Shown here piece by piece: positions 1 through 60,828 of a stretch of DNA of 60,828 bases; the stretch's first letter is position 1, and the number at the start of each line of letters is the position of its first letter. The notes beneath the pieces were generated by a model. It saw only the letters and a list, made by a program, of their open reading frames with translations, did not search any database and was not told the DNA's origin. Source of the DNA: Flavobacteriaceae bacterium (GTDB lineage: Bacteria; Bacteroidota; Bacteroidia; Flavobacteriales; Flavobacteriaceae); NCBI GenBank assembly GCA_018699935.1, contig JABISF010000029.1, positions 1 to 60,828 on the forward strand, written 5' to 3'. The translations under genes were made by a program, and so were the position numbers.

Positions 1-672
1 AAGTTTTTGTTCGTCTTTTAGCAAAGGATTGAGGGAAAGTTGAAGGGGAGGTACATTGTCATTTTCGAGGGATATTTCCAGTGTATTGCTCACCAATTGG
101 AATCGATCAATTTTGGGATTTGAGGAGGGGACGAGTAGGGGTGCCAAGTCAACCGACCCACCATTTTCTAGGGTCAAGAGCGTTCCCTCTAAGCTTAATT
201 TTTGCACCCTGTTTTCAGGGATCAAAACACTTAAATCCACCGCTCCTCCGGATTCAAGACGTAAGATTGTACCTTCCAATTGGAGTTGTTGTGCATCGGT
301 ATTGTCAAGATAATCATCGAAATTTATTACCACCTGATCCTCCCAAAGGAGTTGATTGTTTTCAACAGTGAACTGGGAAGTAATGCAATTCCAAAGGGAA
401 TTTTTTTCGGAATACCATTGTAAGCAATCTTCATCGGTATTAAAAATCAATAAACCATTCGGAATTTCACTTTGAAAAGCAGTATTTCGTTCCGAGGTTG
501 ACATTCTGGGCAGCAGCACTCCTTGTTTTGAGCTTTCGATTTCAAAAATGGCGTAGGGGTTGATCTCTTGTGGGTGATCCCCCATTTTTATTTGGCAAAA
601 AAGCGTCAGCGGAAGCAGCATTACCATCAAAACTATCTTGCTTGAATTGTTGAGTAGGTCGTTTTTCATGAT
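1..672 (-). CDS. Secreted repeat protein, C-terminus outside window
   Basis: An open frame runs uninterrupted on the minus strand from an ATG at 672 to the left edge (224 codons, no stop seen), so the gene is partial. The N-terminus looks like a signal peptide (a hydrophobic stretch ending near LFCQ). Residues about 38-50 read SSKQGVLLPRMS, a motif common at the start of Bacteroidota surface proteins. The frame then carries two copies of a short unit of the form LxLEGTxLxLExGGxVDLxxL (near residues 135 and 158), the beta-rich repeat often seen in Bacteroidota surface or tail-fibre-like proteins. It follows the PorP/SprF gene by 21 bp and is probably its cotranscribed partner. The function is unknown; secretion is inferred from the leader and neighbours. 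Confidence 0.75.
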   Translation of the reverse strand, partial: MMKNDLLNNSSKIVLMVMLLPLTLFCQIKMGDHPQEINPYAIFEIESSKQGVLLPRMSTSERNTAFQSEIPNGLLIFNTDEDCLQWYSEKNSLWNCITSQFTVENNQLLWEDQVVINFDDYLDNTDAQQLQLEGTILRLESGGAVDLSVLIPENRVQKLSLEGTLLTLENGGSVDLAPLLVPSSNPKIDRFQLVSNTLEISLENDNVPPLQLSLNPLLKDEQKL

Positions 673-693
673 AGAGATTTTGCAGTTAAACAA

Positions 694-1590
694 TTATTTA
701 GGGAGTCGATCTCGAAAACGAAATCGGAAATTAATTTGATGTTTGTTAAAACGGACACCGGTATCGTTGACTAAGGGAAATTGAAAACTATAGCCCACGC
801 TTAAAAATCTTTTTTCATGAAAAAGCAGCCCGAAAGCTATTTCTTTTTCCGAGTTGATCACTAAAAACCCGGCTCCGCGTTGATGTTGAATTCCCGCTTT
901 GGCTTGAAGTGTCCAGTTCGAAACACTCAAATTGTGCAATTGCAGGGAAAACAAATGCTCCCAAAGTGGCGACAGATTGGAACGCCATTCTAGGCCATAC
1001 CATTGGGCGATCCGATTGGGTAAAAAAATAGGATCGTCCCTTCTAAAAATATTTTTTTTGAAGAGTTGTGGCAAACCCGAGGAAAAGAAAAAAGATTTAT
1101 AAGAGAGGATTCCACCCACACCGATATTGGGAACAAAAATATTTTGAGGTTCCAAAAAAGGGTCGTCTACCACCCCATCCACCGAGTTGAAATAATTAAA
1201 ATTTTGATCGTAGAAATTTCCACCTCCTTGAATTCCCAATATCAATTTCATCGTCTGAGAAAGCTGGATGGGCTTGGAAAATTGAAGATAAACCGCAGTG
1301 TTGTTCTCTCCAAAAGTGGTATTATTTCGCAAAACAAAGCCATAACTAAGGTTGTTTTTTTCTTGATAGTTTTCATAATACACCATGGATTGTTTGGGTG
1401 CATTGTCGATTCCCAACCATTGACTGTGCAGATGAATTCCTGCACTCGATTTTTGTTCCCAGCCCACTTGGGAAGGATTCACCCATTGCAACTGTTTTGG
1501 CAGGATAAAAATATCGGGGGCATTTTGAGAAAAAGAATTACTCAAGCCTCCCAATAGGCACAAAAAGAAAAATAGAGGGGATCGTTTCAT
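694..1590 (-). CDS. PorP/SprF family type IX secretion membrane protein
   Basis: A 298-residue protein starting at the ATG at 1590 (MKRSPLFFFLCLL), which gives a clean signal peptide ending near SFSQ. An upstream in-frame extension to 1647 would bury the leader inside a longer N-terminus. The body has many short amphipathic beta segments and the family-like phrase QLQWVNPSQVGW after the leader, followed by repeated aromatic strands to a C-terminal RFRFRDRLPK. PorP/SprF proteins are outer-membrane partners of the type IX secretion system and work with substrates carrying a type B (CHU_C) C-terminal domain. The gene directly upstream (4 bp gap) encodes such a substrate. Family assignment is by pattern recognition. 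Confidence 0.8.
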   Translation of the reverse strand: MKRSPLFFFLCLLGGLSNSFSQNAPDIFILPKQLQWVNPSQVGWEQKSSAGIHLHSQWLGIDNAPKQSMVYYENYQEKNNLSYGFVLRNNTTFGENNTAVYLQFSKPIQLSQTMKLILGIQGGGNFYDQNFNYFNSVDGVVDDPFLEPQNIFVPNIGVGGILSYKSFFFSSGLPQLFKKNIFRRDDPIFLPNRIAQWYGLEWRSNLSPLWEHLFSLQLHNLSVSNWTLQAKAGIQHQRGAGFLVINSEKEIAFGLLFHEKRFLSVGYSFQFPLVNDTGVRFNKHQINFRFRFRDRLPK

Positions 1591-1594
1591 CGGC

Positions 1595-2581
1595 TTATTC
1601 TCTTTTAATATAAATCCAACCTTTGTACTCCAACGGAGGAGCTCCATCTAGGTCGAGGGTGTAATAATAATTTCCACTGGGAATTTGTGCTCCGTTATTG
1701 TGGGTGCCTTCCCAATCATTGGTATACTTCCCTTGGGTTTCGAAAACCAACTGTTGGCGGAGGTTGAAAATCCGAATTTTGGAGGCTTCAGTAAATAGAA
1801 TTCCATTGATTTTCCATTGATCATTTTTGCCATCATTGTTGGGTGTAATCACTTCACTGATAATCTTGCGTTCCAAAGGGATGATGGGTTTTCCCAAAAC
1901 AAAGGTAATCCCTTTTGTCTGGGATAAATTAATGATAGGAAGGGATACAGCACTGCCACTTTTAAAACTGATGGAATTATCGTTTTCAAAAGAATTGATT
2001 TCCAGTGTGGTGGGAATTAATTTCCATTGATTGCCTTCGAGTACTCCAATTTCAAGAGCATCAATATTGCCAAAAGGCGCAAGACTGGCAAGCCGATGCG
2101 CTTCATTCCAATAGACCTGTGCTCGAGCCGTGGCATTTCCTGTGCTTTCCCATTCCCAAAAGTGATATTGTGGGGATAAATAACCCTCCGTCACTATGGG
2201 GTAGCCAAAAGGATGTTGTTGGTAATAGCGAACATCAATGTGCTGGGGGTTCGATGTAATAGTAAAACCAATGGGGCTAAATAACTCGTCTTCACCCAGC
2301 GGAAAAATAAATTCTCCGGTATCATAAACCCGCACCACACCAGAGACAAAAGAGTTTTTTTTGGTCTGTTCCCATAGACTTGTTGCTTTGAAAGAAACCA
2401 CACCGGGTTCAATACCACGAGCGGTGGTGAGGGTGGCGCCGGATAAATAGGTGGTAGGAAAAGCAATATGCATTTCGTTTCCGGCTGCAATATAGATGTC
2501 CCCAAAAAAACTGACTTGTCCCAAAAGCCATTGGGAGAACAAACAGAGCAGGAATACTTTTTTGCTAAGTCGAGGATGCAT
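1595..2581 (-). CDS. T9SS substrate with gliding-motility-associated C-terminal domain
   Basis: A 328-residue secreted protein. The ATG at 2581 gives a typical leader (MHPRLSKKVFLLCLFSQWLL). A TTG ten codons upstream is possible but unlikely. The middle part (about 25-230) is a beta-rich extracellular domain of unknown role. The last ~90 residues form a CHU_C / type B C-terminal sorting domain: ISEVITPNNDGKNDQWKI, then IRIFNLRQQLVFET, then NDWEGTHNNG, then IPSGNYYYTLDL, ending YKGWIYIKRE. This domain directs proteins through the type IX secretion system. It is first in an operon with the PorP/SprF gene, as expected for a dedicated substrate-partner pair. The cargo function is not recognised. 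Confidence 0.85.
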   Translation of the reverse strand: MHPRLSKKVFLLCLFSQWLLGQVSFFGDIYIAAGNEMHIAFPTTYLSGATLTTARGIEPGVVSFKATSLWEQTKKNSFVSGVVRVYDTGEFIFPLGEDELFSPIGFTITSNPQHIDVRYYQQHPFGYPIVTEGYLSPQYHFWEWESTGNATARAQVYWNEAHRLASLAPFGNIDALEIGVLEGNQWKLIPTTLEINSFENDNSISFKSGSAVSLPIINLSQTKGITFVLGKPIIPLERKIISEVITPNNDGKNDQWKINGILFTEASKIRIFNLRQQLVFETQGKYTNDWEGTHNNGAQIPSGNYYYTLDLDGAPPLEYKGWIYIKRE

Positions 2582-2636
2582 TTGACATAATTTTTGGGGT
2601 TTTTCATTCAAAAATTAAGAAAAAAAAATTAAAAAA

Positions 2637-4652
2637 TCAAACCAAGCCGGAACGTCTCAAAAGTGCTGAGGGATCGGGTTCCTTGCCTCTAAATCTTTTA
2701 TAAAGAGTCATCGGATGCTCCGTTCCTCCTTTGGAAAGGACGTGGGTTTCAAAAGCTTTGGCTGTAGCACTGTCAAAAATCCCATTTTCTAAAAACAGTT
2801 CAAAGGCATCGGCATCCAATACCTCCGCCCATTTATAGCTGTAATAACCCGCTGCATAACCTCCCTGAAAAATATGGGAAAAGGCGGTAGAAGTACAATT
2901 TTCAGGAGTATCGGCAGTGAATTGTACTTTTTCTAGCTGACGCATTTCATGTTCCTTAACATCATTGATAGCAGTGGAATCTTCTCCATGATAGGAAAGA
3001 TCCAAATAGCCAAAACCGAGTTGTCGAAGGGTTTGAAGGCCTTGTTGAAAATGAGCTATTTTTTTGATTTTTTCGATAAATTCTTTGGGTAATGCGGCAT
3101 CTGTTTCGTAATGCTTTGCAAAGAGTGCCAAGGCTTCAGATTGATAGCACCAGTTTTCCATGATTTGACTGGGCAATTCCACAAAATCCCAATATACATG
3201 GGTGCCACTCAATCCGCTGTAAGTAGTGTTTGCCAGCATACCGTGCAACGCATGACCAAATTCGTGAAAAAGGGTGGTTACCTCTTGAAAGGTTAATAAT
3301 GAAGGTTGGGTTTTGGTGGCTCTTGAAAAATTACAAACGATGGAAATATGGGGACGTTCTGCCGCTTTTTGCGATTTAAACTGTGTCATCCAAGCCCCGC
3401 TTCGTTTTCCTGGACGTGGGAAAAAGTCGGTGTATAACAATGCGTAAAAAAGGCCATTTTTCTTCACCTCATAAACAGTTACATCTTCATGGTAGCCATC
3501 CAATTGCTCGTTTTTTTCAAACTCCAAACCATAGAGTTTTTGAACAATTTTAAACAGTCCATCCAACACCTTGTCCATAGGGAAATAGGGTTTCAACAAT
3601 TGCTCATCTAAGGAAAGTTGGGCTTGTTTGAGCTTTTCGGCGACAAAAGCGGTATCCCATTTTTCCAGTGGGCTGAGGTTGAACTCTTTTTCGGCAAATT
3701 TTTCCATCGTTTGCCATTCTTTTTGAGCCGCCGGATAGGCCTTATCAAAAAGGGTGTCCAAGAAAGTGCGCACCTCGGTTTCGGATTGTGCCATACGTTC
3801 TTCCAAAACAAAAGCAGCATGAGAAGGATAGCCCAAAAGCGCCGCTCTTTTTTTGAGCAATTGGACAATTTCCAAAATCAATTTCGTATTGTTGTTTTCG
3901 TTGTCTTGAAAGCCCCGCTTACCAAAGGCGACACTTAAAGTTTTTCGCAACGCTCGATTTTCTGCATAGGTCATAAAAGGAACATAACTGGGATAGTCTA
4001 GGGTAAAAGTCCAACCTTTTTGTCCTTTCTGCTCGGCAGTGGCCTTGGCCAATTCGAGTAAATTTTCGGGAAGCCCTTTTAAATCTTCCGCATCCAAAAC
4101 GTTGAGTGCATAGGCTTGTGTATCAGCCAAAACGTGTTCTCCAAAGGTCAAACTCAATTGGGCGAGTTGGGTATCTAAGGCACGTAGCGTTTCTTTTTGT
4201 GCGTCGTTCAAAAGCGCACCATTTCGGACAAAGCTTTTGTATTCTTTTTCGAGCAACATGTGCTCCTCTGCCGACAAGTTGCTGTGATCCGTTGTTTCAT
4301 AGACGGTCTTAATCCGTTCAAAAAGTTTAAAATTTAACCGGATATCATTTTGAAATTGAGATAGAAGGGGAGCAGCTTCTTGCGCCACTTTTTGCAACGC
4401 CTCAGAAGTTTCTGCACTGTTTAAATTAAACAATATCCCTGCGTTTCTGCTTACCAGATCGCCACAATTTGCCAGTTTGTCTAGGGTGTTGCTGAAGGTC
4501 GGACGGTCCGGTTGTGCTACAATTTCATCGATGGCCGCCAATTCTTTTTCAATGGCTTCTTTGAGTGCCGGAATAAAATGTTCGGTTTTTATTTTTGAAA
4601 AAGGGATGGATTGATGCGGGGTTGAGAAGCTTTGGAATAAGGGGTTTTTCAA
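2637..4652 (-). CDS. M3 family metallopeptidase (oligopeptidase A / peptidyl-dipeptidase type)
   Basis: A 671-residue zinc peptidase of the thimet-oligopeptidase family, which cleaves short peptides in the cytoplasm or periplasm. The active-site helix reads FHEFGHALHG near residues 460-469, the M3 HExxH zinc motif, and the family C-terminal segment GGYAAGYYSYKWAEVLDADAF is complete. The start is a TTG at 4652; no ATG lies near the N-terminus and the reading MKNPLFQSFSTPHQ suits the family. The start overlaps the purE stop codon by 4 nt (TTGA), so translation is probably coupled to purE. No signal peptide is visible. I cannot separate PrlC-type from Dcp-type specificity by eye. Confidence 0.9.
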   Translation of the reverse strand: MKNPLFQSFSTPHQSIPFSKIKTEHFIPALKEAIEKELAAIDEIVAQPDRPTFSNTLDKLANCGDLVSRNAGILFNLNSAETSEALQKVAQEAAPLLSQFQNDIRLNFKLFERIKTVYETTDHSNLSAEEHMLLEKEYKSFVRNGALLNDAQKETLRALDTQLAQLSLTFGEHVLADTQAYALNVLDAEDLKGLPENLLELAKATAEQKGQKGWTFTLDYPSYVPFMTYAENRALRKTLSVAFGKRGFQDNENNNTKLILEIVQLLKKRAALLGYPSHAAFVLEERMAQSETEVRTFLDTLFDKAYPAAQKEWQTMEKFAEKEFNLSPLEKWDTAFVAEKLKQAQLSLDEQLLKPYFPMDKVLDGLFKIVQKLYGLEFEKNEQLDGYHEDVTVYEVKKNGLFYALLYTDFFPRPGKRSGAWMTQFKSQKAAERPHISIVCNFSRATKTQPSLLTFQEVTTLFHEFGHALHGMLANTTYSGLSGTHVYWDFVELPSQIMENWCYQSEALALFAKHYETDAALPKEFIEKIKKIAHFQQGLQTLRQLGFGYLDLSYHGEDSTAINDVKEHEMRQLEKVQFTADTPENCTSTAFSHIFQGGYAAGYYSYKWAEVLDADAFELFLENGIFDSATAKAFETHVLSKGGTEHPMTLYKRFRGKEPDPSALLRRSGLV

Positions 4653-5143
4653 AGTGATTTGTTTTTTAATTGGGTGTTACTTTCAATGACTTTGGATTTT
4701 AATTCCTCTTTGTAGGCGACGATTTGATCGCGTACAGCTGCATCTGCAGTGCCGATAATTTGTGCGGCCAAGATTCCAGCATTTTTGGCTCCGTTGAGTG
4801 CTACGGTGGCCACGGGCACCCCACCGGGCATTTGGAGAATGGAGAGAACGGAATCCCAACCGTCGATGGAGTTACTGGATTTAACAGGCACCCCAATCAC
4901 AGGAAGTGGTGTAAGAGCGGCAATCATACCGGGCAAATGGGCAGCACCTCCGGCCCCTGCGATAATGACTTTCAACCCTCTTGTGTGTGCTTTTTGACCG
5001 TATTCCATCATCTTTTCCGGGGTTCGATGCGCCGAAACGATCTCCACCTCATAGTCGATTTGAAAGCTTTTTAGAATCTGTATTGCTTCTTCCATAACCG
5101 GGAGGTCGGATTGACTTCCCATAATAATTCCTATCTGTGCCAT
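4649..5143 (-). CDS. purE: N5-carboxyaminoimidazole ribonucleotide mutase PurE
   Basis: A 164-residue class I PurE, the expected length. It converts N5-CAIR to CAIR in purine synthesis. The N-terminal MGSQSDLPVM segment, the EIVSAHRTPEKM loop and the AGAGGAAHLPGMIA loop are all present and form the nucleotide and catalytic site. The gene lies 4 bp downstream of purK, which makes the N5-CAIR substrate, and overlaps the M3 peptidase start. The three genes form one minus-strand operon. The cytoplasmic location follows from the absence of a leader. Confidence 0.96.
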   Translation of the reverse strand: MAQIGIIMGSQSDLPVMEEAIQILKSFQIDYEVEIVSAHRTPEKMMEYGQKAHTRGLKVIIAGAGGAAHLPGMIAALTPLPVIGVPVKSSNSIDGWDSVLSILQMPGGVPVATVALNGAKNAGILAAQIIGTADAAVRDQIVAYKEELKSKVIESNTQLKNKSL

Positions 5144-5147
5144 ATTC

Positions 5148-6302
5148 TTATTTTGAAATTACCTCCATCATTTCTTTTACTTGTCCTGCTATTTTTCGGG
5201 CTTGATGCAAATCCTCATTAATGATGGTGACATGCCCCATTTTGCGAAAGGGTCGAGTTTCTTTTTTCCCGTAAATGTGGGGATTTACCCCTTCAATTCC
5301 TAAAATTTGATCCATGTTGTTGTAGTGAACTGGGCCGGAAAAACCTTCCTTCCCCACCAAATTGACCATTACAGCAGCGGCTTTGTTTTGCGTTTTTCCC
5401 AATGGTAAATCCAACAAAGCGCGAATGTGTTGTTCAAATTGGGAAGTGTAGGCCGCTTCTATAGAATAGTGTCCACTGTTGTGAGGTCGAGGGGCGACTT
5501 CATTCACCAATAGCTCTCCAGTTTGGGTAAGGAATAATTCGACGGCCAAAAGCCCAACGTGTTGATAGGCTTGAGATACTTTTTTTGCAATGGCAGTGGC
5601 TTGTTCACTAATTTTTTTCGAAACCCGTGCCGGACTGATGACGTATTCCACTTGATTGGCTTCGGGATGAAATTCCATTTCTACTAGGGGATAGATGGCA
5701 ATTTCTCCTTGCGGTCTTCGACACACAATTACTCCCAATTCTTTTTTTATGGGCACCATTTCCTCCGCCATACAGGGACCTTCTGATAAGGATTCCAAAT
5801 CCTGATTGGAGCGTACTACTTTGACGCCGTAGCCATCATATCCCATAGCAGCGGATTTCCAAACAAAGGGAAAGGAAATTTGAGCACGACCCACAGCATC
5901 TTTGAGTGCTGTCGTATCAGCAAAGTTTTCAAAAGGAGCTGTAGGGATATTTTGTTCTTTATAAAAAACCTTTTGAAGACATTTGTTCTGAATGATTTTT
6001 AAAACTTTTGCTTGTGGATAAACGGCAACTCCTCTTTTTTCTAGGGTTTCAAGGGCAGCAGTATTGACGTTTTCAATTTCGATGGTGAGCACATCCAATT
6101 GATCTCCAAAGGCAACAACAGTGTCATAATCCATCAAATCGCCTTGTACAAATTCATTGCAAGCCAGTCGTCCGGGGGATTCGGCACTGGGATCCAATAC
6201 TTTGGTGGAGATGTCCCACTGTCGAGTAACACTGAGCAGCATTTTCCCCAATTGTCCTCCGCCTAAAATACCCAATGTTTTTGCACCTGAAAAGAATCCC
6301 AT
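5148..6302 (-). CDS. purK: 5-(carboxyamino)imidazole ribonucleotide synthase PurK
   Basis: A 384-residue ATP-grasp enzyme that carboxylates AIR to N5-CAIR using ATP and bicarbonate. The ATG at 6302 (MGFFSGAKTLGILGGGQLGKM) places the Rossmann-like GILGGGQLG motif near the N-terminus. The open frame continues 25 codons upstream, but that part has no family-like sequence and would cover the promoter. ATP-grasp signatures include FPFVWKSAAMGYDGYGV and VNEVAPRPHNSGH. A TATTTTTG (-7-like) element lies on the minus strand at 6323-6316. It heads the purK-purE-M3 peptidase operon and is divergent from adk. Confidence 0.95.
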   Translation of the reverse strand: MGFFSGAKTLGILGGGQLGKMLLSVTRQWDISTKVLDPSAESPGRLACNEFVQGDLMDYDTVVAFGDQLDVLTIEIENVNTAALETLEKRGVAVYPQAKVLKIIQNKCLQKVFYKEQNIPTAPFENFADTTALKDAVGRAQISFPFVWKSAAMGYDGYGVKVVRSNQDLESLSEGPCMAEEMVPIKKELGVIVCRRPQGEIAIYPLVEMEFHPEANQVEYVISPARVSKKISEQATAIAKKVSQAYQHVGLLAVELFLTQTGELLVNEVAPRPHNSGHYSIEAAYTSQFEQHIRALLDLPLGKTQNKAAAVMVNLVGKEGFSGPVHYNNMDQILGIEGVNPHIYGKKETRPFRKMGHVTIINEDLHQARKIAGQVKEMMEVISK

Positions 6303-6365
6303 TTTATACTTTTTACAAAAATAGGCATAAGTTTTTGGGAATCGAAAAAACCCAGTCAAAATAGG

Positions 6366-6373
6366 TATCTTTG
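6366..6373 (+). promoter_or_regulatory. Bacteroidota -7 promoter element upstream of adk
   Basis: The sequence TATCTTTG is an exact match to TAnnTTTG, the Bacteroidota -7 consensus, and ends 16 bp before the adk ATG. The nearest TTTG upstream is 28 bp away, longer than the usual 17-23 bp spacing, so only the -7 element is supported. Confidence 0.5.
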
Positions 6374-6389
6374 TCAAAAATTATTACGC

Positions 6390-6965
6390 ATGATTAACCT
6401 CGTTCTATTTGGAAAACCGGGTGCTGGAAAAGGAACTCAGGCTGCTTTTTTAAAAGAAAAATACAATTTGTTACACATCTCTACTGGAGATTTGTTCCGT
6501 TTCAATATTCAACATGGAACAGACTTGGGAAAATTGGCGCAATCGTTTATAGATCAAGGAGATTTGGTCCCCGATTCAGTGACCATTAATATGTTGGAAG
6601 CTGAAGTAGATAAACACCCCGAAGCCAAAGGTTTTATTTTTGATGGTTTTCCTCGAACCACCGATCAAGCCAAAGCTTTGGATGAATTTTTAGGAAAAAA
6701 ACAAATGCCCATTACCGCCACCATAGCCTTGGAAGCCGATGATGATCGTTTGGTAGAACGTTTGCTTCAAAGAGGACAAACCAGTGGGAGAACCGATGAT
6801 CAGGATGAAGAAAAAATTAGAAATCGCTTTCAGGAATACAATTTAAAAACGGCTCCACTGCGGTCTTATTATGAGGCGCAAAACAAGTTTCATTCCATTG
6901 ACGGGATTGGAACCATAGAAGAAATCACCGATCGACTCACGGCTGTTATTGATCATTTTTTATAA
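6390..6965 (+). CDS. adk: Adenylate kinase (short-LID form)
   Basis: A 191-residue adenylate kinase that interconverts ATP + AMP and 2 ADP. The P-loop GKPGAGKGTQ is at residues 8-17, the AMP-binding STGDLFR near 31-37, and FIFDGFPRTTDQA near 83-95. The LID region is short (RGQTSGRTDDQDEEKIRNR) and lacks the long, often zinc-binding insert of E. coli-type enzymes, which accounts for the reduced length. It is the first gene of a plus-strand set and is followed after 3 bp by obgE. Confidence 0.96.
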   Translation: MINLVLFGKPGAGKGTQAAFLKEKYNLLHISTGDLFRFNIQHGTDLGKLAQSFIDQGDLVPDSVTINMLEAEVDKHPEAKGFIFDGFPRTTDQAKALDEFLGKKQMPITATIALEADDDRLVERLLQRGQTSGRTDDQDEEKIRNRFQEYNLKTAPLRSYYEAQNKFHSIDGIGTIEEITDRLTAVIDHFL

Positions 6966-6968
6966 CTT

Positions 6969-7979
6969 ATGACTGAAGGAAACTTTGTTGACTATGTAAA
7001 ACTCACTGTAAGCTCCGGTAACGGGGGCAAAGGTTCTGTACACTTGCATCGCGAAAAATTCATTACCAAAGGAGGTCCCGATGGCGGCGACGGCGGCAGA
7101 GGAGGACATGTTATTATCCGTGCCAATACACAATTGTGGACTTTGTATCCCTTTAAGTTTAAGCGTCATTTTTCTGCCGGCCACGGAGGCGATGGAAGCA
7201 AAAACCGAAGCAGCGGGCTACAGGGGGAAGACATTTATATCGATGTGCCTTTGGGAACAGTTGTAAAAAATCAAGAAACAGAAGAAGTGCTTTTTGAAAT
7301 TACGGAAGCCCAACAAGAGCAAATTTTACTCAAAGGTGGATTGGGAGGACTCGGGAACTGGCATTTTAGATCGTCAACACGACAAACGCCGCGTTATGCA
7401 CAACCCGGAATTAAAGGCGATGATTTTAATATCATTTTGGAAATGAAAGTTTTGGCCGATGTTGGCTTGGTCGGTTTTCCTAATGCCGGAAAATCAACGC
7501 TTTTGGGAGCACTCACTGCGGCGAAACCCAAAATAGCAGATTATCCGTTCACTACATTGAAACCCAATTTGGGAATTGTGGAATACCGTGACTACCGATC
7601 TTTTGTCATGGCAGACATTCCCGGAATTATTGAAGGAGCTGCAGAAGGAAAAGGATTGGGGCATTATTTTTTAAGACATATTGAACGCAATTCCATTCTG
7701 CTTTATTTGATTCCGGCGGACACCAAAAACCTGAAAGAAGAATTTGAAATTCTCCAAGGTGAATTACTCAAATACAATCCCGAACTTTTAGACAAACAAT
7801 ATATCGTGGCCTTGTCTAAAGCTGATTTATTGGACGATGATTTAAAAAAGGAATACGCCGTGGAAATGAAAGAGATTTTTGGAGACCAACCCCATTTTAT
7901 GATTTCCAGCGTGGCACAACAAAATCTAATGACCTTGAAAGATGCGCTTTGGAAAACGTTAAATCCCGTACATGCCTAA
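6969..7979 (+). CDS. obgE: Obg family GTPase (ribosome assembly)
   Basis: A 336-residue Obg GTPase, which acts in late 50S subunit assembly and the stress response. The glycine-rich Obg fold fills residues ~1-160 (for example [12 protein letters not shown]). The G domain follows with G1 [10 protein letters not shown] near 168-177, G3 DIPGIIEG and G4 SKAD. The C-terminal OCT extension of some bacteria is absent, as is common in this group. The stop codon overlaps the start of the next gene by 8 nt, so the two are translationally coupled. Confidence 0.95.
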
Positions 7980-8886
7980 TTCCAGTGGTCTTATTTTCCT
8001 TTTATTTTTAGGAACCTTTTCGATGAGTTTGGCACAAGATGACACGCCCATTGCCAAGTACGACTTTGCAAATGACTCAGGCTATCAAAAGGCACTGTCC
8101 ACATTAAAAACGCAATACAATACCTCCAAACATTCCAAACTTTTAGATAGTATTGCCAAATTAGCTTTTCTCTATAAAGATTGGGAAACCGCCCACGATT
8201 ATAGTCGTCAACTGGTGGAGGTAGCCCCCAGCGGAATGGGCTATTTTCGTCTCGGCGGAGCAGCGGGGTTTCGGTCGTTGGAAGTGGCGCGAATCTTTTC
8301 ATTGCCCTATGTAAGTAGTATGCGTGTCGGTTTTGAAAAAGCAGCGGAACTGCTGCCGGATTTTATTCCAGGACTACGTGCCCAAGTAAATGTATATACC
8401 GTATTGCCCGCACTGATTGGAGGCGATTTGGAAAAAGCCAAAGAATATGCGTCTCGAATTGAAAAAAGAGACCCTGTTGAAGGAGCATTGGCATTTGCCT
8501 ATATCGAAGAACAAACCTACCATCCGGAGGAAGCAAGACGATATTTTCAAAAAGCATTTGAAATTTTAAAAGGAAAAGAAGGCGAATGTACCCCACAAAT
8601 GGAGGCCTATTTGATGGCTTCACGAAGAAATTTAGCCTATAATTTAGGTAGAGCTGCTGCCGTTTTCCAAATAGAAAGTACCCTGGGGGCTTGCTTGTTA
8701 CGCTATTTTTTATCTACCTACAGTCAAAATGATACGGTACCAAAAAGTTGGGTAATCTACCGATTGGCACAAATTGCATACACCAACAAAGATGGGGCAC
8801 AAATGCAACAGTGGATCGATCAAGCCTTAAAAATAGATCCTAAATTCTCTGAAATTTTAGAATTAAAAAAGAAATTAGCGTTATGA
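7972..8886 (+). CDS. Secreted TPR-like protein of unknown function
   Basis: A 304-residue protein with a signal peptide ([22 protein letters not shown]). The mature part is mainly helical, with repeat-like helix pairs that resemble tetratricopeptide repeats (for example [20 protein letters not shown] and a C-terminal [20 protein letters not shown]). I do not recognise a specific family. It overlaps obgE by 8 nt and mpl by 4 nt, so it belongs to the adk-obgE-mpl transcription unit. A periplasmic or outer-membrane-associated scaffold role is possible but not shown. Confidence 0.7.
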
Positions 8887-10253
8887 AAAGGATTCATTTT
8901 ATTGCGATAGGTGGTAGTGCCATGCACAGTTTGGCATTGGCCATGCACCAAGCCGGGCACAAAGTGAGTGGAAGTGATGACGCTATTTTTGAACCTTCGC
9001 GTTCCAAATTGGCTGCGGTGGGTTTATTACCGGAAAAGCTTGGGTGGTATCCAGAATCCATTACCTCTGAGATCGATGTAATTGTCCTGGGAATGCATGC
9101 AAAAAAGGACAATCCGGAACTTTTGGCGGCGCAAGGGTTGGGCATTTCCATACAGTCCTATCCCGAATTTATTGCAGCTTTTGCCGCCCAAAAAACCCGA
9201 GTGGTCATCGCGGGTAGCCATGGAAAAACAACCATAACCGCCATGATACTTCATGCTCTTCACTATCACGATCTGGCTGTAGATTTTATGGTGGGAGCTC
9301 CTATTCCCGGAGTTCAGCAGACGATAGAAATATCAGAAAACAATGATTTTATGTTGTTGGAAGGAGACGAATATTTGTCCTCTCCCATCGACTTGCGTTC
9401 AAAGTTTTTATGGTATCATCCGCAAATTGCATTGATCAGCGGAATTGCTTGGGATCATGTGAATGTCTTCCCCACTTTTGACCATTACTGTGAGCAATTT
9501 GAAGCCTTTATCCAATCCATTTCAGAGGGCGGGGTGTTGCTCTATAATGAAGCCGATCCCGTACTGAAAAAAATGGTGGAAGCCAGCACACATCCGATAA
9601 AGAAAATCCCATATCAATTACCCCATTACAAAACCGAAAATGGCGTAACGCAAATAGAAACGACAGAAGGCTGGTTGCCATTGGCGGTTTTTGGAGCACA
9701 CAATTTGATGAATTTAGCCGGCGCGCAATGGATTTGTCAACTTATGGGAGTGGATTTGGCTGATTTTTACGAGGCCATCAGCAGTTTCAAGGGGGCTGCG
9801 AATCGTTTGGAGTTGATGGCAAAAGGGAAAAACTGTTTTTTGTACAAAGATTTTGCGCATGCTCCCAGCAAAGTAACGGCAACGGTGAAGGCCGTTCGCC
9901 AACAGTTTGCGCAATTTAAAATGGTAGCGGTCTTGGAACTCCACACCTACAGCAGCTTGGATTCCAATTTTATCGATGCCTATTGCGAAAGCCTGGCAGC
10001 AGCCGACACTGCATTGGTGTTTTATGATCCCGAAGCACTTAAAATCAAAAACAGAACCCCCATCGAACCGGAGCGAATTCAAGAAGCTTTTCAACAACCT
10101 GAACTTCAAGTTTTTACTAAGAGTGCATTGCTTTTTGAGGCTTTGCATAACTTGGATTATTCGAATACAGTTCTCTTGATGATGAGCTCTGGAAATTTTG
10201 GTGGTTTGGATTGGGAGTTGTTGAAAAATCGTGTAACGACTGCACCAGACTAA
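8883..10253 (+). CDS. mpl: Murein tripeptide ligase (Mpl-type Mur ligase)
   Basis: A 456-residue Mur ligase. Residues 4-14 give the N-terminal nucleotide-binding motif HFIAIGGSAMH, and the ATP-binding loop reads AGSHGKTTITAMIL near 109-122. The sequence resembles Mpl, which re-attaches the recycled tripeptide L-Ala-gamma-D-Glu-meso-DAP to UDP-MurNAc, more than the biosynthetic MurC. A separate MurC lies at 34405, which supports a recycling role here. The start overlaps the previous gene by 4 nt (ATGA). A general 'peptidoglycan synthetase' label would also fit. Confidence 0.85.
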   Translation: MKRIHFIAIGGSAMHSLALAMHQAGHKVSGSDDAIFEPSRSKLAAVGLLPEKLGWYPESITSEIDVIVLGMHAKKDNPELLAAQGLGISIQSYPEFIAAFAAQKTRVVIAGSHGKTTITAMILHALHYHDLAVDFMVGAPIPGVQQTIEISENNDFMLLEGDEYLSSPIDLRSKFLWYHPQIALISGIAWDHVNVFPTFDHYCEQFEAFIQSISEGGVLLYNEADPVLKKMVEASTHPIKKIPYQLPHYKTENGVTQIETTEGWLPLAVFGAHNLMNLAGAQWICQLMGVDLADFYEAISSFKGAANRLELMAKGKNCFLYKDFAHAPSKVTATVKAVRQQFAQFKMVAVLELHTYSSLDSNFIDAYCESLAAADTALVFYDPEALKIKNRTPIEPERIQEAFQQPELQVFTKSALLFEALHNLDYSNTVLLMMSSGNFGGLDWELLKNRVTTAPD

Positions 10254-10333
10254 AATTTAACAGGCTATTTTTTTTAATTAAGGTTTGATTTTCGATGCTT
10301 TTTTGAGATTTTAGTAGTACGTATTTCAAAACC

Positions 10334-11032
10334 GTGGAAAAGAAAATCGACAAACTTACCATCAAAGATTGGGATCCCGAGGATCGACCTCGAGAAAAAT
10401 TGGCGCTTTTGGGCGAAAAGGTGTTGAGTACTTCAGAACTCTTGGCGGTTTTGGTGGGGAGTGGGAGTCGCAAAGAAAGTGCAGTAGCTTTGATGCAGCG
10501 ATTGTTGTCGCAGGTGGATAACGATTTACATCAATTGGCAAAAATGCCCTTGGAACGGATGACTGCTTTGGAGGGAATAGGAGAAGCCAAAGCCCTAAAA
10601 ATAAAAGCTGCCCTAGCCTTGGGAAAACGACTCCAACAATTTCCTCGCTCTGAAAAACCTATATTGAATAGTAGTAAGCGAGTTTTTCAAACCATTCAGC
10701 ATGAATTGGTGGATTTGGCTCATGAAGAATTTTGGATTTTATACGCCAATCAAGCGGCTCTCTTACTTCAAAAGTATTGTTTGAGCAAAGGTGGGATTTC
10801 AGCCACTACAGTGGATATTCGTTTGGCGTTTAAAAAGGCGCTAGAGCTTGGGGCTACAGCCATGGTTTTGGTTCACAATCATCCTTCGGGAGCCCTCATT
10901 CCCAGTGCGCAAGATAAAAATGTAACGCGTAAATTTAAAACCGCAGCTGCAAATTTGGACATTCGTATTTTAGACCATTTGATTGTGTCTGAAAAAGGCT
11001 ATTTTAGCTTTGCCGACGAAAACATCCTTTAA
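10334..11032 (+). CDS. radC: RadC family protein (JAB/MPN domain)
   Basis: A 232-residue RadC-type protein. The N-terminal part contains a helix-hairpin-helix-like segment (ALEGIGEAKALKIKAALALG), and the C-terminal JAB domain carries the metal motif VHNHPSG near residues 179-185 followed by PSAQD. The family was linked to DNA repair by early work, but its true function is not established. The start is a GTG at 10334; no in-frame ATG is nearby and the reading MEKKIDKLTIKDWDPEDRPREKL matches the family. Its stop codon abuts the next ATG without a gap. Confidence 0.92.
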   Translation: MEKKIDKLTIKDWDPEDRPREKLALLGEKVLSTSELLAVLVGSGSRKESAVALMQRLLSQVDNDLHQLAKMPLERMTALEGIGEAKALKIKAALALGKRLQQFPRSEKPILNSSKRVFQTIQHELVDLAHEEFWILYANQAALLLQKYCLSKGGISATTVDIRLAFKKALELGATAMVLVHNHPSGALIPSAQDKNVTRKFKTAAANLDIRILDHLIVSEKGYFSFADENIL

Positions 11033-12340
11033 ATGCTATTGGTCTATACGCACAAAATCACGCCGCGATTAACATATATTTTTAAACAGCTCTTTGTTCG
11101 AATGCTCCATTTACCCATTGAGTTTACCACCACAATTGAGGTTTTTGTGGCGCATTCGGGACCCAAAATATCCTACACCCAAGCTCCCTTGGGGGATGCT
11201 TTTTTTGTCGCTGCGCACAATCTTTTGTTTGAACAAGGGGTGCAGGAACAGCTCATTGAGATGGATGAATGGGAGGGACTCCCCATTTTTTTTAAAACTT
11301 CTCCACACTCCAAAATCCCTTTCGATCTTTTTGCGGCTGCTTTCTATTTAATCACCCGCTATGAGGAAGGACTCCCCCATATAAAAAACAAGGAAGGTCA
11401 TTTTGATCCTTCGCAAAGTTTGGCGGGGATCAATCATTTTTTAGAGCTTCCCGTGATTGATTGTTGGGTTAAACAATTTTATGGAGATTTAATCCAAGCA
11501 TTTCCTCAATTGCCCCCTTTGGATGCGCCAAAAGTAAAGCGCAGCCTGTTGTTTGATATTGCCTTACCCTTTCAATATTTGCATCACTCTTTGTTGAGTA
11601 ATTTGGGACTCTTTTTGCGGGCACTCGCTGCTTTTGATTTTTATAAAATTTATGAGCAATTAAGTGTTTTATTACGATTGCGCTCCGATCCATACAATAC
11701 GTTTGAGTTCATCAAAAAGCGTTGCTTACAAAACGGATGGAAGCCAACATTCTTTTTTTTATTTTCCAAAAGTTCCCCTTTTGAAACCACCATTTCCATT
11801 TATAACAATGCCTATCACGATTTGATGAAATCGGTTTCAGATTATTTTAAAGTGTGTGCTTTGGTATCTGTAAAATCTCAACACAGGCTTTTTGAGGCGC
11901 TGCCCGAAGAGCTCAAATATTTAGAAAAAGAAATTCATCGGGAGATAAAAACGGTTCGGATGAGTCAGGGGATTATTTCAGTTTCGGAGCTTTACAGCGC
12001 ACTGACGGAGATGGAGATTGAGGAAGATTATAGCATGGGTTATGCTACTGTGATGGGATATCGTGCAGGCACTGCAACGCCCTATTACCATTATGATTTG
12101 TCCCATGAGTTGCAATCTCCCCTTAGAATATACCCAGTGGTAGCAAGTGCTTGGGTACTTAAAAATATGACTCCTGCCGCTGCCTTTTCCAAATTGGAAA
12201 AACTATATACAGCACTGCCGCTTTCGTCTTGTCAACACATTTTTGCAATGACCAATGCCCTCCTTAAAAAAAATAAAAGCGAAAAAAGTTGGAATAAAGC
12301 CTTTGAGGCTTATATTAATAAGCATGAGATTACATCCTGA
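11033..12340 (+). CDS. Polysaccharide-deacetylase-like protein with DUF7033-type N-terminus
   Basis: A 435-residue protein starting MLLVYTHKITPRLTYIFK, the characteristic N-terminus of a flavobacterial family annotated as polysaccharide deacetylase. The C-terminal half keeps structural landmarks (YSMGYATVMGYRAGTATPYY). From memory of the family, the metal-binding positions look degraded: an expected DxD-type segment reads LLFDIALPF near residue 166, and an expected GLHPS-type segment reads VCALVSVKS. It may therefore be an inactive relative. It abuts radC and overlaps the HAD gene by 17 nt. No leader is visible. Confidence 0.6.
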   Translation: MLLVYTHKITPRLTYIFKQLFVRMLHLPIEFTTTIEVFVAHSGPKISYTQAPLGDAFFVAAHNLLFEQGVQEQLIEMDEWEGLPIFFKTSPHSKIPFDLFAAAFYLITRYEEGLPHIKNKEGHFDPSQSLAGINHFLELPVIDCWVKQFYGDLIQAFPQLPPLDAPKVKRSLLFDIALPFQYLHHSLLSNLGLFLRALAAFDFYKIYEQLSVLLRLRSDPYNTFEFIKKRCLQNGWKPTFFFLFSKSSPFETTISIYNNAYHDLMKSVSDYFKVCALVSVKSQHRLFEALPEELKYLEKEIHREIKTVRMSQGIISVSELYSALTEMEIEEDYSMGYATVMGYRAGTATPYYHYDLSHELQSPLRIYPVVASAWVLKNMTPAAAFSKLEKLYTALPLSSCQHIFAMTNALLKKNKSEKSWNKAFEAYINKHEITS

Positions 12341-13016
12341 CACCACAGATATTTTTTTTGATTTAGACCATACGCTTTGGGATTTTGAAAAAAATTCGGC
12401 TTTGACTTTTGAAAAAGCCTTTTCCTTCCATCTACCAAATATTGATACTCCTCAATTTTTGAAACACTATAACCCCATCAATCAGTATTATTGGAAGCTA
12501 TATCGCGAAAACAAGATCAGTCAGGAGGAATTGCGTTATGCCCGTTTGGAAAAGACATTTCTAAAGATCGAAGCCCCTCAAGACCCAGCTTTGATCAAAG
12601 TCATTTCGGAAATATATATTGAAAATCTATCCACTTTCACACATCTTTTTGAGCATACTCACGAATTGTTAAGGGATTTAAAAACGAAATATCGCTTGCA
12701 TATCATCACCAACGGATTTGAATCGGTGCAGCATCGAAAGATTTCAAACAGTGGTTTAAAGGTCTATTTCGATCAGGTTTTTACAGCCGAAAAAATAGGT
12801 CAAAAGAAGCCTCATCCTTTGATTTTTGAAACAGCCTTGGAGCAGACCCAAACCCAAGCCAGAAAGGCGGTGATGATTGGTGATAATGTAGAAGCCGATA
12901 TACAAGGAGCATTGGCGTTGGGGATGCAAGCCATTCATTTTAATTCGCATCACGAACCCGAGCACGAGCTGTGTCCCATCGTGTATTCCTTGGCTGAAAT
13001 TAAAAAAATGTTTTAA
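12324..13016 (+). CDS. HAD-superfamily hydrolase, YjjG-type nucleotidase
   Basis: A 230-residue haloacid-dehalogenase phosphatase. The ATG at 12324 puts motif I (FFDLDHTLWDFEKNS) near residues 11-25, as in YjjG-type pyrimidine 5'-nucleotidases. Further motifs are ITNGFESVQHRK (motif II), a Lys in KKPHPLIFE (motif III) and MIGDNVEADIQGA (motif IV). Start codons farther upstream lie in the preceding gene and give an unlikely N-terminus. The enzyme probably dephosphorylates nucleotides or modified nucleotides in the cytoplasm; the substrate is not determined. It is coupled to the preceding gene by overlap. Confidence 0.85.
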   Translation: MRLHPDTTDIFFDLDHTLWDFEKNSALTFEKAFSFHLPNIDTPQFLKHYNPINQYYWKLYRENKISQEELRYARLEKTFLKIEAPQDPALIKVISEIYIENLSTFTHLFEHTHELLRDLKTKYRLHIITNGFESVQHRKISNSGLKVYFDQVFTAEKIGQKKPHPLIFETALEQTQTQARKAVMIGDNVEADIQGALALGMQAIHFNSHHEPEHELCPIVYSLAEIKKMF

Positions 13017-13068
13017 GCATCAAGGGTAAGCCTTTCGATTTGCCAACATTTATACATATTTTTGACCC

Positions 13069-13398
13069 ATGGATATAAAAAATGCGCAACAGGCTGTTGA
13101 CGATTGGATTAAAGCGCACGGCGTGCGTTATTTCGATGCGTTGACCAATATGGCTCAATTGACCGAGGAAGTGGGTGAAGTTGCCCGTATCATTGCCCGT
13201 CGCTATGGCGAGCAATCCGAAAAGGAGAGTGATCGGGAGAAAGATTTGGGCGAAGAATTGGCTGATGTAGTGTTTGTTGTCCTCTGTTTGGCCAATCAAA
13301 CTGGGATTGATTTACAAAGTGCTTTTGACGCCAAGTTGGAACTCAAATCTAAAAGAGACCAGCAACGGCATAAAAACAATCCAAAACTAAATTCATAA
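13069..13398 (+). CDS. MazG-like nucleotide pyrophosphohydrolase
   Basis: A 109-residue all-alpha NTP pyrophosphatase. The metal-binding signature is visible as TEEVGEVARIIARRYGE (near residues 29-45) and GEELADVVFVVLCLANQ (near 65-81), the EExxE plus ExxD pattern of the MazG/dUTPase-like fold. Such small proteins hydrolyse non-canonical nucleoside triphosphates. A TATTTTTG element at 13057-13064 lies only 4 bp before the ATG; if used, the transcript would be leaderless. aroA follows after 2 bp. Confidence 0.85.
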   Translation: MDIKNAQQAVDDWIKAHGVRYFDALTNMAQLTEEVGEVARIIARRYGEQSEKESDREKDLGEELADVVFVVLCLANQTGIDLQSAFDAKLELKSKRDQQRHKNNPKLNS

Positions 13399-13400
13399 AT

Positions 13401-14621
13401 ATGCAGCTAGCGCTCTCGCATCCTTCACAGCATTGTGAGGGAGCACTAACCCTAACGGGTTCTAAAAGTGAAACCAATCGCTTGCTTTTGTTGCAGGCAT
13501 TGTATCCGCAATTGACGTTAGAAAATTGTTCCAACTCCGACGACAGTCAAGTCATGCAACAAGCATTGCAGGGTGATAATATGTTGGTTGATATTCATCA
13601 TGCGGGTACGGCCATGCGGTTTTTAACCGCGTTTTTTGCTGTAGAAGAAGGACGTGAAGTACTGCTCACAGGATCGAAACGGATGCAAGAACGACCCATT
13701 AAAATATTGGTGGAAGCTTTACGCTTTTTAGGAGCCGACATTCAATATGATAAAAAGGAAGGCTATCCGCCCTTACGAATAAAAGGAAAAAAAATCACTC
13801 AAAATCAAGTGACATTACCCGCCGATGTGAGTAGTCAATACATTTCTGCCTTGTTGTTGATTGCCCCGCGTTTGGAAAAAGGATTGACCCTCACTTTGGA
13901 AGGCAGTATTACTTCTGTTCCTTATATAAAAATGACATTGGCCCTGTTGGAACGGATCGGGATTGCTTCACATTTTAAGGGAAATAAAATAGAAGTAGCA
14001 GCGACTCCTAGTATAAATAGTAGCCTACAAACGGTTGAATCCGACTGGAGTTCGGCCTCCTACTTTTTCAGTTGTGTGGCACTTTCCGAACATGCAGAAA
14101 TCCGTTTGTCCAATTTTTTTGAAAACAGTTTGCAGGGCGATGCCGTATTGCCGAAAATTTACAACGCTCTTGGAGTTCAGAGTCGTTTTGAAGGAAATAC
14201 CTTGGTATTGTCGAAATCAAATTCTGTGGTTTCTTCACTGCAATTGGATTTGGTGAATAGTCCCGATATTGCACAAACCATAGCGGTGACTTGCTATGGT
14301 TTGGGAATAGCTTGTGATTTAACAGGCTTGCACACCCTAAAAATAAAAGAAACCGATCGTTTGGTGGCATTGGATAACGAACTCACCAAACTCGGTGCGA
14401 ATATCAAAGTGACCGACAAGAGTTTGCATTTAGCTGCGGGAACAAATTTTCAAGACCATTGTGTATTGCCGACCTACAACGATCATCGGATGGCAATGGC
14501 CTTTGCGCCTTTAGCTCTAAAAATTCCTTTAGTAATTGAGGAAGCTGAGGTGGTATCCAAATCCTATCCCGATTTTTGGAAAGACATGGAAGCCATTGGT
14601 TTTCAGTGTCTTGTGAGATAA
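13401..14621 (+). CDS. aroA: 3-phosphoshikimate 1-carboxyvinyltransferase (EPSP synthase)
   Basis: A 406-residue EPSP synthase that transfers enolpyruvyl from PEP to shikimate 3-phosphate in aromatic amino acid synthesis. Recognisable parts are the N-terminal TGSKSETNRLLLLQA near residues 15-29 (PEP/S3P binding), HAGTAMRFLTAFFA, a central SSQYISALLL, KETDRLVAL and the C-terminal YNDHRMAMAFAPLAL. It is slightly shorter than the ~427-residue E. coli enzyme but complete. The gene follows the MazG-like gene by 2 bp. The downstream queA has its own promoter. Confidence 0.95.
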   Translation: MQLALSHPSQHCEGALTLTGSKSETNRLLLLQALYPQLTLENCSNSDDSQVMQQALQGDNMLVDIHHAGTAMRFLTAFFAVEEGREVLLTGSKRMQERPIKILVEALRFLGADIQYDKKEGYPPLRIKGKKITQNQVTLPADVSSQYISALLLIAPRLEKGLTLTLEGSITSVPYIKMTLALLERIGIASHFKGNKIEVAATPSINSSLQTVESDWSSASYFFSCVALSEHAEIRLSNFFENSLQGDAVLPKIYNALGVQSRFEGNTLVLSKSNSVVSSLQLDLVNSPDIAQTIAVTCYGLGIACDLTGLHTLKIKETDRLVALDNELTKLGANIKVTDKSLHLAAGTNFQDHCVLPTYNDHRMAMAFAPLALKIPLVIEEAEVVSKSYPDFWKDMEAIGFQCLVR

Positions 14622-14633
14622 ACACGCTTTTCC

Positions 14634-14665
14634 TTGACAAGCCCTCCTGTGAGGTGTTATATTTG
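14634..14665 (+). promoter_or_regulatory. Promoter for queA (TTG-N21-TATATTTG)
   Basis: TTG (in CTTGAC) at 14634-14636 and TATATTTG at 14658-14665 are separated by 21 bp. This fits the Bacteroidota housekeeping promoter (TTTG/TTG, 17-23 bp, TAnnTTTG) well. The queA ATG lies 17 bp downstream of the -7 element. Confidence 0.7.
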
Positions 14666-14682
14666 CAGCTTATTTATAGCCA

Positions 14683-15732
14683 ATGAAACTTTCAGATTTT
14701 AATTTTGAACTTCCCAATACACTTTTAGCGCAACGACCTGCACCCGATCGCGATGAATCTCGATTGATGGTTTTAAACCGCAAGGAAAAAACCATTGAAC
14801 ATCATTCATTCAAAGACGTCATCAATTATTTTGATGAAGGGGATGTGATGGTGTTGAATAATACCAAAGTATTTCCCGCTCGCCTTTTTGGAAATAAAGA
14901 AAAAACGGGTGCCCGTATTGAGGTTTTTTTATTGAGAGAACTCAACCAAGAACAGCGTTTGTGGGATGTTTTGGTAGATCCTGCGCGGAAAATCAGAATC
15001 GGGAACAAACTTTATTTTGGCGATGATGAAAGTTTGGTGGCCGAAGTAATTGACAACACCACCTCGCGTGGAAGAACGCTTCGTTTTCTTTTTGACGGCA
15101 CCTATGCGGAATTTAGAACCAAATTGAAAGAATTGGGTCAAACACCCTTGCCAAAATATATCAAACGCCCAGTAGATAAAGAAGATCAAGATCGGTATCA
15201 AACCATTTACGCCAAACACGAAGGAGCCGTAGCTGCCCCTACTGCCGGGCTGCATTTTTCAAAGCATCTATTGAAGCGTTTGGAAATCAAAGGAATTGAT
15301 TTGGCGGAATTGACTTTACATGTTGGATTGGGTACTTTTAGTCCGGTTGAAGTTGAGGATTTGTCAAAGCATAAAATGGACTCTGAAGAATTGATTATCG
15401 ATCGCATTGCGGTGGAAAAAGTCAATGCTGCCAAAAAAGCAAACAAAAGGATTTGTGCGGTTGGAACCACAGTAATGCGTGGTTTGGAAAGCTCGGTTTC
15501 CTCTGCGGGTATGCTGAATGAATATACTGGATGGACACATAAATTTATTTTTCCTCCCTATGATTTTTCTTTGGCCAACAGTATGATTACCAATTTTCAT
15601 ACGCCCAAGTCAACCTTGCTGATGATGGTTTCTGCTTTTGCAGACCCCGATTTTATTAAGCAAGCCTATGATCTTGCCATTAAAGAGAAATACAATTTCT
15701 ACTCCTATGGCGATGCGATGTTGATAATATAA
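14683..15732 (+). CDS. queA: tRNA preQ1(34) S-adenosylmethionine ribosyltransferase-isomerase
   Basis: A 349-residue QueA that transfers and isomerises the ribosyl part of S-adenosylmethionine onto preQ1 in tRNA, giving epoxyqueuosine. Recognisable segments are the N-terminal [29 protein letters not shown], the central [26 protein letters not shown] and the C-terminal [16 protein letters not shown]. The length matches the family. Its promoter sits directly upstream (14634-14665). No preQ1 riboswitch is evident in the short leader. Confidence 0.95.
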
Positions 15733-15781
15733 GCAAGAAAAATAACGTATATTAAGAGTATGAAAGGGAAAGCCAAGGATT

Positions 15782-16831
15782 TTGGATACTAAAGATAAAA
15801 CCGATATTCGCGCGCTTTCTAAGGAAGCTATTCTTGCGTTTTTTACCGAAAAAGGGGAGCCCGCTTTCCGAGCGAATCAAGTGTATCAATGGCTGTGGCA
15901 GAAAGGAGTGCATGATTTTGAAAGTATGACCAATCTTTCTAAATCCCTTCGAGATTTACTACAGGAGCATTTTGTGATCAATCATATCAATATTGACCGC
16001 CAGCAGCGCAGCACGGATGGAACCCTAAAAAATGCGATTAAATTGCACGATGGCTATGTGGTGGAATCGGTACTAATTCCTACAAAAACGCGATCAACAG
16101 CCTGTGTATCTTCTCAGGTGGGGTGCAGTTTGGATTGTACCTTCTGTGCCACTGCGGCCCTCAAAAGAATGCGGAATTTAAATGCCGATGAAATCTATGA
16201 CCAAGTGGTGGCCATTGATCAACAGAGCCGATTGTATTTCAAGCGTCCATTGACCAATATTGTTTTTATGGGCATGGGAGAACCCTTGATGAACTACAAT
16301 CAAGTGCTATTGGCCATTGACAAGATTACACATCCCGAGGGCTTGGCCATGAGCCCAAGGCGCATTACCCTATCCACTTCTGGGATTCCAAAAATGATTC
16401 AAAAGTTGGCGGATGACGGGGTGAAATTTGAATTGGCGGTTTCTTTACACAGTGCACGACAAGAAGTGCGCGAGCAGATCATGCCGTTTGCAAAACAATT
16501 TCCGTTGGAAGACTTAAAAGCGGCCCTTTTGCATTGGTATGCTACCACCAAAAAGCGAATTACTTTTGAATATATAGTGTTTAAGGGAGTCAACGATACG
16601 GATGAGGATATTGAAGCATTGGTGCGTTTTTGCACGAATATTCCCTCAAAAGTAAATATTATCGAATACAATACTATTGATGACGCCACCCTGTCCCAAG
16701 CGGCTCCGGATCGGGTAGAGGCCTATATAGCAGCACTGAATCGTTTTAAAATTAGTGTAACCTATAGAAGATCAAGGGGTAAGGATATTGATGCTGCCTG
16801 TGGACAATTGGCCAATAAAATTGATCTTTAA
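15782..16831 (+). CDS. rlmN: 23S rRNA/tRNA adenine-C2 methyltransferase RlmN
   Basis: A 349-residue radical SAM methyltransferase that methylates C2 of A2503 in 23S rRNA. The SAM cluster motif is CSLDCTFC (CxxxCxxC) near residues 115-122, and the catalytic cysteine is in DAACGQLANK near the C-terminus. The start appears to be a TTG at 15782 (MDTKDKTDIRALSKEAI): an ATG at 15760 is out of frame and opens only a ten-codon frame, and an in-frame TGA lies at 15761. The gene follows queA by 49 bp. Confidence 0.93.
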   Translation: MDTKDKTDIRALSKEAILAFFTEKGEPAFRANQVYQWLWQKGVHDFESMTNLSKSLRDLLQEHFVINHINIDRQQRSTDGTLKNAIKLHDGYVVESVLIPTKTRSTACVSSQVGCSLDCTFCATAALKRMRNLNADEIYDQVVAIDQQSRLYFKRPLTNIVFMGMGEPLMNYNQVLLAIDKITHPEGLAMSPRRITLSTSGIPKMIQKLADDGVKFELAVSLHSARQEVREQIMPFAKQFPLEDLKAALLHWYATTKKRITFEYIVFKGVNDTDEDIEALVRFCTNIPSKVNIIEYNTIDDATLSQAAPDRVEAYIAALNRFKISVTYRRSRGKDIDAACGQLANKIDL

Positions 16832-16848
16832 TCCCACTGGATTTATTA

Positions 16849-16877
16849 TTGTTCCTCAACTAGAAATGATACCTTTG
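16849..16877 (+). promoter_or_regulatory. Promoter for the polyprenyl synthase gene
   Basis: TTG at 16849-16851 and TACCTTTG at 16870-16877 are separated by 18 bp, which matches the Bacteroidota TTG-N17-23-TAnnTTTG consensus. The start codon follows 18 bp after the -7 element. Confidence 0.65.
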
Positions 16878-16895
16878 GACTAGAGTGGGAATTCA

Positions 16896-17873
16896 ATGAA
16901 AGTTGTAGAACAAATAAAACAGCCAATTCATCAGGAAATGGAGCTTTTCGAGGAAAAGTTTACTCAATCCATGTCCTCAAAGGTGGCACTATTAAATCGG
17001 ATCACACATTTTATTGTCAACCGCAAAGGAAAACAAATGCGTCCCATGTTTGTTTTTTTGGTGGCGAAAATGTTAGGCAACGGAAAAGTCAACGAGCGTT
17101 CCTATCGTGGAGCTTCCGTAATTGAGCTCATTCACACAGCGACCTTGGTTCATGATGATGTGGTGGACGATAGTAACATCCGTCGCGGCTTTTTCTCGCT
17201 CAACGCCTTGTGGAAAAATAAAATTGCCGTTTTGGTGGGAGATTACCTCTTGTCCAAGGGGCTTTTGCTTTCCATAGAAAACGAAGATTTTGATTTATTA
17301 AAAATCATCTCCATCGCAGTACGGGAAATGAGCCAAGGAGAATTGTTGCAAATTGAAAAAGCGAGAGCTCTTGATATCACCGAGGAAGTTTACTACGAAA
17401 TTATTCGACAAAAAACAGCGACTTTGCTGGCTGCCTGCTGTGCCATGGGGGCACAATCGGTGAATGCCCCGGAGGCTGAAGTGACACAAATGCATCAATT
17501 TGGGGAGTTGTTAGGAATGGCCTTCCAAATCAAGGATGATCTTTTTGATTATGGCGATCGAAAAATCGGAAAACCTACGGGTATAGACATTAAAGAAAAA
17601 AAGATGACCCTCCCGCTGATTCATGCACTGAATGTGGTTTCCCCAGCCGATAAAAAATGGATGATCAATTCTGTTAAAAACCACAATAACGACAAAAAAA
17701 GAGTACGTCAAGTGATTGAAAAAGTGAAGGAAGCTGGGGGATTGGAATTTGCCATTACCCAAATGAATCACTATCGCGATGAGGCGTTGAAAATTTTGAT
17801 GCAATTCCCCAAAGACGCCTATCGAGATGGGCTAGAAAAAATGCTCAACTATGTCATTGAGCGAAAAATATAG
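16896..17873 (+). CDS. ispB: Long-chain polyprenyl diphosphate synthase
   Basis: A 325-residue trans-isoprenyl diphosphate synthase. Both aspartate-rich motifs are present: LVHDDVVDDS near residues 85-94 (first DDxxD) and IKDDLFDYG near 209-217 (second). The family's GKQMRPMFVF segment lies near residue 46. These enzymes chain-elongate farnesyl/geranyl diphosphate with IPP to make the quinone side chain. Chain length cannot be read from the sequence, so ispB is a best-fit symbol. It has its own promoter at 16849-16877. Confidence 0.88.
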   Translation: MKVVEQIKQPIHQEMELFEEKFTQSMSSKVALLNRITHFIVNRKGKQMRPMFVFLVAKMLGNGKVNERSYRGASVIELIHTATLVHDDVVDDSNIRRGFFSLNALWKNKIAVLVGDYLLSKGLLLSIENEDFDLLKIISIAVREMSQGELLQIEKARALDITEEVYYEIIRQKTATLLAACCAMGAQSVNAPEAEVTQMHQFGELLGMAFQIKDDLFDYGDRKIGKPTGIDIKEKKMTLPLIHALNVVSPADKKWMINSVKNHNNDKKRVRQVIEKVKEAGGLEFAITQMNHYRDEALKILMQFPKDAYRDGLEKMLNYVIERKI

Positions 17874-17957
17874 CAACCGCAATAGTGCAATTCAATCGTG
17901 CGATTTTCTCTTTTACAGGTTTAAGGAAAAGACTTATTTTTATACAAATTCAATCCA

Positions 17958-19919
17958 TTGATTAATAGAACAACCATCGATCAAGTATATGAAACCGCAC
18001 GAGTAGAGGAGGTGATTGGGGATTTTGTGGTTTTAAAAAAATCGGGATCCAATTTTAAGGGTCTAAGTCCCTTTTCACAGGAGCGAACGCCCAGTTTTAT
18101 GGTGTCGCCAGTAAAGCAGATTTGGAAAGATTTTAGTAGTGGAAAGGGTGGGAATGTAGTGGCATTTTTGATGGAACACGAGCATTTCACCTATCCGGAA
18201 GCCATTCGTTTTTTAGCCAAAAAATACAATATAGAAATAGACGAAACCGAGCAATCGCAAGAGGAAAAAGAGCGCGCCAATGCTAAGGAAAGCTTGTATT
18301 TACTCTCGCAATACGCCATGGAATCGTTTTCCAAAAACCTTTGGGAATCTTCGGAGGGGATGGCCATTGGTTTGAGTTACTTTAGAGAGCGTGGATTTAC
18401 GGATGCAAGCATCCGTTTTTTTGAATTGGGCTATTCGCTGGAGGAAAAAGATGCTTTTTTCAAAAAGGCAAAGAAAGCAGGGTATACGGAAGCATATTTG
18501 GAGCAATCGGGTTTGTCCATTCTCAATGATCAAGGTGCTTTTGACCGTTTTCGAGGAAGAGTGATGTTTCCCATTCGCAGTATGGCGGGAAGGGTGCAAG
18601 GCTTTGGCGGAAGGATATTGTCCAAAACCGCCAAAGCAGCAAAATACCTCAACTCTCCTGAAAGTGAAATCTATTACAAAAGCAAGGTGCTCTACGGTCT
18701 TTTTGAAGCCAAAAAAACCATTGCAAAAGAAGATGTTTGTTATTTGGTTGAGGGCTATACGGATGTCATACAGTTGTATCAAAAAGGGATCGAAAACGTA
18801 GTGTCCTCTTCGGGAACCGCCTTGACCAGTGAGCAAATTCGGTTGATCCGAAGACTCACTTCCAATATTGTCATTCTTTTTGACGGGGATGCGGCGGGGC
18901 TTAGAGCCGCATTACGTGGAGTGGATTTAATTTTAGAGCAGGGCATGCATGTCAAAGTATGTACGTTTCCCGAGGGAGAGGATCCAGACAGTTTTGCCAA
19001 AAAAAATACTACCGAAGAGATTCAATTTTTCTTAAATGAAAACGCCAAAGATTTTATTGAATTTAAAACCGCACTGCTGCTGGAAACCTCCAAAGGCGAC
19101 CCTGTAAAGAAAGCGGAAACGGTTCGTGATATTGTGGGAAGTATCTCAAAAATACCGGATTCCATACAACAAGAAATCTACATAAAACACTGCGCCGCAT
19201 TGATGGAGCTTTCGGAGGAGGTGCTTTTTAATGCGTTGGCGCAGGAACACAACAAAAAAACTCCGGGCGTAAAAAAAATGACTCCTACTAGCCCAAGTAG
19301 CGAAGGAGTCATCAAGTCGGTGGCCAAAATGCCGGTCTTGAATCCGATTGAAAGTCTTGAAAAGCAGCTCATCAGTATACTAGTCCAATACGGAGATGTT
19401 GAAGCCTCTTTTGACGAGTTGTTTTTAATTACCGATGAAGAAGGAAATTTGGTGGAAGAATCCAAAGTGGTTAATTCAAAAGTATTTGAAAAGATTTTTC
19501 TCGACCTGCAACAAGACGAAATTGAATTGGTACAACCCATTTTTCAAAAAGTCTATCAATTTCTTATTACTACCTATCAAATGGAGGGGCAACTTAAACC
19601 CGAAAAATTGATGCAACAAGACGATCCCGAAATGGTGCAGTTGTTGGCCGATTTGTTGGTGGCCGAGGAAGTCCATCAATTGCATGATTGGGAAAAGAAG
19701 AACATTTTTGTTAAAGATCGAAAAATTGGCGTAGGTCAATTGGTGAGTGAAACCATACTGACTTTGAGAAGGAATTTAATCGATCAAAAAATCAAACAGT
19801 TGATGCAGGAAGTTCAAGATAAAACAGATGCCGATTCCAAGCACGAATTTTTAGAAGACGTCATGCAGTATCAGCAGTTGAAGAAGGTGCTTTCTGCAAA
19901 ATTGGATCGGGTGCTGTAG
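17958..19919 (+). CDS. dnaG: DNA primase with degenerate zinc-ribbon
   Basis: A 653-residue DnaG that makes RNA primers for replication. The N-terminal zinc-binding domain fold is retained (GLSPFSQERTPSFMVSP, then FSSGKGGNVVAFLMEHEHFT), but the usual Cys/His/Cys/Cys ligands read Ser37, Ser40, Asp58 and Ser61. The TOPRIM core is intact (YLVEGYTDVIQLYQKG and ILFDGDAAGLRAALRG). A helicase-interaction-like C-terminus follows a variable linker. The start is a TTG at 17958 (MINRTTIDQVYETARVEEV), consistent with the family N-terminus. It ends 18 bp from the convergent regulator gene. Confidence 0.94.
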   Translation: MINRTTIDQVYETARVEEVIGDFVVLKKSGSNFKGLSPFSQERTPSFMVSPVKQIWKDFSSGKGGNVVAFLMEHEHFTYPEAIRFLAKKYNIEIDETEQSQEEKERANAKESLYLLSQYAMESFSKNLWESSEGMAIGLSYFRERGFTDASIRFFELGYSLEEKDAFFKKAKKAGYTEAYLEQSGLSILNDQGAFDRFRGRVMFPIRSMAGRVQGFGGRILSKTAKAAKYLNSPESEIYYKSKVLYGLFEAKKTIAKEDVCYLVEGYTDVIQLYQKGIENVVSSSGTALTSEQIRLIRRLTSNIVILFDGDAAGLRAALRGVDLILEQGMHVKVCTFPEGEDPDSFAKKNTTEEIQFFLNENAKDFIEFKTALLLETSKGDPVKKAETVRDIVGSISKIPDSIQQEIYIKHCAALMELSEEVLFNALAQEHNKKTPGVKKMTPTSPSSEGVIKSVAKMPVLNPIESLEKQLISILVQYGDVEASFDELFLITDEEGNLVEESKVVNSKVFEKIFLDLQQDEIELVQPIFQKVYQFLITTYQMEGQLKPEKLMQQDDPEMVQLLADLLVAEEVHQLHDWEKKNIFVKDRKIGVGQLVSETILTLRRNLIDQKIKQLMQEVQDKTDADSKHEFLEDVMQYQQLKKVLSAKLDRVL

Positions 19920-19937
19920 CGGCTTTGAAAAGCGATG

Positions 19938-20570
19938 CTAATGCACCGGAATGATGTCTGCGACCTGTTTGTAAAGGTTGACCAAATTTTTCACATCCAG
20001 TTTTTTCATAACTCTACGTTTGTAGGTGTTCACTGTTTTTTGGTTGATTTTGAGCAGCTCGGCAATTTCAATATTTCGTTTGCCATCAATCAAGTATTTC
20101 AACACCTCGATTTCTCTTGAGGAAAGCGTGCCATAGGCATTTCGGGGCTTATGCACGTCAATGTTTCGAGTAATTTCATTAGCAAAATTGGTGGTGATGT
20201 GGAAATCGTTTTCCGCAGCTTTTTCAATGGCTTCAATCATTACTTCGGGGGCGACCTTTTTGGAAATAAAGCCTGTTGCCCCCGCTTTTAGCAAGGAGAG
20301 TTCGTAAATTGATTTGGGCAAGGTGGTGAAAATAATTACTTTGAGCTTGGGATAGGCGTCTTTTAAACTTCGAATCAACCGCACGGGACTCACGTCTTGG
20401 AGCTCCATTTCAGTAATAACCACATCAACAGTCCTGTTTTTTAGGGTGTCAAAAAGTGCTTCAACGGAACAAACGCTTTCTAAAAGATTGATTTTGTCTA
20501 GATTTTCAAAAAAAGTTTTAAAACCTTTTTGAACTACTGGATAGGGGTCAAGTAACACAATATTGATCAT
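19938..20570 (-). CDS. LuxR/FixJ-type regulator with atypical receiver domain
   Basis: A 210-residue protein of response-regulator layout. The ATG at 20570 (MINIVLLDPYPVVQKGF) gives a normal receiver start; upstream in-frame sequence reaches into the intergenic space and nadE. The receiver domain (1-~120) has Glu54 (DVVITEMEL) where the phosphorylated Asp is expected, and only one Asp (D8) in the usual acidic pair. The Thr (FTT, 81-83) and the Lys (KK, 104-105) are kept. The C-terminal HTH (LSSREIEVLKYLIDGKRN... NTYKRRVMKKL) is a normal LuxR-type DNA-binding domain. No sensor kinase is adjacent. The target genes are unknown. Confidence 0.88.
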   Translation of the reverse strand: MINIVLLDPYPVVQKGFKTFFENLDKINLLESVCSVEALFDTLKNRTVDVVITEMELQDVSPVRLIRSLKDAYPKLKVIIFTTLPKSIYELSLLKAGATGFISKKVAPEVMIEAIEKAAENDFHITTNFANEITRNIDVHKPRNAYGTLSSREIEVLKYLIDGKRNIEIAELLKINQKTVNTYKRRVMKKLDVKNLVNLYKQVADIIPVH

Positions 20571-20620
20571 CGTTAGCAGGTAGAATTTGGGTGAAAACTT
20601 GGATAAAGATAATAAAAAAT

Positions 20621-21412
20621 TTAAAGCATGTCGGAGGGAATTTTGCAAATGGGTATAGGATCCATTTTATGCCGGTTTTGGAGGTGTAATGTTTTAAAGC
20701 GGTTAAAAACCTTTTTCTGGGCTTCTGAAAAAGTGCTGGGATCAACTTTTTGTTCATAAGCGACCATCGCCCATTCCAATTCGGCATAGGTAGCTCCAAG
20801 CTGTTGTTCGTCGGTGCGTTCATCTCCCCAAAGCCCGTCAGAAGGGGCGGCTTGTTGAATACTTTCAATGATAGACAAGTGTTTTGCAAGTTTAAAAACT
20901 TCAGTTTTCATCAAGTCCGCAATGGGGCTAAGGTCGACTCCACCATCACCGTATTTGGTATAAAAACCAACGCCAAAATCCTCTACTTTATTCCCTGTTC
21001 CTGTCACAATATAACAATGCAAGGCTGCGTAATAATATAAAGTTGTCATTCGCAATCGCGCGCGGGTGTTGGCCAAACTCAGTAGCCTATTTTCGTTTTC
21101 TTCTCCGGTTTGGGTAAGACTTTCAAAGGCATCAAAAACAGGGGTCAACGGAACGGAACGATGACGTACATTGGGAAATTTAGCCTCCAACCAGGCAATA
21201 TGTTCAAGGGCTCTGCTCACTTGTGAGGGATCTTGTCGGATGGGCATTTCCAAACACAAAACCGGCTTTGCGGTCAGCGCACAAAGGGTGGAGGTTACTG
21301 CTGAGTCTATCCCCCCGGAAACACCCACAACAAAACCCTCCATCTTTGCGTTAAGGAGATATTGGGAGAGCCATTGGGTGATGTGTTGAACAATTTTTTC
21401 CGGTGATTTCAT
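20621..21412 (-). CDS. nadE: NAD+ synthase
   Basis: A 263-residue NadE of the short, glutaminase-free (ammonia-dependent) type. The ATP-pyrophosphatase P-loop reads GVSGGIDSAV near residues 29-38. Further family segments are ANTRARLRMTTLYYYA, TGTGNKVEDFGVGFYTKYGDG and LSPIADLMKTEVFKLA. It adenylates and amidates nicotinic acid adenine dinucleotide to make NAD. The length fits the family. A good minus-strand promoter lies upstream (21478-21445). It is divergent from gldB. Confidence 0.94.
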   Translation of the reverse strand: MKSPEKIVQHITQWLSQYLLNAKMEGFVVGVSGGIDSAVTSTLCALTAKPVLCLEMPIRQDPSQVSRALEHIAWLEAKFPNVRHRSVPLTPVFDAFESLTQTGEENENRLLSLANTRARLRMTTLYYYAALHCYIVTGTGNKVEDFGVGFYTKYGDGGVDLSPIADLMKTEVFKLAKHLSIIESIQQAAPSDGLWGDERTDEQQLGATYAELEWAMVAYEQKVDPSTFSEAQKKVFNRFKTLHLQNRHKMDPIPICKIPSDML

Positions 21413-21444
21413 CTGTAAAGTGGTTTATTGACGTTAAATTTGTT

Positions 21445-21478
21445 CAAAATTACTGTATTTGGGGCAATCAGAAGCAAA
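21445..21478 (-). promoter_or_regulatory. Promoter for nadE (TTTG-N22-TAATTTTG)
   Basis: On the minus strand TTTG at 21478-21475 and TAATTTTG at 21452-21445 are separated by 22 bp, matching the Bacteroidota consensus. A plus-strand TAAATTTG at 21435-21442 in the same divergent gap could serve gldB, but has no well-spaced -33 element. Confidence 0.55.
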
Positions 21479-21548
21479 GAATCAAAGTTGATCTTAGGCG
21501 TACGATCCATGGGAATGCTTTTCATAAGTGAAAAGATTTTATTTTTTA

Positions 21549-22553
21549 ATGATAACGATGATTACCAATTTTAAGAAACTGCAACTTGTATTGATAAAAA
21601 GAACGCTTCTTTTTATGATGCTTTTGGGGAGCTTTGCATGTGATTCTGATTCGGATAAAGAAGCTGCCATTAATGCCGTCCCCATTTCCTTGGAAGTGGA
21701 ACGTTTCGATCAAGAATTTTATGGAGGAGCGGCTTCCAAAATCCCCGATTTAAAAGCACGCTATCCTTTTTTGTTTCCTGTCCAATACAAAGACAGTGTA
21801 TGGATTGCACGTCAAAAAGACAGTCTACAATTGCTGTTGCAACAAGAGGTAAATAAAACGTTTGCCGATACAGCAGCACTGGAGAAAACCTTAACCCATT
21901 TGTTTCAGCATATTACATATTATTTCCCCAATCTTCCCATTCCACGCGTGGTGACTCTAACCAACAATGTGGATTATCAATTAAAAACGGTTTATACAGA
22001 TAGTTTGCTTTTGATTTCTTTAGATACTTTTTTGGGCAGCAAAAACCCTTTATATGAAGGAATCCCCCTCTATGTAAAAAAAGAACTCGATCCGGTTTAT
22101 TTGCCCGGACAAATTGTCGACAAATTCGGATCGTATTATCTTCCTCAACCCGAGGATCGTACCTTTCTGGCGCAGTTGATTTATTATGGCAAAAAATTGT
22201 ATTTACAAGATTTGCTTCTCCCTCATTTGGAGGACTATTTAAAAATCGGTTACACCCCATCGGAATTGGATTGGGCCGTGGATAATGAACTTTTTATATG
22301 GCAATATTTTGTTGAAAAACAATTGCTGTACACCACTCATCCCGAATTTCAGCAACGTTTTCTCGATCCTGCACCCTTTTCCAAATTTTACTTAGAAATC
22401 GATCAAGAATCTCCCGGAGGTATTGGAAGATGGGTGGGCTGGCAAATTGTAAAAAGTTTTGCCGCTCAAAATCCTGAACGGAGCATTCAACAAGTGTTAC
22501 AGACCCCTGCATTAGAACTTTTTAATCAATCAAAATACAAACCAAAACGCTAA
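21549..22553 (+). CDS. gldB: Gliding motility lipoprotein GldB
   Basis: A GldB homologue of about 334 residues, required for gliding in Flavobacteriia. It has a lipoprotein leader with lipobox LLGSFAC; the Cys is followed by an Asp/Ser-rich linker. Family segments include LEVERFDQEFYGG, HITYYFPNLPIPRVVTLTN, DTFLGSKNPLY and WQYFVEKQLLY. The start is uncertain: ATG at 21549, ATG at 21558 or GTG at 21528 would all leave the lipobox intact. The stop overlaps the gldC start by one base (TAATG), the conserved gldB-gldC order. Confidence 0.9.
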   Translation: MITMITNFKKLQLVLIKRTLLFMMLLGSFACDSDSDKEAAINAVPISLEVERFDQEFYGGAASKIPDLKARYPFLFPVQYKDSVWIARQKDSLQLLLQQEVNKTFADTAALEKTLTHLFQHITYYFPNLPIPRVVTLTNNVDYQLKTVYTDSLLLISLDTFLGSKNPLYEGIPLYVKKELDPVYLPGQIVDKFGSYYLPQPEDRTFLAQLIYYGKKLYLQDLLLPHLEDYLKIGYTPSELDWAVDNELFIWQYFVEKQLLYTTHPEFQQRFLDPAPFSKFYLEIDQESPGGIGRWVGWQIVKSFAAQNPERSIQQVLQTPALELFNQSKYKPKR

Positions 22554-22891
22554 TGGCCATCCATAAAACCACACCCATTCATATCGACATCAGTTTGGAC
22601 GAAAACAATATCCCTGAAAAATTAATTTGGTCGGCACCCGACGGGGGCATTGATAAAAATGAGGCGCAAGCCTTTTTGCTTTCGTTGTGGGACGGGAAAG
22701 CCCAAGAAACATTAAAGATGGATTTATGGGTGAAAGATATGCCCGTGGATCAAATGCAGTTATTTTTTCATCAAACCTTAGTTGCTATGAGCGAAACCTT
22801 CTATCGCGCAACTCAAGACGAAAAAATGACCGCCACCATGCGAGATTTTTGTGATTATTTTGCAGAAAAATTAGAACTCAAAAAGAAGTAG
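22553..22891 (+). CDS. gldC: Gliding motility protein GldC
   Basis: A 112-residue GldC homologue with no leader. The central segment (IDKNEAQAFLLSLWDG and LKMDLWVKDMPVDQM) is typical of the family, which is found only in gliding or type IX secretion Bacteroidota. Its biochemical function is unknown; it is encoded with gldB and supports efficient gliding. It ends 7 bp from the convergent ysxC gene. Confidence 0.9.
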   Translation: MAIHKTTPIHIDISLDENNIPEKLIWSAPDGGIDKNEAQAFLLSLWDGKAQETLKMDLWVKDMPVDQMQLFFHQTLVAMSETFYRATQDEKMTATMRDFCDYFAEKLELKKK

Positions 22892-22898
22892 GAAACAC

Positions 22899-23522
22899 CT
22901 AAAAACTTTTTTTCATCTCTTCGGCATACATTTGATTCAACGCATCGATGTATTCCAAAATTTCTTCTCCGCCAATTTGCCGCGCCGCCGAGGTGACAAA
23001 AATTGGGGGTAATTCCTCCCAAACCGAAGCCAGCAGTTGGGTTTTATAATCCGCAACGTTCTTTGCAATGCCTTTGTCCGAAAGTTTGTCGGATTTGGTA
23101 AAAACAATAGAAAAAGGAATCGCATTTTGACCCAACCATTCCATAAAACCGAGGTCTATGGCTTGGGGCTCGTGCCGAATGTCAATTAACAAAAAGGCAC
23201 TGACCAATTGCTCCCGCTTTTTGAAATATTGCGTTATAAATTTTTGAAAAACCTTTTTCTTACTTTTTGAAACCTTGGCATATCCGTAGCCCGGAAGGTC
23301 TACCAAATGCCAATTTTCATTGATCAAAAAATGGTTGATGAGTTGTGTTTTTCCGGGGCGAGAGGAGGTTTTCGCCAAATCTTTTCGCTGGGTGATCGCA
23401 TTGATCAGCGAGGATTTCCCCACATTAGAACGACCAATAAAAGCGTATTCCGGAAGTGGCGAGTTGGGACACTTGGATACTTCTGTATTGCTAATCACAA
23501 AAGCGGTAGACTTGATTTTCAT
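22899..23522 (-). CDS. ysxC: Ribosome biogenesis GTP-binding protein YsxC/EngB
   Basis: A 207-residue single-domain GTPase of the EngB family, needed for 50S subunit assembly. G1 reads GRSNVGKSSLI near residues 27-37, followed by a switch region with TSSRPGKTQLINHF, G3 LVDLPGYGYA and G4 FTKSDK. The length is normal. It lies 6 bp downstream of the alpha/beta hydrolase gene and is probably cotranscribed with it. Confidence 0.95.
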   Translation of the reverse strand: MKIKSTAFVISNTEVSKCPNSPLPEYAFIGRSNVGKSSLINAITQRKDLAKTSSRPGKTQLINHFLINENWHLVDLPGYGYAKVSKSKKKVFQKFITQYFKKREQLVSAFLLIDIRHEPQAIDLGFMEWLGQNAIPFSIVFTKSDKLSDKGIAKNVADYKTQLLASVWEELPPIFVTSAARQIGGEEILEYIDALNQMYAEEMKKSF

Positions 23523-23528
23523 CAGAAA

Positions 23529-24293
23529 CTAAAAATTTCTCATCTCCAACCACTCGTGCAGAAGGGTGTTGAAGGTGTTGGGATGCTCCATCATGGGTGC
23601 GTGACCACATTGGTCGATCCAAAAGAGATGTGCATCGGGAAGAAGGTTTTTGAATTCCTCTGCCACATTGGGTGGAGTCACGGTGTCTTGAGCCCCCCAA
23701 ATAATTGCAGTTGGGGTTTTCATTTTTGGCAATTCTTTGGCCATGTTATGACGAATCGCACTTTTTGCCAAAGCGAGGGTGCGTACCAGCTTGTTTCGAT
23801 CATTTACGGTCTCAAAAACTTCATCGATAATTTCTTTCGTAGCGATTTTGGGATCGTAAAAAACGGCTTCGCTTTTGGTTTTGATATATTCGTAGTCACC
23901 TCGCTTGGGGTATCCGTCTCCCATGTTGTTTTCGTACAAACCAGAACTTCCGGTTATCACCAAACCACGTACAAATTCAGGATGATTTTTGGTAAACAAT
24001 AAAGCCACATGACCTCCCAAAGAATTCCCCAAAAGAATCACATCTTTCAACGATTTGTATTCGATAAATCGAAGTAAAAATTCTGATAAAGATTTCACCG
24101 AGGTAGTCAATACAGGCATTTCATAAACGGGCAGTTCAGGGATGATGATTTGATAGCCTTTACTTGGAAAATATTCCTGAACACCACTGAAATTGCTCAA
24201 TCCCCCCATCAAACCATGAAGGATTATTATGGGTTGACCAACGCCTACTTCGATATAGCTGTAATCCTCTTCTTTCTTTAAATGCTCAATCAT
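23529..24293 (-). CDS. Alpha/beta hydrolase
   Basis: A 254-residue alpha/beta-fold hydrolase. The oxyanion segment reads ILHGLMGGLSNF near residues 24-35, and the nucleophile elbow LGNSLGGHVALL near 88-99 identifies the catalytic Ser. The acid is probably Asp in WGAQDTVTPP and the His is in DQCGHAPMMEHP. No signal peptide is present. The substrate cannot be deduced. It is first in a two-gene operon with ysxC, with a promoter at 24356-24325. Confidence 0.85.
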   Translation of the reverse strand: MIEHLKKEEDYSYIEVGVGQPIIILHGLMGGLSNFSGVQEYFPSKGYQIIIPELPVYEMPVLTTSVKSLSEFLLRFIEYKSLKDVILLGNSLGGHVALLFTKNHPEFVRGLVITGSSGLYENNMGDGYPKRGDYEYIKTKSEAVFYDPKIATKEIIDEVFETVNDRNKLVRTLALAKSAIRHNMAKELPKMKTPTAIIWGAQDTVTPPNVAEEFKNLLPDAHLFWIDQCGHAPMMEHPNTFNTLLHEWLEMRNF

Positions 24294-24324
24294 TCCTCTT
24301 ATTTGGTCTGTCCTGATTATCCGC

Positions 24325-24356
24325 CAAAGATAGACAATTCCCTTTTAGAAATTCAA
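24325..24356 (-). promoter_or_regulatory. Promoter for the hydrolase-ysxC operon
   Basis: On the minus strand TTG at 24356-24354 and TATCTTTG at 24332-24325 are separated by 21 bp, an exact match to the Bacteroidota TTG-N-TAnnTTTG pattern. The start codon of the hydrolase lies 31 bp downstream. Confidence 0.6.
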
Positions 24357-24414
24357 TTTTCTTAATTCTCGCAGCAAAATCGAGTAGGAGTAAAAGTCGA
24401 AAAACTTATCAACA

Positions 24415-24441
24415 ATGTGGTATAATGTGGTAAAAAGTGGG
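24415..24441 (+). promoter_or_regulatory. Candidate MraZ operator: three GTGG repeats at 10-bp spacing
   Basis: GTGG occurs at 24417-24420, 24427-24430 and 24437-24440, an exact 10-bp period, inside the A-rich units AATGTGGTAT, AATGTGGTAA and AAAGTGGGAA. The MraZ box of other bacteria consists of short TGGG/GTGG-type direct repeats at 10-bp period upstream of mraZ. Here the repeats cover the expected -33 region of the promoter whose -7 element is at 24452-24459. Autorepression of the dcw cluster is therefore inferred. Confidence 0.7.
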
Positions 24442-24451
24442 AAATATATGT

Positions 24452-24459
24452 TATATTTG
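24452..24459 (+). promoter_or_regulatory. -7 element of the dcw cluster promoter
   Basis: TATATTTG is an exact TAnnTTTG match, ending 21 bp before the mraZ ATG at 24481. No TTTG is seen at the -33 distance; that stretch is occupied by the GTGG repeats. Confidence 0.6.
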
Positions 24460-24480
24460 ATATTAATTTTTAAGAGTCAA

Positions 24481-24948
24481 ATGCACCATTTTATTGGATC
24501 ATACGAGTGTAAAGCAGATGCCAAAGGGCGCATCATGATGCCGATTGCCTTTAAAAAGCAATTGTCAGGGATGCTGTCAGAGGGTTTTGTTTTAAAGCGC
24601 GCCGTGTTCAATCCTTGTTTGGAATTATATCCAATGAAAGAATGGGAAGCATTGATGGAAAAAGTGAATCGATTGAATCGATTTAATAAGAAAAACAATG
24701 ATTTTATTCGTCGGTTTACGGCCGGAGTGAAAATTGTTGAAATGGATGTTTCGGGGCGATTATTGATCCCGAAAGATCTTGTTCATTTTGCTCAGATTTC
24801 CAAATCGGTCGTAGTGAGTGCCACAGTGAATATTCTTGAAATATGGGATAAAACGCTGTATGAAAATGCGATAGATGCTGCCACTTTGGATTTTGGCACC
24901 CTTGCAGAAGAAGTAATGGGAGATCGAGATGATGACGTTGTATCATAA
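24481..24948 (+). CDS. mraZ: Transcriptional regulator MraZ
   Basis: A 155-residue MraZ with two AbrB-like swapped-hairpin units: FIGSYECKADAKGRIMMP near residues 4-21 and VEMDVSGRLLIPKDLV near 85-100. MraZ binds GTGG-type repeats upstream of its own gene and controls the division and cell wall cluster. The ATG at 24481 gives the family N-terminus; an in-frame ATG at 24415 lies inside the operator repeats and upstream of the -7 element. The gene overlaps rsmH by 20 nt. Confidence 0.94.
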   Translation: MHHFIGSYECKADAKGRIMMPIAFKKQLSGMLSEGFVLKRAVFNPCLELYPMKEWEALMEKVNRLNRFNKKNNDFIRRFTAGVKIVEMDVSGRLLIPKDLVHFAQISKSVVVSATVNILEIWDKTLYENAIDAATLDFGTLAEEVMGDRDDDVVS

Positions 24949-25831
24949 ACCTGTACTGCTTTCGGAGGCCATAGCGGGCTTGGCGATTGTGCCCAATGGA
25001 ATTTATGTGGATGCGACTTTTGGTGGGGGCGGACATGCTCGTGCCATTTTGGAACACCTCTCCGACCAAGGAAAGCTTTTTGGGTTTGATCAAGATTTAG
25101 ATGCGCAATCCAACCGTATTATAGATGAACGATTTGAGTTTGTAGCTTCAAATTTTAGTCATTTAAAACAGTTTTTAAAATTTTATAAAGTAGATGCCGT
25201 AGATGGGATTTTGGCGGATTTTGGAGTTTCCTCACATCAGTTTGATACCGAAGCACGAGGCTTTTCAACGCGGGCCAATGCCCGTCTGGACATGCGGATG
25301 AATCAATCCCAAGAATTGGATGCACATCAAATTGTGAACAGCTATTCGGCCAAGGAGTTACAGGAAATTTTTTCTACTTATGGGGAACTTCGAAACTCAA
25401 AAACATTAGCCCAACGAATTGTCGCTGCTCGGGAAGAAAAACCCATCAATACCACAGGAGAATTGATGGCTGAGGTGCGATCGAGTATCCCCAAAGTGTT
25501 GGAAAACAAAATATTTGCACAGCTTTTTCAGGCTTTACGGATTGAAGTCAATCAAGAGTTGGAAGTGCTGAAACAGTTTTTGGAACAAGCGGCAACGGTC
25601 TTAAAACCTCAAGGACGCTTGGTTTGTATTTCCTATCATTCCTTGGAAGATCGATTGGTAAAGCGGTTTGTTCAAAACGGCAATTTTCAGGGTGAAACAG
25701 AAAAAGATTTTTACGGAAACAGCATCCGACCGCTGAAAAATGTAGGAAAACTTATAGTGCCTCAAGGCGATGAAATCAAGGAAAACAGTCGAGCACGGAG
25801 TGCTAAAATGAGAATTGCAGAAAAATTATGA
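24929..25831 (+). CDS. rsmH: 16S rRNA (cytosine1402-N4)-methyltransferase
   Basis: A 300-residue RsmH (MraW) that N4-methylates C1402 of 16S rRNA with SAM. The N-terminal YHKPVLLSEAIAGL and the SAM motif YVDATFGGGGHARAIL are followed by GILADFGVSSHQFD, GFSTRANARLDMRMN and the C-terminal ISYHSLEDRLVKRF. All are typical. Start ATG at 24929; a second ATG follows immediately. Its stop codon overlaps the ftsL start (ATGA). Confidence 0.96.
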   Translation: MMTLYHKPVLLSEAIAGLAIVPNGIYVDATFGGGGHARAILEHLSDQGKLFGFDQDLDAQSNRIIDERFEFVASNFSHLKQFLKFYKVDAVDGILADFGVSSHQFDTEARGFSTRANARLDMRMNQSQELDAHQIVNSYSAKELQEIFSTYGELRNSKTLAQRIVAAREEKPINTTGELMAEVRSSIPKVLENKIFAQLFQALRIEVNQELEVLKQFLEQAATVLKPQGRLVCISYHSLEDRLVKRFVQNGNFQGETEKDFYGNSIRPLKNVGKLIVPQGDEIKENSRARSAKMRIAEKL

Positions 25832-26139
25832 AACGTCTTTTAGCCATATTGAACATCGAGTTTTTGATTAAAGATGACGCCTTAAAAAATTGGCGAATGA
25901 TTTTTTTCCTCTCCACTTTGGCGCTTATCATGATTGCCAGTGGGCACAGTGCCGATAAAAAAATCTTTACAATCGCTCGGCTCAATAGTGAAATCAAAGC
26001 TTTAAAAAGTGAGTTTATTGAAAACAAATCCATTTTATTGGATTTAAAAAAAGAAACTACCGTCACTCAAAATCTTATTGCCACAGGCGTGGCGCCCTCC
26101 AATTCGCAATCCATCAAACTTATTGTCAACCATGAATGA
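25828..26139 (+). CDS. ftsL: Cell division protein FtsL-like
   Basis: A 103-residue bitopic membrane protein with a short cytoplasmic N-terminus, one membrane helix (WRMIFFLSTLALIMIASG, about residues 25-42) and a periplasmic coiled-coil-like segment with heptad pattern (IARLNSEIKALKSEFIENKS). Sequence identity with known FtsL is always low, so the call rests on size, topology and position between rsmH and ftsI. FtsL links FtsQ and FtsI/FtsW at the septum. It overlaps its neighbours by 4 and 8 nt. Confidence 0.85.
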   Translation: MKRLLAILNIEFLIKDDALKNWRMIFFLSTLALIMIASGHSADKKIFTIARLNSEIKALKSEFIENKSILLDLKKETTVTQNLIATGVAPSNSQSIKLIVNHE

Positions 26140-28123
26140 AACCACCCCTTTTTCAAAGTCTATCATGAAACGATTTTATCTTGTTGCGGCAGGCTTATTT
26201 CTTTTTGCTTTGGGGTTGATTGGAAAACTGGTTTATGTACAATTTGTGTTGGGCGAAAAATACAATCAAATCGCCATAGATCAAATTGTTAAAAATGTTG
26301 TCTTAGAGCCTAGTCGAGGAAACATTTATGCTTCGGACGGCAATATTTTAGCCACATCCATTCCTCGGTATGAATTGCGTTGGGATGCTGTGGTGGTTTC
26401 ACCTTCCGATTTTGAAGCAAATAAAGCGGCACTTTCCCAAGGCTTGGCGGATATATTGGGCAAAGAGCGTGCATCAATTTTACAAGAATTGGAACGTGCC
26501 CGGCGGAACAAAAGCAGGTATTGGTTAGTGGGAAAAAACTTAACCTTTTCAGAGTATAAAAAAATCAAAGCACTGCCACTTTTCAATAAAAGTGCCTACC
26601 GAGGAGGTTTGATCGTAGAGCAGCAAATTGTTCGGGCACATCCGTTGGGAAAAATTGCAGAACGTACCATTGGCTATGAAAAAAAAGATACTGATGGCAC
26701 CTATTTTAGAGTGGGCTTGGAAGGGGCCTATTCTCAATATTTAAGGGGAGAATCGGGTTTGCGGTTAAAACAACGCATTGCCAACGGCCAGTGGAAACCC
26801 ATTAATGACAACAACGAAAAAGAACCCACCGAGGGTTTTGATTTGCACACCACTATAGATGTCAATTATCAAGATTTTGCTCATAACGCCCTTTTGCAAC
26901 AATTGGAAAAATTTGATGCCGATCATGGCAGTGTGGTGTTGATGGAAGTCAAAACCGGAGACGTAAAAGCCATTGCAAATTTGGGTCGAACTTCGGATGG
27001 CAAATATTTTGAAAAGCTCAATTACGCTTTGGGCGAATCCCACGAGCCCGGATCTACTTTCAAATTGATGGGGATGATAGCCCTTTTAGAGGATAATTAT
27101 ATTGATGAAAATACGGCGGTTAATACGGGGAATGGGGAGATCAAATTTTATGGTAAATACAAGGTAAAGGATTCTCATCGCGGAGGCTACGGAATCGTTA
27201 CAGCGGCAAAAGCCTTTGAAGTTTCCTCCAATGTGGGAATGGTGCGTTTGATTACAGATCATTACGGCAAAAACCCCGAACAGTTTATCGATCGGTTGTA
27301 TAATATGGGACTCAACAAGCCTTTGGAAATGCCAATCTTGGGAGAAGGGCTTCCAAAAATACCCTATCCCACCGACTCCGATTGGGACGGTTTGGATTTG
27401 CCCTGGATGGCCTACGGCTACGGAGTGAGTTTTACGCCTTTGCAGCTGCTCACTTTTTATAATGCTGTGGCCAACGACGGGGTAATGGTCAAACCTCGAT
27501 TATTAAAACAAATCAGCAATTTGGGAAATCTTCCCACCAAGCGTTTTTCTGTTGAGGTCATCAACCCTTCCATTTGTTCCAAACCTACGCTAGAAAAAGT
27601 GCAGAAGATGATGTTCAATGTGGTGGACAAAAAATGGGGAACGGGTCATGGCATCAAAGATCCTTTGCTAAAAATGGCAGGAAAAACAGGCACTTGCCAG
27701 GTCGATTATACGAAAGATGAGGTGCAGTATGTTTCCAGTTTTGTGGGATATTTTCCCGCCGACGCCCCCAAATATTCCTGTATGGTGGTCGTTCATCGCC
27801 CCAATAAGCAGAAAGGGTACTATGGAGCAACGGTGGCTGCTCCAGTTTTTAAAACCATCGCCAAAAAAATATACAACAGCTTGCCTCAAGAAGTGCATTT
27901 AAACAACGCAGCTATTTTATCCACCCTTGAAAAAGAGGCTTCAATGGCAGGAGACGAATCCGTTCCCAATGTAACCGGAATGGAGTCCGAATCTGCGGTG
28001 GAGCTTTTAGATGCGATGGGTTGGGAAGTGCAATTGAAAGGCAAAGGGAAGGTAGTGCGACAATCCATCAAGCCGGGAAAAACAGCTACGAGTAAAAAAA
28101 CAATCCTATTGGAACTTTCGTGA
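26132..28123 (+). CDS. ftsI: Penicillin-binding transpeptidase FtsI with C-terminal PASTA domain
   Basis: A 663-residue septal class B PBP that cross-links peptidoglycan during division. One N-terminal helix (FYLVAAGLFLFALGLIGKLV) anchors it in the inner membrane. The transpeptidase motifs are STFK near residues 308-311 (catalytic Ser), SSN near 365-367 and KTGT near 518-521. A single PASTA domain follows at about 605-663 (ESVPNVTGMESESAVELLDA), a feature of Bacteroidota and Gram-positive enzymes. The ATG at 26132 is chosen because the frame upstream lies inside ftsL. The stop overlaps the murE GTG. Confidence 0.95.
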   Translation: MNETTPFSKSIMKRFYLVAAGLFLFALGLIGKLVYVQFVLGEKYNQIAIDQIVKNVVLEPSRGNIYASDGNILATSIPRYELRWDAVVVSPSDFEANKAALSQGLADILGKERASILQELERARRNKSRYWLVGKNLTFSEYKKIKALPLFNKSAYRGGLIVEQQIVRAHPLGKIAERTIGYEKKDTDGTYFRVGLEGAYSQYLRGESGLRLKQRIANGQWKPINDNNEKEPTEGFDLHTTIDVNYQDFAHNALLQQLEKFDADHGSVVLMEVKTGDVKAIANLGRTSDGKYFEKLNYALGESHEPGSTFKLMGMIALLEDNYIDENTAVNTGNGEIKFYGKYKVKDSHRGGYGIVTAAKAFEVSSNVGMVRLITDHYGKNPEQFIDRLYNMGLNKPLEMPILGEGLPKIPYPTDSDWDGLDLPWMAYGYGVSFTPLQLLTFYNAVANDGVMVKPRLLKQISNLGNLPTKRFSVEVINPSICSKPTLEKVQKMMFNVVDKKWGTGHGIKDPLLKMAGKTGTCQVDYTKDEVQYVSSFVGYFPADAPKYSCMVVVHRPNKQKGYYGATVAAPVFKTIAKKIYNSLPQEVHLNNAAILSTLEKEASMAGDESVPNVTGMESESAVELLDAMGWEVQLKGKGKVVRQSIKPGKTATSKKTILLELS

Positions 28124-29580
28124 AAGAGCTAAAACACTTATTGTATAAAGTAAACCTAGAAAGCGTGGTGGGGAAGACAACAACCCCCATTCAGGGTATT
28201 GCTTTTGATTCCCGTGAAGTGAAAGCAGGGTTTTTGTTTGTGGCGCTAAAAGGAGTGCTTCAAGATGGTCACGAATATATGGACCAAGCAATCGCTTCTG
28301 GAGCTGTTGCAATTTTATGTGAAAGTTTACCAAAAGCACCCCCTCCTTCCATCGTTTTTATAGAAGTGGAAAACAGCCACAAAGCCCTGGGGACTATAGC
28401 CGCCAATTTTTATGACAATCCCTCCGAAAAACTTAGTTTGATCGGGGTGACAGGGACCAATGGAAAAACGACAGTGGTGAGTCTGTTGTACAATTTGTTT
28501 ATGGCCGAAGGGTATCCGACGGGGCTATTGTCAACGGTGGTGATTCGCTATAACAATACAGACCATCCCACGCTGCACACCACTCCCGATGCTTTGTCTC
28601 TCAATCGGCATTTGGCGGCGATGGTGGAAGCGGGTATCAGCCATTGCTTTATGGAGGTTTCCTCCCACGGCATTGCGCAACACCGTACCCATGGTTTGCA
28701 TTTCAGAGGTGGCGTTTTTACAAATTTAACACATGACCATTTGGACTATCACGGGGATTTTAAATCCTATCGAGATATGAAAAAGCGCTTTTTTGATGCA
28801 TTGCCCCAAAAGGCTTTTGCATTGACCAATAGCGATGACAAAAATGGTGCGTTCATGCTGCAAAATACAAAAGCAAAAAAATATCATTACGCCCAGCAAC
28901 AACATGCTGATTTTAGGGCTCAAGTTTTAGAAAATAGTTTTTCGGGCATGCTGCTGAAGTTTGACCAACAAGAAGTTTGGACTCCTTTGGTGGGAACTTT
29001 TAATGCACAAAACTTATTAGCGGTTTATGGAGTTGCCAAAATTTTGGACTTAGACCTCCTCAACGTTTTACGACAATTCAGCACTTTAAATAGTGTGCCC
29101 GGTCGTTTTCAGACTTTTACCACCCAAAACAAAACGACTGTTGTGGTGGATTATGCCCATACCCCTGATGCGTTAGAAAATGTATTAAAAACCATCAACA
29201 GCATTCGCACTAAAAATGAAACCTTGATCACTATAGTGGGTTGTGGGGGGAATCGCGACCAAGAAAAACGGCCCTTGATGGGAAAAATGGCAGCTGCTTT
29301 GAGCGACAAAGTGATTTTCACTTCGGACAATCCAAGAGACGAAGACCCTGCCAAAATCATTGCACAAATGATGAAGGGCGTGGGTGCTGAATATTTTAAA
29401 AGAGTGATGAAAATTACACTCAGAGAGGAAGCCATTGCAGCGGCCTGTCAATTGTCACAGCCGGGGGATGTTATTTTAATTGCCGGGAAAGGACATGAAA
29501 ACTATCAAGAAATTGCTGGAAAACGACTGCCTTTTGATGATTTTCAAATCGCACAACAAATATTTTTAAATCCAAGCTGA
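28120..29580 (+). CDS. murE: UDP-MurNAc-tripeptide synthetase MurE (meso-DAP type)
   Basis: A 486-residue Mur ligase that adds the third residue of the stem peptide. The ATP loop [15 protein letters not shown] is near residues 107-121, and the specificity motif SDNPRDEDP (DNPR) near 402-410 indicates meso-diaminopimelate as the added amino acid. This fits the Mpl-type recycling enzyme at 8883. The start is a GTG at 28120 overlapping the ftsI stop (GTGA); no better start exists. mraY follows after 1 bp. Confidence 0.96.
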
Positions 29581-29581
29581 T

Positions 29582-30793
29582 ATGTTGTACTACCTCTTTG
29601 ATTTTTTAGAAAAGCAATTTCAGTTTCCCGGTGCCAGTGTGTTTCAATATTTATCCTTTCGCGCAGCCGCAGCGGTGTTGATGTCCCTAATTTTTTCAAT
29701 GCTTTTTGGAAAACGGATTATTTTACTTCTGAAAAAACAGCAAATTGGTGAATCCGTTCGTGATTTAGGGCTAGAGGGTCAAAAGGAAAAAGAAGGAACC
29801 CCCACCATGGGGGGGATCATCATTATTTTAGGCACGCTCATCCCCGTACTTTTACTGGCTCAGTTAAATAATATTTATATCCTACTTCTCATCACCACCA
29901 CCCTGTGGATGGGCATGATAGGGGGCGTAGATGATTACATCAAAGTCTTTAAAAAGAATAAAGAAGGATTAAAAGGGAAGTTTAAGCTTTTTGGGCAATT
30001 ATTATTGGGTGTTTTTATTGGAGCTACCATCTATTTCCATCCCGATGTAACTGTTCGTGTCAATCCGGTGGTGAAACAAGCGGTGGAAACTTCTCCAGCG
30101 GATAATAACGTAAAAGAAGTTTTAACGACGATTCCTTTATTGAAAAATAATGAGTTTGATTATAAAGTTCTCGTCCGTTGGACAGGGGAAGGAATGGGAG
30201 AATATGCTTGGTTAATTTTTATTCCCATCGTCGTATTTATCATCACTGCGGTTTCCAATGGAGCCAATTTGACCGATGGTATTGATGGTTTAGCAGCGGG
30301 AACCTCTGCCATTATTGTTTTTGCATTGGGCATTTTTGCCTGGGTTTCTGGGAATATTAATTTTGCGAATTACCTCAACATCATGTACATCCCCAATGTG
30401 GGGGAAATTTCAGTTTTTATTGCGGCTTTTCTAGGAGCTTTAATTGGCTTTCTGTGGTACAATACTTTTCCTGCTGCCGTTTTTATGGGCGATACGGGTA
30501 GTTTAACCATAGGGGCATTGATTTCTGTAATCGCCATTATTGTCCGCAAAGAATTATTAATTCCCATTTTATGTGGAGTGTTTTTTATAGAAACCCTTTC
30601 CGTGATTTTTCAAGTGAGTTATTTTAAATACACCAAATCTAAAACAGGAACAGGGGTTCGAATATTTAAAATGGCGCCTTTGCACCATCACTATCAAAAA
30701 TTGGGTTTTCATGAAAGCAAGATCGTTGCTCGATTTTGGATCATCGGAATTCTTTTGGCAGTACTCACCATTGTAACCTTAAAACTCCGCTGA
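29582..30793 (+). CDS. mraY: Phospho-N-acetylmuramoyl-pentapeptide transferase MraY
   Basis: A 403-residue polytopic inner-membrane enzyme that makes lipid I from undecaprenyl phosphate and UDP-MurNAc-pentapeptide. Motifs include [37 protein letters not shown] (DD motif), [31 protein letters not shown] and [13 protein letters not shown] moderately long loop (about residues 155-200) separates the early helices, as in Bacteroidota. The stop overlaps the murD start by 1 nt. Confidence 0.96.
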
Positions 30794-32127
30794 TGAAAGA
30801 AAAAGTAGTCATACTGGGTGCAGGGGAAAGTGGAAAAGGAGCGGCTATACTTGCCAAAAAGCAAGGTTATGAAGTGTTTGTTTCGGATTACAGCCCGATT
30901 CCAAACGCGATCAAAAAATTGTTGGAGGAACTCGAAATTAATTGGGAAGAAGGGCAACACAGTGGAACCGCTATGACTGGAGCAAAATGGGTGGTGAAGA
31001 GTCCCGGAATTCCCGAAAAAGCGGCCATCATTCAATCCTTACGCGCCGAGGGACACATAATCCTGTCCGAAATCGAATTTGCCTCTCGTTTTACTGATGC
31101 AGTAATTATTGGAATAACGGGTAGTAACGGTAAAACCACAACCACTTTAATGACCTATGAAATTCTTAAAAATGCCGGGTTTAATGTCGGTTTAGCAGGG
31201 AATATCGGTCAGAGTTTTGCACAACAAGTGGCGGAAGATAATTACGATTACTATGTTTTGGAAATCAGTAGTTTTCAATTGGACGACATTCAAAAATTTG
31301 CGCCCCATGTTGCGGTAATCACCAACATTACTCCCGATCACTTGGATCGATACAATTACGATTTTAACGCTTATTTAAAAGCAAAATTAAATATTACCAA
31401 AAATCAAAAATCCAAGGATTGGATCCTTTTTAATGAGGACGATCCCATCCTGACCAACTTCCTTTTGGATCAAAAACCCAAAGCGAAATTGCTGCCTTTT
31501 GGTCTATTGCCAAAAGCGGAAGGGACCTCCTTCCAAAACGACAAGATTTTCATTAATAAAAATGAACAAATGAACACCATTGACACCCTCGGCTTTCCTT
31601 TTTCAGGAAAACACAACATGCTAAATGCCATGGCTGCTGCCACTATTGGAAATCTATTAAATATTAGCGATGCTTCCATTCGAGACTGCTTATCGCATTT
31701 CAAGGGGGCACCCCACCGTATGGAAAATGTATTGACCATTCAAAAAGTGAAATACATCAACGATTCCAAAGCAACTAATGTCAACGCTACTTTTTTTGCT
31801 TTGGACAGTATAGAGACGCCCATTGTTTGGATTGTCGGGGGAGTAGATAAAGGAAATGATTATGAGTCGCTTTTGCCTCTGGTCAATCGGAAAGTCAAGG
31901 CGATTATATGTTTAGGCGTGGACAATGAAAAGCTGAAAGCTAGTTTTGGGAATGTCTGCGAAATTTGGGTAGAGACCCAATCCATGCAAGAGGCCGTAAA
32001 AGTGGCACACAAAGTAGCTTCCGAAAAGGAAACCGTACTGCTTTCACCGGCTTGTGCCAGTTTTGATTTATTTAATAATTACGAAGACCGCGGCGAACAG
32101 TTTAAAAATGCGGTAAGAAATTTATAA
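30793..32127 (+). CDS. murD: UDP-MurNAc-L-alanine:D-glutamate ligase MurD
   Basis: A 444-residue Mur ligase that adds D-glutamate to UDP-MurNAc-L-Ala. The N-terminal VVILGAGESGKGAA, ATP loop GITGSNGKTTTTLM, VLEISSFQLDDI, HRMENV and NDSKATNVNAT segments are all intact. The ATG at 30793 sits on the mraY stop codon; start codons upstream lie inside mraY. ftsW follows after 1 bp. Confidence 0.95.
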   Translation: MKEKVVILGAGESGKGAAILAKKQGYEVFVSDYSPIPNAIKKLLEELEINWEEGQHSGTAMTGAKWVVKSPGIPEKAAIIQSLRAEGHIILSEIEFASRFTDAVIIGITGSNGKTTTTLMTYEILKNAGFNVGLAGNIGQSFAQQVAEDNYDYYVLEISSFQLDDIQKFAPHVAVITNITPDHLDRYNYDFNAYLKAKLNITKNQKSKDWILFNEDDPILTNFLLDQKPKAKLLPFGLLPKAEGTSFQNDKIFINKNEQMNTIDTLGFPFSGKHNMLNAMAAATIGNLLNISDASIRDCLSHFKGAPHRMENVLTIQKVKYINDSKATNVNATFFALDSIETPIVWIVGGVDKGNDYESLLPLVNRKVKAIICLGVDNEKLKASFGNVCEIWVETQSMQEAVKVAHKVASEKETVLLSPACASFDLFNNYEDRGEQFKNAVRNL

Positions 32128-32128
32128 G

Positions 32129-33331
32129 ATGCTTGGATTTTTAAAAGGAGATCGTGTTTTGTGGGGGATATTGGCACTTTTAGCTATATTTTCCTTCCTG
32201 CCCGTTTTTAGTGCCAGTTCCAATTTGGCCTATGTCATTGGGAAAGGCACTCCTTGGGGCTATTTGATGAAGCATTTTGTCATTTTGGCTATTGGTTTTG
32301 TGCTCATGTTTTTTGTCCATAAAATTCCATTTAACTACTTCAAAGGCATTGCGTTGCTGATGATGCCCGTGGTGCTTTTGCTTTTGATTTATACCGCTAC
32401 ACAGGGTAATGTGATCGATGGCGCCAATGCCAACCGTTGGATACAAATTCCCATCATTGGCGTAAGTTTTCAAACCTCCACTTTGGCCTCGGTGGTACTT
32501 ATGATTTATGTGGCACTGTATTTTTCCAAACTCAAAGGTGAAGCGCCAACGTTTAAAGCTTCTTTTTTAAAGCTATGGCTCCCCGTTTTGAGTGTCGTTT
32601 TATTAATTCTCCCGGCCAACCTGTCCACGGCGGCACTACTTTTTGTGATGGTGCTGGTGGTGGCTTTTTTGGGCGGTTACCCAATAAAATATTTATTGGC
32701 CATCTGTGGCACGGGTATCCTCGGATTGCTCTTGTTTTTTGTACTTGCCAAGGCCTATCCCAATGCCTTTCCCAATCGTATTGACACTTGGGTGAACCGT
32801 ATTGAGAATTTTCAAAGTGGCGAAAGTGCGGATGGGAATTATCAAATCGAACGCGCCAAAATGGCCATTGCTTCCGGAAAAATCTTCGGTTTGGGTGCGG
32901 GAAAAAGCCGGATGAAAAATTTTTTACCTCAGAGTTCTTCAGATTTTATTTACGCCATCATCGTGGAGGAGTTTGGGCTACTGGGCGGTGTGGGGTTACT
33001 TTTTATCTATTTGTTGCTCTTGTTTCGAATGTTGGTCATTGCACACAAAACGGATCATGCCTTCGGAAAACTGTTGGTTATCGGTTTGGGGCTTCCCGTA
33101 ATATTTCAAGCGTTCATCAATATGGGGGTCGCACTGCAAGTGTTTCCAGTCACAGGACAAACCCTTCCAATGATCAGTAGTGGAGGAACTTCCGCATGGA
33201 TGACCTGTATTGCTTTTGGAATCATATTGAGTGTGAGTGCCGACCATCAAAAAATTATTCAAGAATCCGAAGCCAATGCTTTTGATGATATTCATAGTAA
33301 CCCTTTAGATGTTTTAAGTGAAGTCGAGTAA
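32129..33331 (+). CDS. ftsW: Septal peptidoglycan polymerase FtsW
   Basis: A 400-residue SEDS-family membrane protein with about ten helices that polymerises glycan strands at the septum together with FtsI. Typical segments are YQIERAKMAIASGKIFGLGAGKSR in the large periplasmic loop region, FIYAIIVEEFGLLG and the near-C-terminal PMISSGGTSAW. The C-terminal tail is acidic (DIHSNPLDVLSEVE). It overlaps murG by 14 nt. Confidence 0.94.
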   Translation: MLGFLKGDRVLWGILALLAIFSFLPVFSASSNLAYVIGKGTPWGYLMKHFVILAIGFVLMFFVHKIPFNYFKGIALLMMPVVLLLLIYTATQGNVIDGANANRWIQIPIIGVSFQTSTLASVVLMIYVALYFSKLKGEAPTFKASFLKLWLPVLSVVLLILPANLSTAALLFVMVLVVAFLGGYPIKYLLAICGTGILGLLLFFVLAKAYPNAFPNRIDTWVNRIENFQSGESADGNYQIERAKMAIASGKIFGLGAGKSRMKNFLPQSSSDFIYAIIVEEFGLLGGVGLLFIYLLLLFRMLVIAHKTDHAFGKLLVIGLGLPVIFQAFINMGVALQVFPVTGQTLPMISSGGTSAWMTCIAFGIILSVSADHQKIIQESEANAFDDIHSNPLDVLSEVE

Positions 33332-34412
33332 AATTATTTTTTCGGGAGGTGGAACAGGCGGGCATATTTATCCGGCGCTTTCCATTGCGATGGAATTTAA
33401 GCGTCAATTCCCCGATGCCGACCTGCTTTTTGTGGGTGCCCAAGGAAAGATGGAAATGCAAAAAGTTCCTCAGGCAGGTTTTCCCATCAAGGGAATCTGG
33501 ATTGATGGTTTTCAACGTTCTTTCTCGACAAGAAATTTACTTTTCCCACTCAAATTAATGATCAGCTTGATACAGTCGTTCGGGATATTAGTAAAATTCA
33601 CACCCCAAGTGGTGGTGGGAACGGGTGGATTTGCCAGTGGTTCTTTATTAAAAATGGCACAATGGATGAAAATTCCAACCTTAATTCAAGAGCAGAATTC
33701 CTACCCTGGAGTGACCAACAAACTTTTGGCAAAGGGCAGTCGTTTGATTTGTGTGGCTTTTGACGGGATGGAGCATTATTTCCCCAAAGAAAAAATTAGA
33801 ATTACTGGAAATCCAGTGCGTGCAAATCTTGTTCATGAGGAGACGCAACAGGCAACAGCAAAAACCCATTTTGGACTTGATCCAGCAAAAAAAGTATTGG
33901 TGGTTTTGGGGGGAAGTCTCGGCGCAAAAAGAATCAATGCCCTGATTGCTGAAAAACAAACTTTTTTCGAAGCCTTGGACTATCAGCTACTGTGGCAGTG
34001 TGGTGCTTTGTACTATGATCAATATAAATCCATGACTTCAGAAACAGTGAAAGTTCTGGATTTTATAAAAGAGATGGAAATGTTATACACGGCTGCAGAT
34101 GTGATTATTTCACGCGCTGGAGCGGGTACTTTGTCCGAATTGTGCTGCGTGGCCAAGCCGGTTTTATTGATTCCTTCACCCAATGTAACAGCCAATCATC
34201 AATACCACAATGCCAAGGCTTTGGTGGATCAGCAAGCTGCTTTTTTGGTACAAGAACAGGATTTGGAAACCGATTTTGAAGCCACTTTTAGTTCGATTGC
34301 TACTGATACGAAAGTGCAAGGGAAAATGCGGCAGGCATTGAAAAAATTGGCAAAACCCGAAGCTGCAAGAACCATTGTAGAACATTTAAAAACCTTACTG
34401 CCTCATGCATAA
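33318..34412 (+). CDS. murG: UDP-GlcNAc:lipid I N-acetylglucosaminyltransferase MurG
   Basis: A 364-residue GT28 glycosyltransferase that converts lipid I into lipid II at the inner face of the membrane. The N-terminal glycine-rich loop FSGGGTGGHIYPALSIA, VVGTGGFASG, EQNSYPGVTNK, VLGGSLGAKRIN and SRAGAGTLSE motifs are present. The start is a GTG at 33318, inside the end of ftsW. The stop overlaps the murC ATG by 8 nt. Confidence 0.95.
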   Translation: MKSSKIIFSGGGTGGHIYPALSIAMEFKRQFPDADLLFVGAQGKMEMQKVPQAGFPIKGIWIDGFQRSFSTRNLLFPLKLMISLIQSFGILVKFTPQVVVGTGGFASGSLLKMAQWMKIPTLIQEQNSYPGVTNKLLAKGSRLICVAFDGMEHYFPKEKIRITGNPVRANLVHEETQQATAKTHFGLDPAKKVLVVLGGSLGAKRINALIAEKQTFFEALDYQLLWQCGALYYDQYKSMTSETVKVLDFIKEMEMLYTAADVIISRAGAGTLSELCCVAKPVLLIPSPNVTANHQYHNAKALVDQQAAFLVQEQDLETDFEATFSSIATDTKVQGKMRQALKKLAKPEAARTIVEHLKTLLPHA

Positions 34413-35742
34413 CCTTAGAGACACATATTATTTTGTAGGTATCGGGGGGATTAGTATGTCTGGACTGGCAGCGTATTATTTGTCCAAAGGTGCTCTAGTG
34501 ATGGGGTATGACAAAACACCCAGCCCTATCACCCAGGATTTGGCAATGAAGGGGGCGGTAATTACCTACGATGCTGCTGTGGAAGCCCTCCCGCCAGCAG
34601 TAAAAAATCCAAACACTATAGTCGTTGTGACCGCAGCGATTCCTTTTTCACATCCTCAGATTGCTTACTTTTTGGAGTGTGGAAACAAAGTCATCAAGCG
34701 AGCCGCTTTTTTAGGGGCTTATTGTAAAGATAAATACGCACTGGCGGTGGCGGGCACCCATGGCAAAACCACTACACTATCCCTATTGGCGCATATTTAT
34801 GCCAACTCGGAAGAGCAATTCACAGCCTTTTTGGGGGGTATTTTAAATCAGTATGAAAGTAATTTAATCCACCGAGGGGATACTACTGCCCTCGTGGAAG
34901 CCGATGAATTTGATCGTTCGTTTTTAGAATTACATCCCAATCTCGCAGCGATTACCTCCATGGATGCCGACCATTTGGATATTTATGGAGCTGCCGATGC
35001 CGTAGCAATGGCATTCCGGTCTTTTGCAGCGCAAGTCAAGGATCAGTTGATTGTGGCTTATGGACTTCCTTTGGAAGGCTTGACTTATGGAATTCAAGTT
35101 CCGGCAGATTATGCCATTCCCAATTATAAAAAAACAGAAACGGGCTATATTTTTGACCTACAAACGCCTTCCGGAAATTATCACAATAACCACTTGCCTT
35201 TGCTAGGCGCTCACAATTTATCCAATGCACTTTGTGCGATTGCATTGGCGGATCAAGCGCAGTTAAAAATGCCAGATGTTTTGGAAGCAGTAGCCACTTT
35301 TCCAGGCGTTTATCGACGGATGAATGTCCACCGTCTGGGACATCGTATTTTGATCGATGATTATGCCCATCATCCCACTGAGTTGCGAGGCTTGTACGAT
35401 ACTGTTCAGGAGTTTTATGCCACCCAAAAAAAATGCATTCTTTTTCAGCCGCATCTTTTTTCAAGAACACGAGATTTTATGGAGGGTTTTGTTTCCGTCC
35501 TCAAGCAATTTGATGAGGTTTTACTTTTAGAGATTTATCCTGCGCGGGAGTTGCCGATCGAAGGGGTGAGTAGTGCAGCACTTTTAGCTAAAATGGATCA
35601 TAAAAATGCAAAAGTCATTACTAAGAACGAAATTTTATCTGCCCTAGAACAGAGTTCGGCAACACTTTTTGTCTTTGCTGGAGCCGGAGATATTGGCTTG
35701 GAAGTAGCCCCGATTGTAAACCATTATTCCACCGCCGTATGA
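34405..35742 (+). CDS. murC: UDP-N-acetylmuramate:L-alanine ligase MurC
   Basis: A 445-residue Mur ligase adding L-alanine to UDP-MurNAc. The N-terminal YYFVGIGGISMSGLA, the ATP loop VAGTHGKTTTLSLL, VEADEFDRSFL and DDYAHHPTELRG motifs identify it. This is the biosynthetic enzyme, distinct from the Mpl-type copy at 8883. It overlaps murG by 8 nt and ftsQ by 4 nt. Confidence 0.95.
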   Translation: MHNLRDTYYFVGIGGISMSGLAAYYLSKGALVMGYDKTPSPITQDLAMKGAVITYDAAVEALPPAVKNPNTIVVVTAAIPFSHPQIAYFLECGNKVIKRAAFLGAYCKDKYALAVAGTHGKTTTLSLLAHIYANSEEQFTAFLGGILNQYESNLIHRGDTTALVEADEFDRSFLELHPNLAAITSMDADHLDIYGAADAVAMAFRSFAAQVKDQLIVAYGLPLEGLTYGIQVPADYAIPNYKKTETGYIFDLQTPSGNYHNNHLPLLGAHNLSNALCAIALADQAQLKMPDVLEAVATFPGVYRRMNVHRLGHRILIDDYAHHPTELRGLYDTVQEFYATQKKCILFQPHLFSRTRDFMEGFVSVLKQFDEVLLLEIYPARELPIEGVSSAALLAKMDHKNAKVITKNEILSALEQSSATLFVFAGAGDIGLEVAPIVNHYSTAV

Positions 35743-36455
35743 AAATAAAGCAACTTTTTTCGCTGCTTGGAATTGCGCTGCTTTTGATGGCTGTTTTTGG
35801 GTTTTCCATATTGAAAAATAAGCAACGAATACAGTTTCAGACACAGATTCAATTCACGGCACCGACGCTGTTTTTAGATGATTCCATCGTTAATAAATTG
35901 TTAACACAAAAGTGGGACGTAGAGTCACTCAAGACTAAAGATAGTTTAGATTTGAATATGCTTGAAAATTATCTAGAAACCATTCCATTTGTCGAAAGGG
36001 CCGAGGTGTATCTCCTACCCAGTGGGACTTTAGGGTTGTTGTGTACGGAGCGAACGCCCTTGTTCAAGATCGCTTCAAACACTTCTAGCTATGTGGATCG
36101 CTTTGGTGTGAAGTTCCCCTATGTTGAAAATTCAAGCCTTCGATTACCTGTTTTTGAGGGTATGCCCAGCGAGGAACAATTGGATGAGATTGTGCAGTTG
36201 GTAGAGGGGCTGAATGAGGATGGTTTTATGTCCAAAGAGGTGACCCAAATTTCGCTCGAAAACAACCAAAAGGATTATCAATTGCGATTAAAAACTTTTG
36301 ATTTTAAGGTGATCCTGGGAGGATCGGATCAATTGGAAGAAAAAATAAAAAAATTAAAAGTGTTTTGTGCCTATCAAAAAGTACAAGACAGCCTCACGGG
36401 TTATCCCAGCATAAATTTAAAATTTAAAAATCAAGTTGTAGCATTAAGACCTTAA
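35739..36455 (+). CDS. ftsQ: Cell division protein FtsQ-like
   Basis: A 238-residue bitopic protein. One N-terminal membrane helix (LFSLLGIALLLMAVFGFSIL) is followed by a periplasmic region that resembles the FtsQ beta-domain (FVERAEVYLLPSGTLGLLCTERTPLF, then YVDRFGVKFPY). The POTRA part is short or diverged. Assignment relies on these features and on its position between murC and ftsA. FtsQ bridges early and late divisome proteins. Confidence 0.85.
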   Translation: MKIKQLFSLLGIALLLMAVFGFSILKNKQRIQFQTQIQFTAPTLFLDDSIVNKLLTQKWDVESLKTKDSLDLNMLENYLETIPFVERAEVYLLPSGTLGLLCTERTPLFKIASNTSSYVDRFGVKFPYVENSSLRLPVFEGMPSEEQLDEIVQLVEGLNEDGFMSKEVTQISLENNQKDYQLRLKTFDFKVILGGSDQLEEKIKKLKVFCAYQKVQDSLTGYPSINLKFKNQVVALRP

Positions 36456-36457
36456 GT

Positions 36458-37780
36458 ATGAAACAGACAAAAATTGGCGTCGGCCTCGACATCGGAACTA
36501 CCAAAATAGTGGCATTGGTAGGAAAAAAGAACGAATTTAACAAAGTTGAAATTCTTGGGCTTGGAAAATCTCAAAGCTTGGGTGTGCATCGTGGGGTGGT
36601 GAACAACATTACCCAAACGATACAGTCCATCCAGTTGGCCATAGAAGAAGCCAAAATCAACTCCGGTTATGAGATTGCTGACGTGGTGGTGGGTATCGCC
36701 GGACAACACATTCGCAGTATTCAGCACAGTGATTACATCACCCGGAACAATCCTGAGGAAGTGATCAATGAAGAGGATATTCAACGTTTGATTCAGCAGG
36801 TTTACAAGTTGGTGATGCTACCCGGAGAAGAAATCATTCATGTCTTGCCACAAGAATACAAGGTCGATGGTCAAGCGGAGATCAAAGAACCCATTGGGAT
36901 GTACGGAGGGCGATTGGAAGCCAATTTCCATGTGGTGGTGGGTCAAGTGACCTCCATCAAAAACATTGGGCGATGTATAAAAAGTGCGGGTTTGGAAATG
37001 TCCAACATCACTTTGGAACCTTTAGCCTCTTCGGAAGCGGTCTTGAGCCAAGAGGAAAAAGAAGCCGGTGTTGCATTGATTGACATCGGGGGCGGGACTA
37101 CCGATTTGGCTATTTTTAAAGATGGGATCATCCGCCACACCGCCGTGATTCCTTTCGGAGGCAATGTGCTTACGGAAGACATCAAAGAAGGCTGTTCCAT
37201 CATAGAAAAACAGGCGGAACTTTTAAAAATAAAATTTGGTTCGGCTTGGCCTGGTGAAAACCGCGATACGGAAATCGTGTCCATTCCTGGTTTACGAGGC
37301 AGAGACCCCAAAGAAATTTCTTTAAAAACGCTTTCCAAAATTATCAATGCCCGAGTGGTGGAAATTATTGAGCAAGTGTTTTTAGAAATCAAAAACTATG
37401 GGCATAACGACCAAAAGAAAAAATTGATTGCCGGAATTGTGCTCACCGGAGGAGGGAGTCAACTCAAACATTTAAAGCAATTGGTGGAATACATCACCGG
37501 GATGGATACCCGTGTGGGTTATCCCAGTGAGCATTTGGCAGGAAATACTCAGGAAAGTGTTGCAAAACCTTTGTTTGCCACAGCCGTCGGATTGCTAATG
37601 ACCGCTTTGGAGCAAAAATCCGCAACAACAGAAGAGGAGGAAAATACAACTTTAGAAGCTGTGCCAGACGCGGAAGACACAGCGGAAGCAGCGGTAGAAA
37701 TGAGTACTCCTGAGAAACACCGCAAATCGATTTTAGAAAAGTTCGGAGAAAAATTAAAAGAAATTTTAGATAACGCATAA
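36458..37780 (+). CDS. ftsA: Cell division protein FtsA
   Basis: A 440-residue actin-like ATPase that tethers FtsZ to the membrane. The nucleotide-binding motifs are GVGLDIGTTKIVALVG near residues 7-22 and VALIDIGGGTTDLAIF near 205-220, with GIVLTGGGSQLKHL near 326-339. An acidic linker (about residues 388-420) precedes a C-terminal amphipathic helix (KSILEKFGEKLKEIL) that fits the membrane-targeting sequence. ftsZ follows after 11 bp. Confidence 0.96.
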   Translation: MKQTKIGVGLDIGTTKIVALVGKKNEFNKVEILGLGKSQSLGVHRGVVNNITQTIQSIQLAIEEAKINSGYEIADVVVGIAGQHIRSIQHSDYITRNNPEEVINEEDIQRLIQQVYKLVMLPGEEIIHVLPQEYKVDGQAEIKEPIGMYGGRLEANFHVVVGQVTSIKNIGRCIKSAGLEMSNITLEPLASSEAVLSQEEKEAGVALIDIGGGTTDLAIFKDGIIRHTAVIPFGGNVLTEDIKEGCSIIEKQAELLKIKFGSAWPGENRDTEIVSIPGLRGRDPKEISLKTLSKIINARVVEIIEQVFLEIKNYGHNDQKKKLIAGIVLTGGGSQLKHLKQLVEYITGMDTRVGYPSEHLAGNTQESVAKPLFATAVGLLMTALEQKSATTEEEENTTLEAVPDAEDTAEAAVEMSTPEKHRKSILEKFGEKLKEILDNA

Positions 37781-37791
37781 TAGTAGTGGAC

Positions 37792-40116
37792 ATGGATATA
37801 CCAGAAACAAACGATATCAGTTTTGATTTACCCAAAAACAGAAGTAATGTAATTAAAGTATTGGGCGTCGGTGGCGGTGGAAGCAATGCGATAAATTATA
37901 TGTTCGAGCAGGGCATCAAGGGCGTAGATTTTGTAGTGAGTAATACCGATGCACAGGCCTTGACAGAAAGTCCAGTGCCGATTAAAATCCAATTGGGTGC
38001 CAGTTTGACGGAAGGACTTGGTGCCGGTGCAAATCCCGATGTGGGCGCACTGGCAGCGGAGGAAAGTGCACAAGCCATTCAGGATGTATTGACCACCCAA
38101 ACCAAAATGATATTCATCACTGCTGGAATGGGAGGGGGAACCGGAACAGGAGCAGCTCCTGTGATTGCTGCCATGTCCAAAGCCTTGGATATACTCACCG
38201 TGGGGATCGTAACCATGCCTTTTTCTTTTGAAGGAAAACTTCGTTTGGATCAGGCGCAAAAAGGGTTGGAAAAGCTAAAAGCCAATGTGGATGCGTTGAT
38301 TGTCATCAATAATAATAAGCTGCGTGAAGTCTATGGAAATCTTGGGTTTAAGGCAGGTTTTGCCAAAGCCGATGAGGTGTTGGCCACGGCGGCGCGAGGA
38401 ATCGCAGAAGTAATAACCCACCACTATACACAAAACATTGACCTAAAAGATGCCAAAACCGTTTTGACCAATTCGGGCACCGCCATAATGGGGTCTGGAA
38501 CAGCATCAGGTTCCAATCGTGCCCAAGAGGCAATTTCAAGTGCCTTGGATTCTCCCTTGCTCAACGACAATAAAATCACCGGCTGTAAAAATGTTTTACT
38601 GCTTATTGTTTCTGGCTCGGACGAAATCACCATCGATGAAATAGGAGAAATCAATGACTTTATCCAAACCGAAGCAGGCAACCAAACCAATATAATTATG
38701 GGTGTAGGCGAAGATCCACAGCTGGGAAATGAGGTTTCTGTTACTGTTATTGCGACCGGATTTGGGATGGAACAACAACACGAGATTTCTAATACTGAAG
38801 TGAAAAAAATCATCCATAATTTGGAAGAGGAGCAAAAAATGGAGCAGAATTTTGATGCAGCTGAAAAAGCATCTAATACTTCTGCAGCTCCCAAAAATGC
38901 CTTTGATGAGCCAGTTTTGAAAACCTCCGAAAGTTCTTTTCCAGATAATGATGCTCCTATATTGACTCCGGCGGAACAGCACGCTTTGATCATGAATATG
39001 GAAGTGATCTACGACATTGTAACGCCTCCGCAGCAACCCACTGCAGTGGATCTGACACAAGAAACAGATGTTTTGGATTTTAACCTAAATTTTTCTGAAT
39101 CCACCGAAGAAGAAATAGTTTTCAAAACACCAAATGAAGCGTTCAATACTTTTGATGAACAAAATGAAATGAACAATGATACAGAAGCAACGATCTCCAC
39201 TTTTGAAACTACTGAAGAAAAATTTTCTGTAGCGGAGCAACCCTTTGCGGTGCAGGACGTGTGGGAAGAAGAAGCCGAAGAAGCTACTGAGTCAAGTCCT
39301 ATGGAGGCTGCTTTTGTGGAAGAAATCAACAGTTTGATGTTTAATTTGGAGGAAGAATCGCCTACCCTTGAAGTGACTCCCTCGGAACCGCTAAGTCAAA
39401 CGGAAAGGCTCGAGGAAACCCATACAAATCTTGAGGAATCCATAGATTTAGAAACTTTTTTTACATCGGAAACTACTGTCGAAGAGCAGGAAGAAGCGTT
39501 TATTTTTAATGAGATTTCAGCAGAAATTTCAGCCATGGAAGTGGTAGATCCAGAATATTTGACTGCGGAAGAAAAACAAATCCAAATGGATTTTGAAATT
39601 CCCATTCAAAAGACCGCCCCAACAATCATAGATGACTCCATAGAAGTTTCGGAAAATAATGAAGTTCGATTTGCCTTGGAAGATGTAACCGACGAACAAG
39701 AGGATAATAGCCTACAAACGCATTTGGAAGAAGCGGGACATGAAATTGCCTTTGAACTCAAAGAAGTGGAAGCACCTGTGGCAGCCACAGAGGAGGTTGA
39801 GGAAGAATCGAGCAAGCGGACTCCCCTAGCCGAATCGGAAGAAGAAGAAAACCCTTTTGATCAATCGATTCAAGCGACACTTCAATCCCAAAACCAAAAG
39901 CGAAGAAGTTATCTCAAGGAATTTAATCATAAATTTACAGCACATCAATTGCAACGGGTGGATGATATGGAAAAAATCCCCGCCTACAAACGTCAAGGTT
40001 TGGATTTGGAAGAAGACCAAAGGAACAGTCCTTCTAGAACAAGCTTGAGCAATGACGCCAATGATGACATCCAATTGCGATCCAATAATTCATTTTTACA
40101 CGACAATGTCGATTAA
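37792..40116 (+). CDS. ftsZ: Cell division protein FtsZ with very long acidic linker
   Basis: A 774-residue FtsZ. The tubulin-like GTPase core occupies about residues 1-325, with IKVLGVGGGGSNAINYM near the N-terminus and the GTP loop GMGGGTGTGAAPVIA. A Glu/Thr/Ser-rich linker of about 375 residues follows and has no predicted fold. The tail holds a conserved basic segment (SYLKEFNHKF), the FtsA-binding-type peptide IPAYKRQGLDLEED near residue 729, and a terminal NNSFLHDNVD. The ATG at 37792 is preferred over a GTG two codons upstream. The protein is much longer than the ~380-residue E. coli FtsZ because of the linker. Confidence 0.95.
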   Translation: MDIPETNDISFDLPKNRSNVIKVLGVGGGGSNAINYMFEQGIKGVDFVVSNTDAQALTESPVPIKIQLGASLTEGLGAGANPDVGALAAEESAQAIQDVLTTQTKMIFITAGMGGGTGTGAAPVIAAMSKALDILTVGIVTMPFSFEGKLRLDQAQKGLEKLKANVDALIVINNNKLREVYGNLGFKAGFAKADEVLATAARGIAEVITHHYTQNIDLKDAKTVLTNSGTAIMGSGTASGSNRAQEAISSALDSPLLNDNKITGCKNVLLLIVSGSDEITIDEIGEINDFIQTEAGNQTNIIMGVGEDPQLGNEVSVTVIATGFGMEQQHEISNTEVKKIIHNLEEEQKMEQNFDAAEKASNTSAAPKNAFDEPVLKTSESSFPDNDAPILTPAEQHALIMNMEVIYDIVTPPQQPTAVDLTQETDVLDFNLNFSESTEEEIVFKTPNEAFNTFDEQNEMNNDTEATISTFETTEEKFSVAEQPFAVQDVWEEEAEEATESSPMEAAFVEEINSLMFNLEEESPTLEVTPSEPLSQTERLEETHTNLEESIDLETFFTSETTVEEQEEAFIFNEISAEISAMEVVDPEYLTAEEKQIQMDFEIPIQKTAPTIIDDSIEVSENNEVRFALEDVTDEQEDNSLQTHLEEAGHEIAFELKEVEAPVAATEEVEEESSKRTPLAESEEEENPFDQSIQATLQSQNQKRRSYLKEFNHKFTAHQLQRVDDMEKIPAYKRQGLDLEEDQRNSPSRTSLSNDANDDIQLRSNNSFLHDNVD

Positions 40117-40128
40117 ACAAAAAACAAA

Positions 40129-40578
40129 ATGCCATTACTAGACCATCTTACCGATTCCATTAAAACAGCCATGAAAGCCAAAGACAGTTTGCAATTGGAT
40201 GCCTTGCGCGCCATCAAAGCAGCTGTTTTAATGGAAAAAACCGCTGCCGGGGGAACAGATACCCTCACGGAGGAACAAGAAATCAAATTGCTACAAAAGT
40301 TGGTGAAGCAACGCCGTGACAGTGCGGCGATCTATAACGAACAAGGCCGTCCCGATTTGGCAACCCCCGAAGAAGCTCAAGCCGAAGTGATTGCTGCCTT
40401 TTTGCCGGCGCAACTTTCTCATGAAGAAATTGAAGCCGTGGTGGAAGCGATTATAGCGCAAACCGGGGCATCCGGCATGCAAGCTATGGGGCAGGTGATG
40501 GGAATGGCTTCTAAACAATTAGCGGGTCAGGCGGATGGAAAAACCATTTCCAATATTGTCCGCGCAAAACTTTCTTAA
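40129..40578 (+). CDS. GatB/YqeY domain-containing protein
   Basis: A 149-residue YqeY-type protein consisting only of the helical tail domain found in the GatB subunit of tRNA amidotransferase. Typical segments are LRAIKAAVLMEKTA, EIKLLQKLVKQRRDSAAIY and the C-terminal DGKTISNIVRAKLS. The function of free-standing YqeY is not established; a tRNA-related role is assumed. It follows ftsZ by 12 bp and closes the dcw transcription unit. It is convergent with trx. Confidence 0.9.
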   Translation: MPLLDHLTDSIKTAMKAKDSLQLDALRAIKAAVLMEKTAAGGTDTLTEEQEIKLLQKLVKQRRDSAAIYNEQGRPDLATPEEAQAEVIAAFLPAQLSHEEIEAVVEAIIAQTGASGMQAMGQVMGMASKQLAGQADGKTISNIVRAKLS

Positions 40579-40596
40579 GCGTTCTTTTTTATTCGA

Positions 40597-40893
40597 TTAG
40601 AGATGCTGTTTGACGATCTGTATTAAGGTGGAAGCATCTTGTACACCCGATTGTCGCCAAAGTATTTTACCGGCCTTAAACAAGATCAGCGTGGGAACGC
40701 CACGGACTTGATATTGCTCGGCCACTTTGGGATTTTTATCCACATCAATTTTTAAAATCCGAAGTTGACTCCCCAGATTTTTTTTCACCTGATCCAAAAT
40801 AGGTGGCATCATTTTACACGGACCACACCAAGTGGCAAAAAAATCGATCAAAACGGCTTGATCTTCATTGATGATTTGATTAAATGTGCTCAT
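40597..40893 (-). CDS. trxA: Thioredoxin
   Basis: A 98-residue thioredoxin-fold protein with the active site WCGPCK near residues 22-27 and the cis-Pro loop VRGVPTLILF. No leader is present, so it is cytoplasmic. It lies 11 bp downstream of a rhodanese gene and is probably cotranscribed with it. This suggests joint thiol/persulfide handling, although general disulfide reduction is the simplest role. Confidence 0.92.
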   Translation of the reverse strand: MSTFNQIINEDQAVLIDFFATWCGPCKMMPPILDQVKKNLGSQLRILKIDVDKNPKVAEQYQVRGVPTLILFKAGKILWRQSGVQDASTLIQIVKQHL

Positions 40894-40904
40894 TTATCCA
40901 AGAA

Positions 40905-41240
40905 TTAACCGACGTATCCCCCTTTGAGGTCATAGATTTTAACAAAGCCTTTTTTAGCGAGTAAACTTGCAGCACTTCGACTCCTATTTCCCGATCTGCA
41001 ATAGACATAAACCGCCGCTTCTTTGTTGAGTGCTGCAATTCCTTTTTGAAAACTGGCACCGTCAAAGAAATTTAAATTTTTAGCATTTTTATAATGCCCC
41101 GAACGAAATTCATCGGGAGTCCGCACATCAATAAGTTGTACGTTGCTTTTTTGAATGGCTTTTGTAAAGGCGTCGGAAGTCAGACGTTCAATGTTTTGAG
41201 CATCAGATGTTTTTTTGAAAAGAAAATCGAATAGAGACAT
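40905..41240 (-). CDS. Rhodanese-like domain protein
   Basis: A 111-residue single-domain rhodanese. The substrate Asp-Arg segment reads IDVRTPDEFRSGHY near residues 37-50, and the active-site loop VYCRSGNRSRSAA near 79-91 contains the catalytic Cys. It probably transfers sulfur or acts on persulfides in the cytoplasm. It is transcribed with the thioredoxin gene. A minus-strand TACTTTTG element lies at 41275-41268, 27 bp before the start. Confidence 0.9.
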   Translation of the reverse strand: MSLFDFLFKKTSDAQNIERLTSDAFTKAIQKSNVQLIDVRTPDEFRSGHYKNAKNLNFFDGASFQKGIAALNKEAAVYVYCRSGNRSRSAASLLAKKGFVKIYDLKGGYVG

Positions 41241-41338
41241 ACGAATTGTTTTTTGTTTTTGATGTTACAAAAGTACACCGTAGCGAGTACGGGGTCAGTA
41301 ACATTCATTACACAACCCGAAATAATCATTTTAACCAT

Positions 41339-41433
41339 ACCGCATTTGCCTCTCTTGTTACGATTTTTTTGAAGTTAAATGTATAGTGGTATATTGTGTT
41401 AAGGATGTCCTTAGTATCAAAAATTAAGTTTAA
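41339..41433. repeat. 95-bp imperfect direct repeat, copy A
   Basis: This segment aligns without gaps to 42148-42242, with 16 mismatches (about 83% identity). The first ten bases (ACCGCATTTG) and the last ~35 are nearly identical; the middle is diverged. It lies upstream of the antitoxin-like gene and ends 83 bp before its ATG. It has no obvious coding content. Confidence 0.8.
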
Positions 41434-41516
41434 TACCTATTTTATTTAGGGCAGCGACTTTCTGGATTTTAAATTCTTCTTTGTTTTTTCTTACCTCTAT
41501 ATCTAAAATTACAGCA

Positions 41517-41720
41517 ATGACCACAATTACGATTAAAGAGGGTTTAAAAAAAAATATACAAGTAAATTGTGATACGATCATGGAAGCAGCAGAATTTTTA
41601 TTAGAAGAAGCTGGTTTTGTTTTGCTGCAACCCATCGAAAGTAAAGAAATTAGAGATCGGGTAAAAAAACATAAAACTGAAAACGCCCACCGCGACTTGA
41701 ATTCCTTCGATGATATATAG
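41517..41720 (+). CDS. Small antitoxin-like protein
   Basis: A 67-residue protein beginning at the ATG at 41517 (MTTITIKEGLKKNIQV); an upstream in-frame ATG at 41481 adds an unlikely hydrophobic extension. The N-terminal beta-like stretch, central helix (TIMEAAEFLLEEAGF) and charged tail (RDRVKKHKTENAHRD) resemble small antitoxins. I do not recognise the exact family. It lies 2 bp upstream of a frameshifted RelE-like toxin gene, the usual antitoxin-toxin order. This is the only reason for the functional label. Confidence 0.55.
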   Translation: MTTITIKEGLKKNIQVNCDTIMEAAEFLLEEAGFVLLQPIESKEIRDRVKKHKTENAHRDLNSFDDI

Positions 41721-41722
41721 CA

Positions 41723-41964
41723 ATGTACACAGTTTTAGAGGAAAAGGGTATTCGAGCATATCTGGAAAAACGGGGTTTGTTAAAGCGGTATAAAGAAAAA
41801 AAAGAGTTATTCAAAAAGGGCAAGATACAGCAAATAACCCTTAAAAAAAGGCAACCAAAATCATCAGGGAATACCAATTTCGAATCACCAAAAAATATCG
41901 TGCCTATGGCTATTTCTTCAATCCCGATGTTTTTATTGTAACAGAAATTTCTGACCACCAATAG
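41723..41964 (+). pseudogene. Frameshifted RelE/ParE-type toxin
   Basis: From the ATG at 41723 the frame reads MYTVLEEKGIRAYLEKRGLL and continues to about 41869. It then leaves the toxin-like sequence and would end with an unrelated tail at 41941. One base out of frame, from 41872 to the TAG at 41964, the sequence reads YQFRITKKYRAYGYFF then VFIVTEISDHQ, the typical C-terminus of Bacteroidota RelE-like toxins. The two halves join if one base is restored near GGGAATAC (41867-41874). A disabled toxin, an assembly error or, less likely, a programmed frameshift could explain this. Confidence 0.65.
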
Positions 41965-42147
41965 AACTCATATTTTATTTTTCATAACCGTACTTTGGGA
42001 AATATTGTGTTGACCACTACAATTGAATAAAAATCATCAGTAGTAGGAAGTGATTTTTTTATAAATAGCTTAGTAAGATTTTATCGTATTCATTTAAGAT
42101 CGGGCTAAGTGTGCGCTATCATAAATTCTCAAAGTCACGATATCCTT

Positions 42148-42242
42148 ACCGCATTTGTTCCTTCTGTTGCAATGTTATAGAGGTTAAATTTATAGTTGTA
42201 TATCGTGTTAAGGATGTCTTAAGTATCAAAAATTAAGTTTAA
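42148..42242. repeat. 95-bp imperfect direct repeat, copy B
   Basis: This is the partner of 41339-41433 (16 mismatches, no gaps). Identity stops within the -7 element of the tRNA-Arg promoter: both copies end GTTTAA, but only this copy continues as ATTTG, completing TAAATTTG. Confidence 0.8.
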
Positions 42243-42247
42243 ATTTG
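42240..42247 (+). promoter_or_regulatory. -7 element of tRNA-Arg promoter
   Basis: TAAATTTG matches TAnnTTTG exactly and lies 49 bp before the mature tRNA 5' end. No TTG is found at the -33 distance, so the assignment rests on the -7 element alone. Confidence 0.45.
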
Positions 42248-42296
42248 CGGTGTTAAAAAACTTTTAAAAAGAGTTTTTCAATCTCTTTAAATGCAC

Positions 42297-42370
42297 GGCC
42301 CAGTAGTTCAACTGGATAGAATATCAGATTTCGGCTCTGAGGGTTGGGGGTTCGAATCCTCCCTGGGTCA
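42297..42370 (+). tRNA. tRNA-Arg (anticodon TCG)
   Basis: A 74-nt cloverleaf folds completely: acceptor GGCCCAG with CTGGGTC, D stem GTTC with GAAT, anticodon stem TCAGA with TCTGA, and T stem GGGGG with CCTCC around TTCGAAT. The anticodon loop is TTTCGGC with anticodon TCG at 42331-42333, reading CGA/CGG arginine codons. The discriminator base is A; CCA is not encoded. An intrinsic terminator follows. Confidence 0.93.
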
Positions 42371-42377
42371 CTACCTA

Positions 42378-42417
42378 AAACCGTAAAAGCTGTTGTACAG
42401 ATTTTGCGGTTTTTTTA
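42378..42417 (+). terminator. Intrinsic terminator after tRNA-Arg
   Basis: AAACCG pairs with CGGTTT, the stem continues as AAAA with TTTT, and CTGT pairs with ACAG around a 3-nt loop. A run of T follows (TTTTTTT). It begins 7 bp after the tRNA. Confidence 0.85.
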
Positions 42418-42444
42418 TTTCTGCTATCGCCGTTCCATACCCCC

Positions 42445-42582
42445 CAATTTGGATGGCAACGGAATTATTACGACCCTATCGTCCGCAACGAAAAATCGTT
42501 AGACAGAATTCGGGAATATATTTTTGACAACCCCGCCCGGTGGAACCGCGATCGGATTAAAGATGACGGGTTGTGGATTTGA
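42445..42582 (+). pseudogene. C-terminal remnant of a REP-associated tyrosine transposase (RAYT)
   Basis: The frame from 42445 to the TGA at 42580-42582 reads GWQRNYYDPIVRNEKSLDRI and then EYIFDNPARWNRDRIKDDGL. This is the characteristic end of Y1-type RAYT transposases. The N-terminal catalytic part (the HUH motif and most of the protein) is absent: the sequence just upstream is the tRNA terminator. It is therefore a truncated relic, left beside a tRNA gene. Confidence 0.75.
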
Positions 42583-42755
42583 AGTATTTCCCGCTACCGC
42601 ACAAAACCTTTTATGTGGTTAATCTAATAAAATAAATAAAGTGATTTGCTACCCCACAATACAATCGTGAGATATCATCAATCTTCTTTGTATCTTTCTT
42701 CTTATTTTTTAGGATGGGTGATAGCTGGATTCGATAATTTTAACAAACAGGGTAG

Positions 42756-43406
42756 GTGCGGAATAATTTTGGTTTAGTGTTGTTGTTGCTTCCGCTCCTA
42801 TCGTTTTCTCAACGATGGAACGACAGAAGCAAATCATGGGAGGGGTTTAAAGGCATTTCCGTAGGATTTCTCTTTGAAACGCAAACCCAATATCCCGACC
42901 CCTATTACGGTCCCGAAATTAAGGGTTTGCTCAACAATGGGGCCTATCATTTTATGATAGATTTTTACGTATACAATTTTTCAGTGGGCTATCACCTGAC
43001 CGACGAATATTTGTTTCTTCAAAAATTTGATGCCAGCGGAGCGGTTTGGAAACCGCGAGGTTTTAACGGAGACTATTCTTCGCTTACAAAAACGCATTGG
43101 ATCACGGTGGGGTATCAGTGGATTGATAATTTTTATGTAAAGTTGGGTGTAGGATTGCGAAGCGGATCAAAAAAACCGATTATTCTGAGCTCCTACACTT
43201 CCTCCGAAGTTGCAAACAATTTTGATTTTTCAAATCCCCAAATTATTTACAATACAGCAGAGGGATTAACCAACTTCAGTGAACTCGATTTTTTATTATC
43301 ATTTTCTTATACACTAAAGATCATTAAAAATTGGGGGCTAGTACCGGAAATTGGATACAGCTTCAAGCATGGTGGTGTTTTAACAGGAATGAGTATTATT
43401 TATTGA
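42756..43406 (+). CDS. Small outer-membrane-like beta-barrel protein
   Basis: A 216-residue protein with a signal peptide ([19 protein letters not shown]). The mature part alternates polar and aromatic residues (for example [17 protein letters not shown] and [18 protein letters not shown]) and ends with SMSIIY-like strand character, as expected for a small barrel. The start is a GTG at 42756; an in-frame TAG lies immediately before it. The family is not recognised. The stop overlaps the next start (TGATG), so it is coupled to the BspA-like lipoprotein gene. The 170 bp upstream hold only AT-rich sequence and the RAYT relic. Confidence 0.7.
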
Positions 43407-45619
43407 TGGAGGGGTTCAAAAAAATAGTGCTGCTTATGCTGTTGTTTACTACAGGAGCTTGTTTTAACTACAATGGGGCGGATGACGAATGGGGAAGTTT
43501 AACATTGACCGTATTGGCCGAAACGGGTGGTGAGGTCAATACGACCGGAGGCACCTATGTATTGGGCGAGCGGGTCAACCTTACGGCGACCCCCAATTCG
43601 GGCTATGTCTTTACAGGCTGGTCCAATGGTTCCACCACGAGTTCATTGATAATCACCATAGAATCCAGTCAAACGCTTACCGCTTTTTTCGACCTTTTGG
43701 ATGCCACTCCTCCCACCATAACACTATCAGGCGCTGCGACAATCAACCTACAGTTGGGAGCTACTTTTTCAGATCCGGGGGCTACTGCTACGGATGATGT
43801 GGAGGGAGATATAAGCACTGCTATCCAAAGCACAGGACAGGTCGACACCGCTGTTTTGGGGACCTATATTTTGACCTATACCGTTTCCGACACCGCCGGT
43901 AATTCTGCTTCGGTCACGAGAACGGTTCATGTCAATGAAGCCGTACCGTTAATTTATTTTGAAAACGCTATTTGCAAGTGCCCGGAGGCAGGGGTGGGAT
44001 ATACAGAAACCATAGACGAAATAACCTATACCGTTGTGGATGATTCCACGATTGCCCGAGAAATTGCGGAAAACAATATCTATTTATGTACCACTTGGGT
44101 TACGGACATGAGCGAATTATTTAAGTATAATTCCAACTTTGATTTGGATATTGGTTTTTGGGATACGTCAAATGTTACCACTATGGAAGCCATGTTTTAT
44201 GGAGCTTCTGCATTCAATCAAGCCATTGGAGCTTGGGACACTGCACAAGTAACGAACATGAAAGAAATGTTTTATAGCGAGTCCTATGTAACCTTCAAAT
44301 TCAATCAGGATATCAGAGGGTGGAATACGGGCGAGGTCACCACCATGGAAGCTATGTTTTACGGAGCCTCTGTTTTTGATCAAAACATTGGTGCTTGGGA
44401 CATGTCCAAGCTACAATCGATGCGCGCGATGTTTAGTTTTGCGACTCAATTTAATCAAAATATTGGTGGCTGGGATACGTCCCAAGTGACCGACATGAGC
44501 CAAACTTTTAAATCAGCTTCTGCCTTCAATCAGGACATCAGTGCTTGGGACACTTCCAAGGTGACCAATATGAAGGATATGTTTATGTATGCAAAAAGTT
44601 TTAATCAAGCCATTGGCAGTTGGAACACCGCTCAAGTCACCAGCATGGAGGGGATGTTTTATAAAGCCACGGTCTTCAATCAAAACATTGGAAATTGGGA
44701 TACTTCACAAGTAACCACGATGAGCAGTATGTTTTTTGGTGCAGCTGTATTCGATCAACCCATTGGTTCGTGGAAAACCTCGCGTGTTAGTACAATGGAG
44801 GATATGTTCTATGGAGCCATAGCCTTCAATCAGGCGATTGGCAATTGGAATACGTTCCAAGTGACCAATATGTCCGGTATGTTCCTTTTTGCGGAGCGTT
44901 TCAATCAGGACATCGGAGCCTGGAATACGTCCAATGTCGTCACGATGAACAGTATGTTTTCAAACGCCTTGGTGTTCAATCAAGACATCGGGAATTGGAA
45001 TACCTCCAAAGTTATCGATATGGGGAATATGTTCGAAAAAGCAATTGCTTTTAATCAATATATAGGGGACTGGAATACCTCAAAAGCGACGGACATGGGT
45101 CGATTATTTAAAGAAGCTGCCGCTTTTAATCAGGACATTGGTGCTTGGGACACCTCCAAGGTGACCAATATGGTGGGCATGTTCAGTAATGCCGTCAACT
45201 TTAACCAGGATCTGAGTCGTTGGGAAACGTCAAAAGTGAATTTTATGGACGAGATGTTTGTCAATGCCAGTCAGTTTAATCAAAATATAGGTGCTTGGGA
45301 CACTTCCAACGTGACCGATATGCAAGAAATGTTTTATGGAGCAGTTGCTTTTAACCAAGATATTGGTGCTTGGTCAACGCCAAGGGTGAACGATATGCAC
45401 CTGATGTTTTCCGGAGCCATAGCCTTTAACCATGACATTGGAAACTGGGATACATCCAATGTGGGAGATATGGATCAAATGTTTTACAACGCTGCAGCAT
45501 TCAACCAGGACCTTTCCCAATGGTGTGTGCCAAAAATTGAATCGGAGCCGTTTGATTTTTCAAATTTATCGCTGCTCACGGCATCCAATAAACCTGTGTG
45601 GGGCAGTTGTCCAGAATAA
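43406..45619 (+). CDS. BspA/DUF285-repeat surface lipoprotein
   Basis: A 737-residue lipoprotein with lipobox FTTGAC (Cys19). Residues ~32-100 form an InlB-B-like bacterial repeat domain ([18 protein letters not shown]), and ~102-180 a DUF5011/Ig-like domain ([19 protein letters not shown]). From residue 232 to 710 there are nineteen consecutive units of the DUF285 (BspA leucine-rich-like) pattern VTxMxxMFxxAxxFNQxIGxWxTS. All have 25 residues except the third, which has 29. The C-terminus has no type IX sorting domain. Such proteins mediate surface adhesion in several bacteria; the ligand here is unknown. It is coupled to the preceding small barrel gene. Confidence 0.88.
44099..45535 (+). 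repeat. Nineteen coding repeats of ~75 bp (25 residues)
   Basis: The DUF285 units are contiguous, 75 bp each, with one 87-bp unit (third). The protein pattern is well kept but synonymous positions are diverged, so it is an old tandem array and not a recent expansion. Confidence 0.85.
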
Positions 45620-45664
45620 CTCAATTTATATTTTTTTAAAAGAATTTATTTTTTTTGGATTTAG

Positions 45665-45693
45665 GGTAGGGTAAACTTGATAACGATTGTTAT
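45665..45693 (+). promoter_or_regulatory. Candidate ECF-sigma promoter, site 1
   Basis: GGTAGGGTAAA (45665-45675), 8 bp, then CGATTGTTAT (45684-45693). Exactly the same blocks and spacing recur at 51618-51646. It does not resemble the housekeeping TTTG/TAnnTTTG promoter. It lies 28 bp before the ATG of the first gene of the sigma-factor operon, which suggests autoregulation. Confidence 0.6.
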
Positions 45694-45721
45694 AAGGTAA
45701 ATAATACTTAAAAACAAAATC

Positions 45722-46519
45722 ATGAAAAAACTACTAATTTTATTTCTATCTGCTTCCATTTATTCGTGTGCTATAGAGGACATACAAGAACAAGATCTAT
45801 CGGCACTTTTGAATCCCGAAACCACCGCTCTGGAAGAAACAGATTCTAGCACTACCGATTCAAATAGTGGCTTAACGGCGAAAGACACCGACAATGATGG
45901 TATTGAAGACGAAGCCGATGTGGATGTCGATGGAGACGGAGTGAACGACAATGGTACCGATACCGATGGGGATGGAATCAATGATGATTACGATGTCGAT
46001 GTTGATGGGGACGGAGAGGACGACAATGGCACCGATGCCGACGGCGATGGAGTGCTCGATGAAACAAACGAGAATGACGATAATGACGACAATGACGACA
46101 ATGACGACAACGAGGATGAATCCTACGATGACGACAGTTCCGATAGTGATGATGATGATACTGATTACGATAATGATCAAGATTCAGAAGAGGACAGCGA
46201 TATGGATGAAATGAACGATTCCGATAACGATGACAACGATGAGTTTGATTCAGACGACAGCAATGACGTTGACAACGACGATGACCAGGACTCTGACACA
46301 GACTCCGATTTAGACGATACCAATGAAAATGTATCCTCCGATGGAAGCAATTTGAGTGCTGCAATTTTTGCAAAAATTGAGTCTTATATCACCGCAAATT
46401 ACCCCAATCAAAGCATACGCGAAGTCGAAAAAGAAAATCAAAAGATCGAAGTGACGTTGAACAATGGGGTAGAGCTTGTTTTCGATTTAGAAGGTAACTT
46501 TAAAAGAGTTGACAACTAA
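45722..46519 (+). CDS. Asp-rich lipoprotein with PepSY-like C-terminal domain
   Basis: A 265-residue lipoprotein (lipobox SIYSC, Cys16). Residues ~53-115 contain thrombospondin-3-like units such as DTDNDGIEDEADVDVDGDG and DTDGDGINDD, which bind Ca2+ in known proteins. Residues ~115-208 are almost only Asp, Asn, Ser and Glu. The last ~55 residues (IFAKIESYITANYPNQSI, then VTLNNGVELVFDLEG) resemble the PepSY-like (BLIP-like) domain. It is the first gene of the ECF operon, 2 bp... overlapping the next start region by one base (TAATG). An extracellular or periplasmic metal-binding role is inferred only from composition. Confidence 0.75.
   Translation: MKKLLILFLSASIYSCAIEDIQEQDLSALLNPETTALEETDSSTTDSNSGLTAKDTDNDGIEDEADVDVDGDGVNDNGTDTDGDGINDDYDVDVDGDGEDDNGTDADGDGVLDETNENDDNDDNDDNDDNEDESYDDDSSDSDDDDTDYDNDQDSEEDSDMDEMNDSDNDDNDEFDSDDSNDVDNDDDQDSDTDSDLDDTNENVSSDGSNLSAAIFAKIESYITANYPNQSIREVEKENQKIEVTLNNGVELVFDLEGNFKRVDN
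46073..46108 (+). repeat. Four 9-bp tandem repeats in the Asp-rich lipoprotein
   Basis: The unit AATGACGAC (first copy AATGACGAT) occurs four times head to tail and encodes Asn-Asp-Asp. It is in frame, so slippage would change only the linker length. Confidence 0.8.
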
Positions 46520-47127
46520 TGCGAGGCTTTAATCACACCCCTTTCGTATTGCTTTTCTTGTTTGCGCAATTCTTTTTTGCACAAGAAAGTAATTCCTTGT
46601 TCGATCAAATCGACAACAGCGAAAGCAAACAAGAATTTCTTCCTTCCTCTATGATTTTTACCCAAAGGCTTTTGTGGGGTGAAAAAGGAATGATGCGGAA
46701 AACGGGAATTGTTACGCTGAATTTGGAAAACAGAGAGCAAGAATTAAAAATTCGAAGAAAAATGTTGAGTGCACATCAATATATAGGCTACTTAACCTTG
46801 GCGGGGATGGTTGCACAAGGTGTATTTGGAGTAAAATTGTACAATGGTCAATACCAATACGAAGACCTCCATGAAACCATCGGTAATCTAACAACAGCCT
46901 CTTATTTTACCGGTGCAGCCCTATCCCTTTTTACTCCCCCTCCTTTGATAAGCACCAAAAACAAGGGATTGACGTCCATCAAAGCGCACAAGTGGCTGGC
47001 CAGCGTACATTTTTCAGCCATGATTGCCACCAATCTCCTATCGGAAAGCAATAAAAGTGCGCATCGCGCTGCGGCATACACCCTCTTTGGAAGTTATGCC
47101 CTAGCTGTAATCTCTTTTAAATTATGA
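46519..47127 (+). CDS. Four-helix membrane protein, cytochrome b561-like
   Basis: A 202-residue protein with a leader (LLFLFAQFFFAQ), a ~55-residue extracytoplasmic segment and four predicted membrane helices. Each helix starts at or near a His: SAHQYIGYLTLAGMVAQG, DLHETIGNLTTASYFTGA, KAHKWLASVHFSAMIA and AHRAAAYTLFGSYALA. Regular His at helix ends is the pattern of b561-type haem proteins, but I cannot show haem binding. The gene lies between the PepSY-like lipoprotein and the YceI gene and overlaps YceI by 4 nt. A role in transmembrane electron transfer is a hypothesis. Confidence 0.6.
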   Translation: MRGFNHTPFVLLFLFAQFFFAQESNSLFDQIDNSESKQEFLPSSMIFTQRLLWGEKGMMRKTGIVTLNLENREQELKIRRKMLSAHQYIGYLTLAGMVAQGVFGVKLYNGQYQYEDLHETIGNLTTASYFTGAALSLFTPPPLISTKNKGLTSIKAHKWLASVHFSAMIATNLLSESNKSAHRAAAYTLFGSYALAVISFKL

Positions 47128-47681
47128 TAATGATGAAAATAAAAACCATGTTATTCAGTTTTGTCCTGCTGTTGAGTTTTAAAACAGCAATGGCACAAGA
47201 GCAACAATTGAAACTAAATACGGCGGAAAGTGTTATTTCGTATAAGGCAAAACATATTTTGCATGCTTGGGAAGGCATCAACAAGCAGGTCAAAGGAATC
47301 CTAGTAAAAGACGAGAAATCAACGGACATCAATAAAATTGCAATCTTGGTGTTGGTTAAAGATTTTGACAGCAACAACAGTGGACGTGACGCTCATGCAC
47401 TGGAAGTCTTGGAAGCCTTATCTTTTCCCGAAGTACGTTTTTATTCCGAAACAATTGAGAACGAAGAAAAAACCATCCAACTTACCGGGACTTTCGAATT
47501 TCACGGTGTGAAAAAAGAAAAAAAGATACCAGTAGCATGGACTGAGAAGTCCGATAAATTGATTTTAAAAGGTAACTTTGAACTCATTCCAACCGACTTT
47601 GGGATAACATTGCCCTCCTTTATGATGGTCGCCATGGAAGATCTTTTAACGTTTGATTTTGAATTAACTTTTAATAAATAA
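47124..47681 (+). CDS. YceI family protein
   Basis: A 185-residue periplasmic protein with a signal peptide ending near TAMAQ. The lipocalin-like YceI fold is indicated by SVISYKAKHILHAWEGINKQ, DFDSNNSGRDAHALEVLEAL, FPEVRFYSE and LTGTFEFHGVKK. YceI proteins bind isoprenoid quinones or similar amphiphiles. This variant keeps the fold but the ligand is unknown. Three Met codons lie near the start (47124, 47130, 47133) and any may be used. It overlaps the upstream gene by 4 nt and the sigma factor gene by 1 nt. Confidence 0.85.
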   Translation: MIMMKIKTMLFSFVLLLSFKTAMAQEQQLKLNTAESVISYKAKHILHAWEGINKQVKGILVKDEKSTDINKIAILVLVKDFDSNNSGRDAHALEVLEALSFPEVRFYSETIENEEKTIQLTGTFEFHGVKKEKKIPVAWTEKSDKLILKGNFELIPTDFGITLPSFMMVAMEDLLTFDFELTFNK

Positions 47682-48202
47682 TGAAGATTGTAGGTCAAGG
47701 GGAGTTGTGTAACGAAAATGCACATAAAGAAATTTATCTTTCTTACTCGAAAGGATTGTACCGCTTTTTGACCTACTCCTTTGGCGATAGCATTGATGCC
47801 GAGGACATTACTCAAAATGTATTTTTAAAACTTTGGGAAGAATGTTCAAAATACCGATTGGACAACATCAAAAGTTTGATCTACACCATGGCAAAAAATC
47901 AGAGTTTAAATCGATTGAAAAGGAATAAAATTAAAAATGAACAGCCTTTACCAAAAGCGATTGATTTTCAATCGCCCGAATATGAAATGGAAGAAAAACA
48001 GTTTAAAGACCAACTTTCGGCAGCTATTGGAAGCTTGACCGAAAACGAAAAAACTGTTTTTTTGATGAGTCGCATTGATGATTTGGGCTATAAAGAAATT
48101 GCAGAGCGCTTGGAAATCAGCCAAAAAACGGTCGAAAAACGAATGCATAATGCATTAAAAAATTTGAATAATCGCTTATCCGTAAACCTTAAAAGAAAAT
48201 AG
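47681..48202 (+). CDS. ECF sigma factor (FecI-like)
   Basis: A 173-residue sigma-70 family protein of the extracytoplasmic function type. Region 2 reads IYLSYSKGLYRFLTYSFGD then DAEDITQNVFLKLWEE, and region 4 reads LTENEKTVFLMSRIDDLGYK then IAERLEISQKTVEKRMHNAL. It is directly followed by a FecR-type anti-sigma gene and an STN-domain receptor, the arrangement of cell-surface signalling. It probably recognises the bipartite motif at 45665 and 51618. The start overlaps the YceI stop (TAATG). Confidence 0.92.
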   Translation: MKIVGQGELCNENAHKEIYLSYSKGLYRFLTYSFGDSIDAEDITQNVFLKLWEECSKYRLDNIKSLIYTMAKNQSLNRLKRNKIKNEQPLPKAIDFQSPEYEMEEKQFKDQLSAAIGSLTENEKTVFLMSRIDDLGYKEIAERLEISQKTVEKRMHNALKNLNNRLSVNLKRK

Positions 48203-48204
48203 GC

Positions 48205-49077
48205 ATGGAAGAACATTACTTATCAAAATGGATGGAGGGAAGTGTTGGCGATGCGGAAATTGTAGAACGCGATGGAGCAGAAGCACTCAAAAATTATCAA
48301 TCGATTCTTAAAAGCGTTGACGATTTAAAAGTATCGATTCCAGAAAGTTTGGAATGGGAAAAGTTCTCTCAACAATTAAAAAAGCATCCCAAAAAACAGA
48401 AAAAATCACATCCTAAAATTTGGGCGATGGCAGCCGCTTTATTGGTTTTGCTGGGCGTACGTTTCTTTTTCTTTACGGACGTGGTCATTGCTTCTCAAGC
48501 CAATCAGAGCCTACATGTTTTGACAGATGGCAGTCAAGTCGAACTGCGCCCCAATTCGGAGTTGCGTTATCAACGATCGTTCGGATGGTGGAACAGAAAG
48601 CTCCGTTTGGAGGGAGATGCAACTTTTCGGGTGACCAAAGGATCTACTTTTACGGTAGAAACTTCCAATGGTGCCATCACTGTTTTGGGAACTGTCTTTA
48701 GAGTAATAAGTGCCGAAGATTTTTTTAGTGTTCATTGTGAGGAAGGAAAAGTGAAAATAAGTCGAGATGATGCCGATTATATTTTAGAAAAAGGAAATCG
48801 TTACAATAGTGTCACCAATACGGTGGAGGAATTTCAACGTAGTGCAGGTATGAAGGATAATCAAATTTTATACAACCGAACGCCACTTTCTTTTATCGCC
48901 AAAGTAGTTGCTCAAGTGTACGGCATTCGAATTAACTTGAAAACCAAAAACGAACTGTATTTTACAGGGGCGATTCCTCTAAACGATCAGGAAAAAGCCT
49001 TGCAGGCCCTTTCAATTCCCTTTGCTTTAAAAACAGTGATAAACCAAGATGCATCTATTGATATTGTTAAAGAGTAA
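48205..49077 (+). CDS. FecR-type anti-sigma factor
   Basis: A 290-residue membrane-spanning regulator. The N-terminal ~70 residues are cytoplasmic and bind the sigma factor; one helix (WAMAAALLVLLGVRFFFF) spans the membrane near residues 73-90. The periplasmic FecR domain contains LTDGSQVELRPNSELRYQ, LRLEGDATFRVTKGSTFTV and TVLGTVFRVIS. A C-terminal STN-like segment (FIAKVVAQVYGIRINL) follows. It passes a signal from the outer-membrane receptor to the sigma factor. It lies 2 bp after the sigma gene and overlaps the receptor gene by 29 nt. Confidence 0.92.
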   Translation: MEEHYLSKWMEGSVGDAEIVERDGAEALKNYQSILKSVDDLKVSIPESLEWEKFSQQLKKHPKKQKKSHPKIWAMAAALLVLLGVRFFFFTDVVIASQANQSLHVLTDGSQVELRPNSELRYQRSFGWWNRKLRLEGDATFRVTKGSTFTVETSNGAITVLGTVFRVISAEDFFSVHCEEGKVKISRDDADYILEKGNRYNSVTNTVEEFQRSAGMKDNQILYNRTPLSFIAKVVAQVYGIRINLKTKNELYFTGAIPLNDQEKALQALSIPFALKTVINQDASIDIVKE

Positions 49078-51622
49078 TTTTGTAGTTCTTTTTCGGGTTT
49101 TTGTAATCTTGTTTCCCCTGTATCTTTGCAGTCAACAAAATCCCAAAAATCTGAAGCAAACTTTGGGAGCAGCCGAAGAAGCATTTCAGGTGTCTTTTTC
49201 CTACGACGATGATTTTATTCAAAATTGGCTAAGTCCAGAAACGCCCTTACCCAAAACCTTGGATGAATTTTTGGAACAGTTGCAACGCGATTATCAAATT
49301 GCCTATCAGCGGTGGGAAGCCAACATCTTGCTGGCTCCCCAAAAAAATGTTCCCAGCACAACAATATGTGGCTATATCAAAAGTCAACTTTTTGAAAACG
49401 GATTGGAAAATACTTTGGTGGTATTGGGAAAACAATTTGTTTACGCCGATGCCTTTGGCTTTTTTTCAATAACCACTCAGGACACCACTACAAAAAGCTT
49501 GCTTTTTAAAAACATCAACTTTGGATCTCAGACACTTGATATTGCTCCCGGAGCAGATTGTTTTGAATATTTTGTAGATCAGAATGAAATCAAATTGGGA
49601 GAAGTGATTTTGAATTATATTGCCCCACCTATCGAAAAGAGCAGTAATGGTGTTTTCACCATAAATCTAGAAGGGACTAACATCGTTCCCGGCTCAGTAA
49701 ATCCGGATATTTTTCAACTATTGCAATTGTTGCCGGGGGTGAGCAATCCCAATGAAAACAACACGGTATTTGTGCGGGGAGGTACCCCCGACCAAAATAT
49801 TGTCCAGTGGAATAAAATTCGTTTGTATCAAAACAATCACGCCAATGGAGGGCTGTCCTCCATCAATCCCTATGGGTTGAATTCTATTCAACTTATGGTC
49901 AAAGGGGTGCCTGCTCATTTTGGGGAGCATACTTCTGGTTTGATTTTATTGGAAAATCTAAAATTCTCTGACCAAAAAAAAATGGATGTATCGGCGGGCT
50001 TGAATCTGTTAGATGCTGATCTGGTTGTTCAATTACAAACCGAAAAAAAGCTACAGCTAAATCTTTCGGCCCGATCGTCTTTTAGGAATACCCTCTCCAA
50101 TGATTTTAGAACCAACACCTTCAACCGACTCATCGCCGTGGAAAACACCTCTGGGGTTGCCAATCCTCTGTCCAATCAGTCCATTTATTATAATGACTTT
50201 ACATTTTCCACCCGATTTCCCATCAATGAAAATCATTTCATAGCCACCAAAGCTTTTTATATTGAAGATCAAATTGACTACGAATTGTCAGACACCGATT
50301 TGGAATACAGAGATGGTTTACAATCCAAAAACTATGGATTTGGTGTTAGCCATTCGTTTCGAAAAAACGGGTGGAATCGCGATTTCAATATTTCGTTTTC
50401 ACATTTTGAAATGGACTATGAACGCTTGTTTGAACAATATGAGTTTGATGAAGAAGAGCAAACTTTGGAAAGTGAATATGAGGATTTTTCCAAACGAAAC
50501 AATCGGGTGGCGGAACTTCAATTTAAGATGTTGCACAAAAAGCAAATCCATCCCGAGCATTTGTTTTTATGGGGGGGAGACTATACCTATCGATCGATTT
50601 TCTTTGAGGATGATTCGGAGGTGAATAATTCGATGTCCAATCGGACAGAAGATTTGACTGGAAATGCTGCAGCACTATTCGGTGCTATAAAATCCAATTT
50701 TTCGGAGCGACATCTATGGGAATTAGGACTGCGGTATAATTATTTCAATGCGATAGCTCTCCATCGGTTGGAGCCACGTATCAATTACAGTCTTTTACTT
50801 CCTTTTCAATGGTCAATCAATGCGACCTACGAAAAAAAATCACAATCCATTTACCGCACAAACCAAACCATCAGCAATATTTCTAACAACAGTAATAATT
50901 TGTGGGCCGGCATTGGGAACAGCTCTTTTCCTTTGTTGAAATCGTCCCAACTCAGTTTGGGGATGACCAAAAGCAATAATAAAACCATATTTGAATTTGA
51001 TTTATACCGCCGAAATTTGGAGGGGATTACCACTTTTAGTTTTGGATATCTCGACCCCAATGATAGGGACTACCATACCGGAGTTGCTGAAATATATGGT
51101 GCTGATTTTTTCTTTCAAAAAAAATGGGAGCGACTCAACCTTTGGGCGTCCTATTCACATCAGGAGAACAAAAACAGCTTTGACGATCTAAAAAACTGGG
51201 TTTGGTTCAACAGCAATTTTTTGGTTCGCGATCAACTAAATACTGGCTTTAGTGTCAATCTGAAGGATTGGTACATTCATCTGAATTATAGCATCAGAAG
51301 TGGAATTCCTTATTCCCAACCCAGCACTGTTATTTTGAATCCGCAGGGCTATGAATTGGTTTACAATACATTAAACGATCGGTTTTTGCCCAATTACGAA
51401 CGCTTAGATTTGAGTGCCTCCAAAAAATGGATGCTCTCCAAGGGGATAAAATTGGATGCCAAAGCCTCTTTTTTAAACCTAACAAACAAAAAAAATGTCT
51501 TGGAGCGAATCCATATTTATGATAAAGGCACCCAAGCTATAAAAGCTTTGGATCGCTATTCTTTAGTGCCTTTTTTCAATGTAGGTTTGCGTTTTTATAT
51601 CAATAATGACCTTTTGAGGTAG
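49049..51622 (+). CDS. TonB-dependent receptor with N-terminal STN signalling domain
   Basis: An 857-residue outer-membrane receptor. After a leader (VFVILFPLYLCSQ) there is an STN domain at about residues 30-100 (LGAAEEAFQVSFSYDD, then LPKTLDEFLEQL), the part that contacts the FecR protein. A carboxypeptidase-regulatory-like domain (GYIKSQLFENGLENTLVV) follows. The plug is near 220-310 (DIFQLLQLLPGVSNPNENN and FVRGGTPDQNIVQW), then a 22-strand-type barrel ends in FNVGLRFYI. The ligand is unknown. The start overlaps fecR by 29 nt. The stop codon lies inside the second ECF-type promoter motif. Confidence 0.88.
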   Translation: MHLLILLKSNFVVLFRVFVILFPLYLCSQQNPKNLKQTLGAAEEAFQVSFSYDDDFIQNWLSPETPLPKTLDEFLEQLQRDYQIAYQRWEANILLAPQKNVPSTTICGYIKSQLFENGLENTLVVLGKQFVYADAFGFFSITTQDTTTKSLLFKNINFGSQTLDIAPGADCFEYFVDQNEIKLGEVILNYIAPPIEKSSNGVFTINLEGTNIVPGSVNPDIFQLLQLLPGVSNPNENNTVFVRGGTPDQNIVQWNKIRLYQNNHANGGLSSINPYGLNSIQLMVKGVPAHFGEHTSGLILLENLKFSDQKKMDVSAGLNLLDADLVVQLQTEKKLQLNLSARSSFRNTLSNDFRTNTFNRLIAVENTSGVANPLSNQSIYYNDFTFSTRFPINENHFIATKAFYIEDQIDYELSDTDLEYRDGLQSKNYGFGVSHSFRKNGWNRDFNISFSHFEMDYERLFEQYEFDEEEQTLESEYEDFSKRNNRVAELQFKMLHKKQIHPEHLFLWGGDYTYRSIFFEDDSEVNNSMSNRTEDLTGNAAALFGAIKSNFSERHLWELGLRYNYFNAIALHRLEPRINYSLLLPFQWSINATYEKKSQSIYRTNQTISNISNNSNNLWAGIGNSSFPLLKSSQLSLGMTKSNNKTIFEFDLYRRNLEGITTFSFGYLDPNDRDYHTGVAEIYGADFFFQKKWERLNLWASYSHQENKNSFDDLKNWVWFNSNFLVRDQLNTGFSVNLKDWYIHLNYSIRSGIPYSQPSTVILNPQGYELVYNTLNDRFLPNYERLDLSASKKWMLSKGIKLDAKASFLNLTNKKNVLERIHIYDKGTQAIKALDRYSLVPFFNVGLRFYINNDLLR

Positions 51623-51646
51623 GGTAAAAATCGCTTCGATTGTTAT
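51618..51646 (+). promoter_or_regulatory. Candidate ECF-sigma promoter, site 2
   Basis: GGTAGGGTAAA (51618-51628), 8 bp, then CGATTGTTAT (51637-51646), identical in both blocks and in spacing to 45665-45693. It overlaps the receptor stop codon (51620-51622) and lies 18 bp before the Rieske gene ATG. Confidence 0.6.
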
Positions 51647-51664
51647 TATAATAAACACTTAATT

Positions 51665-52117
51665 ATGAAAACTTTAAATCGTAGAAAATTCTTAAACAAA
51701 AGTTGTCCAATTTTACTTTCCACCATTGTTGGAAGTACCCTGCTGCAGTATTGTACGGCCGAAGAAATTGCCGAGCAAGCCCCGATTTCTGGTGGATATT
51801 CTGTTTCTGGCAATGTCCTGACCATTGATTTGTCTCATTCCGATTTTGGTGCTTTAGACAGCAAAGGTTGGATCAATTTTGCATCACAAAACCTTTTGTT
51901 GCTCAAAAAATCGGCTACAGAGTATAAGGCTTTTACCAATATTTGCCCTCATGAAAGAGTAAAAAATAAATGGAGTTATTCTGCCTCCACACAAAAGTTC
52001 ACTTGCCATGAACACGACAATGCTTACAGTTCCGATTGTGCAACGGCAGGAAAAGGAGGCGTTTTAGACTGCTATAAGGTAGCCCTAAGTGGAACCCAGT
52101 TAAAAGTGTATTTATAG
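51665..52117 (+). CDS. Rieske 2Fe-2S domain protein
   Basis: A 150-residue exported Rieske protein. The cluster ligands are in NICPHERV (Cys94, His96) and FTCHEHDNAY (Cys114, His117), with the spacing usual for Rieske domains. The N-terminus has a twin-arginine-like NRRKFLNK followed by a lipobox-like LLQYC (Cys30), suggesting export of the folded, cluster-loaded protein and lipid anchoring. Rieske domains transfer single electrons. It is the last gene in the sigma-factor region and has its own copy of the shared promoter motif. The redox partner is unknown. Confidence 0.88.
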   Translation: MKTLNRRKFLNKSCPILLSTIVGSTLLQYCTAEEIAEQAPISGGYSVSGNVLTIDLSHSDFGALDSKGWINFASQNLLLLKKSATEYKAFTNICPHERVKNKWSYSASTQKFTCHEHDNAYSSDCATAGKGGVLDCYKVALSGTQLKVYL

Positions 52118-52135
52118 TCGGATAGTGAAGTAGGA

Positions 52136-52966
52136 CTATTGAATTCTTTGGAAAGATTTTCTGAAACGATACACCAATCCAATATTCCAATCCAGGTCTT
52201 TCCCCGCTTCAATATTGGTCTTTACTTTTTTATTGAGATTAAACGTAAGCGAAAAAGGAGATTTGGACGTATAGATATTGGCGTTTAAAAAAGTATAAAC
52301 ACCTTGGTCTCCGCCCAAATTCAGATAGTAAAACTGAGGATTGATGCCCAGCAAAAAGGTTTCAGAAAGTTTTATATTGGAAATACTCGCATTAATTGCT
52401 CCATATTGACTGCTTTTGATCGCACCTTCGTCCAAGCCAACGGAATAAAAATAATAAGCACCGATCCGAAGGTTTTTATTCACGATGAAGTAGGGGGCAA
52501 TTTCTGTCACAAAGTACCGATTGATGTAGGTGGTTGTGATGGCTTCATGTTTTTTCAACAACATGCCTTCGCCAAAGGGCATTCCCAAATGAATTCCTAC
52601 TCGGGTTCTAAAACGCCCTTCATTTTTGAGTTGATAGCGCAACCAAAGTAGATAGGCCCAGGGTTTTCCATTGATAGCATACCACCACTGGGGTTCAAAC
52701 GACAGCCGATCTTTTCCTACAATAAATTCAAATTGTAAGGAGGGTTTTCCCAAAGCAAAAAGAGGGATTAATGAGATGCCATTATTGGCCACCGTAGCAC
52801 TCCCGCTCAGGTATAAGTCTTCTTTTATGGTTGCTGAAGTTGCTGCTGTGGTTGTTTCTTTCGTTACTTTTTCCTTCTCGGTTTGAGCAAACGTATGGAG
52901 TATAAAAAAACAACTTAAAAATACCGTAAATAGAAGCTTTGATGGTGTGAAAACTACCTTTTGCAT
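52136..52966 (-). CDS. Outer-membrane-like protein of unknown function
   Basis: A 276-residue protein. The ATG at 52966 gives a signal peptide (LLFTVFLSCFFILHTFAQ); the frame extends 31 codons upstream but without a sensible leader. A Thr/Lys-rich linker precedes a beta-rich body with aromatic strand ends (LSFEPQWWYAINGKPWAYLL and IGAYYFYSVG) and a terminal LVYRFRKSF. This is consistent with a barrel. The family is not recognised. It is convergent with the Rieske gene and divergent from the FAD oxidase gene. Confidence 0.7.
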   Translation of the reverse strand: MQKVVFTPSKLLFTVFLSCFFILHTFAQTEKEKVTKETTTAATSATIKEDLYLSGSATVANNGISLIPLFALGKPSLQFEFIVGKDRLSFEPQWWYAINGKPWAYLLWLRYQLKNEGRFRTRVGIHLGMPFGEGMLLKKHEAITTTYINRYFVTEIAPYFIVNKNLRIGAYYFYSVGLDEGAIKSSQYGAINASISNIKLSETFLLGINPQFYYLNLGGDQGVYTFLNANIYTSKSPFSLTFNLNKKVKTNIEAGKDLDWNIGLVYRFRKSFQRIQ

Positions 52967-53124
52967 GAGGGAAATTTTTTTTGGCGAATGTAAGAAGTAA
53001 CCTACATTTTTAAGAACAAAAAAATTAATTTTTATGTGAAGTAAGAAAAGACTTAACATCGAGATTTTGAGAAATTTGTTTTAATACAAAATAGTGTTAT
53101 TTTCACACTTTAATTTTATAATCC

Positions 53125-54477
53125 ATGAAACGTAAAACCTTCATCAACACGCTAGCTACTTCGGCAATTTCTGCTTCCCTTTTTCCCCATTTAATTTCTT
53201 GTTCAGACGATCCCAAAAAAATAAGTGGATTAAAAAATTGGGCGGGGAATTATACCTATAAAGCAGAAGAAACAAAATTTGTCCGTTCGGTAGAGGAGAT
53301 GAAGAAGTCGATTGTGGGACTAAAAAAAGCCAAAGCCTTGGGTACACAGCATTGTTTTAATGATATAGCAGATACTTCGGGCATACAAATCAGCACCAAA
53401 CATTTGGATCAGGTGTTGGAACTCAACACTGCGGAACAGACCGTTTTGGTAGGATCCGGAATCAAATACGGCACTTTGGGAAGCTACTTATACGAAAGGG
53501 GATGGGCACTTCACAATTTGGCATCATTACCACACATTTCTGTTGGGGGCTCTTGCGCCACGGCAACGCATGGTTCTGGCGTTGGAAATGGCAATTTGGC
53601 CACTGCCATTCGCGGCTTTGAATTGTTAACGGTGGATGGAGCGACCCAATGGGTGGATCCAGAAACCCAGCCCGATTTGTTCCATGCGGGCTGTGTGAGT
53701 TTGGGAGCTTTAGGGTTTATTACCAAAATAAAATTGGCGATTCAGCCCAGTTTTGAAGTAGAACAACACGTCTATGAAAATCTTCCGATGGAAGCATTAA
53801 AAGATAATTTTGATGCCATTATGAGTGCGGGCTACAGTGTGAGTTTCTTTACCCATTGGTTGGACAAAACCATCAATCAGGTGTGGATCAAATCAAAGGT
53901 TGGAACAACGGACGCATTGGGAGCCGATTTTTATGGAGCAACACCTGCTACCGATGATTTGCATCCCATCAAGGTGAATTCTCCCGTCAATTGTACTCCT
54001 CAAATGGGGGTTCCCGGGCCCTGGCACGAAAGATTACCCCATTTTAAAATGGATTTCACTCCGAGTAATGGCGATGAATTGCAGTCTGAATTTTTTGTGC
54101 CCCGAGAAAATGCCTACGAAGCCATTATGGCCGTTGAAGCCTTACATGCAAAAATAGCCCCCATCTTGTTTGTTACTGAAGTTCGTTGTATTGCTGCAGA
54201 TGATTTTTGGATGAGTACTGCCTATCAAAGAGAAAGTGTTGCCATTCATTTTACGTGGAAACCCATGGCAAAAGAAGTTTTAGCAGTGCTACCCGAAATT
54301 GAAGCTGCCCTGCAAGCTTTTGAGGCTCGTCCACATTGGGGAAAAATATTTACACTTCCGGCGGATACGCTTCGCAGCCGCTATGAAAAATTTGAAGCTT
54401 TTGTGCAACTCAAAGAAAAATACGACCCCCAGGGCGTGCTTTCTAATGCGTATTTAAAAAAATCTTTGAATCTCTAA
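53125..54477 (+). CDS. FAD-linked oxidoreductase (alditol / aldonolactone oxidase type)
   Basis: A 450-residue flavoprotein of the VAO family. The N-terminus (ISASLFPHLISCSDD) is a leader with a possible lipobox LISC, so the protein is exported. The FAD-binding part includes VGSGIKYGTLGSYLYERG and the loop GGSCATATHGSGVGNGNLAT. The C-terminal region has the aldonolactone-oxidase character (EVRCIAADDFWMSTAYQRES and YDPQGVLSNAYLKK). It probably oxidises a sugar alcohol or sugar lactone; the substrate is not determined. It is a single gene with a 158-bp divergent upstream region. Confidence 0.85.
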   Translation: MKRKTFINTLATSAISASLFPHLISCSDDPKKISGLKNWAGNYTYKAEETKFVRSVEEMKKSIVGLKKAKALGTQHCFNDIADTSGIQISTKHLDQVLELNTAEQTVLVGSGIKYGTLGSYLYERGWALHNLASLPHISVGGSCATATHGSGVGNGNLATAIRGFELLTVDGATQWVDPETQPDLFHAGCVSLGALGFITKIKLAIQPSFEVEQHVYENLPMEALKDNFDAIMSAGYSVSFFTHWLDKTINQVWIKSKVGTTDALGADFYGATPATDDLHPIKVNSPVNCTPQMGVPGPWHERLPHFKMDFTPSNGDELQSEFFVPRENAYEAIMAVEALHAKIAPILFVTEVRCIAADDFWMSTAYQRESVAIHFTWKPMAKEVLAVLPEIEAALQAFEARPHWGKIFTLPADTLRSRYEKFEAFVQLKEKYDPQGVLSNAYLKKSLNL

Positions 54478-54706
54478 ATAGTTGATTGGGTCAATAATAA
54501 AAGGGGCTAATCAGCGTTATGAGTGTAAACAAGTTTCCCTTTTCCAACTTAGCGCAGCGTGTTTTTATGAACCAAAAATAATATCCTAAAGCGAAGCGAA
54601 ATACTCCTCCAAACCATATCATTCATAATAAGATTTTTTAATTTTAATCGCCCCAGTTTCACTAGCATGTTTACATTTACGTATCCTTTCTACAAATAGC
54701 TACACC

Positions 54707-57700
54707 ATGATAGAGCGTATCATAAAGTATAGTATTTACCACAAGTTAATTGTACTCTTATTTACCTTTGGGATTGTTGGTTTTGGTTTTTATTCACTTC
54801 TAAATATACCCATAGGAGCGGTTCCGGACATCACCAATAATCAAGTACAAATCATAACTACTTCCAGGAATTTAGCGACCGAGGATGTAGAAAAATTCTT
54901 AACCTATCCGGTGGAGTTGGAAATGGCCAATCTTCCAGGAGTTAAAGAAATTCGTTCGGTTTCAAAATTTGGTTTGTCAGTAGTGACGGTGGTTTTTGAC
55001 GACAATTTGGGTACCTATTTGCCTCGACAATTGATTGCTGAAAAGATCAACAGTGCGCAAGAAAAAATCCCCGAGGGGTTTGGAAAACCTTTTATGGGAC
55101 CCGTGTCAACAGGCCTCGGAGAAATTTATCAATACGTGATTGATGTGGACGAAGCCCATCGAGATCAATTTTCCCTGACAGACGTTCGTAGTCTGCAAGA
55201 TTGGTTGGTGAAAAGACAATTGTCTGGAATACCGGGTGTTGTGGAAGTCAATACTTGGGGCGGTTATTTGAAAACCTATGAAGTGGCGCTCAATCCGGAA
55301 CTTTTGCGTGCTATGGATGTTTCCATTTTTGAAGTTTTCAAAGCCTTAGAAAACAACAACAGCATTGCTGGAGGGGGCTTTATCGAAAAAACCAACGAAA
55401 GTTATTTCATTCGAGGAGAAGGACTTTTGACTTCATTGAATGATATTGAAGAGATCGTAGTGACTAAAAAAGGAGGCATTCCTGTTTTTGTAAAAGACAT
55501 AGCCACCGTGGAGTTTGGTCACGCCAATCGCTTTGGTGCCATTACGGGAAACGGGGAAGGAGAAAAAGTCTTGGGTCAAGTGATGATGCTCAAAGATGCC
55601 AATTCCAATGCCGTTATTCAGGCGGTTAAGCAGCGAGTAGCAGAAATTCAGTCCACCTTGCCCGAAGGCATCACCATAAATCCTTTTTTGGAACGAAGCG
55701 AATTGATTGCTAAAACGACTTTTACCATCGCTGAAAACTTGATTTTGGGTTGTTTGATAGTGATTTTTGTTGTGGTTTTGCTATTGGGCAATCTCCGTTC
55801 CGGTTTGGTTGTGGCATCTGTGATTCCGTTGAGTTTACTCTTTTCGTTGTCGCTGATGTATATTTTTGGCGTTGATGCCAATTTGATGAGTTTGGGAGCC
55901 ATTGATTTCGGTATCATCATTGATGGAGCCGTTATCATTGTAGAATTCATCGCTTTTAAGATCACGAGTCAAGGCACCCTGCTTTTTGCCTTGCCCAAAG
56001 AAAAAAGACAAGATCAAATTGACAAAATCACTTTTCAAAGTGCAACAAAAATGATGAATTCGGCGGTCTTTGGACAATTGATTATCATCATCGTTTTTAT
56101 ACCCATTCTTTCCTTGGCGAATGTAGAAGGGAAAATGTTTCGCCCCATGGCATTGGTCTTTTGTTTTGCACTCATCGGCGCCATGTTGTTGTGTTTTACG
56201 TACATCCCTGTCATGGCCTCCTTGTTTATAAAACCTTCAAAAACACAAAAAAAGACGCTATCCTCCCGATTGATTCATTTTCTAGAGCGTCAATATCGAC
56301 CCACCATTTTGTGGGCTTTGCGCAAGAAAAAATGGGTTTTGAGTATGGCCGTGGGACTGTTGTTGGGCACCGTTTTTCTATTTAATCAAATGGGTGGGGA
56401 GTTTGTTCCTACACTCGATGAGGGAGATTTTGTCATTCAACCGGTATTGAAAACGGGAACGACCTTGAGCAATACCATTGCAGCAACCACGCAGATGGAA
56501 AAAATCTTAAAACAATTTCCTGAGGTAGCACAGGTGGTCAGCCGTATCGGAGCGGCAGAAGTCCCCACCGACCCGATGTCTATGGAGGAAAGTGATGTAA
56601 TCATTAAACTAAAACCCAAAAGTGAGTGGGTTTCTGCCGAGACCAAAGATGAATTGGCCGATCGATTTAAAGAAGCACTGAGTGTCATGGCCGGTGTTGA
56701 TTTTGAATTTACGCAACCCATAGAGATGCGGTTCAATGAACTGATTACTGGTGTTCGTTCGGATTTGGCGATTAAAGTTTTTGGTGAAGACTTAGAGGTG
56801 CTTTATGCCAAAGCATTGGAAATAGAAAAAGCCATTGAAAATGTTCCCGGAGCTTCGGACATTACGGTCGAAAAAACCGCAGGTTTGCCACAAATGTCCG
56901 TTAAGTACAATCGGAAAATGATTGCAAAATACGGTTTGAATATAGCCGATTTAAATGCGATAGTTACCACCGGATTTGCCGGAATGACGGCAGGAACGGT
57001 CTTCGAAGGAGAGAAACAATTTGACTTGGTCTTGCGCTATAAATCGGACTATAGAAACGATATCGAAGATTTGCAAACAACCTCTATTCTTTTACCCAGT
57101 GGGATTACTTTACCGCTCAGTGAATTTGCAGAAATCAGCTATACCAAAGGCCCTGCAAAAATATCTAGGGACAATACCAAACGTCGAATCGTGGTGGGGG
57201 TCAATGTTCGGAATCGAGACCTGGAGTCTGTGGTGGAAGATGTGCAGGCCATCATTGAGCGAGAGGTGAAAATTCCACCGGGCTATACGGTTCGTTATGG
57301 AGGACAATTTGAAAATCTTCGCGCGGCTACTGCGCGCTTGAAAATTGCCGTTCCCATAGCATTGATTTTGATTTTTGTACTGCTTTATTTTGCCTTTAAT
57401 TCAGTAAAAGAAGCCTTGATGATTTACAGTGCAATTCCGCTGTCTGCCATTGGCGGTGTTTTTTTGTTATACCTCCGGGGATTGCCCTTTAGTATTTCTG
57501 CCGGGGTTGGCTTTATTGCCCTTTTTGGGATCGCGGTGCTCAATGGAATTGTTTTAATTGAAGAATTTAAGGAATTAAAAGCGCATGGAATTTCCAATAT
57601 CAACAAACGTATTTTGATGGGTACTAAAAACAGATTACGCCCGGTTTTGCTCACTGCAGCAGCTGCGGCTTTAGGATTTTTGCCGATGGCGATTTCAACC

Positions 57701-59041
57701 TCTGCCGGTGCCGAAGTACAGCGACCATTGGCAACCGTGGTGGTGGGTGGATTGATCACTGCAACGGCCTTGACGCTGTTGGTACTCCCAGTTTTGTACG
57801 CTTTGTTTGACAGGAAAAAGCAGCTCCCCACGCTCAAAAATAAAGACTCTTTAAAAGTCCTTGTAGGGATTGTTTTATTTATACTGCCCCATATTGGATT
57901 TGCTCAAAGCCAAAGGATTACTGCCGATCAGGCGGTAGCAATGGCACTCGAAAACAACAGCAGCTTACTGGCGGATCAAAAACGGGTAGAACAATCCCAA
58001 CAATTGGTGGGTAGTGCTTTCAATCTCGATAAAACGGAAGTCTATTATAATTTTGATGAAAATAATACAGCTGCCAACGGCTTGCCAATAAAAGTTTTCG
58101 GTCTAAGTCAAAAAATGCAATTCCCCACTTTATATGGCACCCAGCGAAAAGCCAATCAACAAGCTGTAGAAATTTCAACCCGTCAATACGAACTGAGTGA
58201 ACGCACATTGACCAAAGCGGTGTATCAATCCTATTATCAAGTGGTGTATCGAAATAGTTTGGTTCAGAAATATACCTTTTTAGACAGTATTTACGGTCAG
58301 TTTTTAAAGGCTGTTCAAAAACGTCATGAAGTGGGGGAAACCAATTTATTGGAAAAATTGACGGCAGCCGCCAAACAAAAAGAAATTTCGATTTTATTGA
58401 TGCAAGCGGAAGAAGAAGTCAAAAAAGCGCATACACGACTTCAGCAATGGGTACAATCGGAAGAACCGCTAAACGTAGAGCTTACCGTCTTACCTCGCCT
58501 GAAAGTGAATAGCCTCATCACTTCCGATCATCCGGGGTTACGTTATTACGATGCGGCGCAAAAGTTTGGAGCATACGAGCTGTCGTTAGAACGACAACGC
58601 CTTCTGCCGGATTTACAAATCTCTGTTTTTCAAGGAACCAACAACGGACTCAATCCGATCCGCTATAATGGAATTCAGGCAGGAATTGCAGTTCCGTTGT
58701 GGTTTGGTGCTAATAAATCAAAAATAGAAGCCGTCAAAACAGCGACTTTAATTTTAGCAGATGAGTATGAAAATTATAACCTACAGCTGCAGTCGAATTA
58801 TAAAATTTTGTTGTCCGATTTAAAGAAACATGAAGCAGCAATTGACTATTATCAGACTTCCGGTAAAACACTGTTTTCCGAATTGACAACACATGCCTCC
58901 AATGCTTTTCATGAAGGAGAAATAGACTTTTTTGAATATGTGCAACTATTGGAAACCGCAGAAAATATTCAAATTAAATATTTGGAAAATCTTAATGATT
59001 ACAATAATACGGTATTAGAAATCAACTATTTAAACGATTGA
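54707..59041 (+). CDS. CzcA-type heavy-metal RND efflux pump fused to a TolC-like domain
   Basis: A 1444-residue fusion. Residues ~1-1040 form a heavy-metal-efflux RND transporter, with 12 membrane helices and porter domains. The proton-relay helix reads DFGIIIDGAVIIVEF, close to the DFGx3DGAx3VEN signature of divalent-cation (Co/Zn/Cd) exporters and unlike CusA. A second hydrophobic, leader-like segment (VGIVLFILPHIGFAQSQ) follows near 1050. Residues ~1066-1444 resemble a TolC-family outer-membrane factor (ITADQAVAMALENNSSLLAD and IQAGIAVPLWFGANKSKIEA). The fusion partner gene follows after 1 bp. The 227-bp upstream gap shows no clear operator. Confidence 0.9.
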   Translation: MIERIIKYSIYHKLIVLLFTFGIVGFGFYSLLNIPIGAVPDITNNQVQIITTSRNLATEDVEKFLTYPVELEMANLPGVKEIRSVSKFGLSVVTVVFDDNLGTYLPRQLIAEKINSAQEKIPEGFGKPFMGPVSTGLGEIYQYVIDVDEAHRDQFSLTDVRSLQDWLVKRQLSGIPGVVEVNTWGGYLKTYEVALNPELLRAMDVSIFEVFKALENNNSIAGGGFIEKTNESYFIRGEGLLTSLNDIEEIVVTKKGGIPVFVKDIATVEFGHANRFGAITGNGEGEKVLGQVMMLKDANSNAVIQAVKQRVAEIQSTLPEGITINPFLERSELIAKTTFTIAENLILGCLIVIFVVVLLLGNLRSGLVVASVIPLSLLFSLSLMYIFGVDANLMSLGAIDFGIIIDGAVIIVEFIAFKITSQGTLLFALPKEKRQDQIDKITFQSATKMMNSAVFGQLIIIIVFIPILSLANVEGKMFRPMALVFCFALIGAMLLCFTYIPVMASLFIKPSKTQKKTLSSRLIHFLERQYRPTILWALRKKKWVLSMAVGLLLGTVFLFNQMGGEFVPTLDEGDFVIQPVLKTGTTLSNTIAATTQMEKILKQFPEVAQVVSRIGAAEVPTDPMSMEESDVIIKLKPKSEWVSAETKDELADRFKEALSVMAGVDFEFTQPIEMRFNELITGVRSDLAIKVFGEDLEVLYAKALEIEKAIENVPGASDITVEKTAGLPQMSVKYNRKMIAKYGLNIADLNAIVTTGFAGMTAGTVFEGEKQFDLVLRYKSDYRNDIEDLQTTSILLPSGITLPLSEFAEISYTKGPAKISRDNTKRRIVVGVNVRNRDLESVVEDVQAIIEREVKIPPGYTVRYGGQFENLRAATARLKIAVPIALILIFVLLYFAFNSVKEALMIYSAIPLSAIGGVFLLYLRGLPFSISAGVGFIALFGIAVLNGIVLIEEFKELKAHGISNINKRILMGTKNRLRPVLLTAAAAALGFLPMAISTSAGAEVQRPLATVVVGGLITATALTLLVLPVLYALFDRKKQLPTLKNKDSLKVLVGIVLFILPHIGFAQSQRITADQAVAMALENNSSLLADQKRVEQSQQLVGSAFNLDKTEVYYNFDENNTAANGLPIKVFGLSQKMQFPTLYGTQRKANQQAVEISTRQYELSERTLTKAVYQSYYQVVYRNSLVQKYTFLDSIYGQFLKAVQKRHEVGETNLLEKLTAAAKQKEISILLMQAEEEVKKAHTRLQQWVQSEEPLNVELTVLPRLKVNSLITSDHPGLRYYDAAQKFGAYELSLERQRLLPDLQISVFQGTNNGLNPIRYNGIQAGIAVPLWFGANKSKIEAVKTATLILADEYENYNLQLQSNYKILLSDLKKHEAAIDYYQTSGKTLFSELTTHASNAFHEGEIDFFEYVQLLETAENIQIKYLENLNDYNNTVLEINYLND

Positions 59042-59042
59042 A

Positions 59043-60212
59043 ATGAACACAACAATCAGCACTTATTGGCCGTCCATAAAATTCACTTCATTTTTTTTGC
59101 TGAGTTTGTGGCTGGTCTATTCCTGCGGCACTAAAAAAACAGAAACTGCTTCCAACGAAGAAGAAATCGCAATGGACACTATGGATAAGGATGTAGTGGT
59201 GGTTTCAAAAACGCAGTTTGAAACGGGTAATATGGAATTGGGAAAAATCAGCACCCAAGCTTTTCACGAGGTGGTAAAAGCGAATGGAATGTTTGCCATA
59301 CCTCCCAAAAATCAAGCCGAGGTGAGCACCTATTTTGCAGGACACATTAAAGACATTTCCTTGCTCCCGGGACATGCTGTTAAAAAGGGGCAAGTGCTTT
59401 TCACCTTGGAAAATCCGGAATATGTACAAATCCAACAAGATTTTTTGGAAGCCAAAGGAAGATTGGAATACTTGAAGTCTGATTATGAACGTCAACAGAC
59501 CTTGTTGAAAGATCAGGTGACTTCCCCCAAAAAAATGTTAAAAGCGAAATCCGATTACGAGATAACCTTGGCGCAATATGAATCTTTAAAAAAGAAACTT
59601 TTATTGATGAATATTGATGCAAATACCCTAGTTCCAGAGAATATCCGTTCCTTCATCAGTGTATGTTCGCCTTTGAATGGCTATGCGACAGCCATACGCG
59701 CCGGCAAAGGAATGTATTTACAACCTTCGGATGTGGCGTTGACGGTTATTAATACTGCAGATTTGCACATTGAATTGAAAATATTTGAAAAGGATCTTCC
59801 CAAAGTGAAGAAGGGTCAAGAAATTCGATTCAGCCTGCAGCACGATCCCAATACGGTGTATAAAGGGCTTGTACATTTGGTTGACAAAGCCATAAACGAA
59901 ATGGATAAAACCATCGAAATTCATGGGGATATTGTCGATGAGGAAGACCTCAAACGGTTTGCTCCGGGCATGTATGTTGAAGCTGAAATTTTTACTTCTA
60001 CGACTGCAAATAGAACCCTACCCACAGACGCTTTGGTCAATATTGAGGATCATTTTTTTGCGCTTCAAAAACAGAATGACACGCTTTTTAAAAAAGTAAA
60101 GATAAAGGTGGGGGCAAGTTCCGATGGACATACTCAAATTCTAAATTTGAGCGACTTTAATGAAACGACAGAGTTTTTAGTGAAAGGGGCTTTTGATCTG
60201 ATTACGGAGTAA
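59043..60212 (+). CDS. Periplasmic adaptor subunit of heavy-metal RND efflux (CzcB-like)
   Basis: A 389-residue membrane-fusion protein with a lipobox-like VYSC near residue 28. The lipoyl/barrel-sandwich domain is split as usual (VSTYFAGHIKDISLLPGHAVKKGQVLF and the second half VCSPLNGYATAIRAGKGMYL) around a coiled-coil hairpin (residues ~125-185). The beta-barrel follows (LHIELKIFEKDLPKVKKGQE). It connects the RND pump to the outer-membrane factor, here encoded as the tail of the pump itself. It begins 1 bp after the pump gene. Confidence 0.92.
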   Translation: MNTTISTYWPSIKFTSFFLLSLWLVYSCGTKKTETASNEEEIAMDTMDKDVVVVSKTQFETGNMELGKISTQAFHEVVKANGMFAIPPKNQAEVSTYFAGHIKDISLLPGHAVKKGQVLFTLENPEYVQIQQDFLEAKGRLEYLKSDYERQQTLLKDQVTSPKKMLKAKSDYEITLAQYESLKKKLLLMNIDANTLVPENIRSFISVCSPLNGYATAIRAGKGMYLQPSDVALTVINTADLHIELKIFEKDLPKVKKGQEIRFSLQHDPNTVYKGLVHLVDKAINEMDKTIEIHGDIVDEEDLKRFAPGMYVEAEIFTSTTANRTLPTDALVNIEDHFFALQKQNDTLFKKVKIKVGASSDGHTQILNLSDFNETTEFLVKGAFDLITE

Positions 60213-60222
60213 CACCGCTATT

Positions 60223-60828
60223 TTATAATTCCAAGCGCATCCCAAAATGTGCAAAATGAAACCCTTTGGCTTCCAATTCTTGACGTCCCTGAAAGTTTGA
60301 GTCTCGTGCGGGATTGCTGTGATTGAGATGAATAAAATATATTTTTTCACGATCTACAGGATCTAAAGATTCAAATAAAGCAGCACTTTCTTCCACAAAA
60401 GGATGGGGCACTTCGCGCATGGGGCGAGGCAGCTCGCCGTCTTCAAAAAAGGTAGCGTCCAATAACGCATAATCCACCTTTTTAATCATACTTACAATAT
60501 CCTTTTCCCAAAGCGACCATTTGTCGATGTCCGGAATATAAAGTGCGGATTTGCGAGCACCTTGAATCCAATAACCCACCGTTTCGGAAAATTCATCTCG
60601 GTGGGGGACGAGCAAAGGGGTGACGCGCAAACGCGATGAAAGTGTCAAGGTTTTTTCGGCTAGGAGTTCATGAAGGACAATATTTTTGAGCGTTACCAAC
60701 TGACTCCAGGGACCATTTGTTCTTAAAAAATCTGCCATCCTTGGCATTGCGTATACCGAAACTTCTTTGGTGTTGGCGGCTTCCCGCCCCAAATGCATCA
60801 AACCCGTATAATGCCCCATATGGGCATG
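60223..60828 (-). CDS. Metallo-beta-lactamase-fold hydrolase, N-terminus outside window
   Basis: The open frame continues past the right edge, so only the last ~200 residues are seen. The first visible residues read HAHMGHYTGL, the MBL-fold metal motif HxHxxH in the PqqB-like form HAHxGH. Further on are a His in LVPHRDEFSETVGYWI, an Asp in YALLDATFFEDGELPRPMRE and a final His in FIHLNHSNPARD, all expected metal-site positions. The resemblance is to PqqB-like coenzyme or phosphodiesterase proteins. The substrate is unknown. It is convergent with the efflux adaptor gene. Confidence 0.85.
   Translation of the reverse strand, partial: HAHMGHYTGLMHLGREAANTKEVSVYAMPRMADFLRTNGPWSQLVTLKNIVLHELLAEKTLTLSSRLRVTPLLVPHRDEFSETVGYWIQGARKSALYIPDIDKWSLWEKDIVSMIKKVDYALLDATFFEDGELPRPMREVPHPFVEESAALFESLDPVDREKIYFIHLNHSNPARDSNFQGRQELEAKGFHFAHFGMRLEL

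Follow-up and report, generated by a model that had tools for sequence, protein, structure and literature searches.

A promoter-like element at both ends of a FecI-like ECF sigma factor operon in a Flavobacteriaceae bacterium

Two sites with identical boxes around a six-gene operon

In the window, which is the whole 60,828-nucleotide stretch of Flavobacteriaceae DNA analysed here, the gene of an ECF-type sigma factor lies between two copies of one bipartite element, and this raises the question whether these copies are promoters and which sigma factor would read them. The first-pass annotation had described the element as identical at both ends with an 8-bp gap, with matching boxes and a differing spacer, 28 bp before the first gene and 18 bp before a Rieske gene, and all of this is exact: GGTAGGGTAAA-N8-CGATTGTTAT is found at 45665-45693 and 51618-51646 with 0 mismatches each in the window search, the 8-bp spacers are CTTGATAA and AATCGCTT, the ATG at 45722 begins 28 nt past the end of site 1, and the ATG at 51665 begins 18 nt past the end of site 2. 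The features of the locus are as follows.

45665..45693, + strand: site 1, promoter-like element; first box GGTAGGGTAAA 45665-45675, second box CGATTGTTAT 45684-45693, TGTT core 45688-45691
45722..46519, + strand: first operon gene, Asp-rich putative lipoprotein with a C-terminal PepSY-like domain (PF11396); homologue behind the element in genome G252
46519..47127, + strand: 202-aa putative membrane protein, possibly cytochrome b561-like (PF03188 at E 0.02, below cut-off; 10-row alignment)
47124..47681, + strand: YceI-family protein (PF04264)
47681..48202, + strand: ECF-type sigma factor, FecI-like by its neighbours (TIGR02985; Sigma70_r2 and Sigma70_r4_2)
48205..49077, + strand: FecR-family anti-sigma factor (PF04773, 55.1 bits)
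49049..51622, + strand: TonB-dependent receptor with a signalling-domain-like region (~26-92), a carboxypeptidase-regulatory-like domain, plug and barrel
51618..51646, + strand: site 2, same element; first box 51618-51628, second box 51637-51646, TGTT core 51641-51644
51665..52117, + strand: Rieske [2Fe-2S] protein, second target (PF00355)

The six operon genes are spaced by gaps of -29 to 2 nt. The stop codon of the receptor gene (51620-51622) falls within the first box of site 2, and this site therefore lies where the last operon gene ends. There is no third copy in the window within 3 mismatches (100 dinucleotide shuffles also gave 0), and in the assembly (2,171,139 bases in 85 contigs, 87.9% complete) GTAGGGTAA-N9-CGATTGTTAT was found within 3 mismatches only at the two window sites, with 0 matches of the reversed control, so that the genome-wide search with mismatches leaves this genome with no copy inside an unrelated gene. 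A looser genome pattern with 2 mismatches gave 23 matches versus 48 in the reversed control and was dropped as uninformative. Taken by itself, the repeat proves less than it seems to, because identical 11+10 keys at gap 8 form 18 pairs in the real window (40 shuffles: mean 0.125, largest 3), and it is the placement and the conservation that carry the case. With a matrix built without the window, site 2 scores best in the window (30.1) and site 1 second (28.3).

The sigma factor has 173 aa, PF04542 and PF08281 matches above cut-off and a TIGR02985 score of 127.4 bits versus a cut-off of 126.4, and judged by its sequence, this short protein with region 2 and region 4 domains qualifies as an ECF sigma factor. 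The FecR gene begins 2 nt past the sigma gene, which is the neighbourhood expected of a Fec-type system. An N-terminal signalling domain of the receptor, also expected in such systems, is indicated weakly by sequence: in a 39-row profile, residues 26-92 match the ferric-pseudobactin receptor fragment 2a02 at E 0.009, the same profile also matches the putative anti-sigma factor 4m0n at E 0.004, and Pfam STN has no match in the receptor at E up to 5. In the receptor model, the block of residues 31-100 has a pLDDT of 89-98, and the model matches FoxA (ranks 1 and 4) and FpvA (rank 7) over 291-315 columns with an rmsd of 18-20 A, so that the domains superpose poorly as a whole. The 202-aa putative membrane protein has five invariant histidines in the 10-row alignment; a PDB profile search with it gave 0 matches, and a single-sequence structure model with a mean pLDDT of 40.8 was not used.

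Conservation in the genus and association with sigma clades in the family

In 38 genomes of the genus, the element is found at 13 places with up to 1 mismatch, of which 5 are intergenic or coincide with a gene end and precede the same two genes as in the window, and the other 8 are inside open frames. In G252 the homologues of both targets, the first operon gene and the Rieske gene (52% identity), follow the element, and in G259 it precedes the start of a gene similar to the first operon gene, so that the comparison with relatives agrees with the first-pass annotation for both targets in G252 and for the first one, at its start, in G259. Only one other member of the genus, G263, has the sigma factor, on a 4,468-base contig that is cut before both expected places of the element.

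Relatives across the family have the element on both sides of homologous ECF sigma genes, pointing outward, and it is found within about 400 nt of 76 of the 110 sigma ORFs in the loci retrieved, a set that includes near-copies and the sigma ORF of the window. The exact pattern, which matches only site 1 of the window's two sites, has 312 matches in 397 genomes versus 17 for the reversed pattern. It was used for this count because with 1 mismatch control matches were frequent as well, and some of the places that recurred in that scan look like coding sequence of conserved proteins. At L054 and L056, a divergent protein of about 590 aa (three of this kind or its neighbours) has no Pfam family above cut-off.

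For the tree, the 110 ORFs were reduced to 99: L061 and L079 are short and were left out, as were two ORFs that are distant (<100 bits) and all identical copies. The row of the window was labelled as motif-bearing by hand, because its sites are at the operon ends. The motif label needs 8 changes on this tree, whereas shuffled labels need 26.0 on average and in 0 of 500 cases as few. Also the type of the box goes with the clade, with clade lists for box and residue counts picked by hand from the tree: the G-type GTAGGGT-N15-TGTT is present in 68 of the 75 rows that belong to neither the A nor the C clade (the other 7 have no standard site), the A-type GTAGGA-N16-TGTT is confined to one clade of 18 rows, where it stands downstream in 17 and upstream in 14, and the C-type GTAGGGT-N15-TGTC is confined to another clade of 4 rows, where it stands downstream in 3 and upstream in 4; the count in other rows is 0 for both of these types. 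One row has the opposite orientation and one a spacing that is off by one. The patterns of the A and C types were drawn up once the 29 rows that have no G-type site had been inspected. The counts inside these clades are therefore descriptive, and the information lies in the zeros elsewhere. The sigma factor of the window forms a long branch (1.61) together with that of G263, apart from the other 97 rows; it has the G-group residues Y at 137 and H at 156, and Q at 148, where 63 of the 68 G-type rows have V.

Which factor would read the element

An alignment of 117 sites from relatives has further conserved columns, among them a pyrimidine-purine step at columns 35/36, and the next ATG follows these sites at a median of 22 nt. 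The step is 8-9 nt after TGTT and would predict transcription starts at about 45699-45700 for site 1 and at about 51653 for site 2. It is very likely, with a probability of about 0.88, that the element is a promoter read by RNA polymerase with the ECF sigma factor encoded between the sites, as the first-pass annotation had proposed, and the way in which the element follows the sigma clades across the family supports this proposal. In this reading, region 4.2 of the sigma factor would recognise the first box (GTAGGGTA), at about -34 to -27, and region 2 the second box, TGTT with flanking bases, at about -12 to -9. A Fec-type surface signalling system of TonB-dependent receptor, FecR anti-sigma factor and sigma factor would have this sigma factor as its output: the receptor would signal, and FecR would then free the sigma factor. 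Once free, it would start its own six-gene operon at about 45700, which would give more sigma factor, FecR, receptor, YceI-family protein, 202-aa protein and Asp-rich protein. Transcription of the Rieske gene, from about 51653, would likewise be started by it. Together, the targets may make up an extracytoplasmic redox module. As the element heads the operon of the window's sigma factor, this factor would autoregulate. The idea of an autoregulated local regulon would hold here in that site 1 heads the sigma operon, but it does not extend to the sigma class, since most relatives have no such site before the sigma's own gene, and the autoregulated layout is therefore a local variant.

Alternatively, another sigma factor of this genome could use the sites as its promoters, and the sigma factor encoded between them would then be a target that reads another motif. 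There are nine other matches to the sigma profile in the genome at E up to 1, one of them at E 0.049, and some of these could read the sites. Moreover, a sigma factor of the window's clade was not found in G252 (95% complete) or G259, which do have the element; the best profile match in G252 has 79 bits, versus 225 for the window's sigma factor. The gene may be unassembled there, as the first-gene contigs of both genomes end close to the element. However, family-wide the element adjoins this class of sigma factors, and from clade to clade it varies while its places stay the same; in three loci that hold two paralogues of the sigma gene (L055, L062, L066), each of the two goes with a box type of its own, which makes a different sigma factor improbable.

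Still less probable is an operator for a DNA-binding transcription factor at ordinary promoters. Operators can be conserved elements just upstream of genes, and one housekeeping-like TAGGTTTG is found in 51560-51664, at 51582 inside the receptor gene and upstream of site 2, but the region of site 1 (45620-45721) has no TAnnTTTG box, the element is neither a palindrome nor a direct repeat by eye, its spacing is fixed with a pyrimidine-purine step at promoter distance, and the box variants follow the sigma clades. Judged by the TAnnTTTG box, the sites do not belong with the housekeeping TTTG/TAnnTTTG promoter, as the first-pass annotation had stated. Two chance or repeat-derived similar stretches that have no regulatory function, suggested by the other identical gapped pairs in the window, can be rejected on the conservation before homologous genes in other species (G252, G259), which argues strongly against them; the positions 18-28 nt before start codons and a next-best matrix score of 6.1 anywhere in the window are further points against them.

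The reading as a promoter of the enclosed sigma factor has points against it as well, and these are that no clade sigma was found in G252 and G259, the long branch, Q148, the 7 deviating rows, the other matches to the sigma profile and TAGGTTTG at 51582.

Relation to known systems and meaning for the family

The window boxes differ from classical ECF promoters. The order sigma – FecR – TonB receptor and the signalling-domain-like N-terminal region of the receptor resemble FecI-FecR-FecA of Escherichia coli, where fecIR transcription is, according to a review, Fur-regulated and not autoregulated (PMC9249621). Unlike in E. coli fec, site 1 heads the operon that contains the sigma gene, and the sigma factor would not be outside its own regulon; that feature is one of E. 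coli fec and is not taken here as required of every Fec-type system.

SM6 of Flavobacterium psychrophilum is a proposed ECF promoter with a CGT box in the -10 region, and its targets include several type IX secretion genes as well as an ECF sigma/anti-sigma pair (PMC9723704); the likeness is that of a proposed flavobacterial ECF promoter with such a pair among its targets, but the window element has TGTT, other targets and no CGT in either 29-base site. In Bacteroides thetaiotaomicron, PM2 is described as a non-canonical -30/-10 promoter (PMC7366714), two SigW-1-linked promoters have TGTT near -10 and were matched by the authors to the non-canonical motif, which the SigH-1 promoters resemble too, and the SigW-1 motif itself was reported as non-significant (PMC12596196). 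TGTT near -10 is the likeness to the PM2/SigW-1 promoters, in a comparison that covers the -10 region; SigW-1 and SigH-1 are assigned there to ECF251 and ECF114 (PMC12596196) and have other targets. ECF sigma factor, membrane anti-sigma factor and TonB-type porin are shared with FrrF-type systems of Bacteroides, but those described go with sugar utilisation genes, and the targets in the window do not. The element was not found described in the literature searched (most subscription journals, preprints and all supplements are outside this scope), and an exact-string search with parts of it gave unrelated subjects by title among the matches listed.

The observations can be joined in one broader reading, for which the odds appear even: flavobacterial FecI-like sigma factors would carry a readable promoter code, a clade-specific box pair (GTAGGGT/TGTT, GTAGGA/TGTT, GTAGGGT/TGTC) that keeps its places on either side of the sigma gene and changes together with sigma residues 137, 148 and 156 in region 4 and perhaps 38-43 in region 2. 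In the common circuit, the sigma factor would be under a housekeeping promoter and drive receptor, anti-sigma factor and a surface lipoprotein. In the lineage of the window, which has small genomes, self-amplification would follow from the box at the operon head, and YceI, the b561-like protein and the Rieske protein would come under this circuit as an extracytoplasmic redox module. ECF sigma factors can be many in Bacteroidota (50 in one species), and if the flanking sites are indeed promoters of their sigma factors, many such promoters would be readable from sequence alone, regulons could be listed genome by genome, and pairs of sigma factor and box could be swapped and tested.

The paired element and the operon behind it

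An identical bipartite pair at both ends of an ECF sigma factor locus had been claimed in the first-pass annotation, and it is present there, with different spacers in the two copies. The six genes that follow site 1 have intergenic gaps of -29 to 2 nt.

45665-45693, + strand: site 1, GGTAGGGTAAA-N8-CGATTGTTAT, by sequence match
51618-51646, + strand: site 2, GGTAGGGTAAA-N8-CGATTGTTAT, by sequence match
Gene 1 after site 1 (45722-46519): Asp-rich putative lipoprotein, PepSY-like domain
Gene 2 after site 1: 202-aa putative membrane protein
Gene 3 after site 1: YceI
Gene 4 after site 1 (47681-48202): ECF sigma factor
Gene 5 after site 1: FecR anti-sigma
Gene 6 after site 1: TonB-dependent receptor

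The first gene product is taken to be a lipoprotein because its leader resembles lipobox signals. Site 2 lies 18 nt before the start of the Rieske gene and overlaps the stop codon of the receptor gene, which (51620-51622) is contained in its first box (51618-51628); in several relatives (rows with offset -4) it is the stop codon of the sigma gene that is overlapped likewise by the downstream site. Just upstream of site 1, a long repeat protein is encoded (43331-45619), the units of which we take to resemble BspA/DUF285-like surface proteins.

With up to 3 mismatches there is no third copy of the element in the window, nor any copy in 100 shuffles of it, and the genome-wide search that had been proposed (slightly shortened pattern, up to 3 mismatches; 2,171,139 bases in 85 contigs, 87.9% complete) returned sites 1 and 2 only, with none in the reversed control. 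As a bare repeat the element is not unique in the window, as identical 11+10 keys at the same gap form 18 pairs there versus a mean of 0.125 in 40 shuffles, and the case for it thus rests on position and conservation.

Conservation within the genus

Among the 38 genomes of the genus the element was found at 13 places with one mismatch allowed. Five of these are intergenic or at the end of a gene: sites 1 and 2, a pair in genus member G252 and a single one in genus member G259. Copies inside unrelated genes, which had been named as an objection, are absent from the window's own assembly at 3 mismatches; in the genus 8 of the 13 places lie inside open frames of at least 132 aa. In G252 the element lies 22 nt upstream of a first-gene homologue of the same PepSY-like family (identity 53% across 98 residues at the start and 51% across the final 57, the latter with E 6e-14), and again 17 nt upstream of a Rieske gene with 52% identity to that of the window, and in G259 it lies 22 nt upstream of a start codon, where the contig ends after 31 residues that align with the beginning of that G252 homologue (61%, E 2e-12). 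The gene after the first-gene homologue in G252 is not that of the 202-aa protein.

The main evidence against a promoter of this sigma factor is that G252 and G259 carry the element and that no sigma factor of the window clade was found in either (in G252 also by profile search), which is softened only by the cut contigs. The sigma factor was detected in two of the 38 genomes, the window's and G263, and the 4,468-base contig of G263 lacks the element; it begins within the 202-aa gene and ends within the receptor gene, and therefore covers neither expected place. Contigs of all three genus members (G263:C28, G252:C63, G259:C16) end inside or near the operon, hinting at a region that is variable or hard to assemble.

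Sigma clades and their boxes

Beyond the genus, homologous sigma genes were taken from family genomes and, as named loci, from the best 80 of at least 401 matches, and 76 of the 110 sigma ORFs so examined (near-copies and the window's own counted) have the element nearby. In 55 it stands on both sides and points outward, in one likewise with an extra upstream copy, in 11 downstream only, in 8 upstream only, and in one (locus L190) it points into the sigma gene. In one examined set, FecR and the TonB receptor are preceded by a site in 19 of 20 loci. The upstream site stands before a divergently oriented gene, in many cases some 590 codons long. The sites thus face outward to FecR/receptor and divergent gene, and for most relatives the sigma gene is not what the element points at. 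A frequent divergent product, read in locus L077 (6107-7876, minus strand; BLAST relatives among L075-L154) as a putative lipoprotein, acidic and about 590 aa long, matched no Pfam family above the cut-off in the members tested. The housekeeping box TAnnTTTG lies no more than 120 nt upstream in 53 of 97 sigma genes (sigma clades pooled), where mononucleotide shuffles predict 8.5; in 37 of these cases the box begins 39 to 25 nt ahead of the start codon. Across 397 family genomes an exact version of the element's pattern matched 312 times, in 151 of them (reversed control 17). Genome G218 has 22 places with one mismatch allowed versus none in the control, more than twice any other genome of the family scan at one mismatch, and five sites within about 8 kb around the sigma gene (L053 being one of its loci), perhaps an expanded regulon.

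On a tree built by a quick method over 171 columns from 99 distinct sigma proteins, the motif label changes 8 times versus a shuffled mean of 26.0, and none of 500 shuffles was as low. Thirty rows have no G-type site (GTAGGGT-N15-TGTT) beside the sigma gene, and 18 of these rows group in a single clade (SH-aLRT 98). The flanks of 29 of the rows lacking a G-type site showed variant boxes at the same places as G-type sites, their patterns being defined after the sequences had been seen: GTAGGA-N16-TGTT (A-type) downstream of 17 and upstream of 14 of the 18, and GTAGGGT-N15-TGTC (C-type) downstream of three and upstream of all four members of another clade. Neither variant occurs in rows outside its clade, and the G-type is found in 68 of the 75 remaining rows (window and G263 set apart), in one of these in opposite orientation. 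A and G sigmas differ most at residues 137 and 156, 38-40 and 43, followed by 75, 90, 157, 27 and 148 among others; such differences tell the clades apart, and not every one of them has to concern DNA. The window sigma has Y137 like 68 of 68 G rows, H156 like 40 of 68, and Q148 versus V in 63 of 68. Since the Pfam match spans residues 110-162, residues 137, 148 and 156 are in region 4, and we infer that they contact the first box.

In a logo and matrix from 117 sites, window excluded, the fixed core is accompanied by a purine 3 nt ahead of TGTT (92%) and a pyrimidine immediately ahead of it (99%); the columns following TGTT are rich in T/A, and columns 35/36 hold a pyrimidine-purine step (81% and 98%), likely the transcription start. 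The next ATG follows the element at a median of 22 nt (over the 110 sites to which an ORF was assigned), and in the window transcription would be expected to start at about 45699-45700 (site 1) and 51653 (site 2). With the matrix, site 2 scores 30.1 and site 1 scores 28.3, the training sites having a median of 32.1 and a minimum of 19.1; the third-best place in the window scores 6.1.

Proposed targets, signalling and autoregulation

In an alignment of 10 sequences of the 202-aa protein, five histidines are invariant. The protein matches cytochrome b561 below threshold (E 0.02), a match that its homologue in genome G137 lacks; its structure model was unusable. Among 397 family genomes, 33 encode it (E up to 1e-10), none of them larger than 2.2 Mb. 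Outside the window its gene is followed by YceI in 8 of 9 such loci read, and in genomes G064 and G167 it adjoins a Rieske-like gene; with such neighbours it is plausible that YceI, the 202-aa protein and the Rieske protein share a redox role. A second copy of the 202-aa/YceI pair lies elsewhere in the window's genome (L183:3617-4769; compare loci L186 and L188). For the receptor, a profile of the first 330 residues gave two matches over residues 25-92, one to 2a02, a fragment of the ferric-pseudobactin receptor (E 0.009), the other to a putative anti-sigma factor (E 0.004), and the model has a block of pLDDT 89-98 at residues 31-100; FoxA and FpvA are among the best in a fold search (291-315 columns), with poor overall superposition.

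On position, conservation and the link to sigma clades, the sites are best read as sigma-specific promoters, one of them autoregulatory, which is how the annotation had understood them. The kind of system is already known. For F. psychrophilum an ECF-type motif containing a CGT box has been published (PMC9723704), and for B. thetaiotaomicron a non-canonical motif, with TGTT near -10 in two SigW-1-linked promoters (PMC12596196, PMC7366714); ECF promoters are said to be hard to predict (PMC3878776). No paper on the element was found in the literature searched, and neither the promoter sequence nor its variation between sigma clades nor the move from outward control to autoregulation appears to have been described there. 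Besides the window, L190 (another genome, about 1.9 Mb) has a site before the sigma gene, and these two cases are too few for a rule. Unlike fecIR, which is reported not to be autoregulated (PMC9249621), the window's element heads the operon that holds the sigma gene, and the sigma factor would thus amplify itself together with its inhibitor.
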